Shown: positions 1-64,000 of the stretch, piece after piece | How the letters are laid out: each line of letters begins with the position of its first letter | Numbering within the stretch: position 1 is the first letter of the stretch | Assembly: GCF_001874525.1 (NCBI RefSeq) | Contig: NZ_LKAQ01000004.1 | Coordinates: 372,001 to 436,000, forward strand | DNA from: Pseudodesulfovibrio hydrargyri | GTDB lineage: Bacteria; Desulfobacterota; Desulfovibrionia; Desulfovibrionales; Desulfovibrionaceae | Direction of reading: 5' to 3' | Length of the DNA stretch: 64,000 bases | Made by a program: the position numbers and the translations under genes | Notes under the pieces: generated by a model | Seen by the model: only the letters and a program-made list of their open reading frames with translations | Told to the model about the DNA's origin: nothing | The model's database searches: none

Positions 1-27
1 GTGGCCAAGACCCTGAACCGCTCCTGA
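1..27 (+). CDS. C-terminal end of an upstream gene (partial)
   Basis: The first 27 bases read as eight codons (V A K T L N R S) followed by TGA. The frame is open from the window edge, so this may be the tail of a gene that starts upstream. Nothing identifies the product. The fragment is too short to exclude a chance open frame. leuS begins 50 bases further on. Confidence 0.35.
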
Positions 28-76
28 TCCCCGGCCCCGGGCCACGCGAAACGACCACATCTTAGGATACACCATC

Positions 77-2590
77 ATGGCATTAGGCAAATACTCCCCC
101 GAGGACATCGAGAAGAAATGGCAGGCGATCTGGCAGGAGTCCGGCTGCTTCCAGGTCGAGACCGACCCGTCCAAGCCCAAGTACTACGTGCTGGAGATGT
201 TCCCCTACCCGTCCGGCAAGATCCACATGGGCCACGTGCGCAACTACTCCATCGGCGACGTGGTGGCGCGCTTCAAGACCATGCAGGGCTTCAACGTCCT
301 GCACCCCATGGGCTGGGACGCCTTCGGCCTGCCCGCCGAGAACGCGGCCATCAAGAACGAGACCCATCCGGCCACCTGGACCTACCAGAACATTTCCGAG
401 ATGCGCGAGCAGTTGCAGCGGCTGGGCTACTCCTACGACTGGCGGCGCGAACTGGCCACCTGCCGCCCCGAGTACTACAAGTGGGAGCAGCTGTTCTTCC
501 TCAAGTTCCTGGAAAAGGGCTTGGCCTACCGCAAGGACTCCCCGCAGAACTGGTGCCCGACCTGCAACACCGTGCTGGCCAACGAGCAGGTGGAGGACGG
601 TTTGTGCTGGCGCTGCGACACCGAGGTGGAGCAGAAGGACATGGAGCAGTGGTTCCTGCGCATCACCGACTACGCGGACGAACTGCTCGACGACCTCGGC
701 TCCCTGGAGGGCGGCTGGCCCGAGCGCGTGCTGACCATGCAGCGCAACTGGATCGGCAAGTCCTACGGCGCGGAACTGACGTTCCAGGTCAAGGACCCCA
801 TCGGCGGCGAGAACGCGACCATCGACGTCTTCACCACCCGTCCCGACACGTTGTTCGGCGCGACCTTCATGTCCGTGGCCGCCGAGCATCCCATTGTCGA
901 GAAGCTGATTGCCGACGCCCCGAACAAGGGTGAGATCGAAGCCTTCGTGACCAACATCCGGAACATGGACCGCATCAAGCGCGGAGCCGAAGATCTGGAG
1001 AAGGAAGGCGTGTTCACCGGCAAGTACTGCGTCAACCCGGTGACCGGCAAGGACATCCCCATTTACGTCGCCAATTTCGTGCTCATGGGCTACGGCACCG
1101 GCGCGGTCATGGCCGTGCCCGCCCACGACCAGCGCGATTTCGAGTTCGCCACCAAGTACAATCTGCCCAAGCAGGCGGTCATCAATCCGCCCGAGCTGCA
1201 CGAAAAGGGCGAGAAACTCGACGCGGCCAACCTGACCGAGGCTTACTCCGCCCCCGGCTTCCTGATCCACTCCGGCGACTTCGACGGCATGCCCAACGAG
1301 GACGCCAAGAAGGCCATCGTCGAGCACCTGGACCAGTCCGGCAAGGGCAAGATGGCCGTCAACTACCGGCTCAGGGACTGGAACGTCTCCCGCCAGCGGT
1401 TCTGGGGCGCGCCCATCCCGATCATCTATTGCGACGACTGCGGCGCGGTTCCGGTGCCCGAAAAGGACCTGCCGGTCCTGCTGCCCGAGAACGCCCAGGT
1501 GCGCAAGGACGGCAAGTCGCCCCTGCCGGCCATGGAGGAGTTCGTCAACTGCGCCTGTCCCAAGTGCGGCAAGCCCGCCCGGCGCGAGACCGACACCTTC
1601 GACACCTTTTTCGAATCCTCCTGGTACTACATGCGCTACTGCGACCCGCGCAACGAGGACCGGCCCCTGGGCGCCGAGCACCTGGACTACTGGATGAACG
1701 TGGACCAGTACATCGGCGGCATCGAGCACGCCATCCTGCACCTGCTCTACTCCCGGTTCTTCACCAAGGCCCTGCGCGACTGCGGGTACGTCAGGAACGC
1801 CGAGCCCTTCGCCAACCTGCTGACCCAGGGCATGGTCCTCAAGGACGGCGGCAAGATGTCCAAGTCCAAGGGCAACGTGGTCGATCCGGGCGCCATGATC
1901 AACCAGTACGGCGCTGACGCCACCAGGCTGTTCATTCTCTTCGCCTCTCCGCCGGTCAAGGAGCTGGAGTGGTCCGATCAGGGCATCGACGGGGCGTACC
2001 GCTTCCTGTCCCGCCTGTGGCGGCTGGTGGAGGAACTGGAGGACGTGCTCACGCCCATGGCCCCGGCCTCCCACGGCAAGCCCGCGAGCGAGGCGGCCAA
2101 GTCGCTGCGCTTCAAGGAGCACGACACCATCCGCCGGGCCACCCGCGACATCGAGAACGAGTTTCAGTTCAACACGGTCATCGCGGCCATCATGGAGCTG
2201 GTCAACGAGCTCTACCAGGTCAAGGACGAACTGAAGGAAAACGATCCCTCGGCCCTGTCCTCGGCCATCGCCACGGCCGTGACCCTGCTCTCCCCGGTGG
2301 CCCCGCACATCTGCGAGGAACTGTGGGCCGCACTGGGTCACACCGTCCACCTGACCGGCCAGCCCTGGCCCGCCTATGACGAAAAGGCCCTGGTCCTCGA
2401 CGAGGTGACCATGGTCGTCCAGGTCAACGGCAAGGTGCGCGGCAAGTTCGAGGCCCCGAACAACGCGCCCAAGGACGCGGTCGAAAAGCTGGCCATGGAC
2501 CTGGAAAACGTCCAGAAGTTCATGGAAGGCAAAACCGTGCGCAAGGTCATCGTCATCCCCAACAAGCTGGTCAACATCGTGGTTGGCTAG
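77..2590 (+). CDS. leuS: Leucyl-tRNA synthetase
   Basis: Class I aminoacyl-tRNA synthetase that charges tRNA-Leu in the cytoplasm. The 837-residue product has the HIGH-type motif as HMGH (residues 50-53) after a PYPSGKI stretch, and a perfect KMSKS loop at 593-597. Two Cys-rich segments, CPTC and CPKCGKP, frame the editing and zinc-containing insertions usual in bacterial LeuRS. Length matches the bacterial family. The ATG start is supported by good family alignment from [16 protein letters not shown] strong intrinsic terminator follows directly. In many proteobacteria leuS is followed by lptE and holA. That order is kept here, except that an opposite-strand gene has been placed between leuS and lptE. 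Confidence 0.98.
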
Positions 2591-2610
2591 ACCGGGTACA
2601 CATTGAAATG

Positions 2611-2650
2611 AAAAAGGCCGGGAGGTTCAACCTCCCGGCCTTTTGTTCTT
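2611..2650. terminator. Intrinsic terminator after leuS
   Basis: A perfect 10-bp stem (GGCCGGGAGG at 2616-2625 with CCTCCCGGCC at 2631-2640) and a 5-base loop are followed by a T-rich run. An A-run precedes it, so it can work in both directions and would also end the convergent isochorismatase-family gene. Confidence 0.9.
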
Positions 2651-2695
2651 TTGGATTGTCCGCAGGCGAAAAGGCGCACGCCCTCCTCGTCCGCC

Positions 2696-3238
2696 TCAGT
2701 TCCGCGGCTCGAAACGGAAATCCTTTGCCATGACAACCTTGCAGAAACGCCGGTCCAGGGTCTTGTTGTGGTGGGCCACGATCTGTTCGCCGGTGAGCAC
2801 GCCGTTGTCGTAGGAGGTGTGGCCGTCGCCCACCAGCACGGACTCGTAGCCGTGGGCCAGGGCGCTGCGCACGGTGGTGTCCACGCAGCATTCGGTCTGC
2901 AGGCCGCAGAAGACCAGCTTTTTCGCGCCCAGGCTGTCCAAAATGGCCGTGAAATCGGTGTTCCAGAACGCGTCGTAGGAATGCTTGCGCGACACGGTGT
3001 CGCCCGGCCGCGGCGCGATGGCCGGATGGAAGAGCCAGTTGTGGCTGTCGGCCTCGAACTCGCTGCCCGCGCCCCTGGTGGTGTGCTGGACGTAGTGGAC
3101 GGGCACGCCGCTTTCGCGGGCCGAAGCGATGAGCCCGGCAATGGTTTCAAGCACCCGTTCGCCTTCGAACGGGGGCATGCCCGGGGTCTCGAACATGATG
3201 TTCTGGACGTCGATGACGACAAGGACGGTCTCGGACAT
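2696..3238 (-). CDS. Isochorismatase-family cysteine hydrolase
   Basis: The 180-residue protein belongs to the cysteine hydrolase superfamily that includes isochorismatases, nicotinamidases and N-carbamoyl amidohydrolases. The usual triad can be placed: Asp10 in VVIDVQN, Lys85 in SRKHSYDAF, and Cys118 in TECCVDTT. The substrate cannot be read from sequence. The length fits a single-domain member. The gene points against leuS and shares its bidirectional terminator. It sits between leuS and lptE, which are usually direct neighbours, so it is probably an insertion into that conserved pair. Confidence 0.88.
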   Translation of the reverse strand: MSETVLVVIDVQNIMFETPGMPPFEGERVLETIAGLIASARESGVPVHYVQHTTRGAGSEFEADSHNWLFHPAIAPRPGDTVSRKHSYDAFWNTDFTAILDSLGAKKLVFCGLQTECCVDTTVRSALAHGYESVLVGDGHTSYDNGVLTGEQIVAHHNKTLDRRFCKVVMAKDFRFEPRN

Positions 3239-3391
3239 TTTCCCTCCGTGTTGCGGTGGATTGCCAAACCCCGTATTTCGACCATTCCGGCGGCTGCGTC
3301 AACCTCGGACGCCGGATCATTCCGCCGACCCGCTGGACCTTTGCGACGAATCCCTTTATCGTTTCTCATCACTGAACACCTGGAGTCTCTG

Positions 3392-3889
3392 ATGTTCCTG
3401 CTTCGACATACGGCCCTTTTCCTGTTCCTCGCCCTGCTGGCCGGATGCGGCTATTCCTTTGGCGAAGGCGGCACCTCCGTGCTCAAGCCGCAATACCGTA
3501 CCCTGGCCGTGGACGAGGTCCTGAACCCGACCACCCAGCCCTGGCTCGAATCGCGCCTGCGCAAGCTCTTGCGCGACGAGTTGCACAACCGGGGGACCAT
3601 CGTCTGGGTGGACGACAAGGACCGGGCCGACGCCCTGATCACCATCGACATCGACCGGTACTACCGCCCCACGGCGGTGGAGGACGCCGACGAACGGACC
3701 TTGCTGTCCGAGGCCATCTTCCGGTTCCACGCGACCATCCGCTCGGCCACGGACAACTCCGTGATCTGGGATTCGGGCGAGATATCCGAGAACTGGCCCT
3801 TCGACTACGGCAGCGGACAGGAAGCGGACATGGAGGTCACCCGGCGCGGCATCCAGGTGCTGGCCGATCGCATGACCCAGGACTACTAG
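3392..3889 (+). CDS. lptE: LPS-assembly lipoprotein LptE
   Basis: Predicted outer-membrane lipoprotein of 165 residues that plugs the LptD translocon for lipopolysaccharide export. The ATG at 3392 gives a hydrophobic signal ending in the lipobox L16-A-G-C19, followed by GYSFGEGG, a typical LptE start. The rest of the chain is mixed alpha/beta and fits the LptE/RlpB family. The open frame extends far upstream, but the signal peptide fixes this start. Its stop lies 13 bases before holA, as in the common leuS-lptE-holA cluster, which supports the name because LptE sequences are poorly conserved. Confidence 0.85.
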   Translation: MFLLRHTALFLFLALLAGCGYSFGEGGTSVLKPQYRTLAVDEVLNPTTQPWLESRLRKLLRDELHNRGTIVWVDDKDRADALITIDIDRYYRPTAVEDADERTLLSEAIFRFHATIRSATDNSVIWDSGEISENWPFDYGSGQEADMEVTRRGIQVLADRMTQDY

Positions 3890-3902
3890 ACCCGGAAGGA
3901 CC

Positions 3903-4898
3903 ATGGCCAACCGCCCCAGATACCTCTTTCTCATCTGCCCCGATCCCCAACTGATCAAGGCCCAGGTGGACGAACGGCTGAAAGCCTCGGGCCAGGACGG
4001 CTGGGAGATCAAGCCGTTCTGGGGCGACGACGACGATCCCCTGCCCCCGGCCTTCTGGACCGACCTGACCATCAAGTCGCTCTTTCCCCAGCCCAAGGCC
4101 CTGGTCCTGCGCCGTGCCCACGCGCTCAAGGCGGACCAGTGGGACAAACTCGACGCCTCGGTCAAGGGGCTGGGAAACGACATCTACCCGATCTTCTGCC
4201 TCGAAGGGGAATGGAAGGGCAAGAAGCCCTCGATCCCCCCGGCCCTGTCCCGGCGCGGGCTGTACAAGAAGGCCCGCGACGCGGGCTGGGTCTGGGAATC
4301 CCCGGGCCTGGACCAGCGCTCCCTGACCGACTTCGTCAAGGGCTGGGCCGCCAAGGCCGGGCTGACCTTCGAGCCGGGCGCGGGCCAGGCCCTGACCATG
4401 GCCCTGCCCACGGACGCCGTGGCCGCCCGCCTGGAACTGGACAAGATCGAGCTGGCCGCGGGCGACGAGCGGGTCGTGCGCAAGGAGCACGTCTCCCTGG
4501 TGGCCCGGACCGGCGAGATGCCTTTTTTCGACCTCATGGACGCCCTGGCCCAGCCAGGGGCCGAGGCCTCGGTCTGGAAGCGGGTCATCGACGACCACTC
4601 CAAATCAGCCAAGGACCAGATGCTTTTCAACCTGATCGGCTTTCTGGCCAGCCAGGCGCGCATGTACTGGCTCCTGGCCCACGGCGGCAAGGCCGCGGGC
4701 AGCCCGTTCATGCTCAAGAAGAAGGCCCCCCTGGCCAAGCGCCTCGGCGCGCGGGGTATCGCCCGGATGATCGATCTGGCCATGGAGGCCGAACTCTCGC
4801 TCAAGACCGGTGAACGCAAATACGAAGAGGCCCTGGACATGCTCATGGCCGGACTCATCGACCTGTTCCAGCCCAAGGCACAACCCCGACGGTACTGA
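3903..4898 (+). CDS. holA: DNA polymerase III subunit delta
   Basis: Delta subunit of the clamp loader, which opens the beta sliding clamp. The 331-residue length and overall pattern match HolA: an N-terminal AAA-like domain beginning RYLFLICPDPQLIKAQVDE, then helical collar sequence with LFNLIGFLASQARMYWLLA, the kind of segment where delta packs against the other loader subunits. A GGAAGGACC ribosome site precedes the ATG. lptE lies 13 bases upstream and radC starts one base after the stop, which suggests one transcript. Confidence 0.9.
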   Translation: MANRPRYLFLICPDPQLIKAQVDERLKASGQDGWEIKPFWGDDDDPLPPAFWTDLTIKSLFPQPKALVLRRAHALKADQWDKLDASVKGLGNDIYPIFCLEGEWKGKKPSIPPALSRRGLYKKARDAGWVWESPGLDQRSLTDFVKGWAAKAGLTFEPGAGQALTMALPTDAVAARLELDKIELAAGDERVVRKEHVSLVARTGEMPFFDLMDALAQPGAEASVWKRVIDDHSKSAKDQMLFNLIGFLASQARMYWLLAHGGKAAGSPFMLKKKAPLAKRLGARGIARMIDLAMEAELSLKTGERKYEEALDMLMAGLIDLFQPKAQPRRY

Positions 4899-4899
4899 C

Positions 4900-5580
4900 A
4901 TGCACAAGAACGCGCCCCATTACCTCGGCCATCGCCAACGCCTCAGGGAGCGGCTCGAAAACAACCCGCGCGGCCTGGCCGACTACGAACTACTCGAACT
5001 GATGCTCGCCATGGTCCTGCCCCGCCGCGACACCAAGCCCATGGCCAAGGAACTCCTCGACCGCTTCGGCTCCCTCAAGGACGCGTGTTTCGTCCGGCCC
5101 AGCCAGCTCGACATGGTCAAGGGGCTCGGCCCGGCCGTCCAGGCCCAATGGGCGCTGCTCCAGGAACTCTACGCCCGCCTGGGCGAGGCCGGAGCCCGGC
5201 GCGGCCAGACCGTCAGCGCCCCCGACACCCTGGCCAAGGCGGCCATGGCCCGGCTTGGACACAAGGACACCGAGGAGTTCTGGACGGTCTTCATGGACAC
5301 CAAGAACCGGATCATCGCCTGGGAACGGATGAGCAAGGGCACCACCAACGCCACCGCCATCTTCCCGCGCGAGATCGCGGCGGCCGCCCTGCGCCTGGAG
5401 GCCACCAACATCATCCTGGTGCACAACCACCCCGGCGGCGGCAGCGAACCGTCCTCCGAAGACATCCGGCTCACAGCCAAGGTGGCCGAGGCGTGCGCCA
5501 GCCTCGACATAAACGTGCGCGACCACATCATCGTCACCGATCACGACTACTACAGCTTCAACGAATTCGGGAGGCTCTAG
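4900..5580 (+). CDS. radC: RadC-family JAMM/MPN domain protein
   Basis: The 226-residue protein has a short helix-hairpin-helix-like N-terminal part and a C-terminal JAB1/MPN (JAMM) metalloprotease-like domain. The signature is clear: H175-N-H177-P-G-G-G-S with D188 in SSEDIRLT, the metal ligands of the family. The cellular role of RadC proteins is still unsettled, and the old DNA-repair label is doubtful. The start at 4900 lies one base past the holA stop. The frame is open further upstream, but only inside holA. The acylphosphatase gene begins on the base after the radC stop. Confidence 0.92.
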   Translation: MHKNAPHYLGHRQRLRERLENNPRGLADYELLELMLAMVLPRRDTKPMAKELLDRFGSLKDACFVRPSQLDMVKGLGPAVQAQWALLQELYARLGEAGARRGQTVSAPDTLAKAAMARLGHKDTEEFWTVFMDTKNRIIAWERMSKGTTNATAIFPREIAAAALRLEATNIILVHNHPGGGSEPSSEDIRLTAKVAEACASLDINVRDHIIVTDHDYYSFNEFGRL

Positions 5581-5853
5581 ATGCGTGAGATGGCGGCCAT
5601 CGTCCGGGGCAGGGTGCAGGGGGTCTGGTTCCGGGGCTGGACCCGCGAAACCGCCCGCGCCATAGGCGCCACCGGCTGGGTGCGCAACCTGCCCGACGGG
5701 ACCGTGGAAATCCTGGCCCACGGCACCGACGCACAGCTCGACCAACTCGAAGCAGCCCTCTGGCAAGGCCCGCCGCTGGCCCGCGTCACCGCCATCGAAT
5801 CCCGCCGCGCCGACACCGACGCCCCCCTGCCCGATTTCAGCGTGCGCCGCTAA
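5581..5853 (+). CDS. acyP: Acylphosphatase
   Basis: Small cytoplasmic enzyme that hydrolyses carboxyl-phosphate bonds in acyl phosphates. The 90-residue chain has the phosphate loop GRVQGVWFR with the catalytic Arg18, and Asn36 in WVRNLPDGTVE, the second catalytic residue. Length is normal for the family. It is directly abutted to radC (stop 5578-5580, start 5581), so it is probably translated from the same message. A weak hairpin follows. Confidence 0.95.
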   Translation: MREMAAIVRGRVQGVWFRGWTRETARAIGATGWVRNLPDGTVEILAHGTDAQLDQLEAALWQGPPLARVTAIESRRADTDAPLPDFSVRR

Positions 5854-5908
5854 GGCGGGGTCTCGGCCAGACGCGATCGACCGACGGCCAATCCAGCTAA
5901 ACGAAAAG

Positions 5909-5932
5909 AGAAAAGCCCCTGATAGGGACTTT
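5909..5932 (+). terminator. Possible weak terminator and tandem 12-mer
   Basis: An imperfect stem (AAAG.CCCT with AGGG.CTTT) lies past the acylphosphatase stop. It is followed by a tandem direct repeat of CTTTCCCGGACG (5929-5940 and 5941-5952). There is no good T-run, so termination is uncertain. Confidence 0.3.
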
Positions 5933-6009
5933 CCCGGACGCTTTCCCGGACGCAGGTGGGCCGGCCGCATCCAAGACGTCCGCCCAATGTAGGCGCTTGG
6001 CCTCCCCGA

Positions 6010-6582
6010 CTACCCCTCCTCGAGCGACTTGACGAAGTGGTCCAGGATGAAGTCCTTGTCCAGACGGGCGCGATCCTCTTCGGGGAGGAGGAAAAAGGTC
6101 AGTGAGATGCCGACCAGCGAGGCGAGTTGCAGAAAGGCCCGGGTCTCGTGGCCGTCTTCCCGCGTCCCGAGCACCCGCCCTTTTCTCCGCCGGAAAAATT
6201 CCGTGACAACGTCCGACACCTCGGAGTCCATGGCCCCCAGGAGCAGCAGCCGCAGCTTCTGCTTTCTCGGGTTGTCCTCCTCGGCCAGCAGGTCCGCCAG
6301 GACCTCCCGTTCGAGTTGCTTGGGATCGGATGCCAGTTTGAAGTTTTTCATGGAAAGGATGACTTCGCTGAACAACTGTTTCTTCGAACCGAAATAGCGG
6401 TTGATCAGCGTGAGGTTCACCCCCGCCGCAGCGGCGATATCGCGCGTCCCGACGTTTTTATAGATGTCCTGCGAGAACAGTGTTCGCGCGGCCGCGAGGA
6501 TGCGCTGCCTCGTTTCGGCCGCGTTGCGCGGATATTGCCCGGAGGGCTGAGCCTGAACATTTTTTTCCTTGGCTGTCGGCAT
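6010..6582 (-). CDS. TetR/AcrR-family transcriptional regulator
   Basis: The 190-residue protein has a TetR-type N-terminal helix-turn-helix: TRQRILAAARTLFSQ, then GTRDIAAAAGVNLTLINRYFGSKKQLF, where the LINRYFGSK part is the recognition-helix signature. The C-terminal half is a variable ligand-binding and dimer domain. It is divergent from the MipA/OmpV gene. The region between them holds three copies of a 16-bp inverted repeat, so it probably represses both genes until it binds an unknown small molecule. The ATG start has an AGGAAAG site upstream on the minus strand. Confidence 0.9.
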   Translation of the reverse strand: MPTAKEKNVQAQPSGQYPRNAAETRQRILAAARTLFSQDIYKNVGTRDIAAAAGVNLTLINRYFGSKKQLFSEVILSMKNFKLASDPKQLEREVLADLLAEEDNPRKQKLRLLLLGAMDSEVSDVVTEFFRRRKGRVLGTREDGHETRAFLQLASLVGISLTFFLLPEEDRARLDKDFILDHFVKSLEEG

Positions 6583-6638
6583 GGGTGGCTTTCCTTACAA
6601 CGAGCTTGACAGGAGCGACATTGCCACATTAGTAAGAT

Positions 6639-6654
6639 GTAGTCAATTGATTAC
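6639..6654. promoter_or_regulatory. Putative TetR operator copy 1
   Basis: GTAGTC-AATT-GATTAC is an inverted repeat with 6-bp arms, a 4-bp spacer and one mismatch. It lies 57 bases upstream of the TetR start codon, so it is well placed for autoregulation. Confidence 0.6.
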
Positions 6655-6745
6655 ATAGCTGGGAAGCCTTCCTCGGGCCGTCCGAGTCGGACTCCCGACG
6701 GCAAACAACGGGGGGGGGTGATCCACCCTTTTTTGTCCCGCAAAA

Positions 6746-6761
6746 GTAATCACCTGTATAC
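6746..6761. promoter_or_regulatory. Putative TetR operator copy 2 (degenerate)
   Basis: GTAATC-ACCT-GTATAC keeps one perfect arm and a second arm with two changes from GATTAC, at the same 4-bp spacing as the other two copies. Confidence 0.45.
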
Positions 6762-6837
6762 ATACTTTGACGCGTCGACGGTTTCGGGTCCGCCCCGCTG
6801 GGCGGCCGATTTCCCATAGGGAATTCGCACCCAATAA

Positions 6838-6853
6838 GTAATCATACGATTAC
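6838..6853. promoter_or_regulatory. Putative TetR operator copy 3 (perfect)
   Basis: GTAATC-ATAC-GATTAC is a perfect inverted repeat with 6-bp arms and a 4-bp spacer. It ends 28 bases before the MipA/OmpV start codon, where bound protein could block transcription. Confidence 0.65.
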
Positions 6854-6881
6854 AACAACTCAAACTCATCACGAGGTTGCA

Positions 6882-7649
6882 ATGATCCGCACAAATAAAA
6901 TCCTGTTGCTCCTGCTCGCCAGCATGGCCTTCTGCCCCGCCCTCGCCCTGGCGGATGACGGGGACAAGGGTTACGACCTGAGCCTCGGTGCCGGGGTGAA
7001 GATTTCCACGTCGGAATACAAGGGTGAGGACGCCAAGGTCTCGCCGGTTCCGCTCCTGAACTACGAGGGGGAGTATCTCTTCGTGCACGGCCTGACGGCC
7101 GGAGCGTTCCTTTACAAGGACCCGACCAACGAGTTGTCCGTGAACGTGTCCTACCTGTCGCAGAGCTTCGACGCCAGTGAGAACGACGACAGGCGGATGC
7201 GCCTGCTTGACGACCGCGATTCGACCATGATGGTCGGGGCCGCATACAGCCTGCGGGGCGACTGGGGCCAGACCAAGCTGGCCCTCTCCGCCGACGTGCT
7301 CGACAACAACAACGGCTTTGTCGCCGATGCCTCCTACGCCTATCCGTTCAGCCTCTCTTTCCTCAGGATCAAGCCGTTCGCCGGGGTCGAGTGGACCAGC
7401 GAAAACTACAACGACTATTACTATGGAGTGGACTCCGGGGAGTCGAGCAAAAGCGGCATGCGGGAATACTCCGCCGGGAGCGGGTTCTCCCCCTATGTGG
7501 GACTCGGCCTGAAATGCGGCCTCACCCGGGACATCGACATCAGCCTGAGCACCAGAATCAAAAAATTGAGCGAGGAAATCACCGACAGCCCCATGGTCGA
7601 CAAGGACGCGACCTATTCCTTCGCCTTCGGGCTCAGCTATTCATTCTGA
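6882..7649 (+). CDS. MipA/OmpV-family outer-membrane protein
   Basis: The 255-residue protein has an N-terminal signal peptide (MIRTNKILLLLLASMAFCPA, cut near ALA-DDG) and a body of alternating hydrophobic strands that ends in Phe (LSYSF), typical of an outer-membrane beta barrel. The pattern SLGAGVKISTSEYKGEDAKVS, with loops rich in Asp, Asn and Tyr, fits the MipA/OmpV family of scaffold or stress-linked barrels. The exact role is unknown. It is divergent from a TetR gene and has a perfect palindrome just upstream, so it is probably under that regulator. Confidence 0.82.
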   Translation: MIRTNKILLLLLASMAFCPALALADDGDKGYDLSLGAGVKISTSEYKGEDAKVSPVPLLNYEGEYLFVHGLTAGAFLYKDPTNELSVNVSYLSQSFDASENDDRRMRLLDDRDSTMMVGAAYSLRGDWGQTKLALSADVLDNNNGFVADASYAYPFSLSFLRIKPFAGVEWTSENYNDYYYGVDSGESSKSGMREYSAGSGFSPYVGLGLKCGLTRDIDISLSTRIKKLSEEITDSPMVDKDATYSFAFGLSYSF

Positions 7650-7718
7650 GCGCTTAGCCGTGCAATCGGCTCCGCGCGTTCGCACGCCCCTACCGAAGGC
7701 ACGCAAAAATTGGATGGC

Positions 7719-7782
7719 CCAGGGAACCCTTTTTAAAGGGTTCCCTGGCGGGAATCGGGGCGGTCCACCGGCCGCCGGAGGC
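7719..7782. repeat. Hairpin repeat, copy A (short form)
   Basis: A perfect 11-bp hairpin (CCAGGGAACCC at 7719-7729 with GGGTTCCCTGG at 7738-7748, A/T loop) is followed after 19 bases by the 15-mer CCGGCCGCCGGAGGC at 7768-7782. The same 15-mer follows a similar hairpin at 14941-14955 and 31436-31450. This copy lies between the MipA/OmpV gene and lon and may also act as a terminator. Confidence 0.7.
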
Positions 7783-7887
7783 CTCTTCGAGAATAACAAT
7801 TTACCATAATAATGGACTTGCCAACTCGATCTGACGATATATGTAGGGTAACACCATCTGTTTGCACACAAATCAGAGGATACCCAC

Positions 7888-10404
<2,517 letters not shown>

Positions 10405-10429
10405 CCGACATACCGATACCCGTGAAAAA

Positions 10430-10465
10430 GGCCCGGACCATGTTGGTCCGGGCCTTGTTTCTTTT
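10430..10465. terminator. Intrinsic terminator after lon
   Basis: A perfect stem GGCCCGGACCA / TGGTCCGGGCC with a TGT loop is flanked by an A-run upstream and T-rich sequence downstream. It can serve both lon and the convergent amidase gene. Confidence 0.9.
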
Positions 10466-10481
10466 CGCGGATCGCCTTCGC

Positions 10482-11558
10482 CTAGCGCGGGGTCACGTCC
10501 TTGACGGCGTTGCCCGACGGCATGGACACCGGGATGGGCGCGTAGTCCGAGCGGGTGAAGTCGAGCTTCTTGAGGTCGATGGCCCGCAGGGTCTGGTCGC
10601 CGTAGTCGGCGAAGTAGAGCACCCGGTTGGTCAGGTCCTCGATGGCCGTCCACTGGGTGTAGTCGGCCACTTCGCCCTGAGGGGTCTTGTCCCGGCTGAC
10701 GCCCTTCATGACGTCCACCTGGTTGAGCAGGTGCCGGGCGAAGACCACGGCTTCTTCGGCGTTTTTCGGCTGGTAGGCGAAATTGCCGAGCACGGCGGCG
10801 CGCACGAACCGGGACGGGGGCGTGCAGTCGCCGGGCAGGCCGAACAGGCCCGAGCCGTTGCCCGTGCCCTTGAAGGTCACGCCATTCAGCTCAAGCGCTG
10901 GATGTATCCTGTTGGAAAGGTTGACATAGTTGCGCATGTTGGCCCAATGGCCCGGCAGGGGCGGCTCGTTGGTCATCACGCCCAGCGGGTTGTCGTAGAC
11001 GTTCAGCTTGCCGTCGATCCACTCGGCCACCATGCTGTTGCCCTGCGCGTCGTGCACGGCCAGATGCAGCACCGGGATGCCGCCCAGCCCGGCCAGTTCC
11101 TTGCCCCAGACGAACACGCCGGGCAACGCCTTCTTGACCTCGGCCACGGTCTCGAAGGTGCCGAGAATCCAGTCGGGCACCAGGGTCACCTCCAGGGCCT
11201 TGGCCTCGCTCCCCTTGGGCACGGCCTGGTAGCCGACCGACGGGAGCCACAGCACCTTGGCGGCCAATCCTTTCTCGTTCATGCCGTCGGTGGACGCCTC
11301 AAGGCCCAGGACGGAAAAGGCCACAAACCCGTTGTGCTGCCGCCAGCGCATCCCCTGCTTCTTGCCGGGCGCTTCCGAAGACCACTGTTTCCCCCGGGGG
11401 TAGACGGTCACCTTGGCCTGGTCGTCGATGCCGAAGTCCATGGACCGCCCGCCCACGATGGTCCCGTCCCCGGCCTTGACCACGAAATCCGTGCAGGCCA
11501 TGGCGGGCGCGGCCACCAGCAACAGGGCAAACAATATGATAAGCATACGGTATAGCAT
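10482..11558 (-). CDS. Secreted linear-amide C-N hydrolase (choloylglycine hydrolase family)
   Basis: Ntn hydrolase of 358 residues. The signal peptide MLYRMLIILFALLLVAAPAMA ends just before Cys22 in ACTDFVVKAGDG, so cleavage would expose the nucleophilic cysteine, as needed in the bile-salt hydrolase/penicillin acylase family. Family residues such as GRSMDFG and the later NEPP and NYVNL segments are present. The natural substrate is unknown; conjugated amides or acyl-homoserine lactones are possible. The open frame runs 62 codons further upstream, but AAGGAG and the signal peptide select the ATG at 11558. The product would act in the periplasm. Confidence 0.87.
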   Translation of the reverse strand: MLYRMLIILFALLLVAAPAMACTDFVVKAGDGTIVGGRSMDFGIDDQAKVTVYPRGKQWSSEAPGKKQGMRWRQHNGFVAFSVLGLEASTDGMNEKGLAAKVLWLPSVGYQAVPKGSEAKALEVTLVPDWILGTFETVAEVKKALPGVFVWGKELAGLGGIPVLHLAVHDAQGNSMVAEWIDGKLNVYDNPLGVMTNEPPLPGHWANMRNYVNLSNRIHPALELNGVTFKGTGNGSGLFGLPGDCTPPSRFVRAAVLGNFAYQPKNAEEAVVFARHLLNQVDVMKGVSRDKTPQGEVADYTQWTAIEDLTNRVLYFADYGDQTLRAIDLKKLDFTRSDYAPIPVSMPSGNAVKDVTPR

Positions 11559-11726
11559 AAAAACTCCTTGTGAATAGGGTAGGTCCCGCCCACCGGACAG
11601 GACGGTCGATATGCGCCATGAATACCCCTCCCCCGCATGGGGTGTCGAGTCGTAAATAACATAATACCCAACTTGACACCGCGTCGTGCTCTCCTCTTCT
11701 TCCGGCATTTCGCCGGACAGGAACGC

Positions 11727-11766
11727 AAAAAAGCTCCCGCCCATTTTTTGAGCGGGAGCCTCTTTT
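11727..11766 (-). terminator. Terminator of the TPR gene
   Basis: The stem GCTCCCGC (11733-11740) / GCGGGAGC (11752-11759) has an A-run on its left, which is a T-run on the minus strand. It also has T-rich sequence on its right, so it may be bidirectional. Confidence 0.8.
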
Positions 11767-11843
11767 TACTCTCTGGACGGGAATGTCCGGGGACGGGCGC
11801 CCGACAACCCTCGAAGCGGTCTTCACGCCCTGATTCTATAGGA

Positions 11844-12788
11844 CTAATCGTCGCTCCCATGGCGTTTGAACTGCACGTAGCCGATGCCGCCGGACCGGGC
11901 GCGGCCGGGTTCCACGGGGCGGCCGACGAGGGTGTCGTCGAGCTTGAGCCTGCCGGACCCGGCGGCCAGGATCTGCCGGGCGCGGGCGGCCACGGCGGGC
12001 GGCACGGGCGGCTTGTCGTAGCGGGCCAGCAGCCGCTCGTCCGCCTCCAGGCCGACCATGAGTTCAAGCAGGTCGTTGGTCACGGTCAGGCCGGGATTGA
12101 ACTTGTGGGACTGGATCAGGTAGTCCAGGGAGCGGGTCCAGTCCTTGTTCTCGTAGTGGGCGCGGGCCAGGTTGTAGAAGAGGTTCTCGTCGTCCTTAAC
12201 GTATTCCAGGGCGCGCAGGAAGAAGGCGATGGCCAGGTCGAACAGGCCGCATTTGCGCAGGACGATTCCCAGGTCGTTGAACAGGAACTGGTCACGGCCC
12301 TCGAAGTGGGCCCCGCTGCGGGCGAGGTCGTTGAACAGGGCGGCGGCCCGGACGGGCTCGCCCTGCTCCAGGTAGACCAGTCCCAGGCCGAACAGGCCGT
12401 TGAACACGCGGCCGTCGATGGTCGAGGCCGGGGCGTCCTCCGGGGTGCCGCGCTCGAGCATGGCCGGAATGACGTGCTCCTCATAGTAGGCCAGTTCGGG
12501 CGAGTACTCCGCGACCAGGTCGTCCAGGGAGATCAGTTCGGCCTCGCCGATGGGTAGGTGGCGGTCGCCGAGCAGGCGGCTGACGAAGTCGTCCTTGCCG
12601 GTCTGCTCCACGAAGCGAAAGGTCAGGCTCTCGTGGGTGCGGCTGTTCGCGCCCATGCCCATCTTCACCGGGGTGGCGGCGGAAAAGACGCAGCGGACCA
12701 GGCCGCCCGCCATGAAGACCCGGCCGGACGGCCCGGCCAGGGACTCCTCTCCGTTATCAAGATGCAGGGCAAAGAAATCGTCGTTCAT
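11844..12788 (-). CDS. TPR-repeat protein of unknown function
   Basis: The 314-residue protein carries tetratricopeptide-like repeats in its middle and C-terminal part: GLFGLGLVYLEQGEPVRAAA, FLFNDLGIVLRKCGLFDLA and LFYNLARAHYENKDWTRSLD are successive helical pairs. The first 70 residues differ and include FMAGGLVRCVFSAATPVKMG, with no known match to name. No signal peptide or membrane segment is evident, so it is probably a cytoplasmic scaffold. It stands alone, with its own terminator downstream. Confidence 0.8.
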   Translation of the reverse strand: MNDDFFALHLDNGEESLAGPSGRVFMAGGLVRCVFSAATPVKMGMGANSRTHESLTFRFVEQTGKDDFVSRLLGDRHLPIGEAELISLDDLVAEYSPELAYYEEHVIPAMLERGTPEDAPASTIDGRVFNGLFGLGLVYLEQGEPVRAAALFNDLARSGAHFEGRDQFLFNDLGIVLRKCGLFDLAIAFFLRALEYVKDDENLFYNLARAHYENKDWTRSLDYLIQSHKFNPGLTVTNDLLELMVGLEADERLLARYDKPPVPPAVAARARQILAAGSGRLKLDDTLVGRPVEPGRARSGGIGYVQFKRHGSDD

Positions 12789-13027
12789 GGACCCTCGGCT
12801 GCGGCTTTGGGCGGAGCCGGAGCGCCCCGCTTGTACTCATGCTTTTCCTTAGCCGGGCGCGGGGGGCGGTGTAAAGCACGGATTTGGCGGACAGGGGTGG
12901 ACACGGCGGCGTTCGGACTTACCTTATGTCCGGGCCGGGGGCGACGTTGCCAGTCCGGTCCTTTTCAGCTATGGAAACCCTCTGCCGGGAGCGCCCGGCC
13001 CATCACAACACCGTTTCGGAGCACGAC

Positions 13028-13273
13028 ATGCCCATTTTCGAATACAAGTGCAATGCATGCGGCAACGAATTCGAGGAACTCGTCTTCGACCGCGACGAAT
13101 GCCCCCCCTGCCCCAAATGCCAGTCCGGGAAGACCGGCAAGCTCATGAGCGCGGTCCGCTCCAAGGTCGGCGGCTTCTCGCCCGACGCGGGCGGCGATTC
13201 GAGCCCGGCGCCCAGCGCGCCCTCGTCCGGCTGCGCGGGCTGTTCCGGCGGCAACTGCTCCAGCTGCGGCTAA
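13028..13273 (+). CDS. FmdB-family zinc ribbon protein
   Basis: Small 81-residue protein that begins [12 protein letters not shown], the hallmark of the FmdB/CxxC_CXXC_SSSS zinc ribbon. Zinc ligands are Cys8, Cys11, Cys28 and Cys31 (CPKC). The tail is rich in Gly, Ser and Cys ([14 protein letters not shown]) and may bind metal as well. FmdB proteins are often called putative regulators, but their function is not established. It lies 49 bases upstream of hemC on the same strand. Confidence 0.88.
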
Positions 13274-13322
13274 CCCCCGAGCGCCCTCTTCACACGGTGG
13301 AAGTCACACCATAGGAATCCGC

Positions 13323-14255
13323 ATGAACAAGCTCACCATCGCCACCCGAGGCTCGGCCCTGGCCCTGTGGCAGGCCAACCATATCAAGGACCTGCTCGAG
13401 GCCGAACACCCCGGCCTGACCGTGGACCTGCTCAAGATCAAGACCAAGGGCGACAAGATCCTGGACGTGCCGCTGGCCAAGGTCGGCGGCAAGGGGCTGT
13501 TCGTCAAGGAAATCGAGGAGGCGCTGCTGGACGGCCGCGCCCAGTTGGCGGTCCACTCCATGAAGGACGTGCCCACCGAGCTGCCCGACGGCCTGGAGGT
13601 CGGCATCATCCCGGAGCGCGAGGCGTCCACCGACACCCTGTGCTCGGTCAAATACGCCGGGCTCGAGGAACTGCCCCAGGGCGCGCTGGTCGGAACCTCT
13701 TCCCTGCGCCGCCAGTCCCAGCTCAAGGCGCTGCGGCCGGACCTGCGCATCGAGTCCCTGCGCGGCAACGTCGGCACCCGGGTGCAGAAGCTGCTCGACG
13801 GCGAGTTCGACGCCATCGTCCTGGCCACCGCCGGATTGAAGCGGCTGGGCATGGAGGCCCCGCACATGGAAATCCTCGGCCCCCCGGACTTCCTGCCCGC
13901 CGTGGCCCAGGGCGCGCTGGGCATCGAATTCCACTCCGAGAACCGGGAAGTGCGCGACCTGCTCGCCTTCCTGGACCACGAGCACACCCGGCACCAGGTC
14001 CTGGCCGAACGCGGCTTCCTGACCGGGCTGGACGGCGGCTGCCAGGTGCCTATCGCGGCCTGGTCCGAGATCGACGGCGAGCACCTCCGCCTGACCGGCT
14101 TCGTGGCCGACGTGGACGGGTCCAAGCCCATCCGTCGCATGGTCGAGGGCAGCGTCGAGCACGCCTGGGACCTGGGCATGATCCTGGCCGGACAGGTCCT
14201 GGAAGCGGGCGGCAAGGCCATCCTCGACGCGGTCTACGCCCGGGAAACCAAGTAG
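13323..14255 (+). CDS. hemC: Hydroxymethylbilane synthase (porphobilinogen deaminase)
   Basis: Tetrapyrrole pathway enzyme that joins four porphobilinogen units. The 310-residue chain starts with [13 protein letters not shown], contains [14 protein letters not shown] and [11 protein letters not shown], and carries the dipyrromethane-attachment Cys240 in [12 protein letters not shown]. Length is normal. The product feeds uroporphyrinogen III, the common precursor of sirohaem, haem and cobalamin, which fits the cob genes found elsewhere in the window. Confidence 0.97.
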
Positions 14256-14436
14256 CCCGACCGGCCTGCCCCTCCGGCGGAACTATACATTTCTTTATAT
14301 GAAAAAGATCAGCAAAATAAAGTTGTTGGGCGAGCGCCAGCCGCGCGGTCCGATCCGCCCCCTAAAGGTTTCTCAATATTTACCGATCAAGACGGCAAGG
14401 AATATGTTCAACACTCCATGGAAGGAGGTACGAATC

Positions 14437-14634
14437 ATGGAAGTTGCCGGTTTTGAAGTACAAGGTTCCAACATGGCCGAGCAGATCAAGTCGATCCGCA
14501 AGGTTCGTCTCCAGCGCGAGGTGCTGGAGAATCCCGAAATGGCGCGTGAACTCGTCAAGGTCCAGTCCACGGGCACCTACAACGCCAAGGGCGATCTCGT
14601 CCAGGCGGTATCCACAGACTTGGGGGATGCTTAG
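14437..14634 (+). CDS. Small protein of unknown function
   Basis: A 65-residue protein preceded by a near-perfect ribosome site (AAGGAGG) six bases before the ATG at 14437. A longer frame starts at 14299 but has no comparable site. The sequence is hydrophilic and probably helical (MAEQIKSIRKVRLQREVLEN), with no membrane segment or cysteine. No family was recognised. The strong translation signal and the long hairpin straight after the stop suggest a real, independently expressed small gene. Confidence 0.65.
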   Translation: MEVAGFEVQGSNMAEQIKSIRKVRLQREVLENPEMARELVKVQSTGTYNAKGDLVQAVSTDLGDA

Positions 14635-14641
14635 ACGTGCG

Positions 14642-14711
14642 CGCCAACTCACCCGAAAAGTAAGGGCCGATCAGCAATCTGATCGGCCCTTACTTTTCGG
14701 GTGAGTTGGCG
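14642..14711. terminator. 33-bp perfect hairpin with terminator core
   Basis: Arms 14642-14674 and 14679-14711 are perfect reverse complements over 33 bp, with a CAAT loop. The inner part (AAGGGCCGATCAG with its complement, then ACTTTT) looks like an ordinary terminator for the small gene. The palindrome extends about 18 bp beyond it on each side. Confidence 0.85.
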
Positions 14712-14730
14712 AAGTGGCGGGCGGCTTCCG

Positions 14731-14955
14731 AGCGCGGGGGACTGAGCCGCTGTCGGATGCCGTGCACCCGAATCGCTCCAGGAAATCAAGAATGGATACC
14801 TCCCCGCTAAGTCGGGGGGCCTTTTTTGTTGCGCTCCCGCCCCGCGAAGCGGATAGAAAAAGTTTAGGAAAGGATGGGGATGGGGGTCCGGGGGAAGGGG
14901 AAGGAAAAGCCCTTTTCAAAGGGTTTTCCTTCCCCTTCCCCCGGCCGCCGGAGGC
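14731..14955 (+). repeat. Compound intergenic repeat, copy B
   Basis: A unit of about 225 bp. Block 1 (14731-14780) has GAGCCGCTGT, a hairpin, then GCACCCGAATCGCTCCA. A C/G hairpin with T-run (14812-14826) resembles a terminator. Block 2 has GCGAAGCGGATA and AAAGTTTAGGAA. A long purine/pyrimidine hairpin follows (14890-14942, 19 bp plus one bulged G plus 3 bp), and the 15-mer CCGGCCGCCGGAGGC ends at 14955, against the cobT stop. The same order recurs at 31224-31450. Confidence 0.8.
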
Positions 14956-16022
14956 TACCTGCTTTCCGACACGCCGGCGGAGGCGAAGGTGGCCATCTGG
15001 TTATAAATGTTGGCGGCGGCGCGGACGAGGAACATGGCGCAGGCCGCGCCGGTGCCTTCGCCGAGGCGGAAGCCGAGGTGGAGGTAGGGAGTGAGCCCCA
15101 TGGCCTGGACCACGGCGCTGTAACCGGGTTCGGCCGAGGCGTGACTGAGCAGGCAGTAGTCCTTGACCGCGGGGTGGATCTTCCAGGCGGCCAGGTAGGC
15201 GGCGGTGGAGATGAAACCGTCCACGCAGACGAGCTGGCGGTTTTTGGCCCCGCCCAGGATCAGCCCGGCCAGGGCGGCGATCTCCAGGCCGCCCAGCGCG
15301 GCGAGGATATCGACGGGATCGCCGGACTCGACAACCTGGTTGTTGGCCTCAAGGCCGCGCCGGATGACGGCGGTCTTGGCCGCCAGGCTGCCTTCGGGCA
15401 ACCCCGCGCCCGGACCGGTCAGCCCGGCGGGATCGAGGCCGAGGTGCGCGGCGTACAGGGCCGTGGACGGCGTGGTGTTGGAGATGCCCATCTCGCCGGT
15501 GCCGAGCACCTTGACGCCGTCCTTGTGGGCGCGGTCGGCCAGGGACACGCCGAGCATGAGCGCCTCCAGGCATTGTTCGCGGGTCATGGCCGGACCCTCG
15601 GCCAGGTTGGCCGTGCCGGGCGCGACCTTGGCCTGGATCAGGGCCGGGTGCTCGTCGAACGTCCCGCCGCAGCAGCCCGCGTCCACCACGAAGAGCTCGG
15701 CCCCCACGGTCTTGGCCAGGACGTTGATGCCCGCGCCGTCGGCCAGGAAATTGAGGACCATCTGGCGGGTGACCTCCTGGGGATAGGGCGACACGCCCTC
15801 GGCGTTGACGCCGTGATCCCCGGCCACGGTGTATATCCGCATGGGGTCGGCCTGGGGCGGCTTCCCGCCCTGGATGAGGAAAAGCTGCAGGGCCAGCGCC
15901 TCGAGGCGGCCGAGGCTGCCCACGGGCTTGGTCAGGTTGTCGAGATGGGCCTGGCCCTCGGCCTCGGGCGTACGGTCCACAGGGGAAATTTCGTCGAGTA
16001 TGCGCTTGAATGCTGTTTCCAT
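14955..16022 (-). CDS. cobT: Nicotinate-nucleotide-dimethylbenzimidazole phosphoribosyltransferase
   Basis: Activates the lower ligand of cobalamin by transferring phosphoribose from nicotinate mononucleotide to dimethylbenzimidazole or a related base. The 355-residue protein shows LTKPVGSLGRLE near the N-terminus, TVAGDHGVNAEGVSPYP, ADGAGINVLAKTV, GEMGISNTT and the C-terminal FRLGEGTGAA with the catalytic Glu of the family. The start at 16022 is set by AAGGAA upstream; an upstream extension of 24 codons in the same frame looks spurious. It stands apart from the other cob genes in the window and stops exactly at an intergenic repeat. Confidence 0.96.
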   Translation of the reverse strand: METAFKRILDEISPVDRTPEAEGQAHLDNLTKPVGSLGRLEALALQLFLIQGGKPPQADPMRIYTVAGDHGVNAEGVSPYPQEVTRQMVLNFLADGAGINVLAKTVGAELFVVDAGCCGGTFDEHPALIQAKVAPGTANLAEGPAMTREQCLEALMLGVSLADRAHKDGVKVLGTGEMGISNTTPSTALYAAHLGLDPAGLTGPGAGLPEGSLAAKTAVIRRGLEANNQVVESGDPVDILAALGGLEIAALAGLILGGAKNRQLVCVDGFISTAAYLAAWKIHPAVKDYCLLSHASAEPGYSAVVQAMGLTPYLHLGFRLGEGTGAACAMFLVRAAANIYNQMATFASAGVSESR

Positions 16023-16171
16023 TGTGCGTTCCTTACTGATGATTTTCGGTCCGGGAGGCATACACCGCGAGCCCGGGGAATGTAAACCCGGCAAGGTCGT
16101 TGCGGCAGCGGGCTTCCCGTGCTATACGCACGGAAACACTTGCCAATTTTCTTCGCAATCAGGATAGGGCC

Positions 16172-16999
16172 ATGAACCGGGAACGCTGTCTCATCCACGC
16201 CAACTGCCAGGGCGAGCCGCTGCTCAAGCGGCTGAACCGCTGCCCCGCGTTCCGCGACCGGTACGAGTGCCGCCTGTACACCAACTACGTGCGCGAACCT
16301 GTCCCGGAGGCGGACCTGGCCCGTTGCGACCTGTTCCTGTACCAGCACCTGGGCCCCAACTGGGGCGAGCTGGCCTCGGCATCGCTCATGGGCAAACTGC
16401 CGGACCACGCCCGGACCCTGTGCATCCCGAACATGTTCTTCAAGGGGTACTGGCCCACCTGGTCGGGCCGGGCTGGGTTCGACTACCGCTGCGAGCTGCT
16501 CGACGGCTACATCGACGCCGGGTTGTCCACGGACGAGATCATCCTGCTCTACCTGCGCGCCGACCTGGCCGCCAAGCTCGACCTGGAGGCGCTCATGCGG
16601 GCCACCCTGCAACGCGAGCGCGAGCGGGAGGCGCACACCCCGGTCAAATACATGGCCCTCATCGAGGAGCGCCACGGCCTGGAACCGCTGTTCAACACGG
16701 TCAACCATCCGGGCGCGCCGCTCATGGACCACGCCGCGCGCGGCGTGCTGCGCGAACTCGGCCTGCCCGGGCCGGACGAGGCCGCCCTGTCCGCGCTGGG
16801 CGACCCGTTCCCGGACTTCGAGCAGCCCATCCACCCGTCCGTGGCCGCCTTCTTCGGCTGGGACTTCGCCGGGCCGGACCGCCGCTACGAGGTCTACGGC
16901 CGCAAGCTGTCCTTCGCCGCCTGGACCGCCAACTACGTCCACGCCCGCCAGCACGGCGTGACCGACTTCATCGGGTTCCTGCAAGGGGCCGAGGGGTAG
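16172..16999 (+). CDS. WcbI-like polysaccharide biosynthesis protein
   Basis: The 275-residue protein begins CLIHANCQGEPLLKRL, matching the WcbI family, whose founding member is a putative acetyltransferase of capsule synthesis. Conserved features include YQHLGPNWGE, a FFKGYWPTW segment, and HPGAPLMDH and IHPSVAAFFGWDF near the end. No signal peptide or transmembrane segment is seen. The gene is alone, not in a sugar cluster, so its glycan target is unclear. The ATG at 16172 was chosen because the family similarity starts there; an in-frame ATG at 16100 lacks a ribosome site. Confidence 0.75.
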   Translation: MNRERCLIHANCQGEPLLKRLNRCPAFRDRYECRLYTNYVREPVPEADLARCDLFLYQHLGPNWGELASASLMGKLPDHARTLCIPNMFFKGYWPTWSGRAGFDYRCELLDGYIDAGLSTDEIILLYLRADLAAKLDLEALMRATLQREREREAHTPVKYMALIEERHGLEPLFNTVNHPGAPLMDHAARGVLRELGLPGPDEAALSALGDPFPDFEQPIHPSVAAFFGWDFAGPDRRYEVYGRKLSFAAWTANYVHARQHGVTDFIGFLQGAEG

Positions 17000-17318
17000 C
17001 GCCCACTTTCTGACGACATCAAATCAGGCTAGGAAAGCCGCTTCGCGGCATTTTGGTGATTTCGCCTTGATTCGCCCCGTCCTGGGGCTCACCCCTTCGG
17101 GGCGCCGGGAAACCCGGCGTCCAAATCCGCTGTCCTGCGGATTTGTCGGCGGGCAGCGGCAGATCTTGGCGATTCTTCGAGCCTTAGATATGGCGACAGC
17201 AGCGATAGGGTTCGCACCCTTGCATCCCTTTTTTGCGCCTGCGGCGCAGGGATCGATTATTAAGTTTTATTAAGGGGTGTCCGATAGGGAGTGTACGCGA
17301 CCATCACGGAGGAAGGTC
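17000..17318 (+). other. Intergenic array of six small hairpins
   Basis: No gene is seen. Six short stems occur in series: GCCGC/GCGGC (17037-17049), GCCCC/GGGGC (17074-17088), CCCC/GGGG (17092-17102), CGCCGGG/CCCGGCG with an AAA loop (17103-17119), AAATCCGC/GCGGATTT (17123-17144), and TGCGCC/GGCGCA (17234-17248). The first has a short T-run and may end the WcbI-like gene. Confidence 0.6.
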
Positions 17319-17675
17319 ATGTACATACGAATGGACACCACACAGGTCGAGGGCGGATCGGTCTTCGGGCCGCTGCCCGAGGAGGACGCGCGGGAGCGGG
17401 CCATGCACTGGCCCGGCGACGTCGTGGACATCTCCGAGGAGGCGGTCAAGGCCTTCCGCGAGGCGGCCATCGAGCCGATCAAGAACGGGACCTTCACCCT
17501 GGAGCGGCTGGAGGCGCGCATCAACACCGTCCGCGCCGAGATCGCCCAGATCTGGGGCTCGGCCCTGCCCGACCACGAAAAGCACATGCAGATATCGGCC
17601 CGCGAAAACGAGATATCCCTGCTCCAGGCGGGCCAGTTCACCTTTGCCAAGGCGGGGTTCGCGCTGTCGGTCTAG
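17319..17675 (+). CDS. Small hypothetical protein
   Basis: A 118-residue protein with ATG at 17319, preceded by GGAGGAAGG. The sequence is acidic and soluble (PLPEEDARERAMHWPGDVVDISEEAVKAF is part of its N-terminal region) and predicted mostly helical, with a long amphipathic helix around LERLEARINTVRAEIAQIWG. It has no cysteine, signal peptide or membrane segment. No family was recognised. The following gene converges on it three bases after its stop. Confidence 0.6.
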   Translation: MYIRMDTTQVEGGSVFGPLPEEDARERAMHWPGDVVDISEEAVKAFREAAIEPIKNGTFTLERLEARINTVRAEIAQIWGSALPDHEKHMQISARENEISLLQAGQFTFAKAGFALSV

Positions 17676-17678
17676 GGA

Positions 17679-17930
17679 CTACGGCTTGCAAATCTTGCAT
17701 GGTCGGAACCCGGCCTTCAGGGCCGCCTGCCGCGTGGCGAAGTACACCACGCAGTTCTTACAGTTGTAGTAGCGGCAGCCCGGCCGGTGAAAGATGTGCG
17801 AATTGCGGTTGCCGTGATATTCGGCCGCGGCCACGGTCAGCGGTTCGCCCCGGACCGCTGACCGTTCACCGGCCGCCGACCCTGCGGCCAGCAGGAGCAG
17901 AAAGAGCGCACAGACATACAGCTTTTTCAT
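17679..17930 (-). CDS. Secreted Ada-like metal-binding domain protein
   Basis: An 83-residue protein with a signal peptide (MKKLYVCALFLLLLAAGSAA) and a C-terminal half resembling the zinc-binding domain of the Ada DNA-repair protein: NRNSHIFHRPGCRYY, then VYFATRQAALKAGFRPCKICKP. Candidate ligands are Cys52, Cys57 or Cys60, Cys78 and Cys81. In secreted proteins this module also occurs next to nuclease domains, but no catalytic domain is present here. The function is unknown. Confidence 0.75.
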   Translation of the reverse strand: MKKLYVCALFLLLLAAGSAAGERSAVRGEPLTVAAAEYHGNRNSHIFHRPGCRYYNCKNCVVYFATRQAALKAGFRPCKICKP

Positions 17931-17969
17931 GCCTCCCTCCTACTCCCGGAAAGAGGAAAAATCCAGACC

Positions 17970-18013
17970 GCGCAAAAAGGCCGCCGGAACTGCTTCCGGC
18001 GGCCTTTTTGCGC
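17970..18013. terminator. Bidirectional terminator (20-bp perfect stem)
   Basis: Arms 17970-17989 and 17994-18013 are perfectly complementary, with a CTGC loop. A-runs and T-runs lie inside the arms, so the hairpin can end the YkgJ-aroK-pyrR operon on the minus strand. Confidence 0.88.
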
Positions 18014-18025
18014 TTCTTCCCTATG

Positions 18026-18628
18026 CTATTTCAGTCTCGGCGGGCCGAGCACGATCATCTCGGCGATGGTGTGGTCCACCTTGGGGAGCGCGCGCAGGTT
18101 CTTGCCCACGAACTGCATCTCGAGCAAGACCAAGTCCTTGTACATGGGAGTGCGGTCCACGGTGGGCACGTCCTCCATGCCCTCGGTCAATTCCTGGCAG
18201 CGGTAGCAGCCCGGGAAGCGGACCTCCTGGCCCGTGTGGCGGGTCAGCAGGTTGGGCACGCCATGCATGCGGCAGATCATCAGCCGGTGCTCGTACAGGC
18301 CGCAGACGCCCTGCTTCTCGTCGATGTTCAGCGGGCACATGACATGCGGGCGCTCGCCGCGCGACAGGGCTGCCTGGGCCTGGGCCACGTAGTCGCGCGC
18401 CCGGTCCTTGATCTCTTCGAGCCGGTCGGCCGGGAGCTTGTTCAAGCCCTCCCACATGTAGGCCCACTCCACATAGGTGTGGTGCTGAAAAAAGGACAGG
18501 CAACAATTGTCGGTGCAGCCCTCGCAGGTCATGCCGATGGGGCCGGCCGCCTCGTCGTAGCGGGCGACCATCTTGTCGTATATGGCGGCCAACTTGCGGA
18601 AGGCGGCCTTGGGGGTCAGTTTGTTCAT
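18026..18628 (-). CDS. YkgJ-family cysteine cluster protein
   Basis: A 200-residue protein with the CxxCxxxCC arrangement Cys35, Cys38, Cys42 and Cys43 (CEGCTDNCC), plus later cysteines in CPLNIDEKQGVCGLYEHRLMIC and CYRC. This is the YkgJ/CxxCxxCC zinc- or iron-chelating family, of unknown biochemical role. The start overlaps the shikimate kinase stop by four bases (ATGA), so translation is coupled. A second, unrelated-position YkgJ protein is encoded at 42337-43149. Confidence 0.82.
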   Translation of the reverse strand: MNKLTPKAAFRKLAAIYDKMVARYDEAAGPIGMTCEGCTDNCCLSFFQHHTYVEWAYMWEGLNKLPADRLEEIKDRARDYVAQAQAALSRGERPHVMCPLNIDEKQGVCGLYEHRLMICRMHGVPNLLTRHTGQEVRFPGCYRCQELTEGMEDVPTVDRTPMYKDLVLLEMQFVGKNLRALPKVDHTIAEMIVLGPPRLK

Positions 18629-19161
18629 GCGATGTCGAGGTGTTGAAGGATGATGTCCACGCACTCGTCGGGCGCGCACTGGTCCGTGCGGACCGTCAGG
18701 TCGGCGGCCTCGCGGTACAACGGCAACCGCTCGCTGTAAAGGTCGCGCATGGTCTTGCCCGGGCCGATGGCCAGCCCCCGGTTCTCGCCGTCGCCCACGC
18801 GCTCGATGAAGGTGGCCTCGTCGATGTCCAGCAGGACCACCGGGCCGAGTCGCTTGAGCCGCTTCACGGCCCTGGGGCCGTAGATGACCGAGCCGCCCGT
18901 GGAGATGACCGTGCGCGTCAGGTTCAAATCCGAGACCAGCCCCTCCTCGATGCGCAGGAAATCGTCCAGCCCGTAGGTGTCCATGATCGCCTGGAGGCTC
19001 AGTCCGTAATAGGACTCCATGTAGCGGTCCGTGTCCAGCTGGCCCCAGCCGAGCCGTTTGGCCAGCAGCCCGCCCAGGGTGGACTTGCCCGCCCCGGCCA
19101 TGCCCACCAGGGTGACGCACGGCTGGCTGACCGCTTCCCGCTTGATCGGCGTGAAGGCCAT
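18625..19161 (-). CDS. aroK: Shikimate kinase
   Basis: Phosphorylates shikimate with ATP in aromatic amino-acid synthesis. The 178-residue protein has a P-loop G20-M-A-G-A-G-K26-S-T, the DTDRYME segment with shikimate-binding Asp, and VISTGGSVIYGPRA, the conserved Gly-Gly-Ser region. Two or more aroK-like genes are common in this group, so this copy may be specialised. It lies two bases after pyrR and overlaps the next gene, in one operon. The longer upstream open frame overlaps pyrR and is not real. Confidence 0.88.
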   Translation of the reverse strand: MAFTPIKREAVSQPCVTLVGMAGAGKSTLGGLLAKRLGWGQLDTDRYMESYYGLSLQAIMDTYGLDDFLRIEEGLVSDLNLTRTVISTGGSVIYGPRAVKRLKRLGPVVLLDIDEATFIERVGDGENRGLAIGPGKTMRDLYSERLPLYREAADLTVRTDQCAPDECVDIILQHLDIA

Positions 19162-19163
19162 GC

Positions 19164-19709
19164 CTACTCGCCCCGGACCAGGCAGACCCGGTCCTCGCCG
19201 TCGCGCTCGTTGACCAGCACGTTGACGTGCTCGTCGCCCAGGGTGTCCAGCTTCTTGCCCACGTAGTCCGCCTGAATGGGCAGCTCGCGGTGGCCCCGGT
19301 CCACCAGGACAAGCAGCTCCACCCGTTTGGGGCGGCCGTAGTCGAGGATGGCCTCCAGCGCGGCGCGCACCGTGCGGCCGGAATAGAGCACGTCGTCCAC
19401 CAGCACGATGGATTTGCCCTCCACCTCGAAGCCGATCTCCGAACAGTTGATGGTCGGGGCCAGCTCCAGGTTGGTGGTCCAGTCGTCGCGGTACAGGTTG
19501 ATGTCGAGCTTGCCCAGCGGGACCTTGCGGCCCAGGCGCTCGTCCAGGAGCAGTTTCAGCCGCTCGGCCAGGTCCGCGCCCCGGCGCTGGATGCCCAGAA
19601 TGGCCAGGGACTCGTCGTCGCCCCGGCGCTCGTAAATCTCGACGGCCAGCCGCTCCAGGGTCCGGCTCATCTCCTTGTCGGACAATATGGTGCCGCAGTC
19701 TTTCATCAT
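19164..19709 (-). CDS. pyrR: PyrR bifunctional pyrimidine regulator / uracil phosphoribosyltransferase
   Basis: A 181-residue phosphoribosyltransferase-fold protein. The PRPP loop VLVDDVLYSGRT is at residues 102-113, followed by RPKRVELLVLVDRGHRELPIQADYVGK, which is specific for PyrR rather than hypoxanthine phosphoribosyltransferase. In other bacteria PyrR binds pyr mRNA; no pyrimidine gene or attenuator is visible here, so only the enzyme role is safe to infer. It is the first gene of the operon with aroK and the YkgJ gene. Confidence 0.9.
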   Translation of the reverse strand: MMKDCGTILSDKEMSRTLERLAVEIYERRGDDESLAILGIQRRGADLAERLKLLLDERLGRKVPLGKLDINLYRDDWTTNLELAPTINCSEIGFEVEGKSIVLVDDVLYSGRTVRAALEAILDYGRPKRVELLVLVDRGHRELPIQADYVGKKLDTLGDEHVNVLVNERDGEDRVCLVRGE

Positions 19710-19868
19710 CTCGGCCTCGCATGGCTTAGCGGTTGAAGGAACATAGGAAATTAGCCCATCGCCAAGGGGTGGTCAACTCCGCCCCCGGCCTGCGCCTTCT
19801 TTCGATTTGACAAAGGGTGTTATTGATCTTACCTCTTCTTCTCCCGACCCAAATTAGGAGGCATTATA

Positions 19869-20213
19869 ATGATCGAAGTCACCGAAGCTGCCCAGAAGCA
19901 GCTGGAAGGCTACTTCCAGGACAAGGAAACGTCCCCGGTCCGCGTGTATCTCGCGGCCGGCGGTTGAGCGGGCCCGCGCCTGACCCTGGCTCTGGATGAG
20001 CCTAACGATAAGGATGACGTGTCCGAGGCCGGTGGATTCACCTTCCTCGTGGAAAAGGACCTGCTGGCCCAGGCCGGCAACATCAAGATCGACATGACCT
20101 ATTACGGATTCGTCGTGGAATCCGAGAACCCCGTGGGCGGAGGCGGCTCCAGCTGCGACTGCTCCTCGGCCGGTTCCTGCGGTTCCGCCGGCTCCGGCGG
20201 CTGCGGCTGCTAG
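19869..20213 (+). CDS. HesB/IscA-like selenoprotein (in-frame TGA read as Sec33)
   Basis: A 114-residue A-type Fe-S carrier-like protein if the TGA at 19965-19967 is read as selenocysteine. The frame starts at ATG 19869 behind AGGAGG and is interrupted only by that TGA. The paralogue at 20647 has TGC, Cys33, at the exactly aligned position (GGC-AGPRL against GG-TGA-AGPRL). This is the first conserved Cys of the IscA motif. A candidate bacterial SECIS stem, GGCTC (19988-19992) / GAGCC (19998-20002) with a TGGAT loop, lies 25 bases past the TGA. The C-terminus is rich in Gly and Cys (CDC, CGC). HesB-like proteins are a described selenoprotein group. Confidence 0.88.
19988..20002 (+). promoter_or_regulatory. 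Candidate bacterial SECIS apical stem-loop
   Basis: GGCTC-TGGAT-GAGCC forms a 5-bp stem with a G-containing 5-base loop. It starts 20 bases after the TGA, within the usual distance for SelB recognition in bacterial selenoprotein mRNAs. The match is structural only. Confidence 0.55.
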
Positions 20214-20292
20214 CCGACGACAGCGGCGATCCGCTTCGCTGGAATTGTAGGCGAATCTTCGAGCCGTACAATATCCTAGGTGAGCCGCAAAA

Positions 20293-20340
20293 GGCCCGGA
20301 CCGACGCGTATCCCAATTCGCGAGGGTCCGGGCCTTTTTT
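20293..20340 (+). terminator. Terminator of the selenoprotein gene
   Basis: The stem GGCCCGGACC (20293-20302) / GGTCCGGGCC (20325-20334), with an inner CGCG/CGCG pairing, is followed by six T. An equivalent terminator follows the Cys paralogue. Confidence 0.88.
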
Positions 20341-20646
20341 GCGCCTCGCGGCTCGCCGCCTCCCACCCGTCTGCCGCCATGGCGTTGCGGTGAAATCCCG
20401 CTCGGGTTCTGCCTCTTTATATATGAATCGGGCAGGCGCCTCCATGCCTGCGTCCGCCCACCTGCCGCCGAAGGAGCGGGACCCGGCAGGGATTGCGGGT
20501 ACCCCCGGGGGGCTCGGATCAGATTTTTTCACCTGTGATTCCATCGCATTGGACTGTTTTGCCGAGAGCGGTGATCGTTTTTCCCTTTACATCGGATAGA
20601 TGATCCTTATTGTTTTGGAGAACGAAACCAATCCAGGAGAGTAATT
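20341..20646 (+). other. Spacer between the two HesB-like genes
   Basis: No gene is seen. The first part (to about 20382) matches sequence downstream of the second gene, including GCGCCTCGCG and CCCGTCT.CCGCCATGG. The stretch near 20560-20646 is AT-richer and probably holds the promoter and AGGAGAG ribosome site of the paralogue. Confidence 0.5.
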
Positions 20647-20967
20647 ATGATCACTGTTACCGAATCGGCCCAGAACGAACTGACCAAATATTTTGCGGAC
20701 AAGGACGTACAGCCCATCCGCGTGCACCTGGCCGACGGCGGTTGCGCCGGGCCCCGCCTGTCCCTGGCCCTGGACGAGCTGCGCGACGGCGACAAATCCT
20801 TTGACCAGGGAGACTTCACCTTTCTGATCAACGAGGAACTGGCCCAGGCCTCGGGTGCCGTGTCCATCGACATGACCCCCTACGGCTTCCAGGTCTCTTC
20901 CGAGAACGAGATGGGCGGCGGAGGCTGCGGGTGCTCCTCCTGCGGCACCGGCTCCTGCGGCTGCTAG
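20647..20967 (+). CDS. HesB/IscA-like protein (Cys paralogue)
   Basis: A 106-residue A-type Fe-S carrier-like protein, a tandem paralogue of the selenoprotein upstream. Cys33 (DGGCAGPRLSLAL) takes the place of selenocysteine. The C-terminal tail GGGGCGCSSCGTGSCGC supplies the other cysteines. Both genes share the post-stop sequence CCGACGACA.GCGGCGATCC and a similar terminator, so the duplicated unit includes 3' flank. Its likely role is Fe-S or metal handling; no isc or suf genes are nearby. Confidence 0.88.
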   Translation: MITVTESAQNELTKYFADKDVQPIRVHLADGGCAGPRLSLALDELRDGDKSFDQGDFTFLINEELAQASGAVSIDMTPYGFQVSSENEMGGGGCGCSSCGTGSCGC

Positions 20968-21005
20968 CCGACGACAAGCGGCGATCCGCTTCGCTGCAGC
21001 AAAAA

Positions 21006-21054
21006 GGCCCGGACCCTCGCGTATCGAGATACGCTTCGGTCCCGGGCCTTTTTT
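21006..21054 (+). terminator. Terminator of the Cys HesB paralogue
   Basis: The stem GGCCCGGACC / GGTCCCGGGCC (one bulged base), with an inner GCGTAT/ATACGC hairpin, is followed by six T. Confidence 0.87.
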
Positions 21055-21202
21055 CTTGCGCCTCGCGCGCTCAACTCTTTTCGCGGCCCAGCCCGTCTCC
21101 CGCCATGGAAATCAGGCAGAGAGCGTCAGGACCGCCCGCGTTCGGGAAATGCAACCAATCGGTCCCTTAGACCACCCAAACGGATAGAACCGTCCTCCCC
21201 CT

Positions 21203-21253
21203 TGGAGCGCCTTCGGGTGCCCCTGCACCCGAACAGCGGCTCTCACCCCCCGC
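21203..21253 (-). repeat. Structured block-1 repeat, copy D
   Basis: On the minus strand this reads GAGAGCCGCTGT, then a perfect 9-bp hairpin TTCGGGTGC-AGGG-GCACCCGAA, then GGCGCTCCA. It matches block 1 of the compound repeats at 14731 and 31224 but lacks block 2 and the long hairpin. The surrounding 21055-21346 stretch has no gene. Confidence 0.65.
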
Positions 21254-21346
21254 ACGCAATTCCGCACAGGGCACTTCGGTCACGGGGATGCCCTCCCGCG
21301 CCCCTCGGCATCAGGCTTGGGAGAGCAAGCCGCGCTCGGGGACACC

Positions 21347-21378
21347 AAAAAAAGGGCGGTGCTCGCTTGGCACCGCCC
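21347..21378 (-). terminator. Terminator of the interrupted ligase gene
   Basis: On the minus strand, GGGCGGTGC / GCACCGCCC with a 7-base loop is followed by seven T. It lies 40 bases beyond the TAA at 21418, not beyond the internal TAG at 21685, which supports 21418 as the original gene end. Confidence 0.85.
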
Positions 21379-21417
21379 ATTCGATTAGGACCGCAATCCC
21401 GGCCCTGACAGCCGGGT

Positions 21418-22656
21418 TTAATCGAACTTTCTCTCATCGACGAGACGGGGCGCATCATCCGGCAGGGTGCCGGGGGCGCAGGTCTCGGCGATTGGTCGCA
21501 ATTTCATCAAGGCCTGGAAGCCGACCTTGAAACTTTCCGTATCGAAAGGCTGGGCCGTTTCGGCCACCACCACGAGTACGTCCCTGCCACTAACATGTTT
21601 TACACGAATCTGCCAGCCGGAAATGGCCGAAAATCCCGAAAAAGCCGTGCCGGCCTGGCCCGGGTGGATGGCCCGGCCCTTGACCTAGACCATATCGTCG
21701 GCCCTGCCTTTCCATCCAGAAAGCTTTCTGGCCGTGCGCCCGCACGCGCACCGGCTCAGGTCCATGGACGACAGGTCGCCCGTAGCCAGCCGGACCAGCG
21801 GGTAGTCGGTGAAGAACGGGGTGACCACCACCTCGCCCACTTCGCCGTCGGGCACGGGCAGACCGGTGACCGGGTCGCAGATCTCCACGTGGCGGTAGTT
21901 GGACAGATGCATACCGCCCAGCTCCCGGCACTCGTAGGCGATGCAGCCCACGTCGGCCGTGCCGTACCCCTGGCGCACGGAGATGCCGAACATCTCCTCC
22001 ACTTCGGCGCGCAGGGATTCGGGCAGCGGCTCGGCCGCTACGTACGCCTTTTCCAGATGAAAATCCTCCAGCGGGTCGAGCCCCATGGCCCGGGCCTTCT
22101 CGCCGATGGCCTTGAGGTGGCTGGCCATGCCGACGAAGGCGTTAACCGGCAGTTCGGCCAGAAACTCGATCTGTTTTTCCGTGTTGTCCGGACCGGCCGG
22201 AATGACCGCGCAGCCTATGTCCCGCAGAGGCTCCTCGAACATCAGCCCGGCCGGGGCCATGTGGTAGGAGAAGGTCATCTGGGCCAGGTCGCCGGGCCGG
22301 AACCCGGCGGCGAAGAAACCCTCGGACCACGCCCAGTAGTCCGGTCCGCGCCCCTCGGGAGCATAGATCGGCCCGGGCGACCGGTAGATGCGCGACAGTT
22401 CGCCCGACCTGGCGGCCAGGAACCAGCCGATGCCGTGCTCTTGCTGCCATTTGACGATGTCCCGCCTGCGCAGGGGCGGTATCCTGGCGTAGTCGTCCCA
22501 GTCCTTGAAATCCCTGGCGCACGCCCCCAGGTCCCGCAAGCGCGCCTGAAACTCGCCCGAGGCCCGCTCGGCCGCCAGGAGCACCTCCTTCACGCCCTTC
22601 CATTTGCGCTTCATCCGCTTGTCGCGCGGCTCCGTCTCATACTCGGTGTAGTACAT
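21418..22656 (-). pseudogene. Phenylacetate-CoA ligase-like gene interrupted by an in-frame amber codon
   Basis: AMP-forming ligase of the phenylacetate-CoA ligase/acyl-protein synthetase type. The ATG at 22656 follows GGAGG. Recognisable parts are RSPGPIYAPEG, QGYGTADVG, a glycine-rich TGLPVPDGEVGEVVVTPF, and GWKGRADDMV before the C-terminal lid domain. Codon 324 is TAG (21685-21687). Translation in the same frame continues for 88 sense codons (VKGRAIHPGQAGTAF and on, including WQIRV and LPDDAPRLVDERKFD) to a TAA at 21418, with the terminator just after. One base change from AAG would give DDMVKVKGRA. It could be a recent nonsense mutation, a sequencing error or readthrough. If it is truncated, the 323-residue product lacks the lid domain. 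Confidence 0.8.
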
Positions 22657-23047
22657 GGATGCATGCCTCCGGAAGCCCGTCCCGGTCGTCGTCACCGCTC
22701 CGCCCAGGGCGGAGGAACCTGCCGACCCTTTTGTATTGGAGCCTACGACAGATGCCGTTTTTTTGCCACAACTCTCCCCTCCCCCCTCTTTCCAGGACGG
22801 GAGAAAGTGTGGGCTTATGCGCGGGGCAGGAAGAACGGAACGCGATGCCGCCATGTTTCATGGGAAAAGACACGCCCACGGGCACGGCGATGTATGTGAA
22901 GGCGGACGCAACGTCGCGGACGCCGCGACAGGCCATAATCGTTCCATTATGGTCCCGGACCCTTCGGGTCCTCGCGGCGTCCGTACGGCCCGTCGGCGGA
23001 TTCACGCCGTCCGGGTATATGCTATGTTGCCGGATAAGCGGCCGGGC
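22657..23047. other. Intergenic region with a 67-nt branched palindrome
   Basis: No gene is seen in these 391 bases between two minus-strand genes. At 22917-22983 a 12-bp stem (CGGACGCCGCGA / TCGCGGCGTCCG) encloses two further hairpins: CCATAAT-N6-ATTATGG (22933-22952) and GGACCC-TTC-GGGTCC. This forms a three-way-junction shape. Confidence 0.65.
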
Positions 23048-23704
23048 CTATGCCCATGCCTCGGCGAAATCCTCTGGAGCGACCAGTTTGTAGCCCCGGT
23101 CCTCAAGCGCGGCCGCGACCGAGGACGGGTCTTCGGTATCCATGCGCACGACCACGATGCGGCGTCCGCTGTAAAAGAAGGTGCCGGTGGAGATGATCGA
23201 GATCTTCATGTTGGCGATAACCCCGGCGACCTCGTAGAGCACGCCGGAACGGTCCTCCACCTCAAGCGTCAGGCGGCTGCCGCCCTCGCGGTATCCCATC
23301 TCCTCGGCCAGGACGTCGAGCATGACGTTGCGGTTGATGTAGCCGATGAGCTCGCCGGTCTCGCCGACCACGGCCAGGCCGGCCAGGTTCATCTCGTACA
23401 TCATGTCGGCCGCGCCCTCGATCTCGGTCTCCGGAGCCACGGTCTTGATGTCCGTGCGGTAGATCTTCTCCACCGTGAGCTTGCTCATCAGGTAGTTGAT
23501 CTCGTGTTTTTCCAGGGAAGTCATGATGCTGGGCAAGGCGGCCGAGATGTCTTCCTTGCGCACGTAGCCGACCAGCCTGCCCTCGTCGTCCACCACCAGG
23601 AGCATCCAGAGCTTGTTGTCCTCAAGCTGTTTCTGGGCGTCCTTGACCAGCGTCTGGGGGGTGACCTTGACGAAGTCGCGAAGCATCTTCAGTCCGACGT
23701 ACAT
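23048..23704 (-). CDS. CBS-pair and ACT domain protein (AcuB-like)
   Basis: A 218-residue cytoplasmic protein. Two CBS motifs occupy about residues 1-135 (VTPQTLVKDAQKQLEDNKLWMLLVVDDEG, then LAGLAVVGETGELIGYINRNVM). A C-terminal ACT-like domain begins near LTLEVEDRSGVLYEVAGVIANM. CBS pairs usually bind adenine nucleotides and ACT domains bind amino acids, so this is probably a metabolic sensor. AcuB-like proteins share this layout. The start at 23704 has AAGGAGG eight bases upstream; the longer open frame is not supported. Confidence 0.85.
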   Translation of the reverse strand: MYVGLKMLRDFVKVTPQTLVKDAQKQLEDNKLWMLLVVDDEGRLVGYVRKEDISAALPSIMTSLEKHEINYLMSKLTVEKIYRTDIKTVAPETEIEGAADMMYEMNLAGLAVVGETGELIGYINRNVMLDVLAEEMGYREGGSRLTLEVEDRSGVLYEVAGVIANMKISIISTGTFFYSGRRIVVVRMDTEDPSSVAAALEDRGYKLVAPEDFAEAWA

Positions 23705-23962
23705 GTATTCCTCCTTGGCAGGGCAGCGCGTGCTCTGGGTTCTGTAAATGGCATGGATTCGTTCCGGTTGGATACACGTTTTCATTGGGCGGCGCAATTC
23801 CAACCGTACGCGGCGCGGCCCCCGGGCCTTGTCCCCGAAGGCCCGTTTTCCAGCGGCAGGCCGACGCCCAAACGTTTGTCCGGGTAACACTTTCCCGCCC
23901 AACTGACAGGGGCCGGGAATCCGCTCCGGGAGGGCAACGGCCGGACCAGTCCGCTTCGGTTC

Positions 23963-23990
23963 TTGACTTTTTCCGCTTTCAAGGCATTAT
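23963..23990 (+). promoter_or_regulatory. Predicted sigma-70 promoter of the diguanylate cyclase
   Basis: TTGACT (23963-23968) and CATTAT (23985-23990) are separated by 16 bases, about 65 bases upstream of the start codon. The region 23705-23962, between the two divergent genes, shows no other clear feature. Confidence 0.4.
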
Positions 23991-24055
23991 TTTACGGGGG
24001 AAACCCGGCCGCCGCGCGACGGGGAAACGAGGCTCGCGCCAGGGGGGACCGATCC

Positions 24056-25006
24056 ATGTTTTTCAAACGGAAAAATCAAACCGTCTTCGTCAAGACGTCC
24101 ACGGGCAACCGTCAGGCCGTCCGTGCCGGCCTGCCCATCTTCATCATTCTCGCCCTGACCATGAGCCCCCTGCTCACGGCGGGAAGCGCCATTGCGCGAC
24201 AGCTCGATGGCGGGCAATACCTGACCGGATTCGGAACCATGGAGGGCAAATCCCTCTATCAGCGGCAAGCGGCCCTAGGTTCCGGCTCCTTTCCGGACGG
24301 CGCGGGCCGCTTTCCGGCCTTGCGAGCTCAGGCCACGGGAGGCGTTCCCAATATCCCGGACAGCGGCAACGACGCCCTGCTCCTCAAGCTGTTCGCGGGC
24401 GGAGCCGTGCTTCTCGCGCTGGTCGCTTTCGGCGCGTGGCACCTGGCCCTGGCCGTGGCCCGGCGCAGACAGTTCGAGGGCGAACTCTTCGAGGTGGCCA
24501 TGTTCGACGCCCTGACAGGACTGCCCAACCGCGAGCTCTTTTATGACCGGCTGAACGAATCCATGAACCTGTCCGCCCGATACGAGCGCAGACTGGCCCT
24601 GCTGCACATCGAGCTGGACGGCTTCAAGGAGGTCAATGACACACTGGGGCACGAGGCGGGCGACGAACTGCTCAAGCGGGTCGGCGCGCTGCTGACCGGC
24701 TCGGTGCGCCGGTCCGACACCGTTGCCCGGCTGGGCGGCGACGAGTTCATCGTCATGCTCAACGAGATAACCAACGTGGGCGACGCGGTCCTGGTGGGCG
24801 AGAAGCTCGTCTCGGCCCTGCGCGCGCCCATTACCCTCAGGGAAGGCCCGGCGACCATAGGCGCCAGCGTGGGCGTGTCCGTGTATCCGGAGCACGGGGC
24901 GTCCGCCGATCTCCTGATCCAGAAGGCGGATCAGGCCATGTACGTCTCCAAGAACAAGGGCAGGAACACCTGCACCATGGCCGCGCGAACGGCCGACGCC
25001 CCCTAG
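24056..25006 (+). CDS. Membrane diguanylate cyclase (GGDEF)
   Basis: A 316-residue inner-membrane enzyme that makes cyclic di-GMP. A transmembrane helix near residues 27-47 and another near 110-132 ([16 protein letters not shown]) bound a short periplasmic stretch of about 60 residues that must be the sensor. The cytoplasmic GGDEF domain has the exact active-site motif G227-G-D-E-F231 and an intact inhibitory site R218-R-S-D221 five residues earlier, so product feedback is expected. The ATG at 24056 follows AGGGGGGAC. Its stop overlaps the convergent CobD-CobQ stop in a shared CTAG. Confidence 0.9.
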
Positions 25007-27678
25007 CCGCCCATGCGCCTGAACAGCGGGGCCTGGGCGCAGCAGCCCGACAGCCCCAGCGCGCGGTAGACCGCGTCCATGTCCACGGCCTCGCGGACCA
25101 CCGAGGCCAGGTGGTCCAGGGCGTCCTCCAGACCGAAGGTGGACTGGACGGTCTCCAGCGGCGACAACCCCTTGTCCATGCGCAACTGGTCGATGAACCA
25201 GCGGCGGAACGCGTCCGCGTCGAACAGCCCGTGCAGGTAGGTGCCGAGCACCCGCCCGTCCGGGCGCATGTAGCCGAGCGGCTCGCCCGCGCTGTCGCGC
25301 AGGGCCACGCGCAGGTCGTCGGACAACGGCTCGGTGCGGCCGTGATGGATTTCATAGCCATGCACGCTGCGGCCCGAGGCAGAGTGCGTGCCAAACGTGC
25401 GGGTCAGGGTCTTTTCCGGGGCCAGGGTGGTCTGGACCGGTAGGAGGTCGAAGCCCTCCACCCGGGTGGTTTCGGACTCCAGCCCGTAGGGATCGTCCAC
25501 GATGCGGCCGAGCATCTGGAACCCGCCGCAGATGCCGACGATGCGGGTGCGGCCCTCGGCCAGCCCGCGCAGGACCGCGGCCATGCCCGTGCCCTTGAGG
25601 GCGCGCATGTCCGGCACCGTGGACTTGGAGCCCGGGATGATCACCGCGTCCGGCGTGCCCACGTCGCGGGCGTCGGCCGCCACGCGCACGCGCACGTCCG
25701 GCTCGTTGTACAGCGGGTCGATGTCGTTGAAATTCGAGATGCGCGGCAGGTCCAGGACGACCACGTCCACGCACTGGTCCTCGGGCAGCTTGTCCGCCTC
25801 GGGCCGGAAGCCCTCCTTGAACGAGACCGAGTCCTCCTCGGGCAGCCCCAGGCCGTGGATGTACGGCACGGTGCCGAGCACCGGCTTGCCCGTGCGCTCG
25901 AACATCTGGCCGAAGGCCGGGTCAAGCAGCGAGGCGTCGCCCCGGAAGCGGTTGATGACGTACCCCTCCACCAGGTTGCGCTCCTTCGGCGTGAGCAGGC
26001 TCATGGTCCCGACGATGGAGGCGAAGACCCCGCCCCGGTCGATGTCGCCGGTGAGCAGGACCCGGGCCTTGGCGTACTCGGCCATGGCCATGTTGACGAT
26101 GTCGTGGTGCTTGAGGTTGACCTCGGCCGGGCTGCCCGCCCCTTCCAGGACCATGACGTCGTGCTCGTTGGCCAGGGAGTCGTAGGCCGCCTTGACCGCG
26201 TCGAAGGCGCGCGGCTTGAACTCCACGTACTCGCGCACGTTCATGTTGCCCACCGGCCGCCCCATGACGATGACCTGGGAGCCGGTGTCCGACCCGGGCT
26301 TGAGCAGCACCGGGTTCATGCGCACGTCCGGATTCAGGCGGCAGGCCATGGCCTGGGTCACCTGGGCGCGGCCCATCTCGCCGCCCTGGTCCGTGACGTA
26401 GGAGTTGAGCGACATGTTCTGGGCCTTGAACGGGGCCACGTCGAACCCGTCCTGGAGCATGATCCGGCAGAAGGCCGCCGCCAGCACGGACTTGCCCGCG
26501 TTGGAACTGGTCCCCTGGATCATCAGGGCCGGGGTTTTGCGCGTGCGCCGGACCACCGGACCGCGCGCCGTGCCCGCCACCTCCTCCATGGCCCGGATGA
26601 GGCGCTCGTTGTCCTCGCGGCCGCGCACGGCCACCCGAAACCACTTGTCGTCCAGGCCGGTGTAGTTGCCGCACAGCCGGATGCCTATGCGGTGCTCCAT
26701 GAGCAGCCGCTCCTGCAGAAAGATCGCGTCCCGGCCCACGCGGTCCATGCGGCAGAGCAGGTAGTTGGCCGCGCCGGGCAGGACCTTGATGCCCGGGACC
26801 TGCCTGAGGCCCGAGGCCAGGGATTCGCGCAGAAGCCGGGTCTGCTCGCGGGTCTCGGCCAGGTAGGCGTCGTCCTTCAGGCAGCGCTCGCCCACCTTCT
26901 GGGCCAGGGTGTTCACGGACCAGGCGGCCATGTTCTGGCGGATGCGCAGGATCACGTCCGGATCGGCGAAGGCCAGCCCCAAGCGCAGACCTGGGATGGC
27001 GTAGGACTTGGTCAGGGACAGGACGGTGATCACGTTGGACGGCCGGTCGCGGGTCAGCCGGTCCGCGTCTTCGGGCAGAAATTCGGCAAAGGACTCGTCC
27101 ACCACAAAGGTGGACTGGGGGAACATGGCCGCCACCTCGCGCAGGTCGTTGGCCGACACCACGGTACCGGTGGGGTTGTTGGGCGAGCACAGAAAGACCA
27201 GGGAGGGCGTGGCCAGGAGCGTGCCCATGGACGGGAAATCCACCGTGAAATCGTCGGTCAGCGGCGGCTCGACCACGGGCAGACGGTGGACCCGGCAGGA
27301 CCGGGCGTAGTCCACGTAGGTGGGCGAGGGGATGACCGCCCGGCGGAACCCCTTGAGCCCGGCGATGGCGAAGAGCAGCTCGGACGCGCCGTTGCCCGCC
27401 GTGACCTGGGTGGGCCAGACCTTGTAGCGCTCGGACGCGGCCATGATCAACCGGGTGCACTCCGGGTCCGGGTAGGCGTCCACCTCCTGCAACGCCTGGC
27501 CGACCACCTGGCCGAGCCACGGCGGCGGCCCCAGCGGGTTCACGTTGGCCGAAAAGTCGAGGATATCCTCCACCGCGCACCCGGCTGTTTCGGCCATGCG
27601 CCTGCGGTTCCCCCCATGGGCGAACTTCCGTTCGTCCAAGACCTCGGGTATCCCCGCGAAAAGATTCTGCTTATCCAT
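25003..27678 (-). CDS. Fused threonine-phosphate decarboxylase (CobD) and cobyric acid synthase (CobQ)
   Basis: An 891-residue two-enzyme fusion for adenosylcobalamin synthesis. Residues 1-375 form a PLP-dependent aminotransferase-fold enzyme of the CobD/CobC type: NPLGPP, PNNPTG and the PLP lysine K224 in [14 protein letters not shown]. It makes the aminopropanol-phosphate linker. Residues about 382-891 are CobQ/CbiP: an ATP-binding GTSSNAGKS loop (389-397), [10 protein letters not shown], and a class I glutamine amidotransferase domain with Cys717 in [10 protein letters not shown] and a late HGLFD histidine. CobQ amidates four side chains of the corrin ring. The linkage lets two adjacent steps share one polypeptide. 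Both active sites look intact. Confidence 0.93.
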
Positions 27679-27783
27679 GTGCCCCCGATATCAGCGCATC
27701 AACTGTAGAGAAATTCGAGACTTTTCGTGGAATACGCGCAAAGCGTGCGGGTGTCCACTTCGGGGTGGCGGGGGATGAAAAAC

Positions 27784-27811
27784 TTGACTATGCGACATTT
27801 GTCGCTATCTT
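27784..27811 (+). promoter_or_regulatory. Promoter and palindromic operator of the RES-Xre operon
   Basis: TTGACT (27784-27789) and TATCTT (27806-27811) are spaced by 16 bases. The spacer holds the perfect palindrome GCGACA-TT-TGTCGC (27792-27805). Its position between the promoter elements is typical of a toxin-antitoxin autorepression site bound by the Xre antitoxin. Confidence 0.65.
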
Positions 27812-27878
27812 TATGACAAGTGACGCATCACATATATCCCCGCGGCGCAAGTTGCGGTCCAACCGACAGGAGAGAGCG

Positions 27879-28466
27879 ATGCCTGCCGCAAGAGACAAGA
27901 ACAACATTGGGGAAAGGAATATCCCTGGGGCCTTCAACGTGGACTGCGTTCCAAACGCGAATGAACAGTTTCACGGGGCCACGGACGCGGGGAGCGGCAG
28001 CCCTTCCATACGGGAGGAAGCCATTCGTACGTGGCTGGAGTGCCAGGCGATTTTCACTCATGAATCCGCCTTGTTGCGTTTACACGAAAAGACTCCCTCG
28101 ACGATCCAGGGCTACATCAGAAAGGGTTTCCTGCCGGAGGAAGTCGACTTCACGACACAGTTGACCGGCCTGACGCAGCGAGACCTGACGGAAAAACTCG
28201 GTCTTTCGACGCGCACTTTGCAACGGAATCTCAAGGAAAAAAAGAGGTTGTCCCCGGAGAAGAGCGACCGCCTTTTCCGATTGCAAAAGCTCACCAGCGC
28301 GGCCTTGGACCTCTTTGACGGGAATGTCATGGCCATGCAGCAATGGATCAAGACGCCGCTGCCCGTGCTCAACGGGGAATCGCCCATTTCCTATTCCGAC
28401 ACCGAACCGGGAGCGCAGTTCGTGCTCGACCTGATCGATCGGCTTGAGAATGGGGTCTTCTCCTGA
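27879..28466 (+). CDS. Xre/MbcA/ParS-type antitoxin of a RES toxin pair
   Basis: A 195-residue DNA-binding antitoxin. A central helix-turn-helix (LTQRDLTEKLGLSTRTLQRNLKEKKRL) is followed by the MbcA/ParS toxin-binding domain with ALDLFDGNVMAMQQWIKTP and a conserved C-terminal block ending FVLDLIDRLENG. It is larger than many Xre antitoxins because of an N-terminal part of about 75 residues. The ATG at 27879 follows AGGAGAG; the open frame extends upstream through the promoter. The stop overlaps the toxin start (TGATG), so the two are coupled. It probably neutralises the toxin and represses the operon. Confidence 0.88.
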   Translation: MPAARDKNNIGERNIPGAFNVDCVPNANEQFHGATDAGSGSPSIREEAIRTWLECQAIFTHESALLRLHEKTPSTIQGYIRKGFLPEEVDFTTQLTGLTQRDLTEKLGLSTRTLQRNLKEKKRLSPEKSDRLFRLQKLTSAALDLFDGNVMAMQQWIKTPLPVLNGESPISYSDTEPGAQFVLDLIDRLENGVFS

Positions 28467-28933
28467 TGCGGGCTTTCCGCATCGTCCAGACCAGGCGTGT
28501 GGCGACCTGCCTTGATGGCGAGGGGGCCAGAAGGGCCGGAGGGCGCTGGAACTCCAAAGGGAAACCGGTCACCTACACCGGGACGAACATAGCCCTTTGC
28601 CACCTTGAAATCCTGGTCCACATGCCCGGCACCGACCTCACGTTGTTGCCCTTCAGCATCATGGAGGTCGACGTGCCGGACGAACTCGTGATTCCCCTGG
28701 ACCTCTCGCTGCTGCCCGAAGATTGGAAGTCTCCGGAAAATGCGGAGTGCAAGAGACTGGGTGACGCCTGGCTCGATGCGGCGGACAGCGTTGGCCTGCT
28801 CGTACCGAGCGCCGTCGTCCCCATGGAAAACAACCTGCTTCTGAACCCGGGGCATCCCGGCTTCAAAGCCGTCAATCCCCTTCCCCCCCTGCCTATTCAT
28901 TTCGATCCCCGCCTGTTCGCGGGACGCAAGTAG
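28466..28933 (+). CDS. RES-domain toxin
   Basis: A 155-residue RES-family toxin. Members of this family deplete cellular NAD+ by glycohydrolysis or phosphorolysis. The sequence has the expected order: an early Arg in MRAFRIVQTRR, GARRAGGRWNSKGKPVTYTG, then ALCHLEILVHM with the family Glu, and a C-terminal NNLLLNPGHP, where the family Ser/Asn region is usually found. It overlaps its antitoxin by one base. The pair stands alone between cobalamin and redox genes and may serve in phage defence or stress dormancy. Confidence 0.88.
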   Translation: MRAFRIVQTRRVATCLDGEGARRAGGRWNSKGKPVTYTGTNIALCHLEILVHMPGTDLTLLPFSIMEVDVPDELVIPLDLSLLPEDWKSPENAECKRLGDAWLDAADSVGLLVPSAVVPMENNLLLNPGHPGFKAVNPLPPLPIHFDPRLFAGRK

Positions 28934-29061
28934 GCATCCGATCATTCGCAAATCCGATTGGCAATCACCCCGGGTTTGTGCGACCCTGCGCTGGCGCCTT
29001 GTCACCCTTGTTCGGCGGGGCGCGGTTCATGACATTACTTAATGCCAAGGCGGATAGCATC

Positions 29062-31086
29062 ATGTGGAAGCGTGCGGTGTGCACCAAGGACTGCCCGGAC
29101 ACCTGCGGGCTGCTGGTCAAGGTCGAGGACGGGACAATCACCAAGGTCAAGGGCGACCCGGAACACCCCTACACCCAGGGGTTCATCTGCAAGAAGGGGG
29201 CGCGGTTCCCGGAACACGTGCACGGCGCGGCGCGGCTGACCACGCCGCTTAAGCGCACCGGGCCCAAGGGGAGCGGCGAGTTCGCGCCGATCACCTGGGA
29301 CGAGGCCCTGGACGAGGTGGCCGCCAACATCCGGCGCGTGGCCGACGAATTCGGGCCCGAAGCCGTCCTGCCCTATTCCTATGCCGGGCACATGGGTGTG
29401 GTCCACCGCTTCGCGGGCCACGCCTTCTTCAACAAGCTCGGCGCGAGCCGCCTCGACTACACCATATGCAGCGCGGCGGCCATCGCCGGATTCAACGCCT
29501 CCCTCGGCTCCGGGCCGAGCACCGAGATTCAGGAGGCGGCCGGGGCCGACCTCATCGTCATCTGGGGCAGCAACACCCTGGTCACCAACGTCCACGCCTG
29601 GCCGCACTTCACCAAGGCCCGCAAGGACGGCGCGAAGATCGTGGTCATCGATCCCTACCGCAACCACACGGCCCGCGAGGCGGACGTCCACCTCATGCTC
29701 CGGCCCGGCACGGACGCGGCCCTGGCCCTGGCCGTCATGCACGTGCTCATCGAAGAGGATATGATCGATCACGGTTTCATCGCGGCGCAGACCATCGGCT
29801 TCGACCAACTCAAGGAGCGCGCGGGAGAGTGGCCGCCGTCCCGCGCCGCCGAGGTCTGCGGCCTGTCCGAGGCCGAAATCGTCGAGTTCGCCCGCGCCTA
29901 TGGCACGGCCCGCGCCCCGTACATCCGCACGGGATGGGGACCGGCCCGGCAGCTGGCGGGCGGCATGGCCATGCGGACCCTCTGCCTGCTCCCGGCCCTG
30001 GTCAACGCCTTTGCCAAGCCCGGCGGGGGCATCACCCGTTCGCTGGGCGGCGCGCCCGGCACGGCCCCGTCCCTGATCCGCGACGACCTGCGCCCGGCGG
30101 GCACGCGCACCGTGAACATGGTCCACCTGGGCCACGCCCTGACCGAGCTGGCCGATCCGCCGGTCAAGCTGCTCTACAACTACCTGTCCAACCCGGCGGC
30201 CGTGGCCCCGCAGTCCGCCCAGGTCATGGCCGGGCTGGCCCGCGAGGATCTGTTCACCGTGGTCCAGGAGATGTACATGACCGACACCGCCAAGTTCGCG
30301 GACGTCATCCTGCCCGGGGCAAGCTTTCTCGAGACGGGCGACCTGTACCGCTGCTACGGCCACAACTACGTCCAGATCGGACGGCCCGCCATCGAGCCCG
30401 TGGGCGACAGCCGGTCCACCCTGGACATCTTCCAGGGCTTGGCCAAGCGGTTGGGCTTCACCGAGGAGGTCTTCTCCCTGACCGAAGAGCAGTGCATCGA
30501 GCGCGTCCTGGCCGAGTCCGCCGGTTCCCCGTATCTTAAAGGCGTGGACCTCGACGCCCTGCGCCGGGGCGAACCGGTCCGGTTGAACATCCCGGCCAAC
30601 CCCTTTGCCGAGGGCTTCAAGACCCCGTCCGGCAAGGTCGAGTTCTTTTCCCAGGCCATGGCCGACCAGGGTCTCGATCCCCTGCCCGACGGCACCCCGG
30701 TGCGCGACCCCGAGGGCGGCGACGCCTACCCGCTCGAATACCTCACCCCGCCTCATCCCCTGTTGCTCAACTCCGCCTTCAACGAGGTCGAGTCCATCCG
30801 CGAACGGACCGGCGGCCCCCGGGTGCTCATCCATCCCGACACCGCGTCCGCGCGGGGCATCGCCCAGGGCATGACCGTGCGCGTGTTCAACGGGCGCGGC
30901 CAGAACACCGCCCGGGCCGAGGTCACCGAGGACACCCGCCCGGACCTGCTCGTGGCCGAGGGGCTGCACTGGCCCAACCAAAAGCCCGGTGAGGGCTCCA
31001 ACCAACTGACCAGCCAAAGGCTGACCGACATGGGCAACACCTGCGCCTTCCACTGCAACAAAGTGGAGGTTGAGCCTGTCGGCTAG
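29062..31086 (+). CDS. Molybdopterin-dependent oxidoreductase (DMSO reductase/formate dehydrogenase superfamily)
   Basis: A 674-residue catalytic subunit. An N-terminal [4Fe-4S] site is formed by Cys7, Cys11, Cys15 and Cys43 (CTKDCPDTC and GFICKKG). It is followed by the molybdopterin oxidoreductase core (ITWDEALDEVAANI, IWGSNTLVTNVHAWPHF, TDTAKFADVILPGASFLE) and the molydopterin dinucleotide-binding domain near the end (EVESIRERTGGPRVLIHPDTA). No selenocysteine codon or Tat signal is seen, so it is probably cytoplasmic. The substrate is unknown and no partner electron-transfer subunit is adjacent. The chosen ATG gives the usual MWKR start; ATG at 29029 is also in frame. Confidence 0.85.
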   Translation: MWKRAVCTKDCPDTCGLLVKVEDGTITKVKGDPEHPYTQGFICKKGARFPEHVHGAARLTTPLKRTGPKGSGEFAPITWDEALDEVAANIRRVADEFGPEAVLPYSYAGHMGVVHRFAGHAFFNKLGASRLDYTICSAAAIAGFNASLGSGPSTEIQEAAGADLIVIWGSNTLVTNVHAWPHFTKARKDGAKIVVIDPYRNHTAREADVHLMLRPGTDAALALAVMHVLIEEDMIDHGFIAAQTIGFDQLKERAGEWPPSRAAEVCGLSEAEIVEFARAYGTARAPYIRTGWGPARQLAGGMAMRTLCLLPALVNAFAKPGGGITRSLGGAPGTAPSLIRDDLRPAGTRTVNMVHLGHALTELADPPVKLLYNYLSNPAAVAPQSAQVMAGLAREDLFTVVQEMYMTDTAKFADVILPGASFLETGDLYRCYGHNYVQIGRPAIEPVGDSRSTLDIFQGLAKRLGFTEEVFSLTEEQCIERVLAESAGSPYLKGVDLDALRRGEPVRLNIPANPFAEGFKTPSGKVEFFSQAMADQGLDPLPDGTPVRDPEGGDAYPLEYLTPPHPLLLNSAFNEVESIRERTGGPRVLIHPDTASARGIAQGMTVRVFNGRGQNTARAEVTEDTRPDLLVAEGLHWPNQKPGEGSNQLTSQRLTDMGNTCAFHCNKVEVEPVG

Positions 31087-31116
31087 AGGGGGGGGCGGCT
31101 TCCGATAGCGGGCCAT

Positions 31117-31196
31117 CTGCACATTTTTTCCGGCCGCGCCAATCCTCACGTAGACGGCTACGCTGCGGTGAAAGCCCCCCGGAAGAAAATGCACAG
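31117..31196. repeat. Imperfect inverted repeat with inner hairpin
   Basis: Arms 31117-31133 and 31179-31196 are near-complementary (CTGCACATTTTTTCCGG against the reverse of CCGGAAGAAAATGCACAG). They enclose a CGTAG-ACGG-CTACG hairpin. This lies just upstream of compound repeat copy C in a gene-free region. Confidence 0.6.
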
Positions 31197-31223
31197 CTGC
31201 ACCACTCTCGAAAGCCTTGTGCT

Positions 31224-31450
31224 AGCGCGGGGAGAGAGCCGCTGTAGGGTACTGCGCACCCGAATCGCTCCATAGGGATAAAGAAGTATCGGCCCCTGAC
31301 TCGAGTATGAGCCGGGGGCCATTTGGTGCTCTCGCCGCGAAGCGGATAAGAAAAGTTTAGGAAGGAAAAGGGGATGGGGGTCCGGGGAAGGGGGAAAGGA
31401 AAGCCCTTTTCAAAGGGTTTCCTTTCCCCCTTCCCCCGGCCGCCGGAGGC
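31224..31450 (+). repeat. Compound intergenic repeat, copy C
   Basis: Same order as copy B. Block 1 (31224-31272) has GAGAGCCGCTGT and GCACCCGAATCGCTCCA. A hairpin near GGCCCC...GGGGCC spans 31291-31320. Block 2 has GCGAAGCGGATAA and AAAAGTTTAGGAAGG. A long purine/pyrimidine hairpin follows (about 31384-31437), then CCGGCCGCCGGAGGC at 31436-31450. The short hairpin differs in sequence from copy B but is kept in position. Confidence 0.8.
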
Positions 31451-31484
31451 AATCAAAAAGCCGCCCGTGGGCGGCTTTTTGATT
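31451..31484. terminator. Terminator of the molybdenum hydroxylase operon
   Basis: Sixteen-base arms AATCAAAAAGCCGCCC and GGGCGGCTTTTTGATT are perfectly complementary around GT. The internal A and T runs make it usable on both strands. Confidence 0.88.
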
Positions 31485-31503
31485 ATCCTCAGATTGAGCC
31501 TGG

Positions 31504-33645
31504 CTAGGCCTTTTTCAGCTTGGAGGTGTCCAGGGGGAGGTCGCGGAGGCGGACGCCGGTGGCGTTGAAGATGGCGTTGGCCACGGCCGGGGGCACGGAG
31601 GGGACGCTCGGTTCGCCGATGCCGCCCGCCTTGGCCCCGCTGTCGGCCAGGTGGAACTCCATCTTGGGCACCTGGGTCATGCTCAGGATGGGGTAGCCGC
31701 TGTAGTTCTCGGTCTGCGCGCCGCCATCGGCAAAGCGCATGGCCTCGCTGAAGGTCATGGACAGGCCCATGACCGCGCCGCCCTCCATCTGGGCCGTGAG
31801 CGCGTCCGGATTGACCGAGATGCCGCTGTCCACCACGCCGACGATGCGCTGCACGGTGACCGCGCCGGAACTGCGGTCCACCGTCACCTCGGCCATGTGC
31901 GCGACCACGGTTTCGAAGCACTCGGTCATAGCCACGCCGCGCCCCACGCCTTCCGGAGCCGGGGTGCTCCAACCGGACTTCTCCGCCAGCAGGCTCAGGG
32001 CCTTGTGGGCGCGGGAGCCGGGTTCGAGCATGGACAGCCGGAACTCGACCGGGTCGCGGCCCGCCTTGTGGGCCAGTTCGTCCATGAAGGATTCCACGGG
32101 GAAGACGTTGTTGGAATAGGCGATGGAGCGCAGCCAGCCGACGCGCATGGGCAGGTCCACGAGCGCGTAGTCGACGAGGAGGTTGTCGAGCTTGTAGGGC
32201 ATGTCGTCGAGCCCCTGGATGGACGAGGAGTCCATGCCGTCCTTGACCGCGTCGGGCTGCACCCGGGACAGAATGGAGGGGGAGGCGATCTTGTGCCGCA
32301 GGGCCGTGAGATTGCCCTTGGCGTCCAGCCCGCCCCGGGTCCGGCAGACGCTGGCCGGGCGGTAGACGTCGTCGCCGAACTCGTCCTCGCGGGTCCACAT
32401 GAGCTTGACCGGCCTGGACACGGCCTTGGACAGGGCCACGGTCTCGGCGACCACGTCGGACTCGATGCGCCTGCCGAACCCGCCGCCGCAATAGGTGGTC
32501 ATCAGCTCGATCTTGTCCTGGGGCAGTCCGGTGACCTCGGCCGCGGCCATGACCGAGGCGGTCTGGCCCTGGATCGGGACCCAGATGCGGCAGCGGTCCT
32601 TTTCGACAAAGGCCGTGCAGTTGGACGGTTCGAGCTGGGCATGGGCCATGAACGGCACGGAGTAGACGGCCTCGATGGTCGTCGCGGACCCGGCCAGGGC
32701 CTTGTCCGCGTCGCCCCGGCTCTTTATGGCGCCTGGCCCGGCCATCTTGCGCTTGAAGAGATCGGCGATGTAGTCGTCGCTCAACTCGGGCACGGCCCCC
32801 TTGGACCACTGGGTGGCCAGGGCCTCGCGCCCCTTGAGCGCGGCGTAGGTGTTGGCCGCGAACACGGCGATCTTGTCGTCCTGGCGCAGGACCTTTTCCA
32901 CGCCCTTGACCGCCATGGCCGCCTTCTCGTCATAGGACAGGGGCTTGGCCCCGTAGCGCGGCGGGCGGTCCATGACCGCGATGAGCATGTCCGGGACCTT
33001 GACGTCCAGGCCGAATTTGGCGGTCCCCTGGACCTTGTCGACCATGTCCAGCCGCTGCCGGTAGGTGCCCATGATGGAATAGTCCTCGCGCGCCTTGAGC
33101 GGCGGCTTGTCCGGGACCGGCTGCTTCGCGGCCGCGCCGACCAACTCGCCGTAGCCCAGGCTGCGCCCGTCCGGGCCGGTCACCCGGCTGGATTCGGCCT
33201 TGCAGCGGGCCGGGTCCACGCCCCATTGTTCGGCTGCCGCGCGGATCAGCATGAGCCGGGCCGCCGCGCCCACGGAGCGCAACAGGTCCCAGCGGCGCCG
33301 GATGCTGGTGCTCCCGGCTGTCAGCTGGACGCCCCAGACCGGGTCCTTGAACACGTCGGCGGCCAGGGCCATGCGCACGCCCACCCTGCTCCAGTCCGCG
33401 TCCAGCTCGTCGGCCACGATCATGGCGATGCAGGTATGCGTGCCCTGGCCCAGGTTGGTCTGGCCGACCCACACGGTGATCCCGCCGTCCGGGGCTATCT
33501 CCAGAAAGGCGTGGGGCTTGAAGGTCGTGTCCGCGGCAACGGCCGGGGAAAGATTGACGAGGGTCATGCCGCCGGGCACGGCCACAACGGCCAGGGCCAG
33601 GCAGCCCTTTTGCAGGAATCGGCGCCGGGTCATTTCCTTGGTCAT
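31504..33645 (-). CDS. Molybdenum hydroxylase large subunit (isoquinoline 1-oxidoreductase type)
   Basis: A 713-residue xanthine dehydrogenase-family molybdopterin-binding subunit. The N-terminus has a Tat signal (T-R7-R-R-F-L-Q-K then a hydrophobic stretch), so it is exported folded. Core motifs include GQTNLGQGTHTC, AHAQLEPSNCTAFVE, QGQTASVMAAAEVTG, TTYCGGGFGRRIESD and the C-terminal AGGIGEPSVPSVPPAVANAI, which has the active-site Glu region (GEP). This layout matches IorB-like enzymes that hydroxylate N-heterocycles or oxidise aldehydes; the substrate is unknown. The start overlaps the stop of the iron-sulfur subunit gene (ATGA), so the two are co-translated. Confidence 0.88.
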   Translation of the reverse strand: MTKEMTRRRFLQKGCLALAVVAVPGGMTLVNLSPAVAADTTFKPHAFLEIAPDGGITVWVGQTNLGQGTHTCIAMIVADELDADWSRVGVRMALAADVFKDPVWGVQLTAGSTSIRRRWDLLRSVGAAARLMLIRAAAEQWGVDPARCKAESSRVTGPDGRSLGYGELVGAAAKQPVPDKPPLKAREDYSIMGTYRQRLDMVDKVQGTAKFGLDVKVPDMLIAVMDRPPRYGAKPLSYDEKAAMAVKGVEKVLRQDDKIAVFAANTYAALKGREALATQWSKGAVPELSDDYIADLFKRKMAGPGAIKSRGDADKALAGSATTIEAVYSVPFMAHAQLEPSNCTAFVEKDRCRIWVPIQGQTASVMAAAEVTGLPQDKIELMTTYCGGGFGRRIESDVVAETVALSKAVSRPVKLMWTREDEFGDDVYRPASVCRTRGGLDAKGNLTALRHKIASPSILSRVQPDAVKDGMDSSSIQGLDDMPYKLDNLLVDYALVDLPMRVGWLRSIAYSNNVFPVESFMDELAHKAGRDPVEFRLSMLEPGSRAHKALSLLAEKSGWSTPAPEGVGRGVAMTECFETVVAHMAEVTVDRSSGAVTVQRIVGVVDSGISVNPDALTAQMEGGAVMGLSMTFSEAMRFADGGAQTENYSGYPILSMTQVPKMEFHLADSGAKAGGIGEPSVPSVPPAVANAIFNATGVRLRDLPLDTSKLKKA

Positions 33646-34106
33646 GACTTGCCCCCCTTCTTCATGGTTTGCGCGGCCTGCTTCATGGCCGGAAGGACCC
33701 TGGGATGGGTGCCGCAGCGGCAAGTGAAGTCGTCCATGGCCGTGGCCAGGTCCGCGTCGGACATGGCCTTGCCGCCCGACAGCACGTCCACGGCCTGCAG
33801 CATCATGCCGGGCTGGCAGTAGCCGCACTGGGGCACCTGGTGCTCGATCCAGGCCTGTTTCACGGGGTGGTCCTCGGGCAGCCCCTCGATGGTCACCACC
33901 TTGCTCTCGCCCACGCTGGAGACCGGGGTCACGCAGGACCGCTCGGCCGCGCCGTCGATGAGCACGGTGCAGACGCCGCACATGCCCTCGCCGCAGCCGT
34001 ATTTGACGCTGGTCACGCCGATGTCGTCGCGCAGGACCCACAGCAGCGGGGTGTCGGGGTCCACGTCGACCCGATGATCCTTGCCGTTGACGTTGATGAC
34101 AATCAT
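33642..34106 (-). CDS. Molybdenum hydroxylase [2Fe-2S] subunit (IorA/CoxS type)
   Basis: A 154-residue electron-transfer subunit. A plant-type ferredoxin cluster is held by Cys38, Cys43, Cys46 and Cys58 (GCGEGMCGVC). A second [2Fe-2S] cluster uses Cys94, Cys97, Cys129 and Cys131 (CGYCQPGM and CRCGTH). This is the standard small subunit of xanthine oxidase-family enzymes. No FAD subunit follows, so as in isoquinoline 1-oxidoreductase the electrons probably go to a membrane or periplasmic carrier. It lacks its own Tat signal and would be exported with the large subunit. Confidence 0.92.
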   Translation of the reverse strand: MIVINVNGKDHRVDVDPDTPLLWVLRDDIGVTSVKYGCGEGMCGVCTVLIDGAAERSCVTPVSSVGESKVVTIEGLPEDHPVKQAWIEHQVPQCGYCQPGMMLQAVDVLSGGKAMSDADLATAMDDFTCRCGTHPRVLPAMKQAAQTMKKGGKS

Positions 34107-34357
34107 GTTCCCTCCGGTGGTTTGACGGGTTGGGGATGGAGCGCCAGGACGCCCGGACATTCCGATTACCGCCTACATAACACATTGTGTCCGTTCTGGC
34201 AGCATCTGCGGAGCAAATAATCACCTATCCCCTCTAGGTTGTCGAAATCCGTCGAGAACCAGGAGTATCGCTCGATTTCGTTGCTTTTCCTCCCGCCTCG
34301 GGCTAGTAAGGTCGAGCATTTTTGGCCCGAACCGGTTGTTTTTTTACCCGAGAGACC

Positions 34358-35626
34358 ATGCGAACGGCTCTAGTCATCATCCTTTTCCTGCTGCTCCTGC
34401 CCGCGGCCGTCCCGGCGGCGGAGGATCTGCCCTATCCCTTCGCGGACCCGTACCGGGCCACGGTGCTGGGCACGCCCGCCAAGCTACGCTACCGGTTCGA
34501 GGATCCGGTCCGCCCGGACGTCCGGGCCATCCGCATCGAGGGCCGCCAGGTGCCCGAGGTCTTCTCCTACAGCCGGGACATGTTCTTCACCACCGCCCTG
34601 CAGAACCACCCGGCCCCGCTCATGTTCGTCATCGCGGGCACGGGCGCGGAACACAATTCGGGCAAGATGGCCTTCCTGACCCAGGTCTTTCACGAGGCGG
34701 GCTATCACGTGGCCGCCCTGTCCTCGCCCACGCACATGAACTTCGTCATCAGCGCCTCGGAACACCGGGTGCCGGGCTACGTGCCCTTTGATGTGGCCGA
34801 CCTGGACCGGGTCATGGGCTGGGTCCGCGAGGAGCTGGCCAAGGAGTGCGAGATCACCGGATACAGCGTGGCCGGGTACAGCCTGGGCGGGCTGCACGCG
34901 GCCTTTCTGGCCAAGCGGGACGACGAGACGCACGAGTTCGGCTTCAAGCACGTGCTGATGATCAACCCGCCCGTGTCCCTGTACCGCTCGGTGACCCGCC
35001 TGGACTCCTGGGTGACCGGGGAGAATCTGGGGCGGACCACGGTGCACCAGGAGATCGAAAAGTTCATCGACCGCTTTTCCGACTATTACCTGCACGCCGA
35101 GGTGACCGACCTGGACGACGATTTCATGTACGACATGATCACGGACTTCCACCTGGACGAGCGCGATCTCAAGACCTTGATCGGAGCCGCGTTCAGGGTC
35201 TCGTCCGCGTCCATGATCTTCAGTTCCGACGTCTGCCTGCGGGCCGAGTACCTGGTCCCGCCGAGCCACTACCCGCTCGAGACGTCCAGTCCGCTGCTGC
35301 CCTACGCCCGACAGGCCTTCGACATCCCGTTTCAGGGCTACCTGGACGAGTACCTGCTGCCCTACCTGCGCTACAACGACCCGACCGTCACCCGGGCCGG
35401 GGCGCTCTGGCGGTCCAGCCTGGAGTCCATCCGGGACTGGCTTGAAAAGGCGGACAAGGTCGAGGTGGTCGGGACCAGGGACGACGTCATCCTGGATGCG
35501 CAGGACCTGCGTTTCCTGGAGACGGTCTTCGGCGACCGGGCGCACCTCTTCGAGCACGGCGGGCACTGCGGGAACATGATGCACCCGGCGTTCGTCCGGG
35601 CGATGAAGGATTTGGTGCGGCCGTGA
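34358..35626 (+). CDS. Exported alpha/beta hydrolase
   Basis: A 422-residue protein with a signal peptide (MRTALVIILFLLLLPAAVPA) and an alpha/beta-hydrolase core. The nucleophile elbow is GYSLGG with Ser175. FVIAGTGAEHNSGKM probably forms the oxyanion region, and the C-terminal HLFEHGGHCGNMMHP supplies the His. Similarity suggests a periplasmic serine hydrolase or lipase-like enzyme of unknown substrate. Its stop overlaps the mlaA start (GTGA), so it is translationally coupled to a phospholipid-transport lipoprotein. A lipid-related role is therefore likely but inferred. Confidence 0.82.
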   Translation: MRTALVIILFLLLLPAAVPAAEDLPYPFADPYRATVLGTPAKLRYRFEDPVRPDVRAIRIEGRQVPEVFSYSRDMFFTTALQNHPAPLMFVIAGTGAEHNSGKMAFLTQVFHEAGYHVAALSSPTHMNFVISASEHRVPGYVPFDVADLDRVMGWVREELAKECEITGYSVAGYSLGGLHAAFLAKRDDETHEFGFKHVLMINPPVSLYRSVTRLDSWVTGENLGRTTVHQEIEKFIDRFSDYYLHAEVTDLDDDFMYDMITDFHLDERDLKTLIGAAFRVSSASMIFSSDVCLRAEYLVPPSHYPLETSSPLLPYARQAFDIPFQGYLDEYLLPYLRYNDPTVTRAGALWRSSLESIRDWLEKADKVEVVGTRDDVILDAQDLRFLETVFGDRAHLFEHGGHCGNMMHPAFVRAMKDLVRP

Positions 35627-36417
35627 GCGTGCGTCCCCTGCTCGTCGCGGCCGTGCTGGCCCTGCTGCTCCTTGGCGGGTGCGGCCCCAAGGTGGTGGAC
35701 GTGACCGACCCGCAGGCCGGGCTCGCGCCCACCGGGTTCCGGGCCACGACGCACCACTGGCCCCAGGCCGACTCGCAGTCCCTGCGCTTCCTGGACATCT
35801 ATGACCCGTGGGAGCCCATGAACCGCAACCTGTACGAGATCAACGCCACCCTGGACAAGTACGTCATGCTCCCGGCGGCCAACGCCTACCGGCTCGTGCT
35901 CCCGGCCCCGGTCCGCTCCGGAGTGAAGAACTTCTTCGCCAACCTCAACGAGCTGCCCACCGCGTTCAACAGCCTGCTCCAGGGCCGTTTCAAGAAGGTG
36001 GCCATCTCGTTCTCGCGCTTTTTGATCAACTCCACCTTCGGCCTGCTCGGCGTGCGCGACCTGGCCTCGCGCAACGAGAAGCTCCCGCGCCAGAACGAGG
36101 ACGTGGGCCAGACCCTGGGCTACTGGGGCCTCGGCCCGGGACCGTACTTCGTCATGCCGGTCATGGGCCCGTCCAACGTGCGCGACACCGTGGGCTTCGG
36201 CGGCGACATCCTGGTCCTGTACGTGGAGATGGAGATGATCTACCTGGCCGCGGGCATGGACGACAGCCGCCCCCTGGACCTGGCCGATCTGGTCCTGCGC
36301 GGCCTGAACATCCGCGCCAACACCGCCTTCAGCTACCACTCCACCGGCTCGCCCTTTGAGTACGAGATGGTCCGCTTCATCTACACCAAGAAACGGGAGC
36401 TGGACATCCAGCGGTAG
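35623..36417 (+). CDS. mlaA: MlaA/VacJ outer-membrane lipoprotein
   Basis: A 264-residue lipoprotein that removes phospholipids from the outer leaflet in the Mla system. A signal ends in lipobox L17-G-G-C20. Family motifs are WEPMNRNLYEINATLDKYVMLP, NELPTAFNSLLQGRF, FLINSTFGLLGVRDLAS and ETLGYWGLGPGPYFVMP-like sequence. The GTG start overlaps the preceding hydrolase stop. The mlaBCDEF genes are not adjacent. The C-terminus extends past the usual core by about 30 residues. Confidence 0.92.
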   Translation: MSVRPLLVAAVLALLLLGGCGPKVVDVTDPQAGLAPTGFRATTHHWPQADSQSLRFLDIYDPWEPMNRNLYEINATLDKYVMLPAANAYRLVLPAPVRSGVKNFFANLNELPTAFNSLLQGRFKKVAISFSRFLINSTFGLLGVRDLASRNEKLPRQNEDVGQTLGYWGLGPGPYFVMPVMGPSNVRDTVGFGGDILVLYVEMEMIYLAAGMDDSRPLDLADLVLRGLNIRANTAFSYHSTGSPFEYEMVRFIYTKKRELDIQR

Positions 36418-36457
36418 ACCGAACGATACGCGGGCGCTTCCGTCCACCGCCTTCCGC

Positions 36458-37309
36458 TTACCGCGAAGATTCGTCCTCTTCGTGAAAGGCGGTGACAAGA
36501 TGCTCCCTGAAGCGGGCGACGTGTTCGGATGCGGCTTTGCCCCCGACATGCAGAACGACGCTTGACGGCGGCAGCGCGGGCAAGCCGTGCTGTACGTCAT
36601 AGGCCGCCAGGTCGTGCGGCAAGGTGCGTCCGATGGCCGGCGTTATCGCCAGCCCCGCGCGGGCCGCGTCAAGAACGCCGGACAGCCCCCTGCTCACGTA
36701 GACGATCCGGTAGGCGCGCCCGGCATCCGCCAACGCCCGCTGCGCCCATTCATGGAAAAGGCACCCTTCCTCCACCGCCAGGGGGAGAACCCGGTTCAGG
36801 TCAAAGCCGGGGCGTGCCGCCCAAACCAGCCTGTCCCGGCAAATCACCTGCCCGCCCTCATAGTCGTCTGTGCACAGGCCGATATCCAGCTTCCCCTCGT
36901 CCAGCCCCTTTTTGACCACGTCGCTCGTGCGGCAGTGCACCTCCACGAACACGCCCGGATTGTCCTGCGCGAATCCGGCAAGCAGTCTCGGCAATAGCCC
37001 CGTGGTGTAGTGTTCGGGCGAACCGAATCGGACAACCCCCTCCGGCCGCGCGTCCGAGAGCGCCAGCACGGCGGCGTCATGCCGCTGCACGATATCCCGC
37101 GCATGGGTGATCAACAGCTTCCCGTCCGGGGTGAGTCTGGCCGTCTTCCCGCTCCGCACGAACAATGGGCGGCCCACCTCGTCCTCGAGCCGTCTGATCT
37201 GCACGCTCACGGCCGATTGCGAGCGGTTCACCTGCTCGCCCGCCTTGGTGAAACTCCGGGTGGCGGCCACGGCCAGGAAGGTCCGCAAGTATTCGGTCGG
37301 CAACTGCAT
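36458..37309 (-). CDS. LysR-family transcriptional regulator
   Basis: A 283-residue regulator with the LysR N-terminal winged helix (LRTFLAVAATRSFTKAGEQVNRSQSAVSVQIRRLEDEVGRPLF) and a C-terminal ligand-binding domain resembling periplasmic binding proteins. It is divergent from a flavin-dependent reductase gene with 117 bases between them, the usual arrangement when the regulator controls its neighbour. The intergenic DNA is AT-rich and holds a TTCAT/ATGAA-rich stretch, but no site could be fixed. Its ligand is unknown. Confidence 0.92.
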   Translation of the reverse strand: MQLPTEYLRTFLAVAATRSFTKAGEQVNRSQSAVSVQIRRLEDEVGRPLFVRSGKTARLTPDGKLLITHARDIVQRHDAAVLALSDARPEGVVRFGSPEHYTTGLLPRLLAGFAQDNPGVFVEVHCRTSDVVKKGLDEGKLDIGLCTDDYEGGQVICRDRLVWAARPGFDLNRVLPLAVEEGCLFHEWAQRALADAGRAYRIVYVSRGLSGVLDAARAGLAITPAIGRTLPHDLAAYDVQHGLPALPPSSVVLHVGGKAASEHVARFREHLVTAFHEEDESSR

Positions 37310-37426
37310 TCAATGAGTCCTATTCATCGTTTTAAAGAAAACAATTCATTTCACATATCATTTATGCGGGCTTAGCGTTGCCGTCAATCTCCATCACCAC
37401 CAACCGCGAAACGACAAGGAGCGAAA

Positions 37427-38011
37427 ATGGACATACTGACGTTGCTCGGCAGCCCCAGAGCCAGGGGGAATACGGCCACGATATTGGAAAAGGCGGAATC
37501 GGAATTCAGGGAGCAGGGACACTGCGTGCGCCGGATTCACGTCGCCCGCCAGCGGATCAGGGGATGCCTCGGGTGCAACAAATGCAGGACGGCTTCCGAC
37601 CGGATCGCATGCGTACAGCGGGACGATGCGATCGAAACCCTGGAAAGCATGATCGGGGCGGATGTGATCCTGTTCGCGACACCAGTATATTACTGGGGCA
37701 TGACCGCCCAACTCAAGGCGTTGGTGGACCGGACCAATTCACTCATCACGCGGTACGGGGAGCCGGAGCAGACATCCCTCGTCCGGGGGAAGGGGTTCGC
37801 CCTGCTGGCGACCGGCGGGGGGATTTACGAGAACAACGAGCTTGTCTTCAAGGCCTTCCGCAAGACGGCCGCGGCCTTGCAGGCCCGGCTTGTCGGAGAA
37901 CTGCACATAGGCGAATGCCTGGAGCCCGGCGACATGACCGCCGAGACCAAGGCCAGGGGAACGGAGTTCGCCAGGCATGTCCTTGAACAGGCCCTCCCGG
38001 CCCGGGCCTAG
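37427..38011 (+). CDS. NADPH-dependent FMN reductase-like flavodoxin-fold oxidoreductase
   Basis: A 194-residue flavoprotein of the iron-sulfur flavoprotein/NAD(P)H reductase group. The FMN phosphate loop is GSPRARGNTATI near the N-terminus, TPVYYWGMTAQLKALVDR is the second flavin-contact region, and the CLGCNKC cysteine cluster lies between. It may act on quinones, disulfides or metal-bound substrates. AAGGAG precedes the ATG. It is divergent from a LysR gene that is its likely regulator. A strong terminator follows. Confidence 0.87.
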   Translation: MDILTLLGSPRARGNTATILEKAESEFREQGHCVRRIHVARQRIRGCLGCNKCRTASDRIACVQRDDAIETLESMIGADVILFATPVYYWGMTAQLKALVDRTNSLITRYGEPEQTSLVRGKGFALLATGGGIYENNELVFKAFRKTAAALQARLVGELHIGECLEPGDMTAETKARGTEFARHVLEQALPARA

Positions 38012-38024
38012 CCCCGCCGCGCGC

Positions 38025-38060
38025 GAAGAGGCCCGCTCCTTTCGGAGCGGGCCTCTTCTT
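38025..38060. terminator. Bidirectional terminator
   Basis: Arms GAAGAGGCCCGCTCC and GGAGCGGGCCTCTTC pair perfectly around TTTC, followed by TT. It ends the flavin reductase gene and can also serve the convergent cstA. Confidence 0.88.
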
Positions 38061-38092
38061 ATTGCAATGCCTGTCGAGCCCGTTGCGGCTGG

Positions 38093-39514
38093 CTAGGCGG
38101 AGGTTTCCACAGCGGTCTTTCCGGAGAAGACGTACTTGAACAGGAAGATGGCGAACACGACCGCCGCACCGATGAGGCCGATGATTACGGAGGTGTCGTA
38201 TCCCAGGCCGAAGCCGATCTTGGCGTTGGCGATGAAGGTCACGCAGACCGCGGTCATGAACACGGCGGGCAGGGTGGCGATCCAGTGCAGCTTGCCGCGC
38301 TGGGCCAGGTAGGCGGCGGACGCCCACAGGACCAGGGCGCTCAGGCACTGGTTGGAGAAGCCGAAGTACCGCCAGATGGTCGAGAAGTTCTGGGTGGAGA
38401 TGATGAAACCGATGACGAACAGCGGCACGGAGATGATCAACCGCTTGCTGACCGCCTCCTGCTTCATCTTGAAGGTCTCGGCCACGATCAGGCGGGTGGA
38501 CCGGAACGCGGTGTCGCCGCTGGTGATCGGCAGGACGATGACGGCCAGGATGGCCAGGCCGCCGCCGATGGAGCCGAGCAGGGAGTTGGAGACCTCGGCC
38601 ACGACCGCGGACGGGGAGCCGGCGGCGATGACCGCGGACAGGGCCTGCGGGTTGTCGTAGAAGGACACGCCCAGCGCGCACCAGATCAGGCCGATGATTC
38701 CTTCGATGATCATGGAGCCGTAGAACACGGCGCGGCCCTGGCGCTCATTCTCGACACAGCGGGCCATGAGCGGGGACTGGGTGGAGTGGAAGCCGGAGAT
38801 GGCGCTGCACGAGATGGTGATGAAGAGCAGCGGCCAGATGGGCTTTTCACCGGGGTGCATGTTGCTGAAGCTCAGGTCGGGCAGCACCTGGTGGCTGGAG
38901 AACATCAGCGCGATGAACAGGGCCGTGGTCATGGCCAGGAGCAGAAAGCCGAGCAGCGGGTAGATGCGCCCGATGATCTTGTCGATGGGCAGGATGGTGG
39001 CCAGGAAGTAGTAGCCGAAGATGCAGGCCACCAGCAGGCCGGTGTTGATGCCGGTCAGGCCGTTCAGGAGCTTGGCCGGGGAGAGCACGAAGACCACGCC
39101 CACGAGCATGAGCAGGACGAACGAGAACAGGCGCATGACCTGGCGCGCGGGCATGCCGAGGTATTCGCCGACCACCTCGGGAATGGACGCGCCGTTGTTG
39201 CGCACCGAGAGCATGCCGGAGAAGTAGTCGTGCACCGCGCCGCCGAAAATACAGCCGATGACGATCCAGATCATGGCCACCGGACCGTACAGGGCGCCCA
39301 GGATGGGGCCGAAGATGGGGCCGATGCCCGCGATGTCGAGCACCTGGATGAAGATGAGCTTCCACTTGGGCATGACCATGTAGTCGATGCCGTCGGCCAT
39401 GGCGACGGCCGGGGTGACGCGGTTCTCATCCGAACCGAAGATACGGTCCACGAACGTGCCGTAGATGAAATATCCCGCGATGAGAAGGGCTATGCAGCCG
39501 AAGAAAAATAGCAT
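38093..39514 (-). CDS. cstA: CstA-family carbon starvation transporter (short form)
   Basis: A polytopic membrane protein of 473 residues with about 13 hydrophobic helices. N-terminal GYFIYGTFVDRIFG and the signature AGIGPIFGPILGALYGPVAMIWIVIGCIFGGAVHDYFSGM-like region identify the CstA family, whose members import peptides or pyruvate. It is shorter than the E. coli 700-residue members. It is followed upstream (on the minus strand) by LytS/LytTR genes, the arrangement known for pyruvate-sensing systems. A pyruvate or peptide substrate is inferred from that context. Confidence 0.88.
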   Translation of the reverse strand: MLFFFGCIALLIAGYFIYGTFVDRIFGSDENRVTPAVAMADGIDYMVMPKWKLIFIQVLDIAGIGPIFGPILGALYGPVAMIWIVIGCIFGGAVHDYFSGMLSVRNNGASIPEVVGEYLGMPARQVMRLFSFVLLMLVGVVFVLSPAKLLNGLTGINTGLLVACIFGYYFLATILPIDKIIGRIYPLLGFLLLAMTTALFIALMFSSHQVLPDLSFSNMHPGEKPIWPLLFITISCSAISGFHSTQSPLMARCVENERQGRAVFYGSMIIEGIIGLIWCALGVSFYDNPQALSAVIAAGSPSAVVAEVSNSLLGSIGGGLAILAVIVLPITSGDTAFRSTRLIVAETFKMKQEAVSKRLIISVPLFVIGFIISTQNFSTIWRYFGFSNQCLSALVLWASAAYLAQRGKLHWIATLPAVFMTAVCVTFIANAKIGFGLGYDTSVIIGLIGAAVVFAIFLFKYVFSGKTAVETSA

Positions 39515-39649
39515 GTTTCACAACCTCCGATGAATGTTACGCCGCCGGGCGGCGACTCATCTATAGGAGGTTTCGTGACGGGAGTGCGACGGTTTTCGTC
39601 CGAACCGACTTTTTTCCGGCCCGAAGAACCGGATCGGTTGATTGAGCGG

Positions 39650-41350
39650 TCAGGCACGACCCGGCACATGGAGCACGATGGTCGTGCCCAGGCCCGGGGT
39701 GCTGTCCACGCTGGGGGCGTATTGGCGACCGTAAATGTGTTCCATGCGGCTTAAGCAGTTGCGCATGCCGATGCCGCCGGTCACGGAGTCGGCGCACTCC
39801 GTGTTCAGGACGCGGTCGAGGGTCTCCCGGTCCATACCCACGCCGTCGTCAGCCACCCGGACCTCGAGGCAGCCGTTCTCGCGCCGGGCGGAGAGCCGGA
39901 CCGTGCCGCCCTGCTCGCGGCCGAGCACGCCGTGGCGGATGGCGTTCTCCACCAGGGGCTGGATGGTCAGCGGCGGGATGGGCCAGTTCTCGCACCCGGC
40001 CTCGACTTCGGATTCCACCTGGATGCGGGCGCCGAAGCGGGCCTGCTCGATGGCCAGGTAGGAGCGGACCTGCTCCAGTTCCTCGCTCAAGGGAATGAAC
40101 CCCCGGCTCAGGTCCAGGTTGCGGCGCATGTACAGGGACAGGTCCATGAGCAGTTCGCGGGCGCGCTCGGAGTTGGTCCGGCAGAACGAGGCGATGGTGT
40201 TCAGGGAGTTGAACAGGAAATGCGGGTTGATCTGGGCGTGCAGGCGGCGGATCTCCGCGTGGGCCAGCATCTGCTCCTTGATCTGGATGTCCTCCAGCTC
40301 CACTTGGGTGGAAAAGAGATTGGCCAACCCGTTGGCCACCTCGAACAGGGTGGTGTTCAGCGGCCGTTCGCGGCTGCCGTAGAACTTGAGCGTGCCCACG
40401 ATCTCGTCGTTCTTCTTCAGGGGCACGATGATGGCCGAGGTCATGGGGCAGTCGGCCTGGTTGCAGCCGATGGCGTCGGCGCTGTGCAGAAAGGTGGGCC
40501 TGCCCGTGCGGATGACTTCACGGGTGGCGTCGGTGCGGATTTCGCGCCCGGCCAGATGGTGGTCGTCGCCCGCGCCGACGTGGGCGAGCACGTTGTGGGT
40601 GTCGGTCATGGCCACGGCGGCCACGCCCACCCGGGCGTAGATGATCTCGGCCGTGGCCGCGGCGGTCTCCAGCGACAGCCCCAGGCGCAGGTAGCTGACC
40701 GCCATGTTGGCGATGTCCAGGATGATCTGGGCGTGCAGGGACTCGCGCCGTTCCCGGTCGCGGGAAAACAGATTGATGACCTCCACGAACAGGGCCGCGC
40801 CGAAGGCGTTGACCAGGACCATGGGCGGGGCGATGAGCTTGACCAGTTCCCAGGCCTCGGGAAACGGCTTGGACAGGAGCAGGAGCAGCCCCATGTGCAT
40901 GTTCTCGCCCACCAGGGCCAGGGTCGCGGCCACCCGCCAGTTCATGGCCTTGTCGCCGTATTTCCAGGCGATCATGCCCGCGACAAAGCCCTCGGCGGCC
41001 GTGGCGATGCCGCAGGGGTAGGCGCTGAAGCCGTGCAGGTCGAAGGCGATGCGGTGCACCCCGGCGATGAGCCCGGCCCCGATGCCGACCACCGGTCCGC
41101 CGAACAGGCCGCCGGAGATGACCACCATGGCGCGCAGGTTGGCCACCGAGTCGAAGACCGCGTTGCCGGTGTAGGTGCCGAGAATGCCGAGGATGCCGAA
41201 GAGAATGGTCACCAGGACCGTTCGCGGCCGCGAGCTTTCCCGGGTGAAATGCAGACGCCGCACGGGCATGATGGTCATGAACAGGAAGACCACGCCCACC
41301 ATGAGGCCGAACCGCTCGGCCAGGGTCAGGATGATTTCATACGTATTCAT
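39650..41350 (-). CDS. LytS-type sensor histidine kinase
   Basis: A 566-residue membrane kinase. The N-terminal 5TM-LYT sensor domain spans roughly residues 1-200 (GTYTGNAVFDSVANLRAMVVISGGLFGGP). A GAF domain follows (near VAAVAMTDTHNVLAHVG), then a His_kinase domain with H371-A-Q-I-N-P-H377-F-L-F-N and a HATPase with NAIRHG, DDGVGM and GGIGMRN. It belongs to the LytS/BtsS class that senses small carboxylates or membrane state. The ATG at 41350 fits GGAGG better than the GTG just upstream. It lies downstream of its LytTR partner and upstream of cstA. Confidence 0.92.
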   Translation of the reverse strand: MNTYEIILTLAERFGLMVGVVFLFMTIMPVRRLHFTRESSRPRTVLVTILFGILGILGTYTGNAVFDSVANLRAMVVISGGLFGGPVVGIGAGLIAGVHRIAFDLHGFSAYPCGIATAAEGFVAGMIAWKYGDKAMNWRVAATLALVGENMHMGLLLLLSKPFPEAWELVKLIAPPMVLVNAFGAALFVEVINLFSRDRERRESLHAQIILDIANMAVSYLRLGLSLETAAATAEIIYARVGVAAVAMTDTHNVLAHVGAGDDHHLAGREIRTDATREVIRTGRPTFLHSADAIGCNQADCPMTSAIIVPLKKNDEIVGTLKFYGSRERPLNTTLFEVANGLANLFSTQVELEDIQIKEQMLAHAEIRRLHAQINPHFLFNSLNTIASFCRTNSERARELLMDLSLYMRRNLDLSRGFIPLSEELEQVRSYLAIEQARFGARIQVESEVEAGCENWPIPPLTIQPLVENAIRHGVLGREQGGTVRLSARRENGCLEVRVADDGVGMDRETLDRVLNTECADSVTGGIGMRNCLSRMEHIYGRQYAPSVDSTPGLGTTIVLHVPGRA

Positions 41351-41359
41351 CACGCCCTC

Positions 41360-42139
41360 CTACAACTCCATGGCGTCCTTGAACGGGCGCACCCGGGCCT
41401 TGCTGACCGTGATCTCGGTCTCGGCCTCGTCGCGCATGGTCAGCACGTATTTGCCGTTGAACCAGGGGGCGTAGGTCCGCACCAGCGCCAGGTTGACCAG
41501 CTGGGAGCGGTTGGCCCGGAAAAAGGGAAATCCCTCCAGGCGCTCTTCGAGACGGTCCAGGGTCACGTCGCTGGCGCATGGGTAGAGGGCTTCACGTGTT
41601 TTGGCATGAATCCGGCGGTTCACGCAGTCGAAGTAGACAATTTCCTGGGGGCTCAGCAGGATGTTGCGGCCCGAGTGCTCCACGCTGATGCGCGTCACGC
41701 CCGGTTTGATGCCCGCGCCCGCCAGCAGCTTGCGCAGGACCTCGCTCGACTCCCGGTTCTCGCTGGCGGCCAGCCGCCTGCGCACCCGGTCCAGGCTGTC
41801 GGCCAGCCGCCTGGGGTCCACGGGCTTGAGCAGGTAGTCCACCGCGTTCTGCTCGAAGGCGCGGATGGCGTATTCGTCGAAGGCGGTGACAAAGACGACC
41901 AGGGGCTGGCTCTCCATGGCCATGACCTCCTGGAGCACGGAGAACCCGTCCTTGCCCGGCATCTGAATGTCCAGGAAGACCAGGTCCGGCCGTTTGGCCG
42001 CGATGGCCTTGACCGCGTCCGCCGCATTGCCCGCCGTGCCGACCACGTCGATGTCGCCGTGGGACGAGAGCAGGTAGTGCAGCTCGTCCTGGGCCGGGGG
42101 CTCGTCGTCCACCAATATGGTCCGTATGATGTTGTTCAT
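41360..42139 (-). CDS. LytTR-family response regulator
   Basis: A 259-residue response regulator. The receiver domain has the acidic pair D11-D12, phosphoacceptor Asp57 in VFLDIQMPG and Lys in LLKPVD. The C-terminal LytTR DNA-binding domain (RISVEHSGRNILLSPQEIVYFDCVNRRIHAKT) is of the kind that binds paired direct repeats. With the adjacent LytS kinase it probably controls cstA. Two in-frame ATGs exist, at 42145 and 42139; neither has a strong ribosome site. Confidence 0.92.
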   Translation of the reverse strand: MNNIIRTILVDDEPPAQDELHYLLSSHGDIDVVGTAGNAADAVKAIAAKRPDLVFLDIQMPGKDGFSVLQEVMAMESQPLVVFVTAFDEYAIRAFEQNAVDYLLKPVDPRRLADSLDRVRRRLAASENRESSEVLRKLLAGAGIKPGVTRISVEHSGRNILLSPQEIVYFDCVNRRIHAKTREALYPCASDVTLDRLEERLEGFPFFRANRSQLVNLALVRTYAPWFNGKYVLTMRDEAETEITVSKARVRPFKDAMEL

Positions 42140-42336
42140 AATCATTCCCGCGTACGGGGCACGCAAGGACGAAGTAAGGCATGAACGGCCGGTTGGCAAG
42201 CCCGCTTCTCCGTGGAAGGCCGTACCGGGATAAATCGCCCCGCCCCAACTATGTCTTGACAACCCGGCCCCTCCGGCCCGAAGGAGGTTATGGAGGGAAG
42301 CCCTCCGCAACCCATCGACCATTCCAGAGGTGATCC

Positions 42337-43149
42337 ATGGTCGCCCGTTCCCGTTCCAAGATCGGCAAGGCAAAGCGTTCGCCCCGGCGTCCGGCCCGCA
42401 ACAACCTCGCACTGCCCCTGGCGTCCCCGTCGGCGCAGCGGGAGGCCCTGGCCGACCGTCTCTCGCAAGAACGCGCGGAGGCGTTCCAGGCGGCCCTGCG
42501 CCCGCAGGGAGAGACCGACCACCCGTTCAAGGCGCTGCACGACGCCGTGCGGGAGGCCTATGCCGCGTGCGACGCCCTGCTGGACGAGCTCCAGCCGGAC
42601 CCGCCGCTGGCCTGCAAGCGCGGCTGCATCCACTGCTGCTACAACCAGGTCGCCCTGACCGAACCCGAGGCCCTGTTCCTGGGGCTGCACCTGCTGGGGA
42701 CGCGCTCCCCGGAGCGGCTGCGCGGCCTGGCGGACCGGGCGCAGGCCCTGGCCGACGGGCTCAAGGGCAAGAGCTGGCAGGAAATCGGCATGATCCGCCA
42801 CCGGCTGCCCTGCCTGTTCCTGGAGGACGGCGGCTGCTCGGTCTACCCTGCCCGCCCCCTGGCCTGCCGGGGCTGGAACTCGGTGGACGAGCGGATGTGC
42901 CTGCTCAGCAACCTGTCCGAGGATGCCCTGACCCCCATCGAGAACCACCCCATCGTGCGGGAGATCGCGGATGGCATCCAGACCGGCCTGCTGCGCGGCG
43001 CAAGCTCCCTCGGCCTGGAGGCGGGCTACCTGCTCATGGCCCGCGCCACGGCCCTGCTCCTTTCGGACGACCCGGAAAAGGGGGTCATGGACCGCTCCGC
43101 CGACTGGCTGGACGGCAAGCCGTTCTTCGGGCGCAAGACCAGTTGGTGA
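42337..43149 (+). CDS. YkgJ-family cysteine cluster protein
   Basis: A 270-residue protein with the YkgJ arrangement Cys93, Cys97, Cys100 and Cys101 (CKRGCIHCC). Later come PCLFLEDGGCSVYPARPLACRGWNS, with the usual second cysteine group. The N-terminus is basic and has no signal. The family chelates Zn or Fe and has no established function. AGAGGTGA precedes the ATG. It is distinct from the YkgJ protein at 18026 and longer by 70 residues. Confidence 0.85.
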   Translation: MVARSRSKIGKAKRSPRRPARNNLALPLASPSAQREALADRLSQERAEAFQAALRPQGETDHPFKALHDAVREAYAACDALLDELQPDPPLACKRGCIHCCYNQVALTEPEALFLGLHLLGTRSPERLRGLADRAQALADGLKGKSWQEIGMIRHRLPCLFLEDGGCSVYPARPLACRGWNSVDERMCLLSNLSEDALTPIENHPIVREIADGIQTGLLRGASSLGLEAGYLLMARATALLLSDDPEKGVMDRSADWLDGKPFFGRKTSW

Positions 43150-43268
43150 CCGGCCCGTAGCCCCGCAGCGGAAAAGATATCGCGAACGTAAAGAGACCTC
43201 CTCCTGAAAGCTGGCCCACAGCGTACGGCAAACGTATAAGCCATACAGGAAGTACCAGGAGTAAGGAC

Positions 43269-43586
43269 AAGAAGATCGGCGTCTCTTTCCCTGTTGAGGA
43301 ATCAATCACGAATGCCGGCGACTCCGCCGCAAGCCAGACCCTGCTGAACAAGGACACGGGAACAATCACTCCTTTCGCCTTTGACGAGGGGCAAGGCCTG
43401 AGCGAACACACCGTCCCGTTTGATGCTGTCGTTCACATCCTGGACGGCCAAGCCAGGATATCCATTGGCGGGGAATTCCACGCTGCCGACAAAGGCGGGA
43501 TGACCATCATGCCCGCGAACATCCTCCATGCGCTTCAGGCAGAGCAAAGATTCAAGATGCTCCCGACCATGATCCGCGGAGAATAA
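43269..43586 (+). pseudogene. Cupin-domain gene without a recognisable start codon
   Basis: The frame from 43269 to TAA at 43586 encodes about 105 residues with a single-domain cupin: TPFAFDEGQGLSEH, VVHILDGQARISIGG, GGMTIMPANILHAL. The metal-binding His of the first motif and the PANxxHA of the second are present. AGGAG lies seven bases before codon 43269, but that codon is AAG, not ATG, and no ATG, GTG or TTG occurs in frame until 43500. A single T-to-A change of the start codon would explain this. The gene is probably silenced recently or uses a rare start. No ordinary start-to-stop frame covers it. Confidence 0.7.
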
Positions 43587-43763
43587 AAGCAGCGACCTCC
43601 GATGTGGCTGCATGGCTTCCGAAAACTGCGGTCCGTTGCAAAGTAGGCATTTTCCCATCTAAACGCCTAGACAGAAGCTGCAACATATGCTGTTATTTTT
43701 ATAAAATATGGAGTTTTAAGCCATCTCGCTGTATTTATTACCATTAATTAAGTGACGAGGGGC

Positions 43764-45692
43764 ATGCCTCCGCTTAATGAACTTACTCTGCCGGTCAAAC
43801 GATGGACCTTTCTCATTCTTGTCTGCTGGACATGTATCAGTATCTTTTTTGTCGTCTACACTTTTCATCTCCTCGAAGACTCCACTTTGGCGCAGGTCCA
43901 CACCAAGGCGCAGGAGGCCTTCAACAAAGATCAATCCTTCCGCTTCTGGGCCACCATGCACGGAGGCGTTTATGTTCCCATAACGGAGAAGACGCCCCCC
44001 AACAAATACCTTTCGCAGGTGAAAGAGCGAGACATCTCCACGCCTTCCGGCCGGGAACTGACCCTCATGAATCCGGCTTACATGGTCAGGCAACTCAATG
44101 AGTCCTTCGGTTCCCTTTACGGCGCCCAAGGGCATATCACGAGTCTCAACCCGTTGCGCCCGGAGAATGCCCCGGACGCGTGGGAAAGAGCGGCTCTCCT
44201 CAAGTTCGAAAACGGCGCTGATGAAGTCTATGCGATCCAGAATAAAGGCGGGGAACGATTTGCCCGCCTGATGCAGCCCATGGAAGTAACCCGAGGATGC
44301 CTCAAGTGCCATGCCCACCAAGGCTATAAAGTCGGCGATGTCCGAGGCGGCGTGAGCGTAAGCGTTCCCATGGCCCCCTTCCTCGCGGCTCAGGCCGACC
44401 TCAAATTCAAGTCGGGCCTTGTCGTTTCCGGGCTCTGGTTTTTCGGCGTCTGCCTCGTCCTTTTCGGCTCCTCGCTCCTCGCCCGGAACCTCCGGGAACG
44501 GGACATCCTTACCCGCAACCTTGAAACAGCCAAGACGAATGCGGAATCGGCCAACTCGGCCAAGTCCGTCTTCCTTGCGAACATGAGCCACGAAATCCGG
44601 ACGCCGCTCAACGGCATCATGGGGATGCTGCAGCTTTTCAAGTCGACACCCTTAACCGCGGAGCAATCGGAATATGTGGATGCGGCCCTCCAATCAAGCC
44701 AAAGGCTGACATTCCTGCTCTCGGACATCCTCGACCTTTCCATGATAGAAAAAGGGGTTCTCGCGTTCCGCCATGAACCGGTGGAGATTGCCTCCTTGGT
44801 CGACTCCATCCGGAATCTGTTCACAGTCGCAGCCAAACAGACAGGCATCGACCTCGTTTTATCCGTGGACCCGGATGTACCACAACGCGTCATGAGCGAC
44901 CCGACCCGCCTCCAACAGCTTCTCACCAATCTGGTCGGGAATGCCATAAAATTTACACCCGAAGGCCACGTCCGGTTGACAATCCACAACCTGAAACACT
45001 CTCCTCCGGGCCAATGCAGACTGCTTTTCGTGGTCGGCGACACCGGAGAAGGCATACCGGACGACAAAATCACGCACATCTTCTCCCCCTTTGCCCAGGC
45101 GTCCGAAGGATACACGCGAAATTACCAGGGGGCCGGGCTCGGTTTGGCCATCTGTTCCCGGTTGGTGGATGCCATTGGCGGTTCCATATCGGTCAGCAGC
45201 CAATTGGGCCAAGGCACGGAGATATACTGCAGCCTGACGTTCGACCTCGTCCCGGGCGACATGGCCGCAATTCCCGGCACGCGGCCTGAGGAGACCCAGC
45301 ACTATTACGACATGGCGATCCTCCTGGCCGAAGACGACCAGGTCAGCAGAATGGTGGCCGAACGGATATTGAGCAAGAGCGGCTGTCACGTTACCTGCGC
45401 CAGAGATGGCCGGGAAGCTCTCGACATCCTGAAAGGCGACCACTTCGACCTCGTGGTCATGGACATCCAGATGCCGGTCATGAACGGCCTGGAGTCAACC
45501 AGGGCCATCCGCAACGGCGAGGCCGGAGAATGGTGCCGCAGCATACCTATCATCGCCATGACAGCCTACGCCATGGACTCGGACAGGAAGAGCTTCAACG
45601 AGGCCGGAATGGATGACTATATCCCCAAGCCCGTCGACAATGACTCCCTGCTGGAAACATTGCGAAAATATTCCATTCTCTTGAAATCATAG
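43764..45692 (+). CDS. Hybrid histidine kinase with DUF3365-like haem-motif sensor
   Basis: A 642-residue membrane hybrid kinase. A transmembrane helix near residues 13-35 and another near 205-230 flank a periplasmic sensor ending in one c-type haem motif C179-L-K-C-H183 (DUF3365/Tll0287-like). Then come HisKA with His276 (MSHEIRTPLN), a HATPase (NLVGNAIKFT, GDTGEGIPDD, GAGLGLAICSRL) and a receiver with Asp567 (VVMDIQMPV). A covalent haem would let it sense redox, NO or CO. GTG at 43752 is an alternative start. A 21-bp hairpin ends the gene. Confidence 0.9.
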   Translation: MPPLNELTLPVKRWTFLILVCWTCISIFFVVYTFHLLEDSTLAQVHTKAQEAFNKDQSFRFWATMHGGVYVPITEKTPPNKYLSQVKERDISTPSGRELTLMNPAYMVRQLNESFGSLYGAQGHITSLNPLRPENAPDAWERAALLKFENGADEVYAIQNKGGERFARLMQPMEVTRGCLKCHAHQGYKVGDVRGGVSVSVPMAPFLAAQADLKFKSGLVVSGLWFFGVCLVLFGSSLLARNLRERDILTRNLETAKTNAESANSAKSVFLANMSHEIRTPLNGIMGMLQLFKSTPLTAEQSEYVDAALQSSQRLTFLLSDILDLSMIEKGVLAFRHEPVEIASLVDSIRNLFTVAAKQTGIDLVLSVDPDVPQRVMSDPTRLQQLLTNLVGNAIKFTPEGHVRLTIHNLKHSPPGQCRLLFVVGDTGEGIPDDKITHIFSPFAQASEGYTRNYQGAGLGLAICSRLVDAIGGSISVSSQLGQGTEIYCSLTFDLVPGDMAAIPGTRPEETQHYYDMAILLAEDDQVSRMVAERILSKSGCHVTCARDGREALDILKGDHFDLVVMDIQMPVMNGLESTRAIRNGEAGEWCRSIPIIAMTAYAMDSDRKSFNEAGMDDYIPKPVDNDSLLETLRKYSILLKS

Positions 45693-45803
45693 CCAGGCTC
45701 GATTCGTCGGGTGCGGGCATGCCGTTTCAGGTGGCATTGTACAATACGGCATTAGCCCGCATTGCTGTTACCGTTGCGCATGGTTATGGAATTAACACCA
45801 ATG

Positions 45804-45850
45804 AAGAACTCCCCGCATCCTGAGAAAAACTCAGGATGCGGGGAGTTCTT
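45804..45850. terminator. 21-bp perfect hairpin terminator
   Basis: Arms 45804-45824 and 45830-45850 pair perfectly around AAAAA. Internal GTTCTT sequence gives a short T-tract. It ends the hybrid kinase gene and may also protect the convergent lepA-lepB transcript. Confidence 0.85.
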
Positions 45851-45926
45851 GTTTCCATGGCCAGCCTGTCGGGATTATCGATGTGGCCAGTAGCGATCAG
45901 CTTTGGAATTCACACTTCACAGTCGG

Positions 45927-46547
45927 CTAGTTCAGCAACGTGCCGATGCGGTTGAAGCGGATATCTGTAAGCGAGCCCCAGGACCAGTAGATGACCAGGG
46001 CCTTGCCCACGATCTTGGAGCGCTTGACCGGGCCCCACCAGCGGGAGTCGTAGGAGCCCTCGCGGTTGTCGCCCATGACGAAGTACTCGCCCTCGGGGAC
46101 GACCACCGGGCCGAAGTTGTCGCGCACGGGCAGGGTGTCGGCCTTGGTGTGCATCACATACGGCTCGTCCAGGGGCTGGCCGTTGATGTAGACCACTTTG
46201 TCGCGCACCTCCAGGGTTTCGCCCGGCAGGCCGATGACACGCTTGATGAAGTCCTTGGACTCGTCCTCCGGGAACAGGAAGACGACGATATCGCCGCGCT
46301 GCGGGTCGCCGGTCTTCATCAGGACCTTGCCGTCCGTGGTGTCGAGCCAGATGTCGGACGGCAGGCGCACGTCGTAGGCGAACTTGGAGACCAGCAGATG
46401 GTCGCCGATCTGAAGCGTCTCGAGCATGGACCCGGACGGGATCTTGAAGGCCTGGACGATGAAGGCGCGGATGACGAAGGCCAGGAGCAGGGCCACCACG
46501 ATGGCTTCCAATGTATCACGAAACGATTTGAGAGAGCTTTGAGTCAT
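45927..46547 (-). CDS. lepB: Signal peptidase I
   Basis: A 206-residue inner-membrane protease that cuts signal peptides. One N-terminal transmembrane helix (AIVVALLLAFVIRAFIVQAF) leads into the catalytic motif IPSGSM with Ser40. The general-base Lys102 lies in DFIKRVIGLPG. The later box MGDNREGSYDSRWWGPV is intact. It follows lepA by 24 bases, the classic lepA-lepB operon. Confidence 0.96.
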   Translation of the reverse strand: MTQSSLKSFRDTLEAIVVALLLAFVIRAFIVQAFKIPSGSMLETLQIGDHLLVSKFAYDVRLPSDIWLDTTDGKVLMKTGDPQRGDIVVFLFPEDESKDFIKRVIGLPGETLEVRDKVVYINGQPLDEPYVMHTKADTLPVRDNFGPVVVPEGEYFVMGDNREGSYDSRWWGPVKRSKIVGKALVIYWSWGSLTDIRFNRIGTLLN

Positions 46548-46571
46548 GGGATTCCTTGTTGGCAGGGCCGA

Positions 46572-48377
<1,806 letters not shown>

Positions 48378-48774
48378 GATTTCCATTCGTAATGGGAATT
48401 TTCCGCCGGGCAAGGGACAAGACCCCGTCCACCGGGCGCCGGAATGGTCTTGTAAGGCATTTGCCACCGCCTGTCCAATATATATGGCCCGCCGGCAGGG
48501 GCCGCAAAGCCGGGCGCACGCCGCGCACGCTCCCCGCCCGGATCGGGCAGCGGCGGCTCCGCCGACCGCCCCACCCCTCCGGATTGCCCCGGACCGGCCG
48601 GAACGGAAACCACAAGTATTGTGTCTTTTCAGGCATCTTGAAGAGTATTCGTCTTTTCCAGACACCGTCTCTTGTTCCAGGTCGGGCGAAGTGGTACGTA
48701 ATTCATAAACGTAAAAACCATGCCCGGGGCGTGGGAGGCAAGGCTCCGGGCATCATGTGCAAGGAGTCTTCAAG
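48378..48774. other. Divergent promoter region of lepA and cfa
   Basis: No gene is seen in these 397 bases. The part nearest cfa is AT-richer. It holds a leader hairpin ATGCCCGG (48720-48727) / CCGGGCAT (48746-48753) that ends seven bases before the AAGGAG ribosome site of cfa, so it could affect translation start. Confidence 0.5.
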
Positions 48775-49929
48775 ATGTCTGCAAGCAGAGCTATTTTATC
48801 CGACCTGCTGGCCGAGGCCGGCGTGGCCGTGAACGGAAACGACCCATGGGATATCCGGGTCCAGGACGAACGACTTTTTCATGACATCCTGCTCAGGAAG
48901 AACCTGGGCCTGGGTGAGGGATACATGCGCGGCTGGTGGAACTGCGAGCGGGTGGACGAGTTCATCTGCCGCGTGCTCAAGACCGGCGCGGAAAACCGGG
49001 TGCGGGACTCCTGGCGGCTGATCGTCAAGGCGCTGCCCGCCCTGGTCTGCAACCTGCAAAGCCTGTCGCGGGCCAGGATCGTGGCCCAGCGCCACTACGA
49101 CCTGGGCAACGACCTGTTCCAGGGGTTCCTGGACCCCCACCTGCAGTACAGCTGCGCCTATTACAAGGGCATGAACGGCTGCCCCGAAGACCAGACCGAC
49201 GAGGAGGTCTCCCGCGACCTGGAACGGGCGCAGGAGGCCAAGATGCGGCTGATCTGCGACAAGCTGGAGCTTGAGCCCGGCGACCGGGTCCTGGACATCG
49301 GCTGCGGCTGGGGCGGGCTGGCCAAATTCATGGCCGAGGAGCGCGGCTGCTCCGTGGTGGGCGTGAACATCTCCAAACAGCAGATCGCCTTCGGGCGCCG
49401 GTTCTGCGCGGGCCTCCCGGTGGAAATCCGCGAAACGGACTACCGGCGCCTGGACGAGACCTTCGACAAGATCGTGTCCGTGGGCATGTTCGAGCACGTG
49501 GGCCCCAAGAACTACCCGGCCTTCATGCGCACCGTGGACCGCTGCCTGAAGCCGGATGGCCTGTTCCTGCTACACACCATCGGCAGCAACACCTCGGGCC
49601 CGGGCCTGGACCCGTGGATCGCCACCTACATCTTTCCCAACGGCTGCCTCCCGTCCATCGCCGAGGTCTCCAAGGCCGCTGAAAAGCACTTCGTCATGGA
49701 GGACCTGCACAACTTCGGCCCCTACTACGACCGCACCCTGATGAGCTGGCTGCGCAACTTCCGCCACGCCTGGCCGAGCCTTCGCGACAAGTACGGCGAC
49801 CGCTTCAAGCGCATGTGGGAGTACTACCTGCAATCCTGCGCCGGAGCCTTCCGGGCCAGGGACATCCAACTGTGGCAGTTCGTGTTCTCGCCCATCGGGC
49901 GGCAGCAGCCGGAGTGCCGGTGGGGGTAG
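48775..49929 (+). CDS. cfa: Cyclopropane-fatty-acyl-phospholipid synthase
   Basis: A 384-residue SAM-dependent enzyme that adds a methylene group to unsaturated phospholipid chains in the membrane. The SAM site is LDIGCGWGGLAKFMAE, from residue 173. Other family motifs are RHYDLGNDLFQGFLDPHLQYSCAYYKG-type sequence, VSVGMFEHVGPKNYPAFM and NCYFPNG-like IFPNGCLPS. Length and spacing are normal. The start follows AAGGAG by eight bases. The AT-rich island begins just past its stop. Confidence 0.95.
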   Translation: MSASRAILSDLLAEAGVAVNGNDPWDIRVQDERLFHDILLRKNLGLGEGYMRGWWNCERVDEFICRVLKTGAENRVRDSWRLIVKALPALVCNLQSLSRARIVAQRHYDLGNDLFQGFLDPHLQYSCAYYKGMNGCPEDQTDEEVSRDLERAQEAKMRLICDKLELEPGDRVLDIGCGWGGLAKFMAEERGCSVVGVNISKQQIAFGRRFCAGLPVEIRETDYRRLDETFDKIVSVGMFEHVGPKNYPAFMRTVDRCLKPDGLFLLHTIGSNTSGPGLDPWIATYIFPNGCLPSIAEVSKAAEKHFVMEDLHNFGPYYDRTLMSWLRNFRHAWPSLRDKYGDRFKRMWEYYLQSCAGAFRARDIQLWQFVFSPIGRQQPECRWG

Positions 49930-50102
49930 GAGTAGGACCCAAAAAACAACTGGCGCACACGTTCAAATCAGTTCGTTCTAAAATATTTCGATGTTCGCAG
50001 TGCGCTATAATCCAGTATCACTTGAGCGCAAATCCCCAAAACAGGTTGCACAAATAAAAAAACAGAATACCAATAAATTTAAAATTTATCAAAGGAACTC
50101 AG

Positions 50103-52430
50103 ATGAATATCAAAACTGTAAATGTTAACATCTTGAAGCAGCACCTACAAATGGGAATTAATCTTTTTTTAGGTTCTGGCTTCTCAATATATGCAAAAGA
50201 TGGCAACGGAACTCCTCTACCAACAGGGAAACCTCTTTGCGAAGAGCTTCTTGTACATTTTAATCAAAAAAAATTAGAAGGAATGGATTTAAGTCGTGTT
50301 TGCAAGATATTAGAATCATCAAATAGGGCCGCCTTAATTAAATTTTTGAGAAGAAGATTTGATGTAAGTACCATAGACACAAGATATGAGTTAATTAAAA
50401 AGGTTACAATAAAGAGAATTTTCACGACAAATATTGACAATCTTATAAACAAACTTTTTGAAGACGACACAAAACACTATATCAACGACGTGACGATTCA
50501 GGGGCCTAGCATTTCAGATAAAAATGCTATTGATTATATACCACTTCATGGCTCAATCACAAGGGACTCAAAATTAGTTTTTAACCCATTTGATCTTGCA
50601 TCAGACTTTAGCACTGATCGTGATAAATGGCATTTCTTTACAGAAGCACTGCAACGGCATCCAACATTGTTTATTGGTTATGGAATGAACGATGCTGGCG
50701 TACTTGAAGCCTTAACTCCTGAGACCGTAAGGGGTAGAGAACTTAAAGATAGGTGGATTCTGTTACAAGACAGTGATGAGTTCGACCAAGAAGAACTGTA
50801 TTTTGAAGCATTGGGCTTTAAAGTGATTAAAGGAGATTTGGAGAATTTTTTTGAATTTCTTCAGGAAATTGATATTAAAGATTCGCCTGAATTGGCCATT
50901 GGAGCCACCGATATAGTTTTTAAAGAAGAAATCCCGCACCCAGATGAAGTTCCCGTCCGCCCAATTAAAGAATTTTACCTTGGAGCTGCACCACTATGGG
51001 CAGATATTTTTTCAGGTAAAATTTGTAAGACAAAGCACTACGACACCATAGTTGACAATATTATAGCAAAAAGAAACGTTATAATTTTGGGAATACCTGT
51101 TAGTGGGAAAACCACACTTCTCATGCAAGTTGCTAGTTCATTTCAAACAAACTGCAAAAAACTTTTTTATGATTCCATATCAGAAGAAAAGGCAAAGCTT
51201 GTATTAAGAAAGCTAAACGGTGCACCTGCTTTAATATTTATAGACAATTTTTCAGACGACATGAACGCGATTGATATCTTCTCTAAAGCGCGCAACATCC
51301 AATTAGTAGCTGCTGACAGAGACTACAACTTTGACATCGTATCACATAGAATTGATCAACGACAATTTAAAATAATTAATGCAACCCCACTTAACGAATT
51401 CGACATGCAGGCTATCTATAATAATATTCCAGATAATGTTAGGATGGACCAGTATAAATTACCTCGTGTCGAAGATGGAGTTGACCCATCAATTTTTGAA
51501 GTAGTTGAAAGCAACACTATCTTCCCTGTTGTTAGAGAGAGATTTTCCAACATGCTAAAGGATCTATCCTCTCAAAAAAAGTTGCACGACCTACTCGTTA
51601 TGTGCTGCTATGTTCATTCATGTCGGACCCCCGTTTCCTTCGATATGGCGTACTCATTTTTAAGAGATTACGTTACAGGATACCAAGAGGTATACTCACT
51701 ACTAGACTCAATCGGGTCCCTTGTTATTGACTTTTCTGGCGAATACCAGCTCAGAGATGGCGAGCAAGATCACTTCATCCCCAGGTCTTCTATATTTTCC
51801 AATACGATACTTGCTATAATCAGCTCCAACGACCTAAAATCCGTAATCACGCGATTTCACACAGAGGTCACGCCATACAGGATTTGCAGGTATGATATTT
51901 TTAAAAGGCGAGCATATGATGCCAATCTCATTTCACGAGCCTTTAACAACTGGATCGAAGGAAGAGATTTCTACATTAACATCAATTCTAGAGATGAATC
52001 ACCATTTGTTTTACAGCAGGGCGCACTATACCTATCTAATAAAAATAAATTCAAAGAATCATTTTCATGGATTGACGATGCTTTAGTACTTAGCAAAAAT
52101 AAAATTTTTTCCATTAGAAACACACATGCCGTCATACTATTTAAAGCAAACATCAATATTGACGATGACTCAAAAACAGTTAGATCAACTCTAAATCAAA
52201 GCATGGAAATTTTATCTGAATGCTACCTAAGTGACAAAAGAAAAGTTTATCATGCACTCACTTTTGCTGATTTTGCTCTTAAATATAATGATAAATATGG
52301 CGACGAGCAATCACAAGAGTACATGAAAAAAGCTTACGAATGGCTGCAAAGGGAACATAAGGCACAGCCTTGGCACAGAGGAATAAGTAGGCTTTATCGC
52401 CTTTATTCAGTCCGGATGACTCGAACATAA
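50103..52430 (+). CDS. SIR2-domain and P-loop NTPase protein, putative antiphage defence gene
   Basis: A 775-residue protein, much more AT-rich than all neighbours. Residues 1-270 form a SIR2-like NAD-binding domain: G24-S-G-F-S in FLGSGFSIY, F107-T-T-N-I-D112, H149-G150 in PLHGS as the catalytic His, and LFIGYGMND. A P-loop NTPase follows, with Walker A G330-IPVSGKTT (Lys336) and FIDNFSDD as a Walker B candidate, in the style of STAND proteins. The last 250 residues are helical and may be a sensor. SIR2-STAND proteins act as abortive-infection NADases. It stands alone, with no helper gene visible. The family label is inferred from motifs. Confidence 0.8.
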   Translation: MNIKTVNVNILKQHLQMGINLFLGSGFSIYAKDGNGTPLPTGKPLCEELLVHFNQKKLEGMDLSRVCKILESSNRAALIKFLRRRFDVSTIDTRYELIKKVTIKRIFTTNIDNLINKLFEDDTKHYINDVTIQGPSISDKNAIDYIPLHGSITRDSKLVFNPFDLASDFSTDRDKWHFFTEALQRHPTLFIGYGMNDAGVLEALTPETVRGRELKDRWILLQDSDEFDQEELYFEALGFKVIKGDLENFFEFLQEIDIKDSPELAIGATDIVFKEEIPHPDEVPVRPIKEFYLGAAPLWADIFSGKICKTKHYDTIVDNIIAKRNVIILGIPVSGKTTLLMQVASSFQTNCKKLFYDSISEEKAKLVLRKLNGAPALIFIDNFSDDMNAIDIFSKARNIQLVAADRDYNFDIVSHRIDQRQFKIINATPLNEFDMQAIYNNIPDNVRMDQYKLPRVEDGVDPSIFEVVESNTIFPVVRERFSNMLKDLSSQKKLHDLLVMCCYVHSCRTPVSFDMAYSFLRDYVTGYQEVYSLLDSIGSLVIDFSGEYQLRDGEQDHFIPRSSIFSNTILAIISSNDLKSVITRFHTEVTPYRICRYDIFKRRAYDANLISRAFNNWIEGRDFYININSRDESPFVLQQGALYLSNKNKFKESFSWIDDALVLSKNKIFSIRNTHAVILFKANINIDDDSKTVRSTLNQSMEILSECYLSDKRKVYHALTFADFALKYNDKYGDEQSQEYMKKAYEWLQREHKAQPWHRGISRLYRLYSVRMTRT

Positions 52431-52532
52431 TTTAGCATTTGCTATTCCATGAGAAAAAGCAACACTTCAAGCCTGACCTTTTTTTACGAATGCTCCTAGC
52501 TAGGTTCCAGACAGGTTGCCTATGATGAATTT

Positions 52533-52573
52533 GAAATAACAACGCACCCTAACCATAGTTATTTATTGTTATT

Positions 52574-52575
<2 letters not shown>
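52533..52575. terminator. AT-rich inverted repeat between convergent genes
   Basis: GAAATAACAA (52533-52542) and TTGTTATTTC (52566-52575) are perfectly complementary with a 23-base loop. It lies at the right edge of the AT-rich island and overlaps the stop of the next gene. It could end either transcript. Confidence 0.5.
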
Positions 52576-55318
<2,743 letters not shown>

Positions 55319-55412
55319 CAACCCCCACCTGTTGCCGCCGGATGCTATTCCCTTACCCGCAGGCCGTCATGTCGGGCAATTATTACTTTTCCGCCCGCAC
55401 CGCCTTCCGGAC

Positions 55413-55436
55413 AAAAAAAGCCGCCCTGGAGGCGGC
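55413..55436 (-). terminator. Terminator of the PocR-domain gene
   Basis: On the minus strand GCCGCC-TCCAG-GGCGGC is followed by seven T. Confidence 0.85.
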
Positions 55437-55461
55437 CTGGGAAACGACTTCCGGGCCCCGG

Positions 55462-55950
55462 CTAGGGCAGCAGCGCCTCCAGCCGTTTGGTGATGAACGC
55501 CTGAATCTCGGCCAGGCGCGCCTCGTCCGCCGCGTGCACGGTCCTGATCCGCTCGGCGATGGCCGCCTCGTCCAGGCCGCTCATCATGCCGATGGTGAAC
55601 CCGTCCACCTCCTCGTCGGCGGGCACCAGGCCGCAGCCGCCCACCGCGCCCACGACCTCGCCCTTGACCTTCACGGGCACGCTGACGCGAACCATGCCCG
55701 CGTCGCAGTATTCGACGAACGGCTCGCCCTTCTTGAGCAGCTGGGTGAACATCTGCCCGGCCGTGGCGCAGATGGCCCCGAACCCCTTCTCGTCGTTGCG
55801 GATGGCCCGGCACAGGTCGTTGCCCCAGGTGTTGCCGAGCAGCCGGTGGCCCTCACCGTCCATGATGTCCGCGTTCAGGCCGAAACGGTCGTGCAGCTCC
55901 TGTTGCAGGGCGGCCAGGTCCTCTTCCGAAATCAAATCCTTGAGCGTCAT
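55462..55950 (-). CDS. PocR-domain sensory protein
   Basis: A 162-residue stand-alone PocR ligand-binding domain (LQQELHDRFGLNADIMDGEGHRLLG, then DLCRAIR, GAICATAG and VSVPVKVKGEVVGAVGGCGLVP). In PocR of propanediol utilisation this domain senses a small ligand. Conserved Cys in the DLCRAI and GAICA parts are kept. With no effector domain attached, it probably works with another regulator, possibly the hybrid kinase next door on the same strand. The ATG at 55950 was chosen because AGGAC lies upstream. Confidence 0.75.
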   Translation of the reverse strand: MTLKDLISEEDLAALQQELHDRFGLNADIMDGEGHRLLGNTWGNDLCRAIRNDEKGFGAICATAGQMFTQLLKKGEPFVEYCDAGMVRVSVPVKVKGEVVGAVGGCGLVPADEEVDGFTIGMMSGLDEAAIAERIRTVHAADEARLAEIQAFITKRLEALLP

Positions 55951-56095
55951 GCGAAGTCCTTCCCGAGGGTGGTGTTCTGGGTGGAAAACCCCATCCGGTT
56001 TATCGGGAATCGCGCCCCCGCGCAAGGGATGCGGCGGACGGATTTTGGTTTCCAGCCCGGCTGAAACCCGTTAGAACATGTGGCGGAGATCGACA

Positions 56096-56971
56096 ATGAC
56101 CAACACGTTCAAAGACACGCTGCGCGGCATGACCTTCGGGGTGCCGTGGAACCTCGCCCTGCTCACCCTGGGCTCCTTTCTCATCGCCTTCTCGGTCAAG
56201 GCCATCGCCGTGCCCCACGGCCTGCTCACCGGCGGCATGTCCGGCATCGCGCTCTTGTGCTACTACGCCTTCGGCGGGCTGACCACGGGCCAGTGGTACT
56301 TCGCCCTGAACCTGCCCGTGTTCGTCCTCGGCTGGGTCTTCGTCAGCAAACGGTTCTTCTTCTATTCGCTCTACGGCATGGTCATCTCGTCCGTGTTCAT
56401 CGACGCCATCCCCTACGCCCTGCACATGAAGGACATCTGGCTGGCGGTCATCACCGGCGGCGGGATCATGGGCGCGGGCGTGGGCATCGCCCTGCGCTCG
56501 CTCGGCTCCACGGGCGGGTCGGACATCCTGGCCGTGATCTGCAAGGAAAAATTCAACATGTCCATGGGCTCCTTCGAGTTCTGGTTCAACATGCTCGGCT
56601 TCGTGGCCGGTTTCGTCTACCTGGACATGAACATCGTCCTCTACTCCATCGCCATGACCTTCGTCATCGCCTTCGGCATCGAGTACGTGCTCGGCATGTT
56701 CTCCGAACGCAAGATGGTCATGATCGTCTCGGACCACCACGCGGCGGTCAACGCGGCCATCCTGACCGACCTGGACCGGGGCGTGACCATCCTGGAGGGC
56801 ACGGGCGGATACTCGGGCCAGCCGCGCAAGGTGGTCATGACCATGATCTCGTCCATGCAGCTCAAGGAGCTGGAGGAGCTGGTCTACACCATCGACCCGG
56901 ACGCGTTTCTCATCATGGGCTCGGGCTTCCACGTCCAGGGCCAGGGGTTCTCGTCGAGGAAGGTCTATTAG
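56096..56971 (+). CDS. YitT-family membrane protein
   Basis: A 291-residue membrane protein with five or six hydrophobic helices in the first 200 residues (DUF161 repeats: GSFLIAFSVKAIAVPHGLLTGGMSGIALL, then GSTGGSDILAVI) and a C-terminal soluble DUF2179 domain (ILTDLDRGVTILEGTGGYSGQPRKVVMTMI). The family is widespread, of unknown transport function. GGAG lies upstream of ATG 56096. The next gene starts at the base after its stop. Confidence 0.88.
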   Translation: MTNTFKDTLRGMTFGVPWNLALLTLGSFLIAFSVKAIAVPHGLLTGGMSGIALLCYYAFGGLTTGQWYFALNLPVFVLGWVFVSKRFFFYSLYGMVISSVFIDAIPYALHMKDIWLAVITGGGIMGAGVGIALRSLGSTGGSDILAVICKEKFNMSMGSFEFWFNMLGFVAGFVYLDMNIVLYSIAMTFVIAFGIEYVLGMFSERKMVMIVSDHHAAVNAAILTDLDRGVTILEGTGGYSGQPRKVVMTMISSMQLKELEELVYTIDPDAFLIMGSGFHVQGQGFSSRKVY

Positions 56972-57793
56972 ATGTTCAAGGCAGAAAAGAAGGAGACGCC
57001 GCCGCCCCGGACCATCGGACTGATCACCGACTTCGGCCTGACCGACCCCTACGTGGGCCAGGTCAGGGCGGTCCTGGCCCGCAAGGCGCCCAACTGCCCG
57101 GTGGTGGACATCTCCCACCACGTGGCCCCGTTCAACGTGGCCCAGGCCGGGTTCTTCCTGGCCGCCAGCTACGAGCATTTTCCGGGCGACGCGGTCATCC
57201 TGGCCGTGGTCGACCCGGGCGTGGGCACGGACCGGCGCATCGCCTGCCTGGAGATCGGCAACCGGCTGCTGGTGGCCCCGGACAACGGGCTCCTCACCCT
57301 GGCCCTGAACCGCGCCTGGTCCGAGGTGCGCGCCTACGACCTGTCCAAGGCCATGGACGCGCCCAAGAAGGTCTCGCACACCTTCCACGGCCGGGACGTG
57401 TTCGCCCCGCTGGCCGCATGGCTCGCCCTGGGCGGCAGGCCCGAGGGTGTGGGCCGGGAGATCGATCCCTCGGACCTGGTCACGCGGACCTGGTCCTGTC
57501 CCGAGATAGCGCTCGGCCGGGCGCGCGGGCACGTGGTCCACATCGACCGCTTCGGCAACTGCGTGCTCAACCTGGAGGCGGGCTGCCTGGGCACGCCGCG
57601 CGGATTGCGCATGGAATCCCCGGCCGGCGGCCCCCTGGCCTACGCGGTCAAGTACGCGGACATGCCCGAGGGCGAGCCCGGCCTGCTCGAAGGCAGCCAG
57701 GGATTCCTGGAACTGGCAGTGAACCAGCGGTCCGCCGCGAAACGATTCGGCCTGTCCATGGGCGACACCGTGGAACTGGCCTGGGAGGCATGA
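56972..57793 (+). CDS. S-adenosylmethionine hydrolase/halogenase-fold protein (DUF62)
   Basis: A 273-residue member of the SAM hydroxide adenosyltransferase (duf-62) family, which cleaves SAM to adenosine and methionine. Motifs are LITDFGLTDPYVGQVRAVL, VDISHHVAPFNVAQAGFFL, VVDPGVGTDRR and a C-terminal HIDRFGNCVLNL. These match hydrolases rather than fluorinases. Its place between a YitT gene and cobS, with no gap on either side, suggests one operon. Confidence 0.9.
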   Translation: MFKAEKKETPPPRTIGLITDFGLTDPYVGQVRAVLARKAPNCPVVDISHHVAPFNVAQAGFFLAASYEHFPGDAVILAVVDPGVGTDRRIACLEIGNRLLVAPDNGLLTLALNRAWSEVRAYDLSKAMDAPKKVSHTFHGRDVFAPLAAWLALGGRPEGVGREIDPSDLVTRTWSCPEIALGRARGHVVHIDRFGNCVLNLEAGCLGTPRGLRMESPAGGPLAYAVKYADMPEGEPGLLEGSQGFLELAVNQRSAAKRFGLSMGDTVELAWEA

Positions 57794-57794
57794 C

Positions 57795-58526
57795 GTGCTG
57801 CGCGACTTCTTCGATACCCTCGGTTTCCTGACCCGCCTGGCCCCGGCGCGGGTCATCCCGGAATCGGCCATGAACCGGTGCATCCGCTGGATGCCCCCGG
57901 CCGGGCTGGTCCTCGGCCTGCTCATCGTCCTGCCGCTTTGGCTCGGCCTGTTCTCCGGCTCCCCGTGGGTCCAGGCCTGGCTCATGGTCGCGGCGTCCAT
58001 CTATCTGACGCGCGGCCTGCACATGGACGGCCTGGCCGACGTCTGCGACGCGGTGACCACCCACACCGACCCCGTGCGCTTCTGGGAGGTGGTCAAGGAC
58101 AGCCGCACCGGCGCCTTCGGGGCCATGGGGTTGGTCATGGCCCTGGCCGGGCAGGTGGTCCTGTTCCACGCCATGCTCGCGCGCGGCGAGTACTGGGCCG
58201 CCGCCTGGGCGTTCGTTCTGGGCCGGGCGGCCGCGGTCTGGCTCGCCTACCACGTGCGCCATCTGGTCCGCCCGGGCCTGGGCAAGCTGTACATCGACGG
58301 GGCCAGCCTGGGCGTGGCCCTGGCCGCCGCCCTGTTCACCTTCGCGGCCGGATGGATCATGGCCGGCCTGCCCGCCACCCTGGCCGCCACGGTCATCGTC
58401 ACCCTGGTCCTGTACGGCCTGTACCGGCTGGCGGAGCGCGTCGGCGGGGCCAACGGCGACTTTCTGGGCTGCGCCGTGATCCTGGGCGAGCTGGCCGCCG
58501 GGCTGGGCTTCGCCCTGGTCGTATAG
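57795..58526 (+). CDS. cobS: Adenosylcobinamide-GDP ribazoletransferase (cobalamin synthase)
   Basis: A 243-residue integral membrane enzyme that joins adenosylcobinamide-GDP to alpha-ribazole, the last step of cobalamin assembly. Typical parts are LGFLTRLAPARVIPESAM, a hydrophobic helix, then GLHMDGLADVCDAVTTHTDPVRFWEVVKDSRTGAFGAMGL-type sequence with Asp pairs for Mg. The start is GTG, with GGAGG seven bases upstream, one base after the preceding stop. It is separated from cobT and cobDQ by many kilobases. Confidence 0.95.
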   Translation: MLRDFFDTLGFLTRLAPARVIPESAMNRCIRWMPPAGLVLGLLIVLPLWLGLFSGSPWVQAWLMVAASIYLTRGLHMDGLADVCDAVTTHTDPVRFWEVVKDSRTGAFGAMGLVMALAGQVVLFHAMLARGEYWAAAWAFVLGRAAAVWLAYHVRHLVRPGLGKLYIDGASLGVALAAALFTFAAGWIMAGLPATLAATVIVTLVLYGLYRLAERVGGANGDFLGCAVILGELAAGLGFALVV

Positions 58527-58587
58527 CCCGTCGTCGACCGGCCCGTGAATGAAACTTAATATTTCTTAACACAATGCGCGCCGTCGC

Positions 58588-58603
58588 TGGCCCGCGCCTT
58601 GCT
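58588..58603 (+). promoter_or_regulatory. Sigma-54-type promoter (-24/-12)
   Basis: TGGCCC-GCGCC-TTGCTG has the invariant GG (58589-58590) and GC (58601-58602) with the required 10-base spacing, and the usual TTGC at -12. It lies 65 bases upstream of the EF-hand start, so a transcript start near 58614 is expected. Confidence 0.65.
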
Positions 58604-58667
58604 GTCCCCCCGGTTGAGTTGCCTTGGGCAATTCTTGCCCCCTCAACCTTCAACCAAGGAGTACGGC

Positions 58668-59192
58668 ATGAGCATTTCCGCAGTGAACGGTTCGGGCTCG
58701 TCCTTCGGACTGGCCGAAATGATGCAGGCCCGGCGCCAGGAGCGGCCGGACCCGGACGAGATGGCCGCGTCCATCGTGGAAAAGGACGACCAGGACGGGG
58801 ACGGCCTCCTGAACCTGTCCGAAACGCCCCTGGACCAGGACCGCTTCGACGAGATCGACGCGGACGGCGACGGCTTCATCTCGGCCGAGGAACTGAGCGC
58901 CGACGCCCAGGCGCGCACGGCCGAAACGCCGACCGGCACGCAGGGCATGGCCATGGGCGGGGCCTCGGGCTCGGCCCAGCAATCCGGATCAAGCAGTGAC
59001 GAGTCCTCGGAAGAGGACTACGACCAGTACGACCTCAACGAGGACGGTGTGGTCACCCTGGACGAGCTGATGCAGGCCTTCCGACAGGGCGACCAGAGCC
59101 TCCAGGCCCTGTTCGACGGCATGGACGGGGGCTCCCCGGCCCTGAACCAGCGGCTGGCCAGCCAGGCCTACAAGGCCGGGACCGGGTCCTAG
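58668..59192 (+). CDS. EF-hand calcium-binding protein
   Basis: A 174-residue acidic protein with three canonical EF-hand loops: D41-x-D-x-D-G-x-L-x-x-x-E52, D64-x-D-x-D-G-x-I-x-x-x-E75 and D122-x-N-x-D-G-x-V-x-x-x-E133. A Gly/Ser/Gln-rich linker separates the first pair from the third. No signal peptide is seen. The third loop may have lost its partner. It has an AAGGAG site and a sigma-54-like promoter, so expression is probably conditional on an activator. The function is unknown. Confidence 0.88.
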   Translation: MSISAVNGSGSSFGLAEMMQARRQERPDPDEMAASIVEKDDQDGDGLLNLSETPLDQDRFDEIDADGDGFISAEELSADAQARTAETPTGTQGMAMGGASGSAQQSGSSSDESSEEDYDQYDLNEDGVVTLDELMQAFRQGDQSLQALFDGMDGGSPALNQRLASQAYKAGTGS

Positions 59193-59312
59193 CCGCCCGA
59201 CACCGTCTCTCTCAGGGAGGAGGGAGATGCGTGCCGGGGCCGATCTTTTCTTGGCAAGCCCCCCCCTGCCCCGGTAGGATGCCGGTCATAAACCGACATC
59301 CCGGAGGATCTC

Positions 59313-60296
59313 ATGCACAAACGACTCCCGTTCATATCCGCCCTGCTGCTCGCCCTGTTCCTGCTGCCGGGCTGCGCCCCCAAAATCAAGATTTTCGCCT
59401 CCCCGGCCACCGAGCCCCTCAAGGAGTACGTGGTCGACGGCACGGACAAGGGCAAGATCGCGCTCATCCACCTGCGCGGCTTTTTGTCCACCGAACCGGC
59501 CCAGGGCATGCTCCGCTCCCAGCCCAGCGCCGTGCAGGAGATGGTCAACAACCTCAAGCTGGCCGAGGCCGACGACGAGGTCGGGGCCGTTGTAGTGGCC
59601 ATCGACTCGCCCGGCGGGACCGCCACCGCCTCGGACGTGCTCTACCACGAACTGACCGACTTCAAGAAACGCACGGGCAAGCCCGTGGTCGTGGCCATGT
59701 TCGACGTGGCCGCCTCGGGCGGGTACTACGCGGCCCTGCCCGCCGACTGGATCGTGGCCCACCCCACGACCATCACCGGATCGGTGGGCGTGGTCTTCAT
59801 GCGGCCCAAACTGAACGGCCTGATGGACAAGGTCGGCGTGGGCGTGGAGGTCTCCAAGTCCGGCCGCGACAAGGACATGGGCTCGCCGTTCAGGCCCACC
59901 ACCGAAGAGGAAAAAGCCTTGTTCCAGGGCATCATAGACGACATGGCCGCGCGCTTCTATTCCCTGGTCCAGGCCCACCGCCACCTGACCCCGGCCAACC
60001 TGGAAACCGTCAAGACGGCGCGGGTCTTCACCGCGAACCAGGCTTTGACCATCGGCCTCGTCGACCAGATCGGCTATGTCCAGGACGCCTTCGCCAAGGC
60101 CCGCTCCCTGGCCGGGCTGGCCCCGGACTGCACGGTGGTCACCTACCGCCGCGACCTGTACCCGGACGACAACCCGTACAACACCATGGACGCCGCCGAG
60201 CCGTTCAAGCCGAGCCTGCTCGGCGTGGACGCGAGCTTCATCCTGCCTCCCCGCGCGGGCTTCTGCTACGTCTGGGAAGGCGGGGTCACGCGTTAG
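59313..60296 (+). CDS. SppA-like S49 signal peptide peptidase (lipoprotein)
   Basis: A 327-residue S49-family serine peptidase with a lipoprotein signal (lipobox L18-P-G-C21). Family segments are VVVAIDSPGGTATASDVLYHEL, ASGGYYAALPADWIVA and TITGSVGV with nucleophile Ser157. K182 or K187 in the SKSGRDKD stretch is the likely partner Lys. Typical SppA proteins are anchored by a helix; here a lipid anchor replaces it, so it would act in the periplasm. GGAGG lies before the ATG. A terminator follows. Confidence 0.88.
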   Translation: MHKRLPFISALLLALFLLPGCAPKIKIFASPATEPLKEYVVDGTDKGKIALIHLRGFLSTEPAQGMLRSQPSAVQEMVNNLKLAEADDEVGAVVVAIDSPGGTATASDVLYHELTDFKKRTGKPVVVAMFDVAASGGYYAALPADWIVAHPTTITGSVGVVFMRPKLNGLMDKVGVGVEVSKSGRDKDMGSPFRPTTEEEKALFQGIIDDMAARFYSLVQAHRHLTPANLETVKTARVFTANQALTIGLVDQIGYVQDAFAKARSLAGLAPDCTVVTYRRDLYPDDNPYNTMDAAEPFKPSLLGVDASFILPPRAGFCYVWEGGVTR

Positions 60297-60321
60297 CGTT
60301 TCCCGGCCCCGATTGCACACG

Positions 60322-60355
60322 AAGGCCCCGGCTCCGCATGGAGCCGGGGCCTTTT
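60322..60355. terminator. Intrinsic terminator after the SppA-like gene
   Basis: Fourteen-base arms AAGGCCCCGGCTCC and GGAGCCGGGGCCTT pair perfectly around GCAT and are followed by TT. It can also end the convergent ABC operon. Confidence 0.88.
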
Positions 60356-60384
60356 CGCCGCGTTGCCGATCGGCCGCGGCGGGA

Positions 60385-61497
60385 TCAATAGATGCGGTTG
60401 CGGAACATGACCACGGCCAGGGCCATGCAGGCCAGCCCGATCAGGGCCAGGGGCCAGACCTGCATGAGCAGCACGTAGGTCGGGGAGTTTTCGATGAACA
60501 CGCCCCGGATCAGGACCAGGACGTAGCGCAATGGGTTGACCAGGGTAATCCACTGGACCACCTCGGTCATGTTGGCGATGGGCGTGGCGAAACCGGACAG
60601 GAGCACGGACGGCATCAGGAACAGGAAGGAGCCGAGCAGGGCCTGCTGCATGGTCACGGACAGGGACGAGACCATCAGCCCCACGCCCACCGCCGCGAAG
60701 ATGAAAAAGAACAGCCCCAGGTAGAGCAGCCCCAGGTTGCCGCGCAGGGGAACCTCGAACCAGAAGACCGCGGCCAGCATGATCAGCGTGGACTCCAGCA
60801 GGCCGATGACCAACCCCGGCGCGGCCTTGCCGACGAGGATGCCCATGGGCGACAGGGGGGTGACCAGCAACTGGTCGAAGGTCCCGTGCTCGCGCTCGCG
60901 GGCCACAGACAGGGCGGTCACCAGCAGGGTCACCACCATGGCGATGACCCCGACGATGCCGGGCACGAAGAATTGCCGGCTCAGCGCGTTTTCGTTGTAG
61001 TAGATGCGCGAAACCAGGAGGGACGGGCTGGCCCGGCCCGCCCGCGTCAGGCGCAGGGTGTTGTATTGGCCGACCACGTTGCTCAGGTAGTTGCCGATGA
61101 TCCCGGCGGTGTTGGAGTTGCGCCCGTCCAGCAGCACCTGGACCGGGGCGCCGCGGCCCGCCTTGAGGTCCTTGGCGAAATTCCGGCCGATGCGCAGGAC
61201 GAAGCGCACCCTCCGGCTGTCGATCATCTCCCGGATGACGGGCTCGCCCCGGACCTCGCCCACCAGGTGGAAGTACGGGGACCCGGACACCCCGGCCAGG
61301 AATTCCCTGGACTCGATCGACCGGCTCAGGTCCTCGAAGGCGTAGGGGATGTCGGTCAGATCGAAGGTGGCCGCGTAGCCGAACAGGATCAGCTGGATGA
61401 TCGGCGGGCCGATGACCACGGTGCGGCTCTTGGGGTCCTTGAGCAGGGTCAAAAACTCCTTGATGATCAGGGCGATGATGCGGCGGACGCTTTCCAT
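60385..61497 (-). CDS. ABC-2 type transporter permease
   Basis: A 370-residue inner-membrane permease. One N-terminal helix (TVVIGPPIIQLILFGYAATF), a large periplasmic loop of about 150 residues, then five helices (FFVPGIVGVIAMVVTLLVTALSVARE, and others to the end) match the ABC2_membrane_3/YhhJ-YbhR group. AREREHGTFDQLLVTPLSP is the conserved intracellular coupling segment. It lies four bases after the second permease and shares an operon with it and the ATPase. Exported substrates could be drugs or macromolecules; nothing is specific. Confidence 0.92.
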   Translation of the reverse strand: MESVRRIIALIIKEFLTLLKDPKSRTVVIGPPIIQLILFGYAATFDLTDIPYAFEDLSRSIESREFLAGVSGSPYFHLVGEVRGEPVIREMIDSRRVRFVLRIGRNFAKDLKAGRGAPVQVLLDGRNSNTAGIIGNYLSNVVGQYNTLRLTRAGRASPSLLVSRIYYNENALSRQFFVPGIVGVIAMVVTLLVTALSVAREREHGTFDQLLVTPLSPMGILVGKAAPGLVIGLLESTLIMLAAVFWFEVPLRGNLGLLYLGLFFFIFAAVGVGLMVSSLSVTMQQALLGSFLFLMPSVLLSGFATPIANMTEVVQWITLVNPLRYVLVLIRGVFIENSPTYVLLMQVWPLALIGLACMALAVVMFRNRIY

Positions 61498-61501
61498 GGG
61501 C

Positions 61502-62641
61502 TCACTCCAGGCTCTTGCGGGTCTTGCGGAAGGCCAGGGTCATGAACACCAGGGCCAGGACGGTCATGCCCGCGAGGTTGGGCAGCAGGACCGAGGCCAC
61601 GTCGCCCGCCAGAAACAGCGTCTGGACGATGTTGACGAAATAATTGGCCGGAACGACGTAGGCGAGCACCTGGATGAACAGCGGGGTGCTGGACAGCTCG
61701 AAGATGAACCCGGACAGGAAAAACGACGGCAGAAAGGCGGCCAGCAGGGCGATCTGCCCGGCCACGAACTGGTTCTTGGCCGTGGACGAGATGAACAGCC
61801 CGAGCCCCAGGGTGCCGACCATGAACACGCCGCCAAGCGACAGGAGTAGGGCCAGGGAACCCCGGAACGGGACGTTGAACAGGAACACGGCCATGACGAT
61901 GCACAGGATCACGCCGCCCATGCCGAGCATGAAATAGGGGATCAGCTTGCCCAGGACGATCTCCAGCCGGCTGACCGGGGTGACCAGCAAGGCCTCCATG
62001 GTCCCCCGCTCCCACTCCCTGGCCATGACCATGGCGGTCAGCAGCGTGCCGATCAGGGTCATGATGATGGCCATCAGCCCGGGCACCAGGAAATTCTCGC
62101 TGCGGATGGCCTCGTTGAACCAGATGCGCTGGTCGAGGTCCACCAGGCCGACCCGGGTCATCCCCCTGGCCCCGGGCAGGGTCTGCGAGACCGTGGCCAG
62201 CCAGCGGTTCCAAGTCATGGTCACATAGCCGAGAATCTGCAGGGCCCGGTTGGAGTCCACCCCGTTGACCACCAGTTGAACCGGGGCCTGGCCGCCGGTC
62301 ATCAGGCGGCGGGTGAAATCCGACTGCAGACGGATGACCGCGTCCACCTGCCGGTCCAGGAGCATCCGCTCGGCCTCGGCCCAGGAGGTCGTGGGCACCG
62401 GGCCGAAATACTCCGAGTGGCGGAAGCGGGCCAGCAGGGTCGAGGCCGTTGGGTCGGGCTTGTCCATGACAAAGGCCACGGGCAGCTTCTTGGGGTCCAG
62501 GCTGATGCCGTAGCCGAAGAGCAGGAGCATGACGATGGGAATGACGAAGGCCAGGGCGATGCTCGAGGGGTCGCGGACGATCTGGAGCCATTCCTTGACC
62601 AGCAGGGCGCGCAGGCGGTTGAAGTCGAGTCTGTCGCGCAC
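61502..62641 (-). CDS. ABC-2 type transporter permease
   Basis: A 379-residue permease paralogous to the next gene. It has one N-terminal helix (SIALAFVIPIVMLLLFGYGI), a periplasmic domain, then helices including NFLVPGLMAIIMTLIGTLL and the coupling motif AREWERGTMEALLVTPVSR. The start is GTG at 62641, with GGAGG eight bases before it; a long frame extends upstream within the ATPase gene and is not real. The start lies two bases past the ATPase stop. The two permeases probably form a heterodimer. Confidence 0.92.
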   Translation of the reverse strand: MRDRLDFNRLRALLVKEWLQIVRDPSSIALAFVIPIVMLLLFGYGISLDPKKLPVAFVMDKPDPTASTLLARFRHSEYFGPVPTTSWAEAERMLLDRQVDAVIRLQSDFTRRLMTGGQAPVQLVVNGVDSNRALQILGYVTMTWNRWLATVSQTLPGARGMTRVGLVDLDQRIWFNEAIRSENFLVPGLMAIIMTLIGTLLTAMVMAREWERGTMEALLVTPVSRLEIVLGKLIPYFMLGMGGVILCIVMAVFLFNVPFRGSLALLLSLGGVFMVGTLGLGLFISSTAKNQFVAGQIALLAAFLPSFFLSGFIFELSSTPLFIQVLAYVVPANYFVNIVQTLFLAGDVASVLLPNLAGMTVLALVFMTLAFRKTRKSLE

Positions 62642-62643
62642 GG

Positions 62644-64000
62644 TCAGGCCTCCTTCCTTTGCGCCCGGTGGTCTTCCACCAGCTTGATGAACGCCTTCTC
62701 GATGGTCGCGTCGCCGTCGGTTCCGGCGAACTCCCGGATTTCGTCCGGGGTGCCCTGGGCCAGCAGCTCCCCGGCCATCATGATCAGCATGCGGTCGCAG
62801 TATTCGGCCTCCTCCATGAAGTGGGTGGTGACCACCACGGTCACGCCCCGCTCGGCCAGGGAGTTGATCCGGGCCCAAAACTGCCGCCGGGCCAGGGGAT
62901 CGACCCCGGAGGTGGGCTCGTCCAGAAAGAGGATGTCCGGCTCGTGCATCAGGGCGCAGGCAAGGGACAGCCGCTGGCGAAAGCCGAAGGGCAGCTCTCC
63001 GGACGTGGTCCCGGCCTGGTCGGCCAGGTCCAGGTCGTCGAGCGCCCATTGCACCCGCTCTTCCCGGTGCGATCCGTGCAATCCGTAGACCTTGCTGAAG
63101 AAATTCAGGTTCTCGAGCACCGAGAGCTGGCCGTACAAGGAGAACTTCTGGGCCATGTAGCCCAGGTTCTTGCGCGCCTTGGCCGCGGCCCGGCGCAGGT
63201 TCAGCCCGCCCACCTCCAGGGTCCCGCCCGTGGCGGGCAGCAGGCCGCAGAGCATGCGGAAGGTGGTCGACTTGCCCGCCCCGTTGGGGCCGAGCAGGCC
63301 GAATATCTCCCCCCGCCGAACCGAGAAGGTCAGCCCCTTGACCGCGTAAAAATCGCCGAACCGCCGCTCCAGGCCGTCCACGCTGATGGCCGTGCCGTCG
63401 CCGCCGCGCACCTTGCTCACGTTCAGGGCCGGGGGCGCGGCCCCGGTATCGCGGTTGAGCAGGAGCATGAAGCCGTCCTCGAACAGGGGCTCGCTCGGTT
63501 CCGGGTCCCGGGCCCCGGCCTCGCCGAACAGGGCCCGCGGCAATTCCGCGTCCCGGGTGACCACTCGGACCCGCCCCGATTCCAGGGTGGCGTCGACGAT
63601 CCCGGGCTTGCCGAACAGGCGGCTCTGGACCACGCGTGGGATGCCGTCGGGCGTGACCCGCCAGGTCCGGCCCCGCGCCTCTCCGATAAATGAATCCGGC
63701 GTGCCCTGGCCGATCAGCTCGCCGTCCTGGAGAATGAAGACCTGGTCGCAGCGGGCCGCCTCGTCCAGGTAGGCGGTGCTGACCAGCACGGTGATATCGT
63801 CCTGGCGCACCAGGGTGTCCACGATGGACCACAGCTCGCGCCGCGACAGGGGATCCACGCCCACGGTGGGTTCGTCCAGGAGCAGGAAGCGCGGCGTCTT
63901 GAGCAGGGAGCAGGCCAGGCCGAGCTTCTGCTTCATGCCGCCGGACAGCCGCCCGGCCAGCCGTTTGGTGAAGGGGGCCAGGTTGGTCATGGCCATCAGG
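62644..64000 (-). CDS. ABC exporter ATPase with two nucleotide-binding domains (partial, 5' end outside)
   Basis: The frame is open to the window edge, so the N-terminus is missing. The visible part starts in the first ATPase domain at its signature LSGGMKQKLGLA, with Walker B FLLLDEPTVGVDP; its Walker A lies outside. A second complete domain follows: Walker A GPNGAGKST, signature-like FGFRQRLSLA (the usual LSGG is changed to LPFGF), and Walker B ILFLDEPTSGVDP. This matches YbhF-type tandem ATPases. It is the first of three genes of the export operon. Confidence 0.93.
   Translation of the reverse strand, partial: LMAMTNLAPFTKRLAGRLSGGMKQKLGLACSLLKTPRFLLLDEPTVGVDPLSRRELWSIVDTLVRQDDITVLVSTAYLDEAARCDQVFILQDGELIGQGTPDSFIGEARGRTWRVTPDGIPRVVQSRLFGKPGIVDATLESGRVRVVTRDAELPRALFGEAGARDPEPSEPLFEDGFMLLLNRDTGAAPPALNVSKVRGGDGTAISVDGLERRFGDFYAVKGLTFSVRRGEIFGLLGPNGAGKSTTFRMLCGLLPATGGTLEVGGLNLRRAAAKARKNLGYMAQKFSLYGQLSVLENLNFFSKVYGLHGSHREERVQWALDDLDLADQAGTTSGELPFGFRQRLSLACALMHEPDILFLDEPTSGVDPLARRQFWARINSLAERGVTVVVTTHFMEEAEYCDRMLIMMAGELLAQGTPDEIREFAGTDGDATIEKAFIKLVEDHRAQRKEA

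Follow-up and report, generated by a model that had tools for sequence, protein, structure and literature searches.

The locus at positions 19869-20213 (+ strand) of the window, by which we mean the whole 64,000-nucleotide stretch of the sulfate-reducing Pseudodesulfovibrio hydrargyri that was analysed, raises the question of how an in-frame TGA within a hesB/iscA-like gene is to be read: as selenocysteine (Sec), as a genuine stop or as an error. We are highly confident that this is a gene for a HesB/IscA-like (A-type) selenoprotein in which the UGA of codon 33 is read as Sec. The observations behind this reading are the frame itself, a hairpin together with its comparative conservation, the decoding machinery of the host and the co-occurrence of the gene with selA, and from these we infer Sec insertion in the present strain.

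The frame, of 114 residues when Sec is counted, is broken by one internal stop only, the TGA at 19965-19967, just as the original prediction had stated. Its further claim of a tandem paralogue with TGC at the same codon and alignable neighbouring residues was likewise borne out: the frame at 20647-20967 (+) is open, has TGC at codon 33 (20743-20745) and shares with the Sec gene the motif GG-[U/C]-AGPRL. By eye, a Shine-Dalgarno-like AGGAGG lies upstream of the ATG of the Sec gene at 19869. The context of codon 33 is U-A-G-P and thus of the UxGP type, with the TGA at the first conserved cysteine followed by xGP. Translated through the TGA, the protein passed the NCBIfam model NF038090 (IscA_HesB_Se) with 118.4 bits against a cut-off of 85, and the Pfam model PF01521 (Fe-S_biosyn) with 32.9 bits against a gathering score of 26.3. 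It did not reach the cut-off of TIGR01911 (HesB_rel_seleno; 34.5 vs 66.35 bits) and stayed far under those of the NCBIfam equivalog models for IscA, SufA and ErpA.

In alignments to solved A-type proteins, codon 33 coincided with the cysteine in GGCSG of PDB entries 1nwb_A (E 2e-4) and 2apn_A (E 1e-3), that is, on the first Fe-S cysteine position of A-type carriers. The Gly/Cys-rich C-terminal tail (20136-20210, +) holds a CxC (C96, C98), and this CDC aligned to the C-terminal CGC of both structures; C98 was invariant in 42 aligned sequences. Together with the retained hairpin and the machinery described below, the GGCSG alignment supports the proposal that Sec replaces the first Fe-S cysteine. 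Judging from these aligned ligand positions, Sec33 may bind iron or an Fe-S cluster, and Sec as the first ligand would be expected to alter cluster or metal binding.

A product without Sec could also arise by functional truncation, through a stop at the TGA or a restart at the GTG of 20019, and an ORF running from this GTG to 20213 is indeed present in the mechanical ORF list. However, the segment N-terminal to the TGA shows conservation at the protein level, with M1, A8, L12, F16, K19 and R25 invariant or nearly so in the 42 aligned sequences. Truncation would moreover leave the conservation of the downstream hairpin without any purpose, and we consider it very improbable.

This hairpin, GGCUC-UGGAU-GAGCC, is located at 19988-20002 (+), 21-35 bases 3' of the TGA, so that the 5 bp stem and loop claimed for the place of a bacterial SECIS element were confirmed. 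Its loop (UGGAU) has 5 nt with G as the second position, the distance from TGA to loop is 25 nt and the folding energy is -7.6 kcal/mol. Section 5 of PMC13188914 gives, as rules for bacterial SECIS elements, a stem of 4-16 bp, a loop of 3-9 nt, G in the first two positions of the loop, a UGA-to-loop distance of 16-37 nt and a minimum free energy of -7.5 or lower. A script check found the hairpin to follow four published SECIS rules, the -7.6 lying barely inside the -7.5 limit. As a single-sequence fold it is unremarkable: 16 of 200 shuffles were at least as good for the 46-nt segment (z = -1.5), and 25 of 200 for the 66-nt segment (z = -1.1). An Rfam scan of 19700-21100 with E values up to 10 gave six sub-threshold matches, none of them over the hairpin. 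It is therefore the comparative evidence, and not the single-sequence fold, that lifts the hairpin beyond chance.

For this comparison we used 90 loci from genomes of the family, made up of 30 from the initial family search, 51 chosen for their TGA and 9 listed as Cys-only (one of which, L107, also holds a TGA copy), so the mixture of TGA and Cys copies is a chosen one and not a census. A profile search of these loci and the window yielded 154 copies, namely 79 with TGA, 55 with TGC or TGT and 20 outside the motif pattern. In distinct sequences, all five base pairs were intact in 78/78 TGA copies (window included) vs 2/54 Cys copies. The 20 motif-mismatch rows comprised 2 TGA copies, both with the hairpin, 9 Cys copies, none with it, and 9 copies with neither residue; summed with these, the hairpin was complete in 80/80 TGA (window included) vs 2/63 Cys copies. 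The set of named loci gave 73/73 vs 2/62, although it overlaps the 90-locus set and is not independent of it. The comparison of homologues that the original prediction called for had a positive outcome, as TGA recurs at codon 33 across the Desulfovibrionaceae and the hairpin is kept in TGA but not in Cys copies. The sole Cys copies keeping the full stem, in L021 and L097, possibly carry a remnant like that of the Desulfitobacterium hafniense HesB-like protein mentioned in the legend to Figure 4 of PMC1794560.

The pairing itself was examined over 75 distinct rows, in which 100% of the cells were paired; sliding the partner lowered this value to 15-45%. Changes on both sides were seen in two of the five pairs (two cases of G-C to A-U, one of U-A to C-G), a level reached by 0 of 500 shuffles. 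For further pair types, the weak one of five covariation measures, 33 of 500 shuffles were as high. RNAalifold predicted the same hairpin from the alignment. Because the region is coding, some of the stem pairing reflects protein conservation, and the loss in Cys copies is partly due to the different amino acids encoded there; taken one by one, the five pairs were kept in 40, 26, 26, 6 and 48 of the 54 Cys copies. Most informative is the pair that depends on the third base of an Ala codon; this codon is GCT in 77/78 TGA vs 6/54 Cys copies. GCT makes up 1.3% of 157 Ala codons in five genes of the window, so that rare codons build the stem. The lone TGA copy with GCC (L098) carries the matching change on the opposite side of the stem.

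The host genome (4.08 Mb, 5 contigs, completeness 100) contains the complete set of genes that the original prediction had pointed to as necessary, and an absence of the machinery is not what was found: selA (608.6 bits), selB (386.8 bits), selD (329.2 bits, with its own in-frame TGA) and tRNA-Sec, i.e. selC, with 79.6 bits against a gathering score of 47 and an ARAGORN anticodon of TCA. With regard to selD (L018:1501-2427, - strand; G000:C4:1221975-1222901), the TGA lies near the start in the context GUAAK, which fits the UxxK motif tabulated for SelD in PMC13188914; SelD of this host thus looks like a selenoprotein as well.

The same association was followed across the family in 119 sampled genomes, that of the window included, of which 111 had a family match and 108 a match over the cut-off. 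In this survey selA was counted at E values up to 0.001, 41 genomes whose first listing was incomplete or in which selA was missing were searched again, and the TGA status beyond the fetched loci is a stop count from the search rather than a codon reading. Among the 99 genomes at least 90% complete, 84 had both a TGA copy and selA, none had a TGA copy without selA, 7 had selA only and 8 neither. The corresponding numbers for the 20 genomes under 90% completeness were 5, 4, 4 and 7, and all four cases of TGA without detected selA consequently belong to these incomplete genomes. Among the 91 near-complete genomes with selA, 7 are without a TGA copy over the cut-off, so that the Sec form is frequent but not obligatory; G068 is under the cut-off by half a bit, and in G095 selA is partial and under its own cut-off. 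Two genomes without selA gave weak sub-cut-off matches with TGA (G107, 24.5 bits; G027, 44.6 bits).

These counts bear directly on the possibility that the TGA is a nonsense mutation or a sequencing error, i.e. a real stop or a misread TGC, so that the first copy would be a pseudogene beside a working Cys copy. A single base would suffice for this, and the intact paralogue starts 778 bp past the start of the Sec gene. Yet a match with one TGA occurs in 6/6 other sampled genomes of the same genus (G004, G046, G072, G091, G104, G116), a TGA copy over the cut-off is present in 93/119 family genomes (window's included), and the TGA copies, besides keeping the SECIS hairpin, are more conserved than the Cys copies in 1134 of 1225 locus pairs. 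This conservation is a strong argument against a mutation or an error, either of which we regard as extremely improbable.

Returning to the Sec reading, the question becomes what the Cys copy does beside the Sec gene. The paralogue passes both NF038090 (110.3 bits) and PF01521 (36 bits), has no SECIS hairpin and is separated from the Sec gene by 433 bp. The nearest named loci are from Pseudodesulfovibrio and relatives in the Desulfovibrionaceae, with 81% identity at best. In 80 named loci (of 236 confirmed), the fetched stretch held TGA and Cys copies in 53, TGA only in 20 and Cys only in 7, so that a Cys copy stands beside the Sec gene in 53 of the 73 TGA loci. Other arrangements were also encountered. 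In two Desulfovibrio piger loci (L163, L176) three copies stand in tandem, two Cys copies followed by a Sec copy. Nine loci (L038, L041, L044, L052, L057, L062, L063, L065, L075) have, within the same fetched stretch as the Sec gene, an extra HesB-like copy whose residue at the position of codon 33 is neither Sec nor Cys, and hence with the first ligand missing (for example FLSFMSESGP and SPRGSRGP).

A terminator-type hairpin with a T-run follows the Sec gene (20289-20340, +; -39 kcal/mol, z -5.8) and a second one the Cys gene (21002-21053, +; -33.2 kcal/mol, z -5.6); they were found as repeats, being 77% identical copies, and then folded. Given the hairpin between the genes and their 433 bp spacing, separate transcripts are likely, and the Cys twin is probably transcribed apart from the Sec gene. 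A promoter scan gave a weak sigma-70-like site 5' of the Cys gene (20586-20613, 9/12; 0.4 expected by chance) and no site 5' of the Sec gene. A terminator scan returned one site at 20559-20574, with 1.8 expected by chance, and did not pick up the long hairpins starting at 20289 and 21002, whose loops are probably too large for its rule.

Concerning the neighbourhood, the divergent upstream gene (19164-19709) passes the PyrR model. The largest cluster of flanking ORFs, PyrR by eye, is present in 36/81 records, a rough count in which the window's own gene is not part of the cluster. By eye, no Fe-S assembly or selenium genes were recognised among the 14 largest flanking clusters. Some further genes of the window deserve mention. 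The protein of 18026-18646 (-) has a CxxCxxCC 'putative zinc- or iron-chelating' domain (22.1 vs a Pfam cut-off of 23), and an ORF resembling it by eye lies beside HesB genes in 8/81 records. The product of 17679-17930 (-) is small and carries an Ada-type metal-binding domain (PF02805), to which a signal peptide is added on visual inspection. The 891-residue ORF at 25003-27678 (-) combines a class I/II aminotransferase domain (PF00155) with CobQ-type domains (PF01656/PF13500, PF07685) and looks like a cobalamin-pathway fusion.

To describe the history of the pair, a tree was built from 143 of the 154 copies, weak matches and duplicates being left out, over 92 columns; 33 of its 140 inner branches remained open. 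The tree needs 23 changes of the Sec/Cys label, at least 11 of them forced by well-supported branches, and many Cys copies group close to Sec copies from the same genus. These label changes mean that the Cys copies do not look like a single old lineage, in a tree that is weakly resolved. Within the genus of the window, all 8 Cys copies cluster together (100/100), and the pair is thus old there. In 50 loci with one copy of each kind, the mean identity was 0.584 between Sec copies and 0.486 between Cys copies; Sec-Cys identity was 0.618 within and 0.510 between loci. The own neighbour was the closest Sec copy for only 15 of the 50 Cys copies, which, like the single group in the genus of the window, counts against frequent recent conversion.

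As a whole, this divergence pattern suggests that the constrained Sec protein is the principal form, with the Cys form as a relaxed, selenium-independent backup. Alternatively, the two could form a heteromer, or the Cys form could have a distinct role. Taking the backup reading further, we tentatively propose, as a possible though rather doubtful picture, that in the Desulfovibrionaceae the Sec-HesB is commonly half of a tandem Sec/Cys pair, that its Cys half was remade repeatedly, by duplication and Sec-to-Cys change or by conversion from the Sec neighbour, and that the pair may act as a carrier system responsive to selenium, with a fast-evolving Cys understudy behind the strongly constrained Sec protein.

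At the level of the single locus, the proposed mechanism is that the hairpin directs SelB and its Sec-tRNA(Sec) to read the UGA of codon 33 as Sec; in the full-length product, Sec33 and the C-terminal CxC would fill three ligand positions of an A-type carrier. The Cys twin, probably on its own transcript, would provide a selenium-independent and less constrained version of the same activity.

The family to which this gene belongs is long known. HesB-like proteins were placed under 'known selenoproteins' in PMC1088965 (2005); PMC1794560 (2006) tabulated 11 of them and recorded the family in, among others, Desulfovibrio vulgaris, D. desulfuricans, Syntrophobacter fumaroxidans and Geobacter sulfurreducens; and PMC13188914 (2026) has a HesB-like entry with the motif UxGP. 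TGA is also present in Nitratidesulfovibrio liaohensis (L141), a relative. Because the family is already catalogued, Desulfovibrio included, and NF038090 exists, the present gene is a sound re-discovery and not a new kind, by which a well-supported species is added. The literature search, with most subscription journals outside its scope, found no paper on a tandem Sec/Cys HesB pair, nor a description of Cys copies outside a single lineage or of their faster divergence. Such pairs are a natural comparison, within one genome, of Sec vs Cys at one metal-ligand position, and their frequency makes the effect of Sec on an A-type carrier directly testable.

Compared to known systems, the protein resembles the HesB-like selenoproteins of NF038090, whose model it passes, in having Sec at the first conserved cysteine; TIGR01911 is the model that reviews use for the HesB-like family, whereas the present protein falls into the NF038090 branch with its Gly/Cys-rich tail. 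With the A-type carriers IscA, SufA and ErpA it has in common the Pfam domain PF01521 and the aligned GGC and C-terminal CxC, but it differs from them by Sec as the first ligand and by the long Gly/Cys tail. According to PMC11097638 (2024), a HesB-like selenoprotein of Methanococcus maripaludis was identified earlier by mutagenesis and 75Se labelling; its role is described there as not clear, and nitrogen fixation persists in a disruption mutant (an observation that those authors left unpublished). M. maripaludis also offers the closest likeness to the pair, as it has Sec proteins and Cys versions in one genome, although the Cys isogenes described in PMC11097638 take the place of methanogenesis enzymes, with HrsM repressing them under adequate selenium supply.
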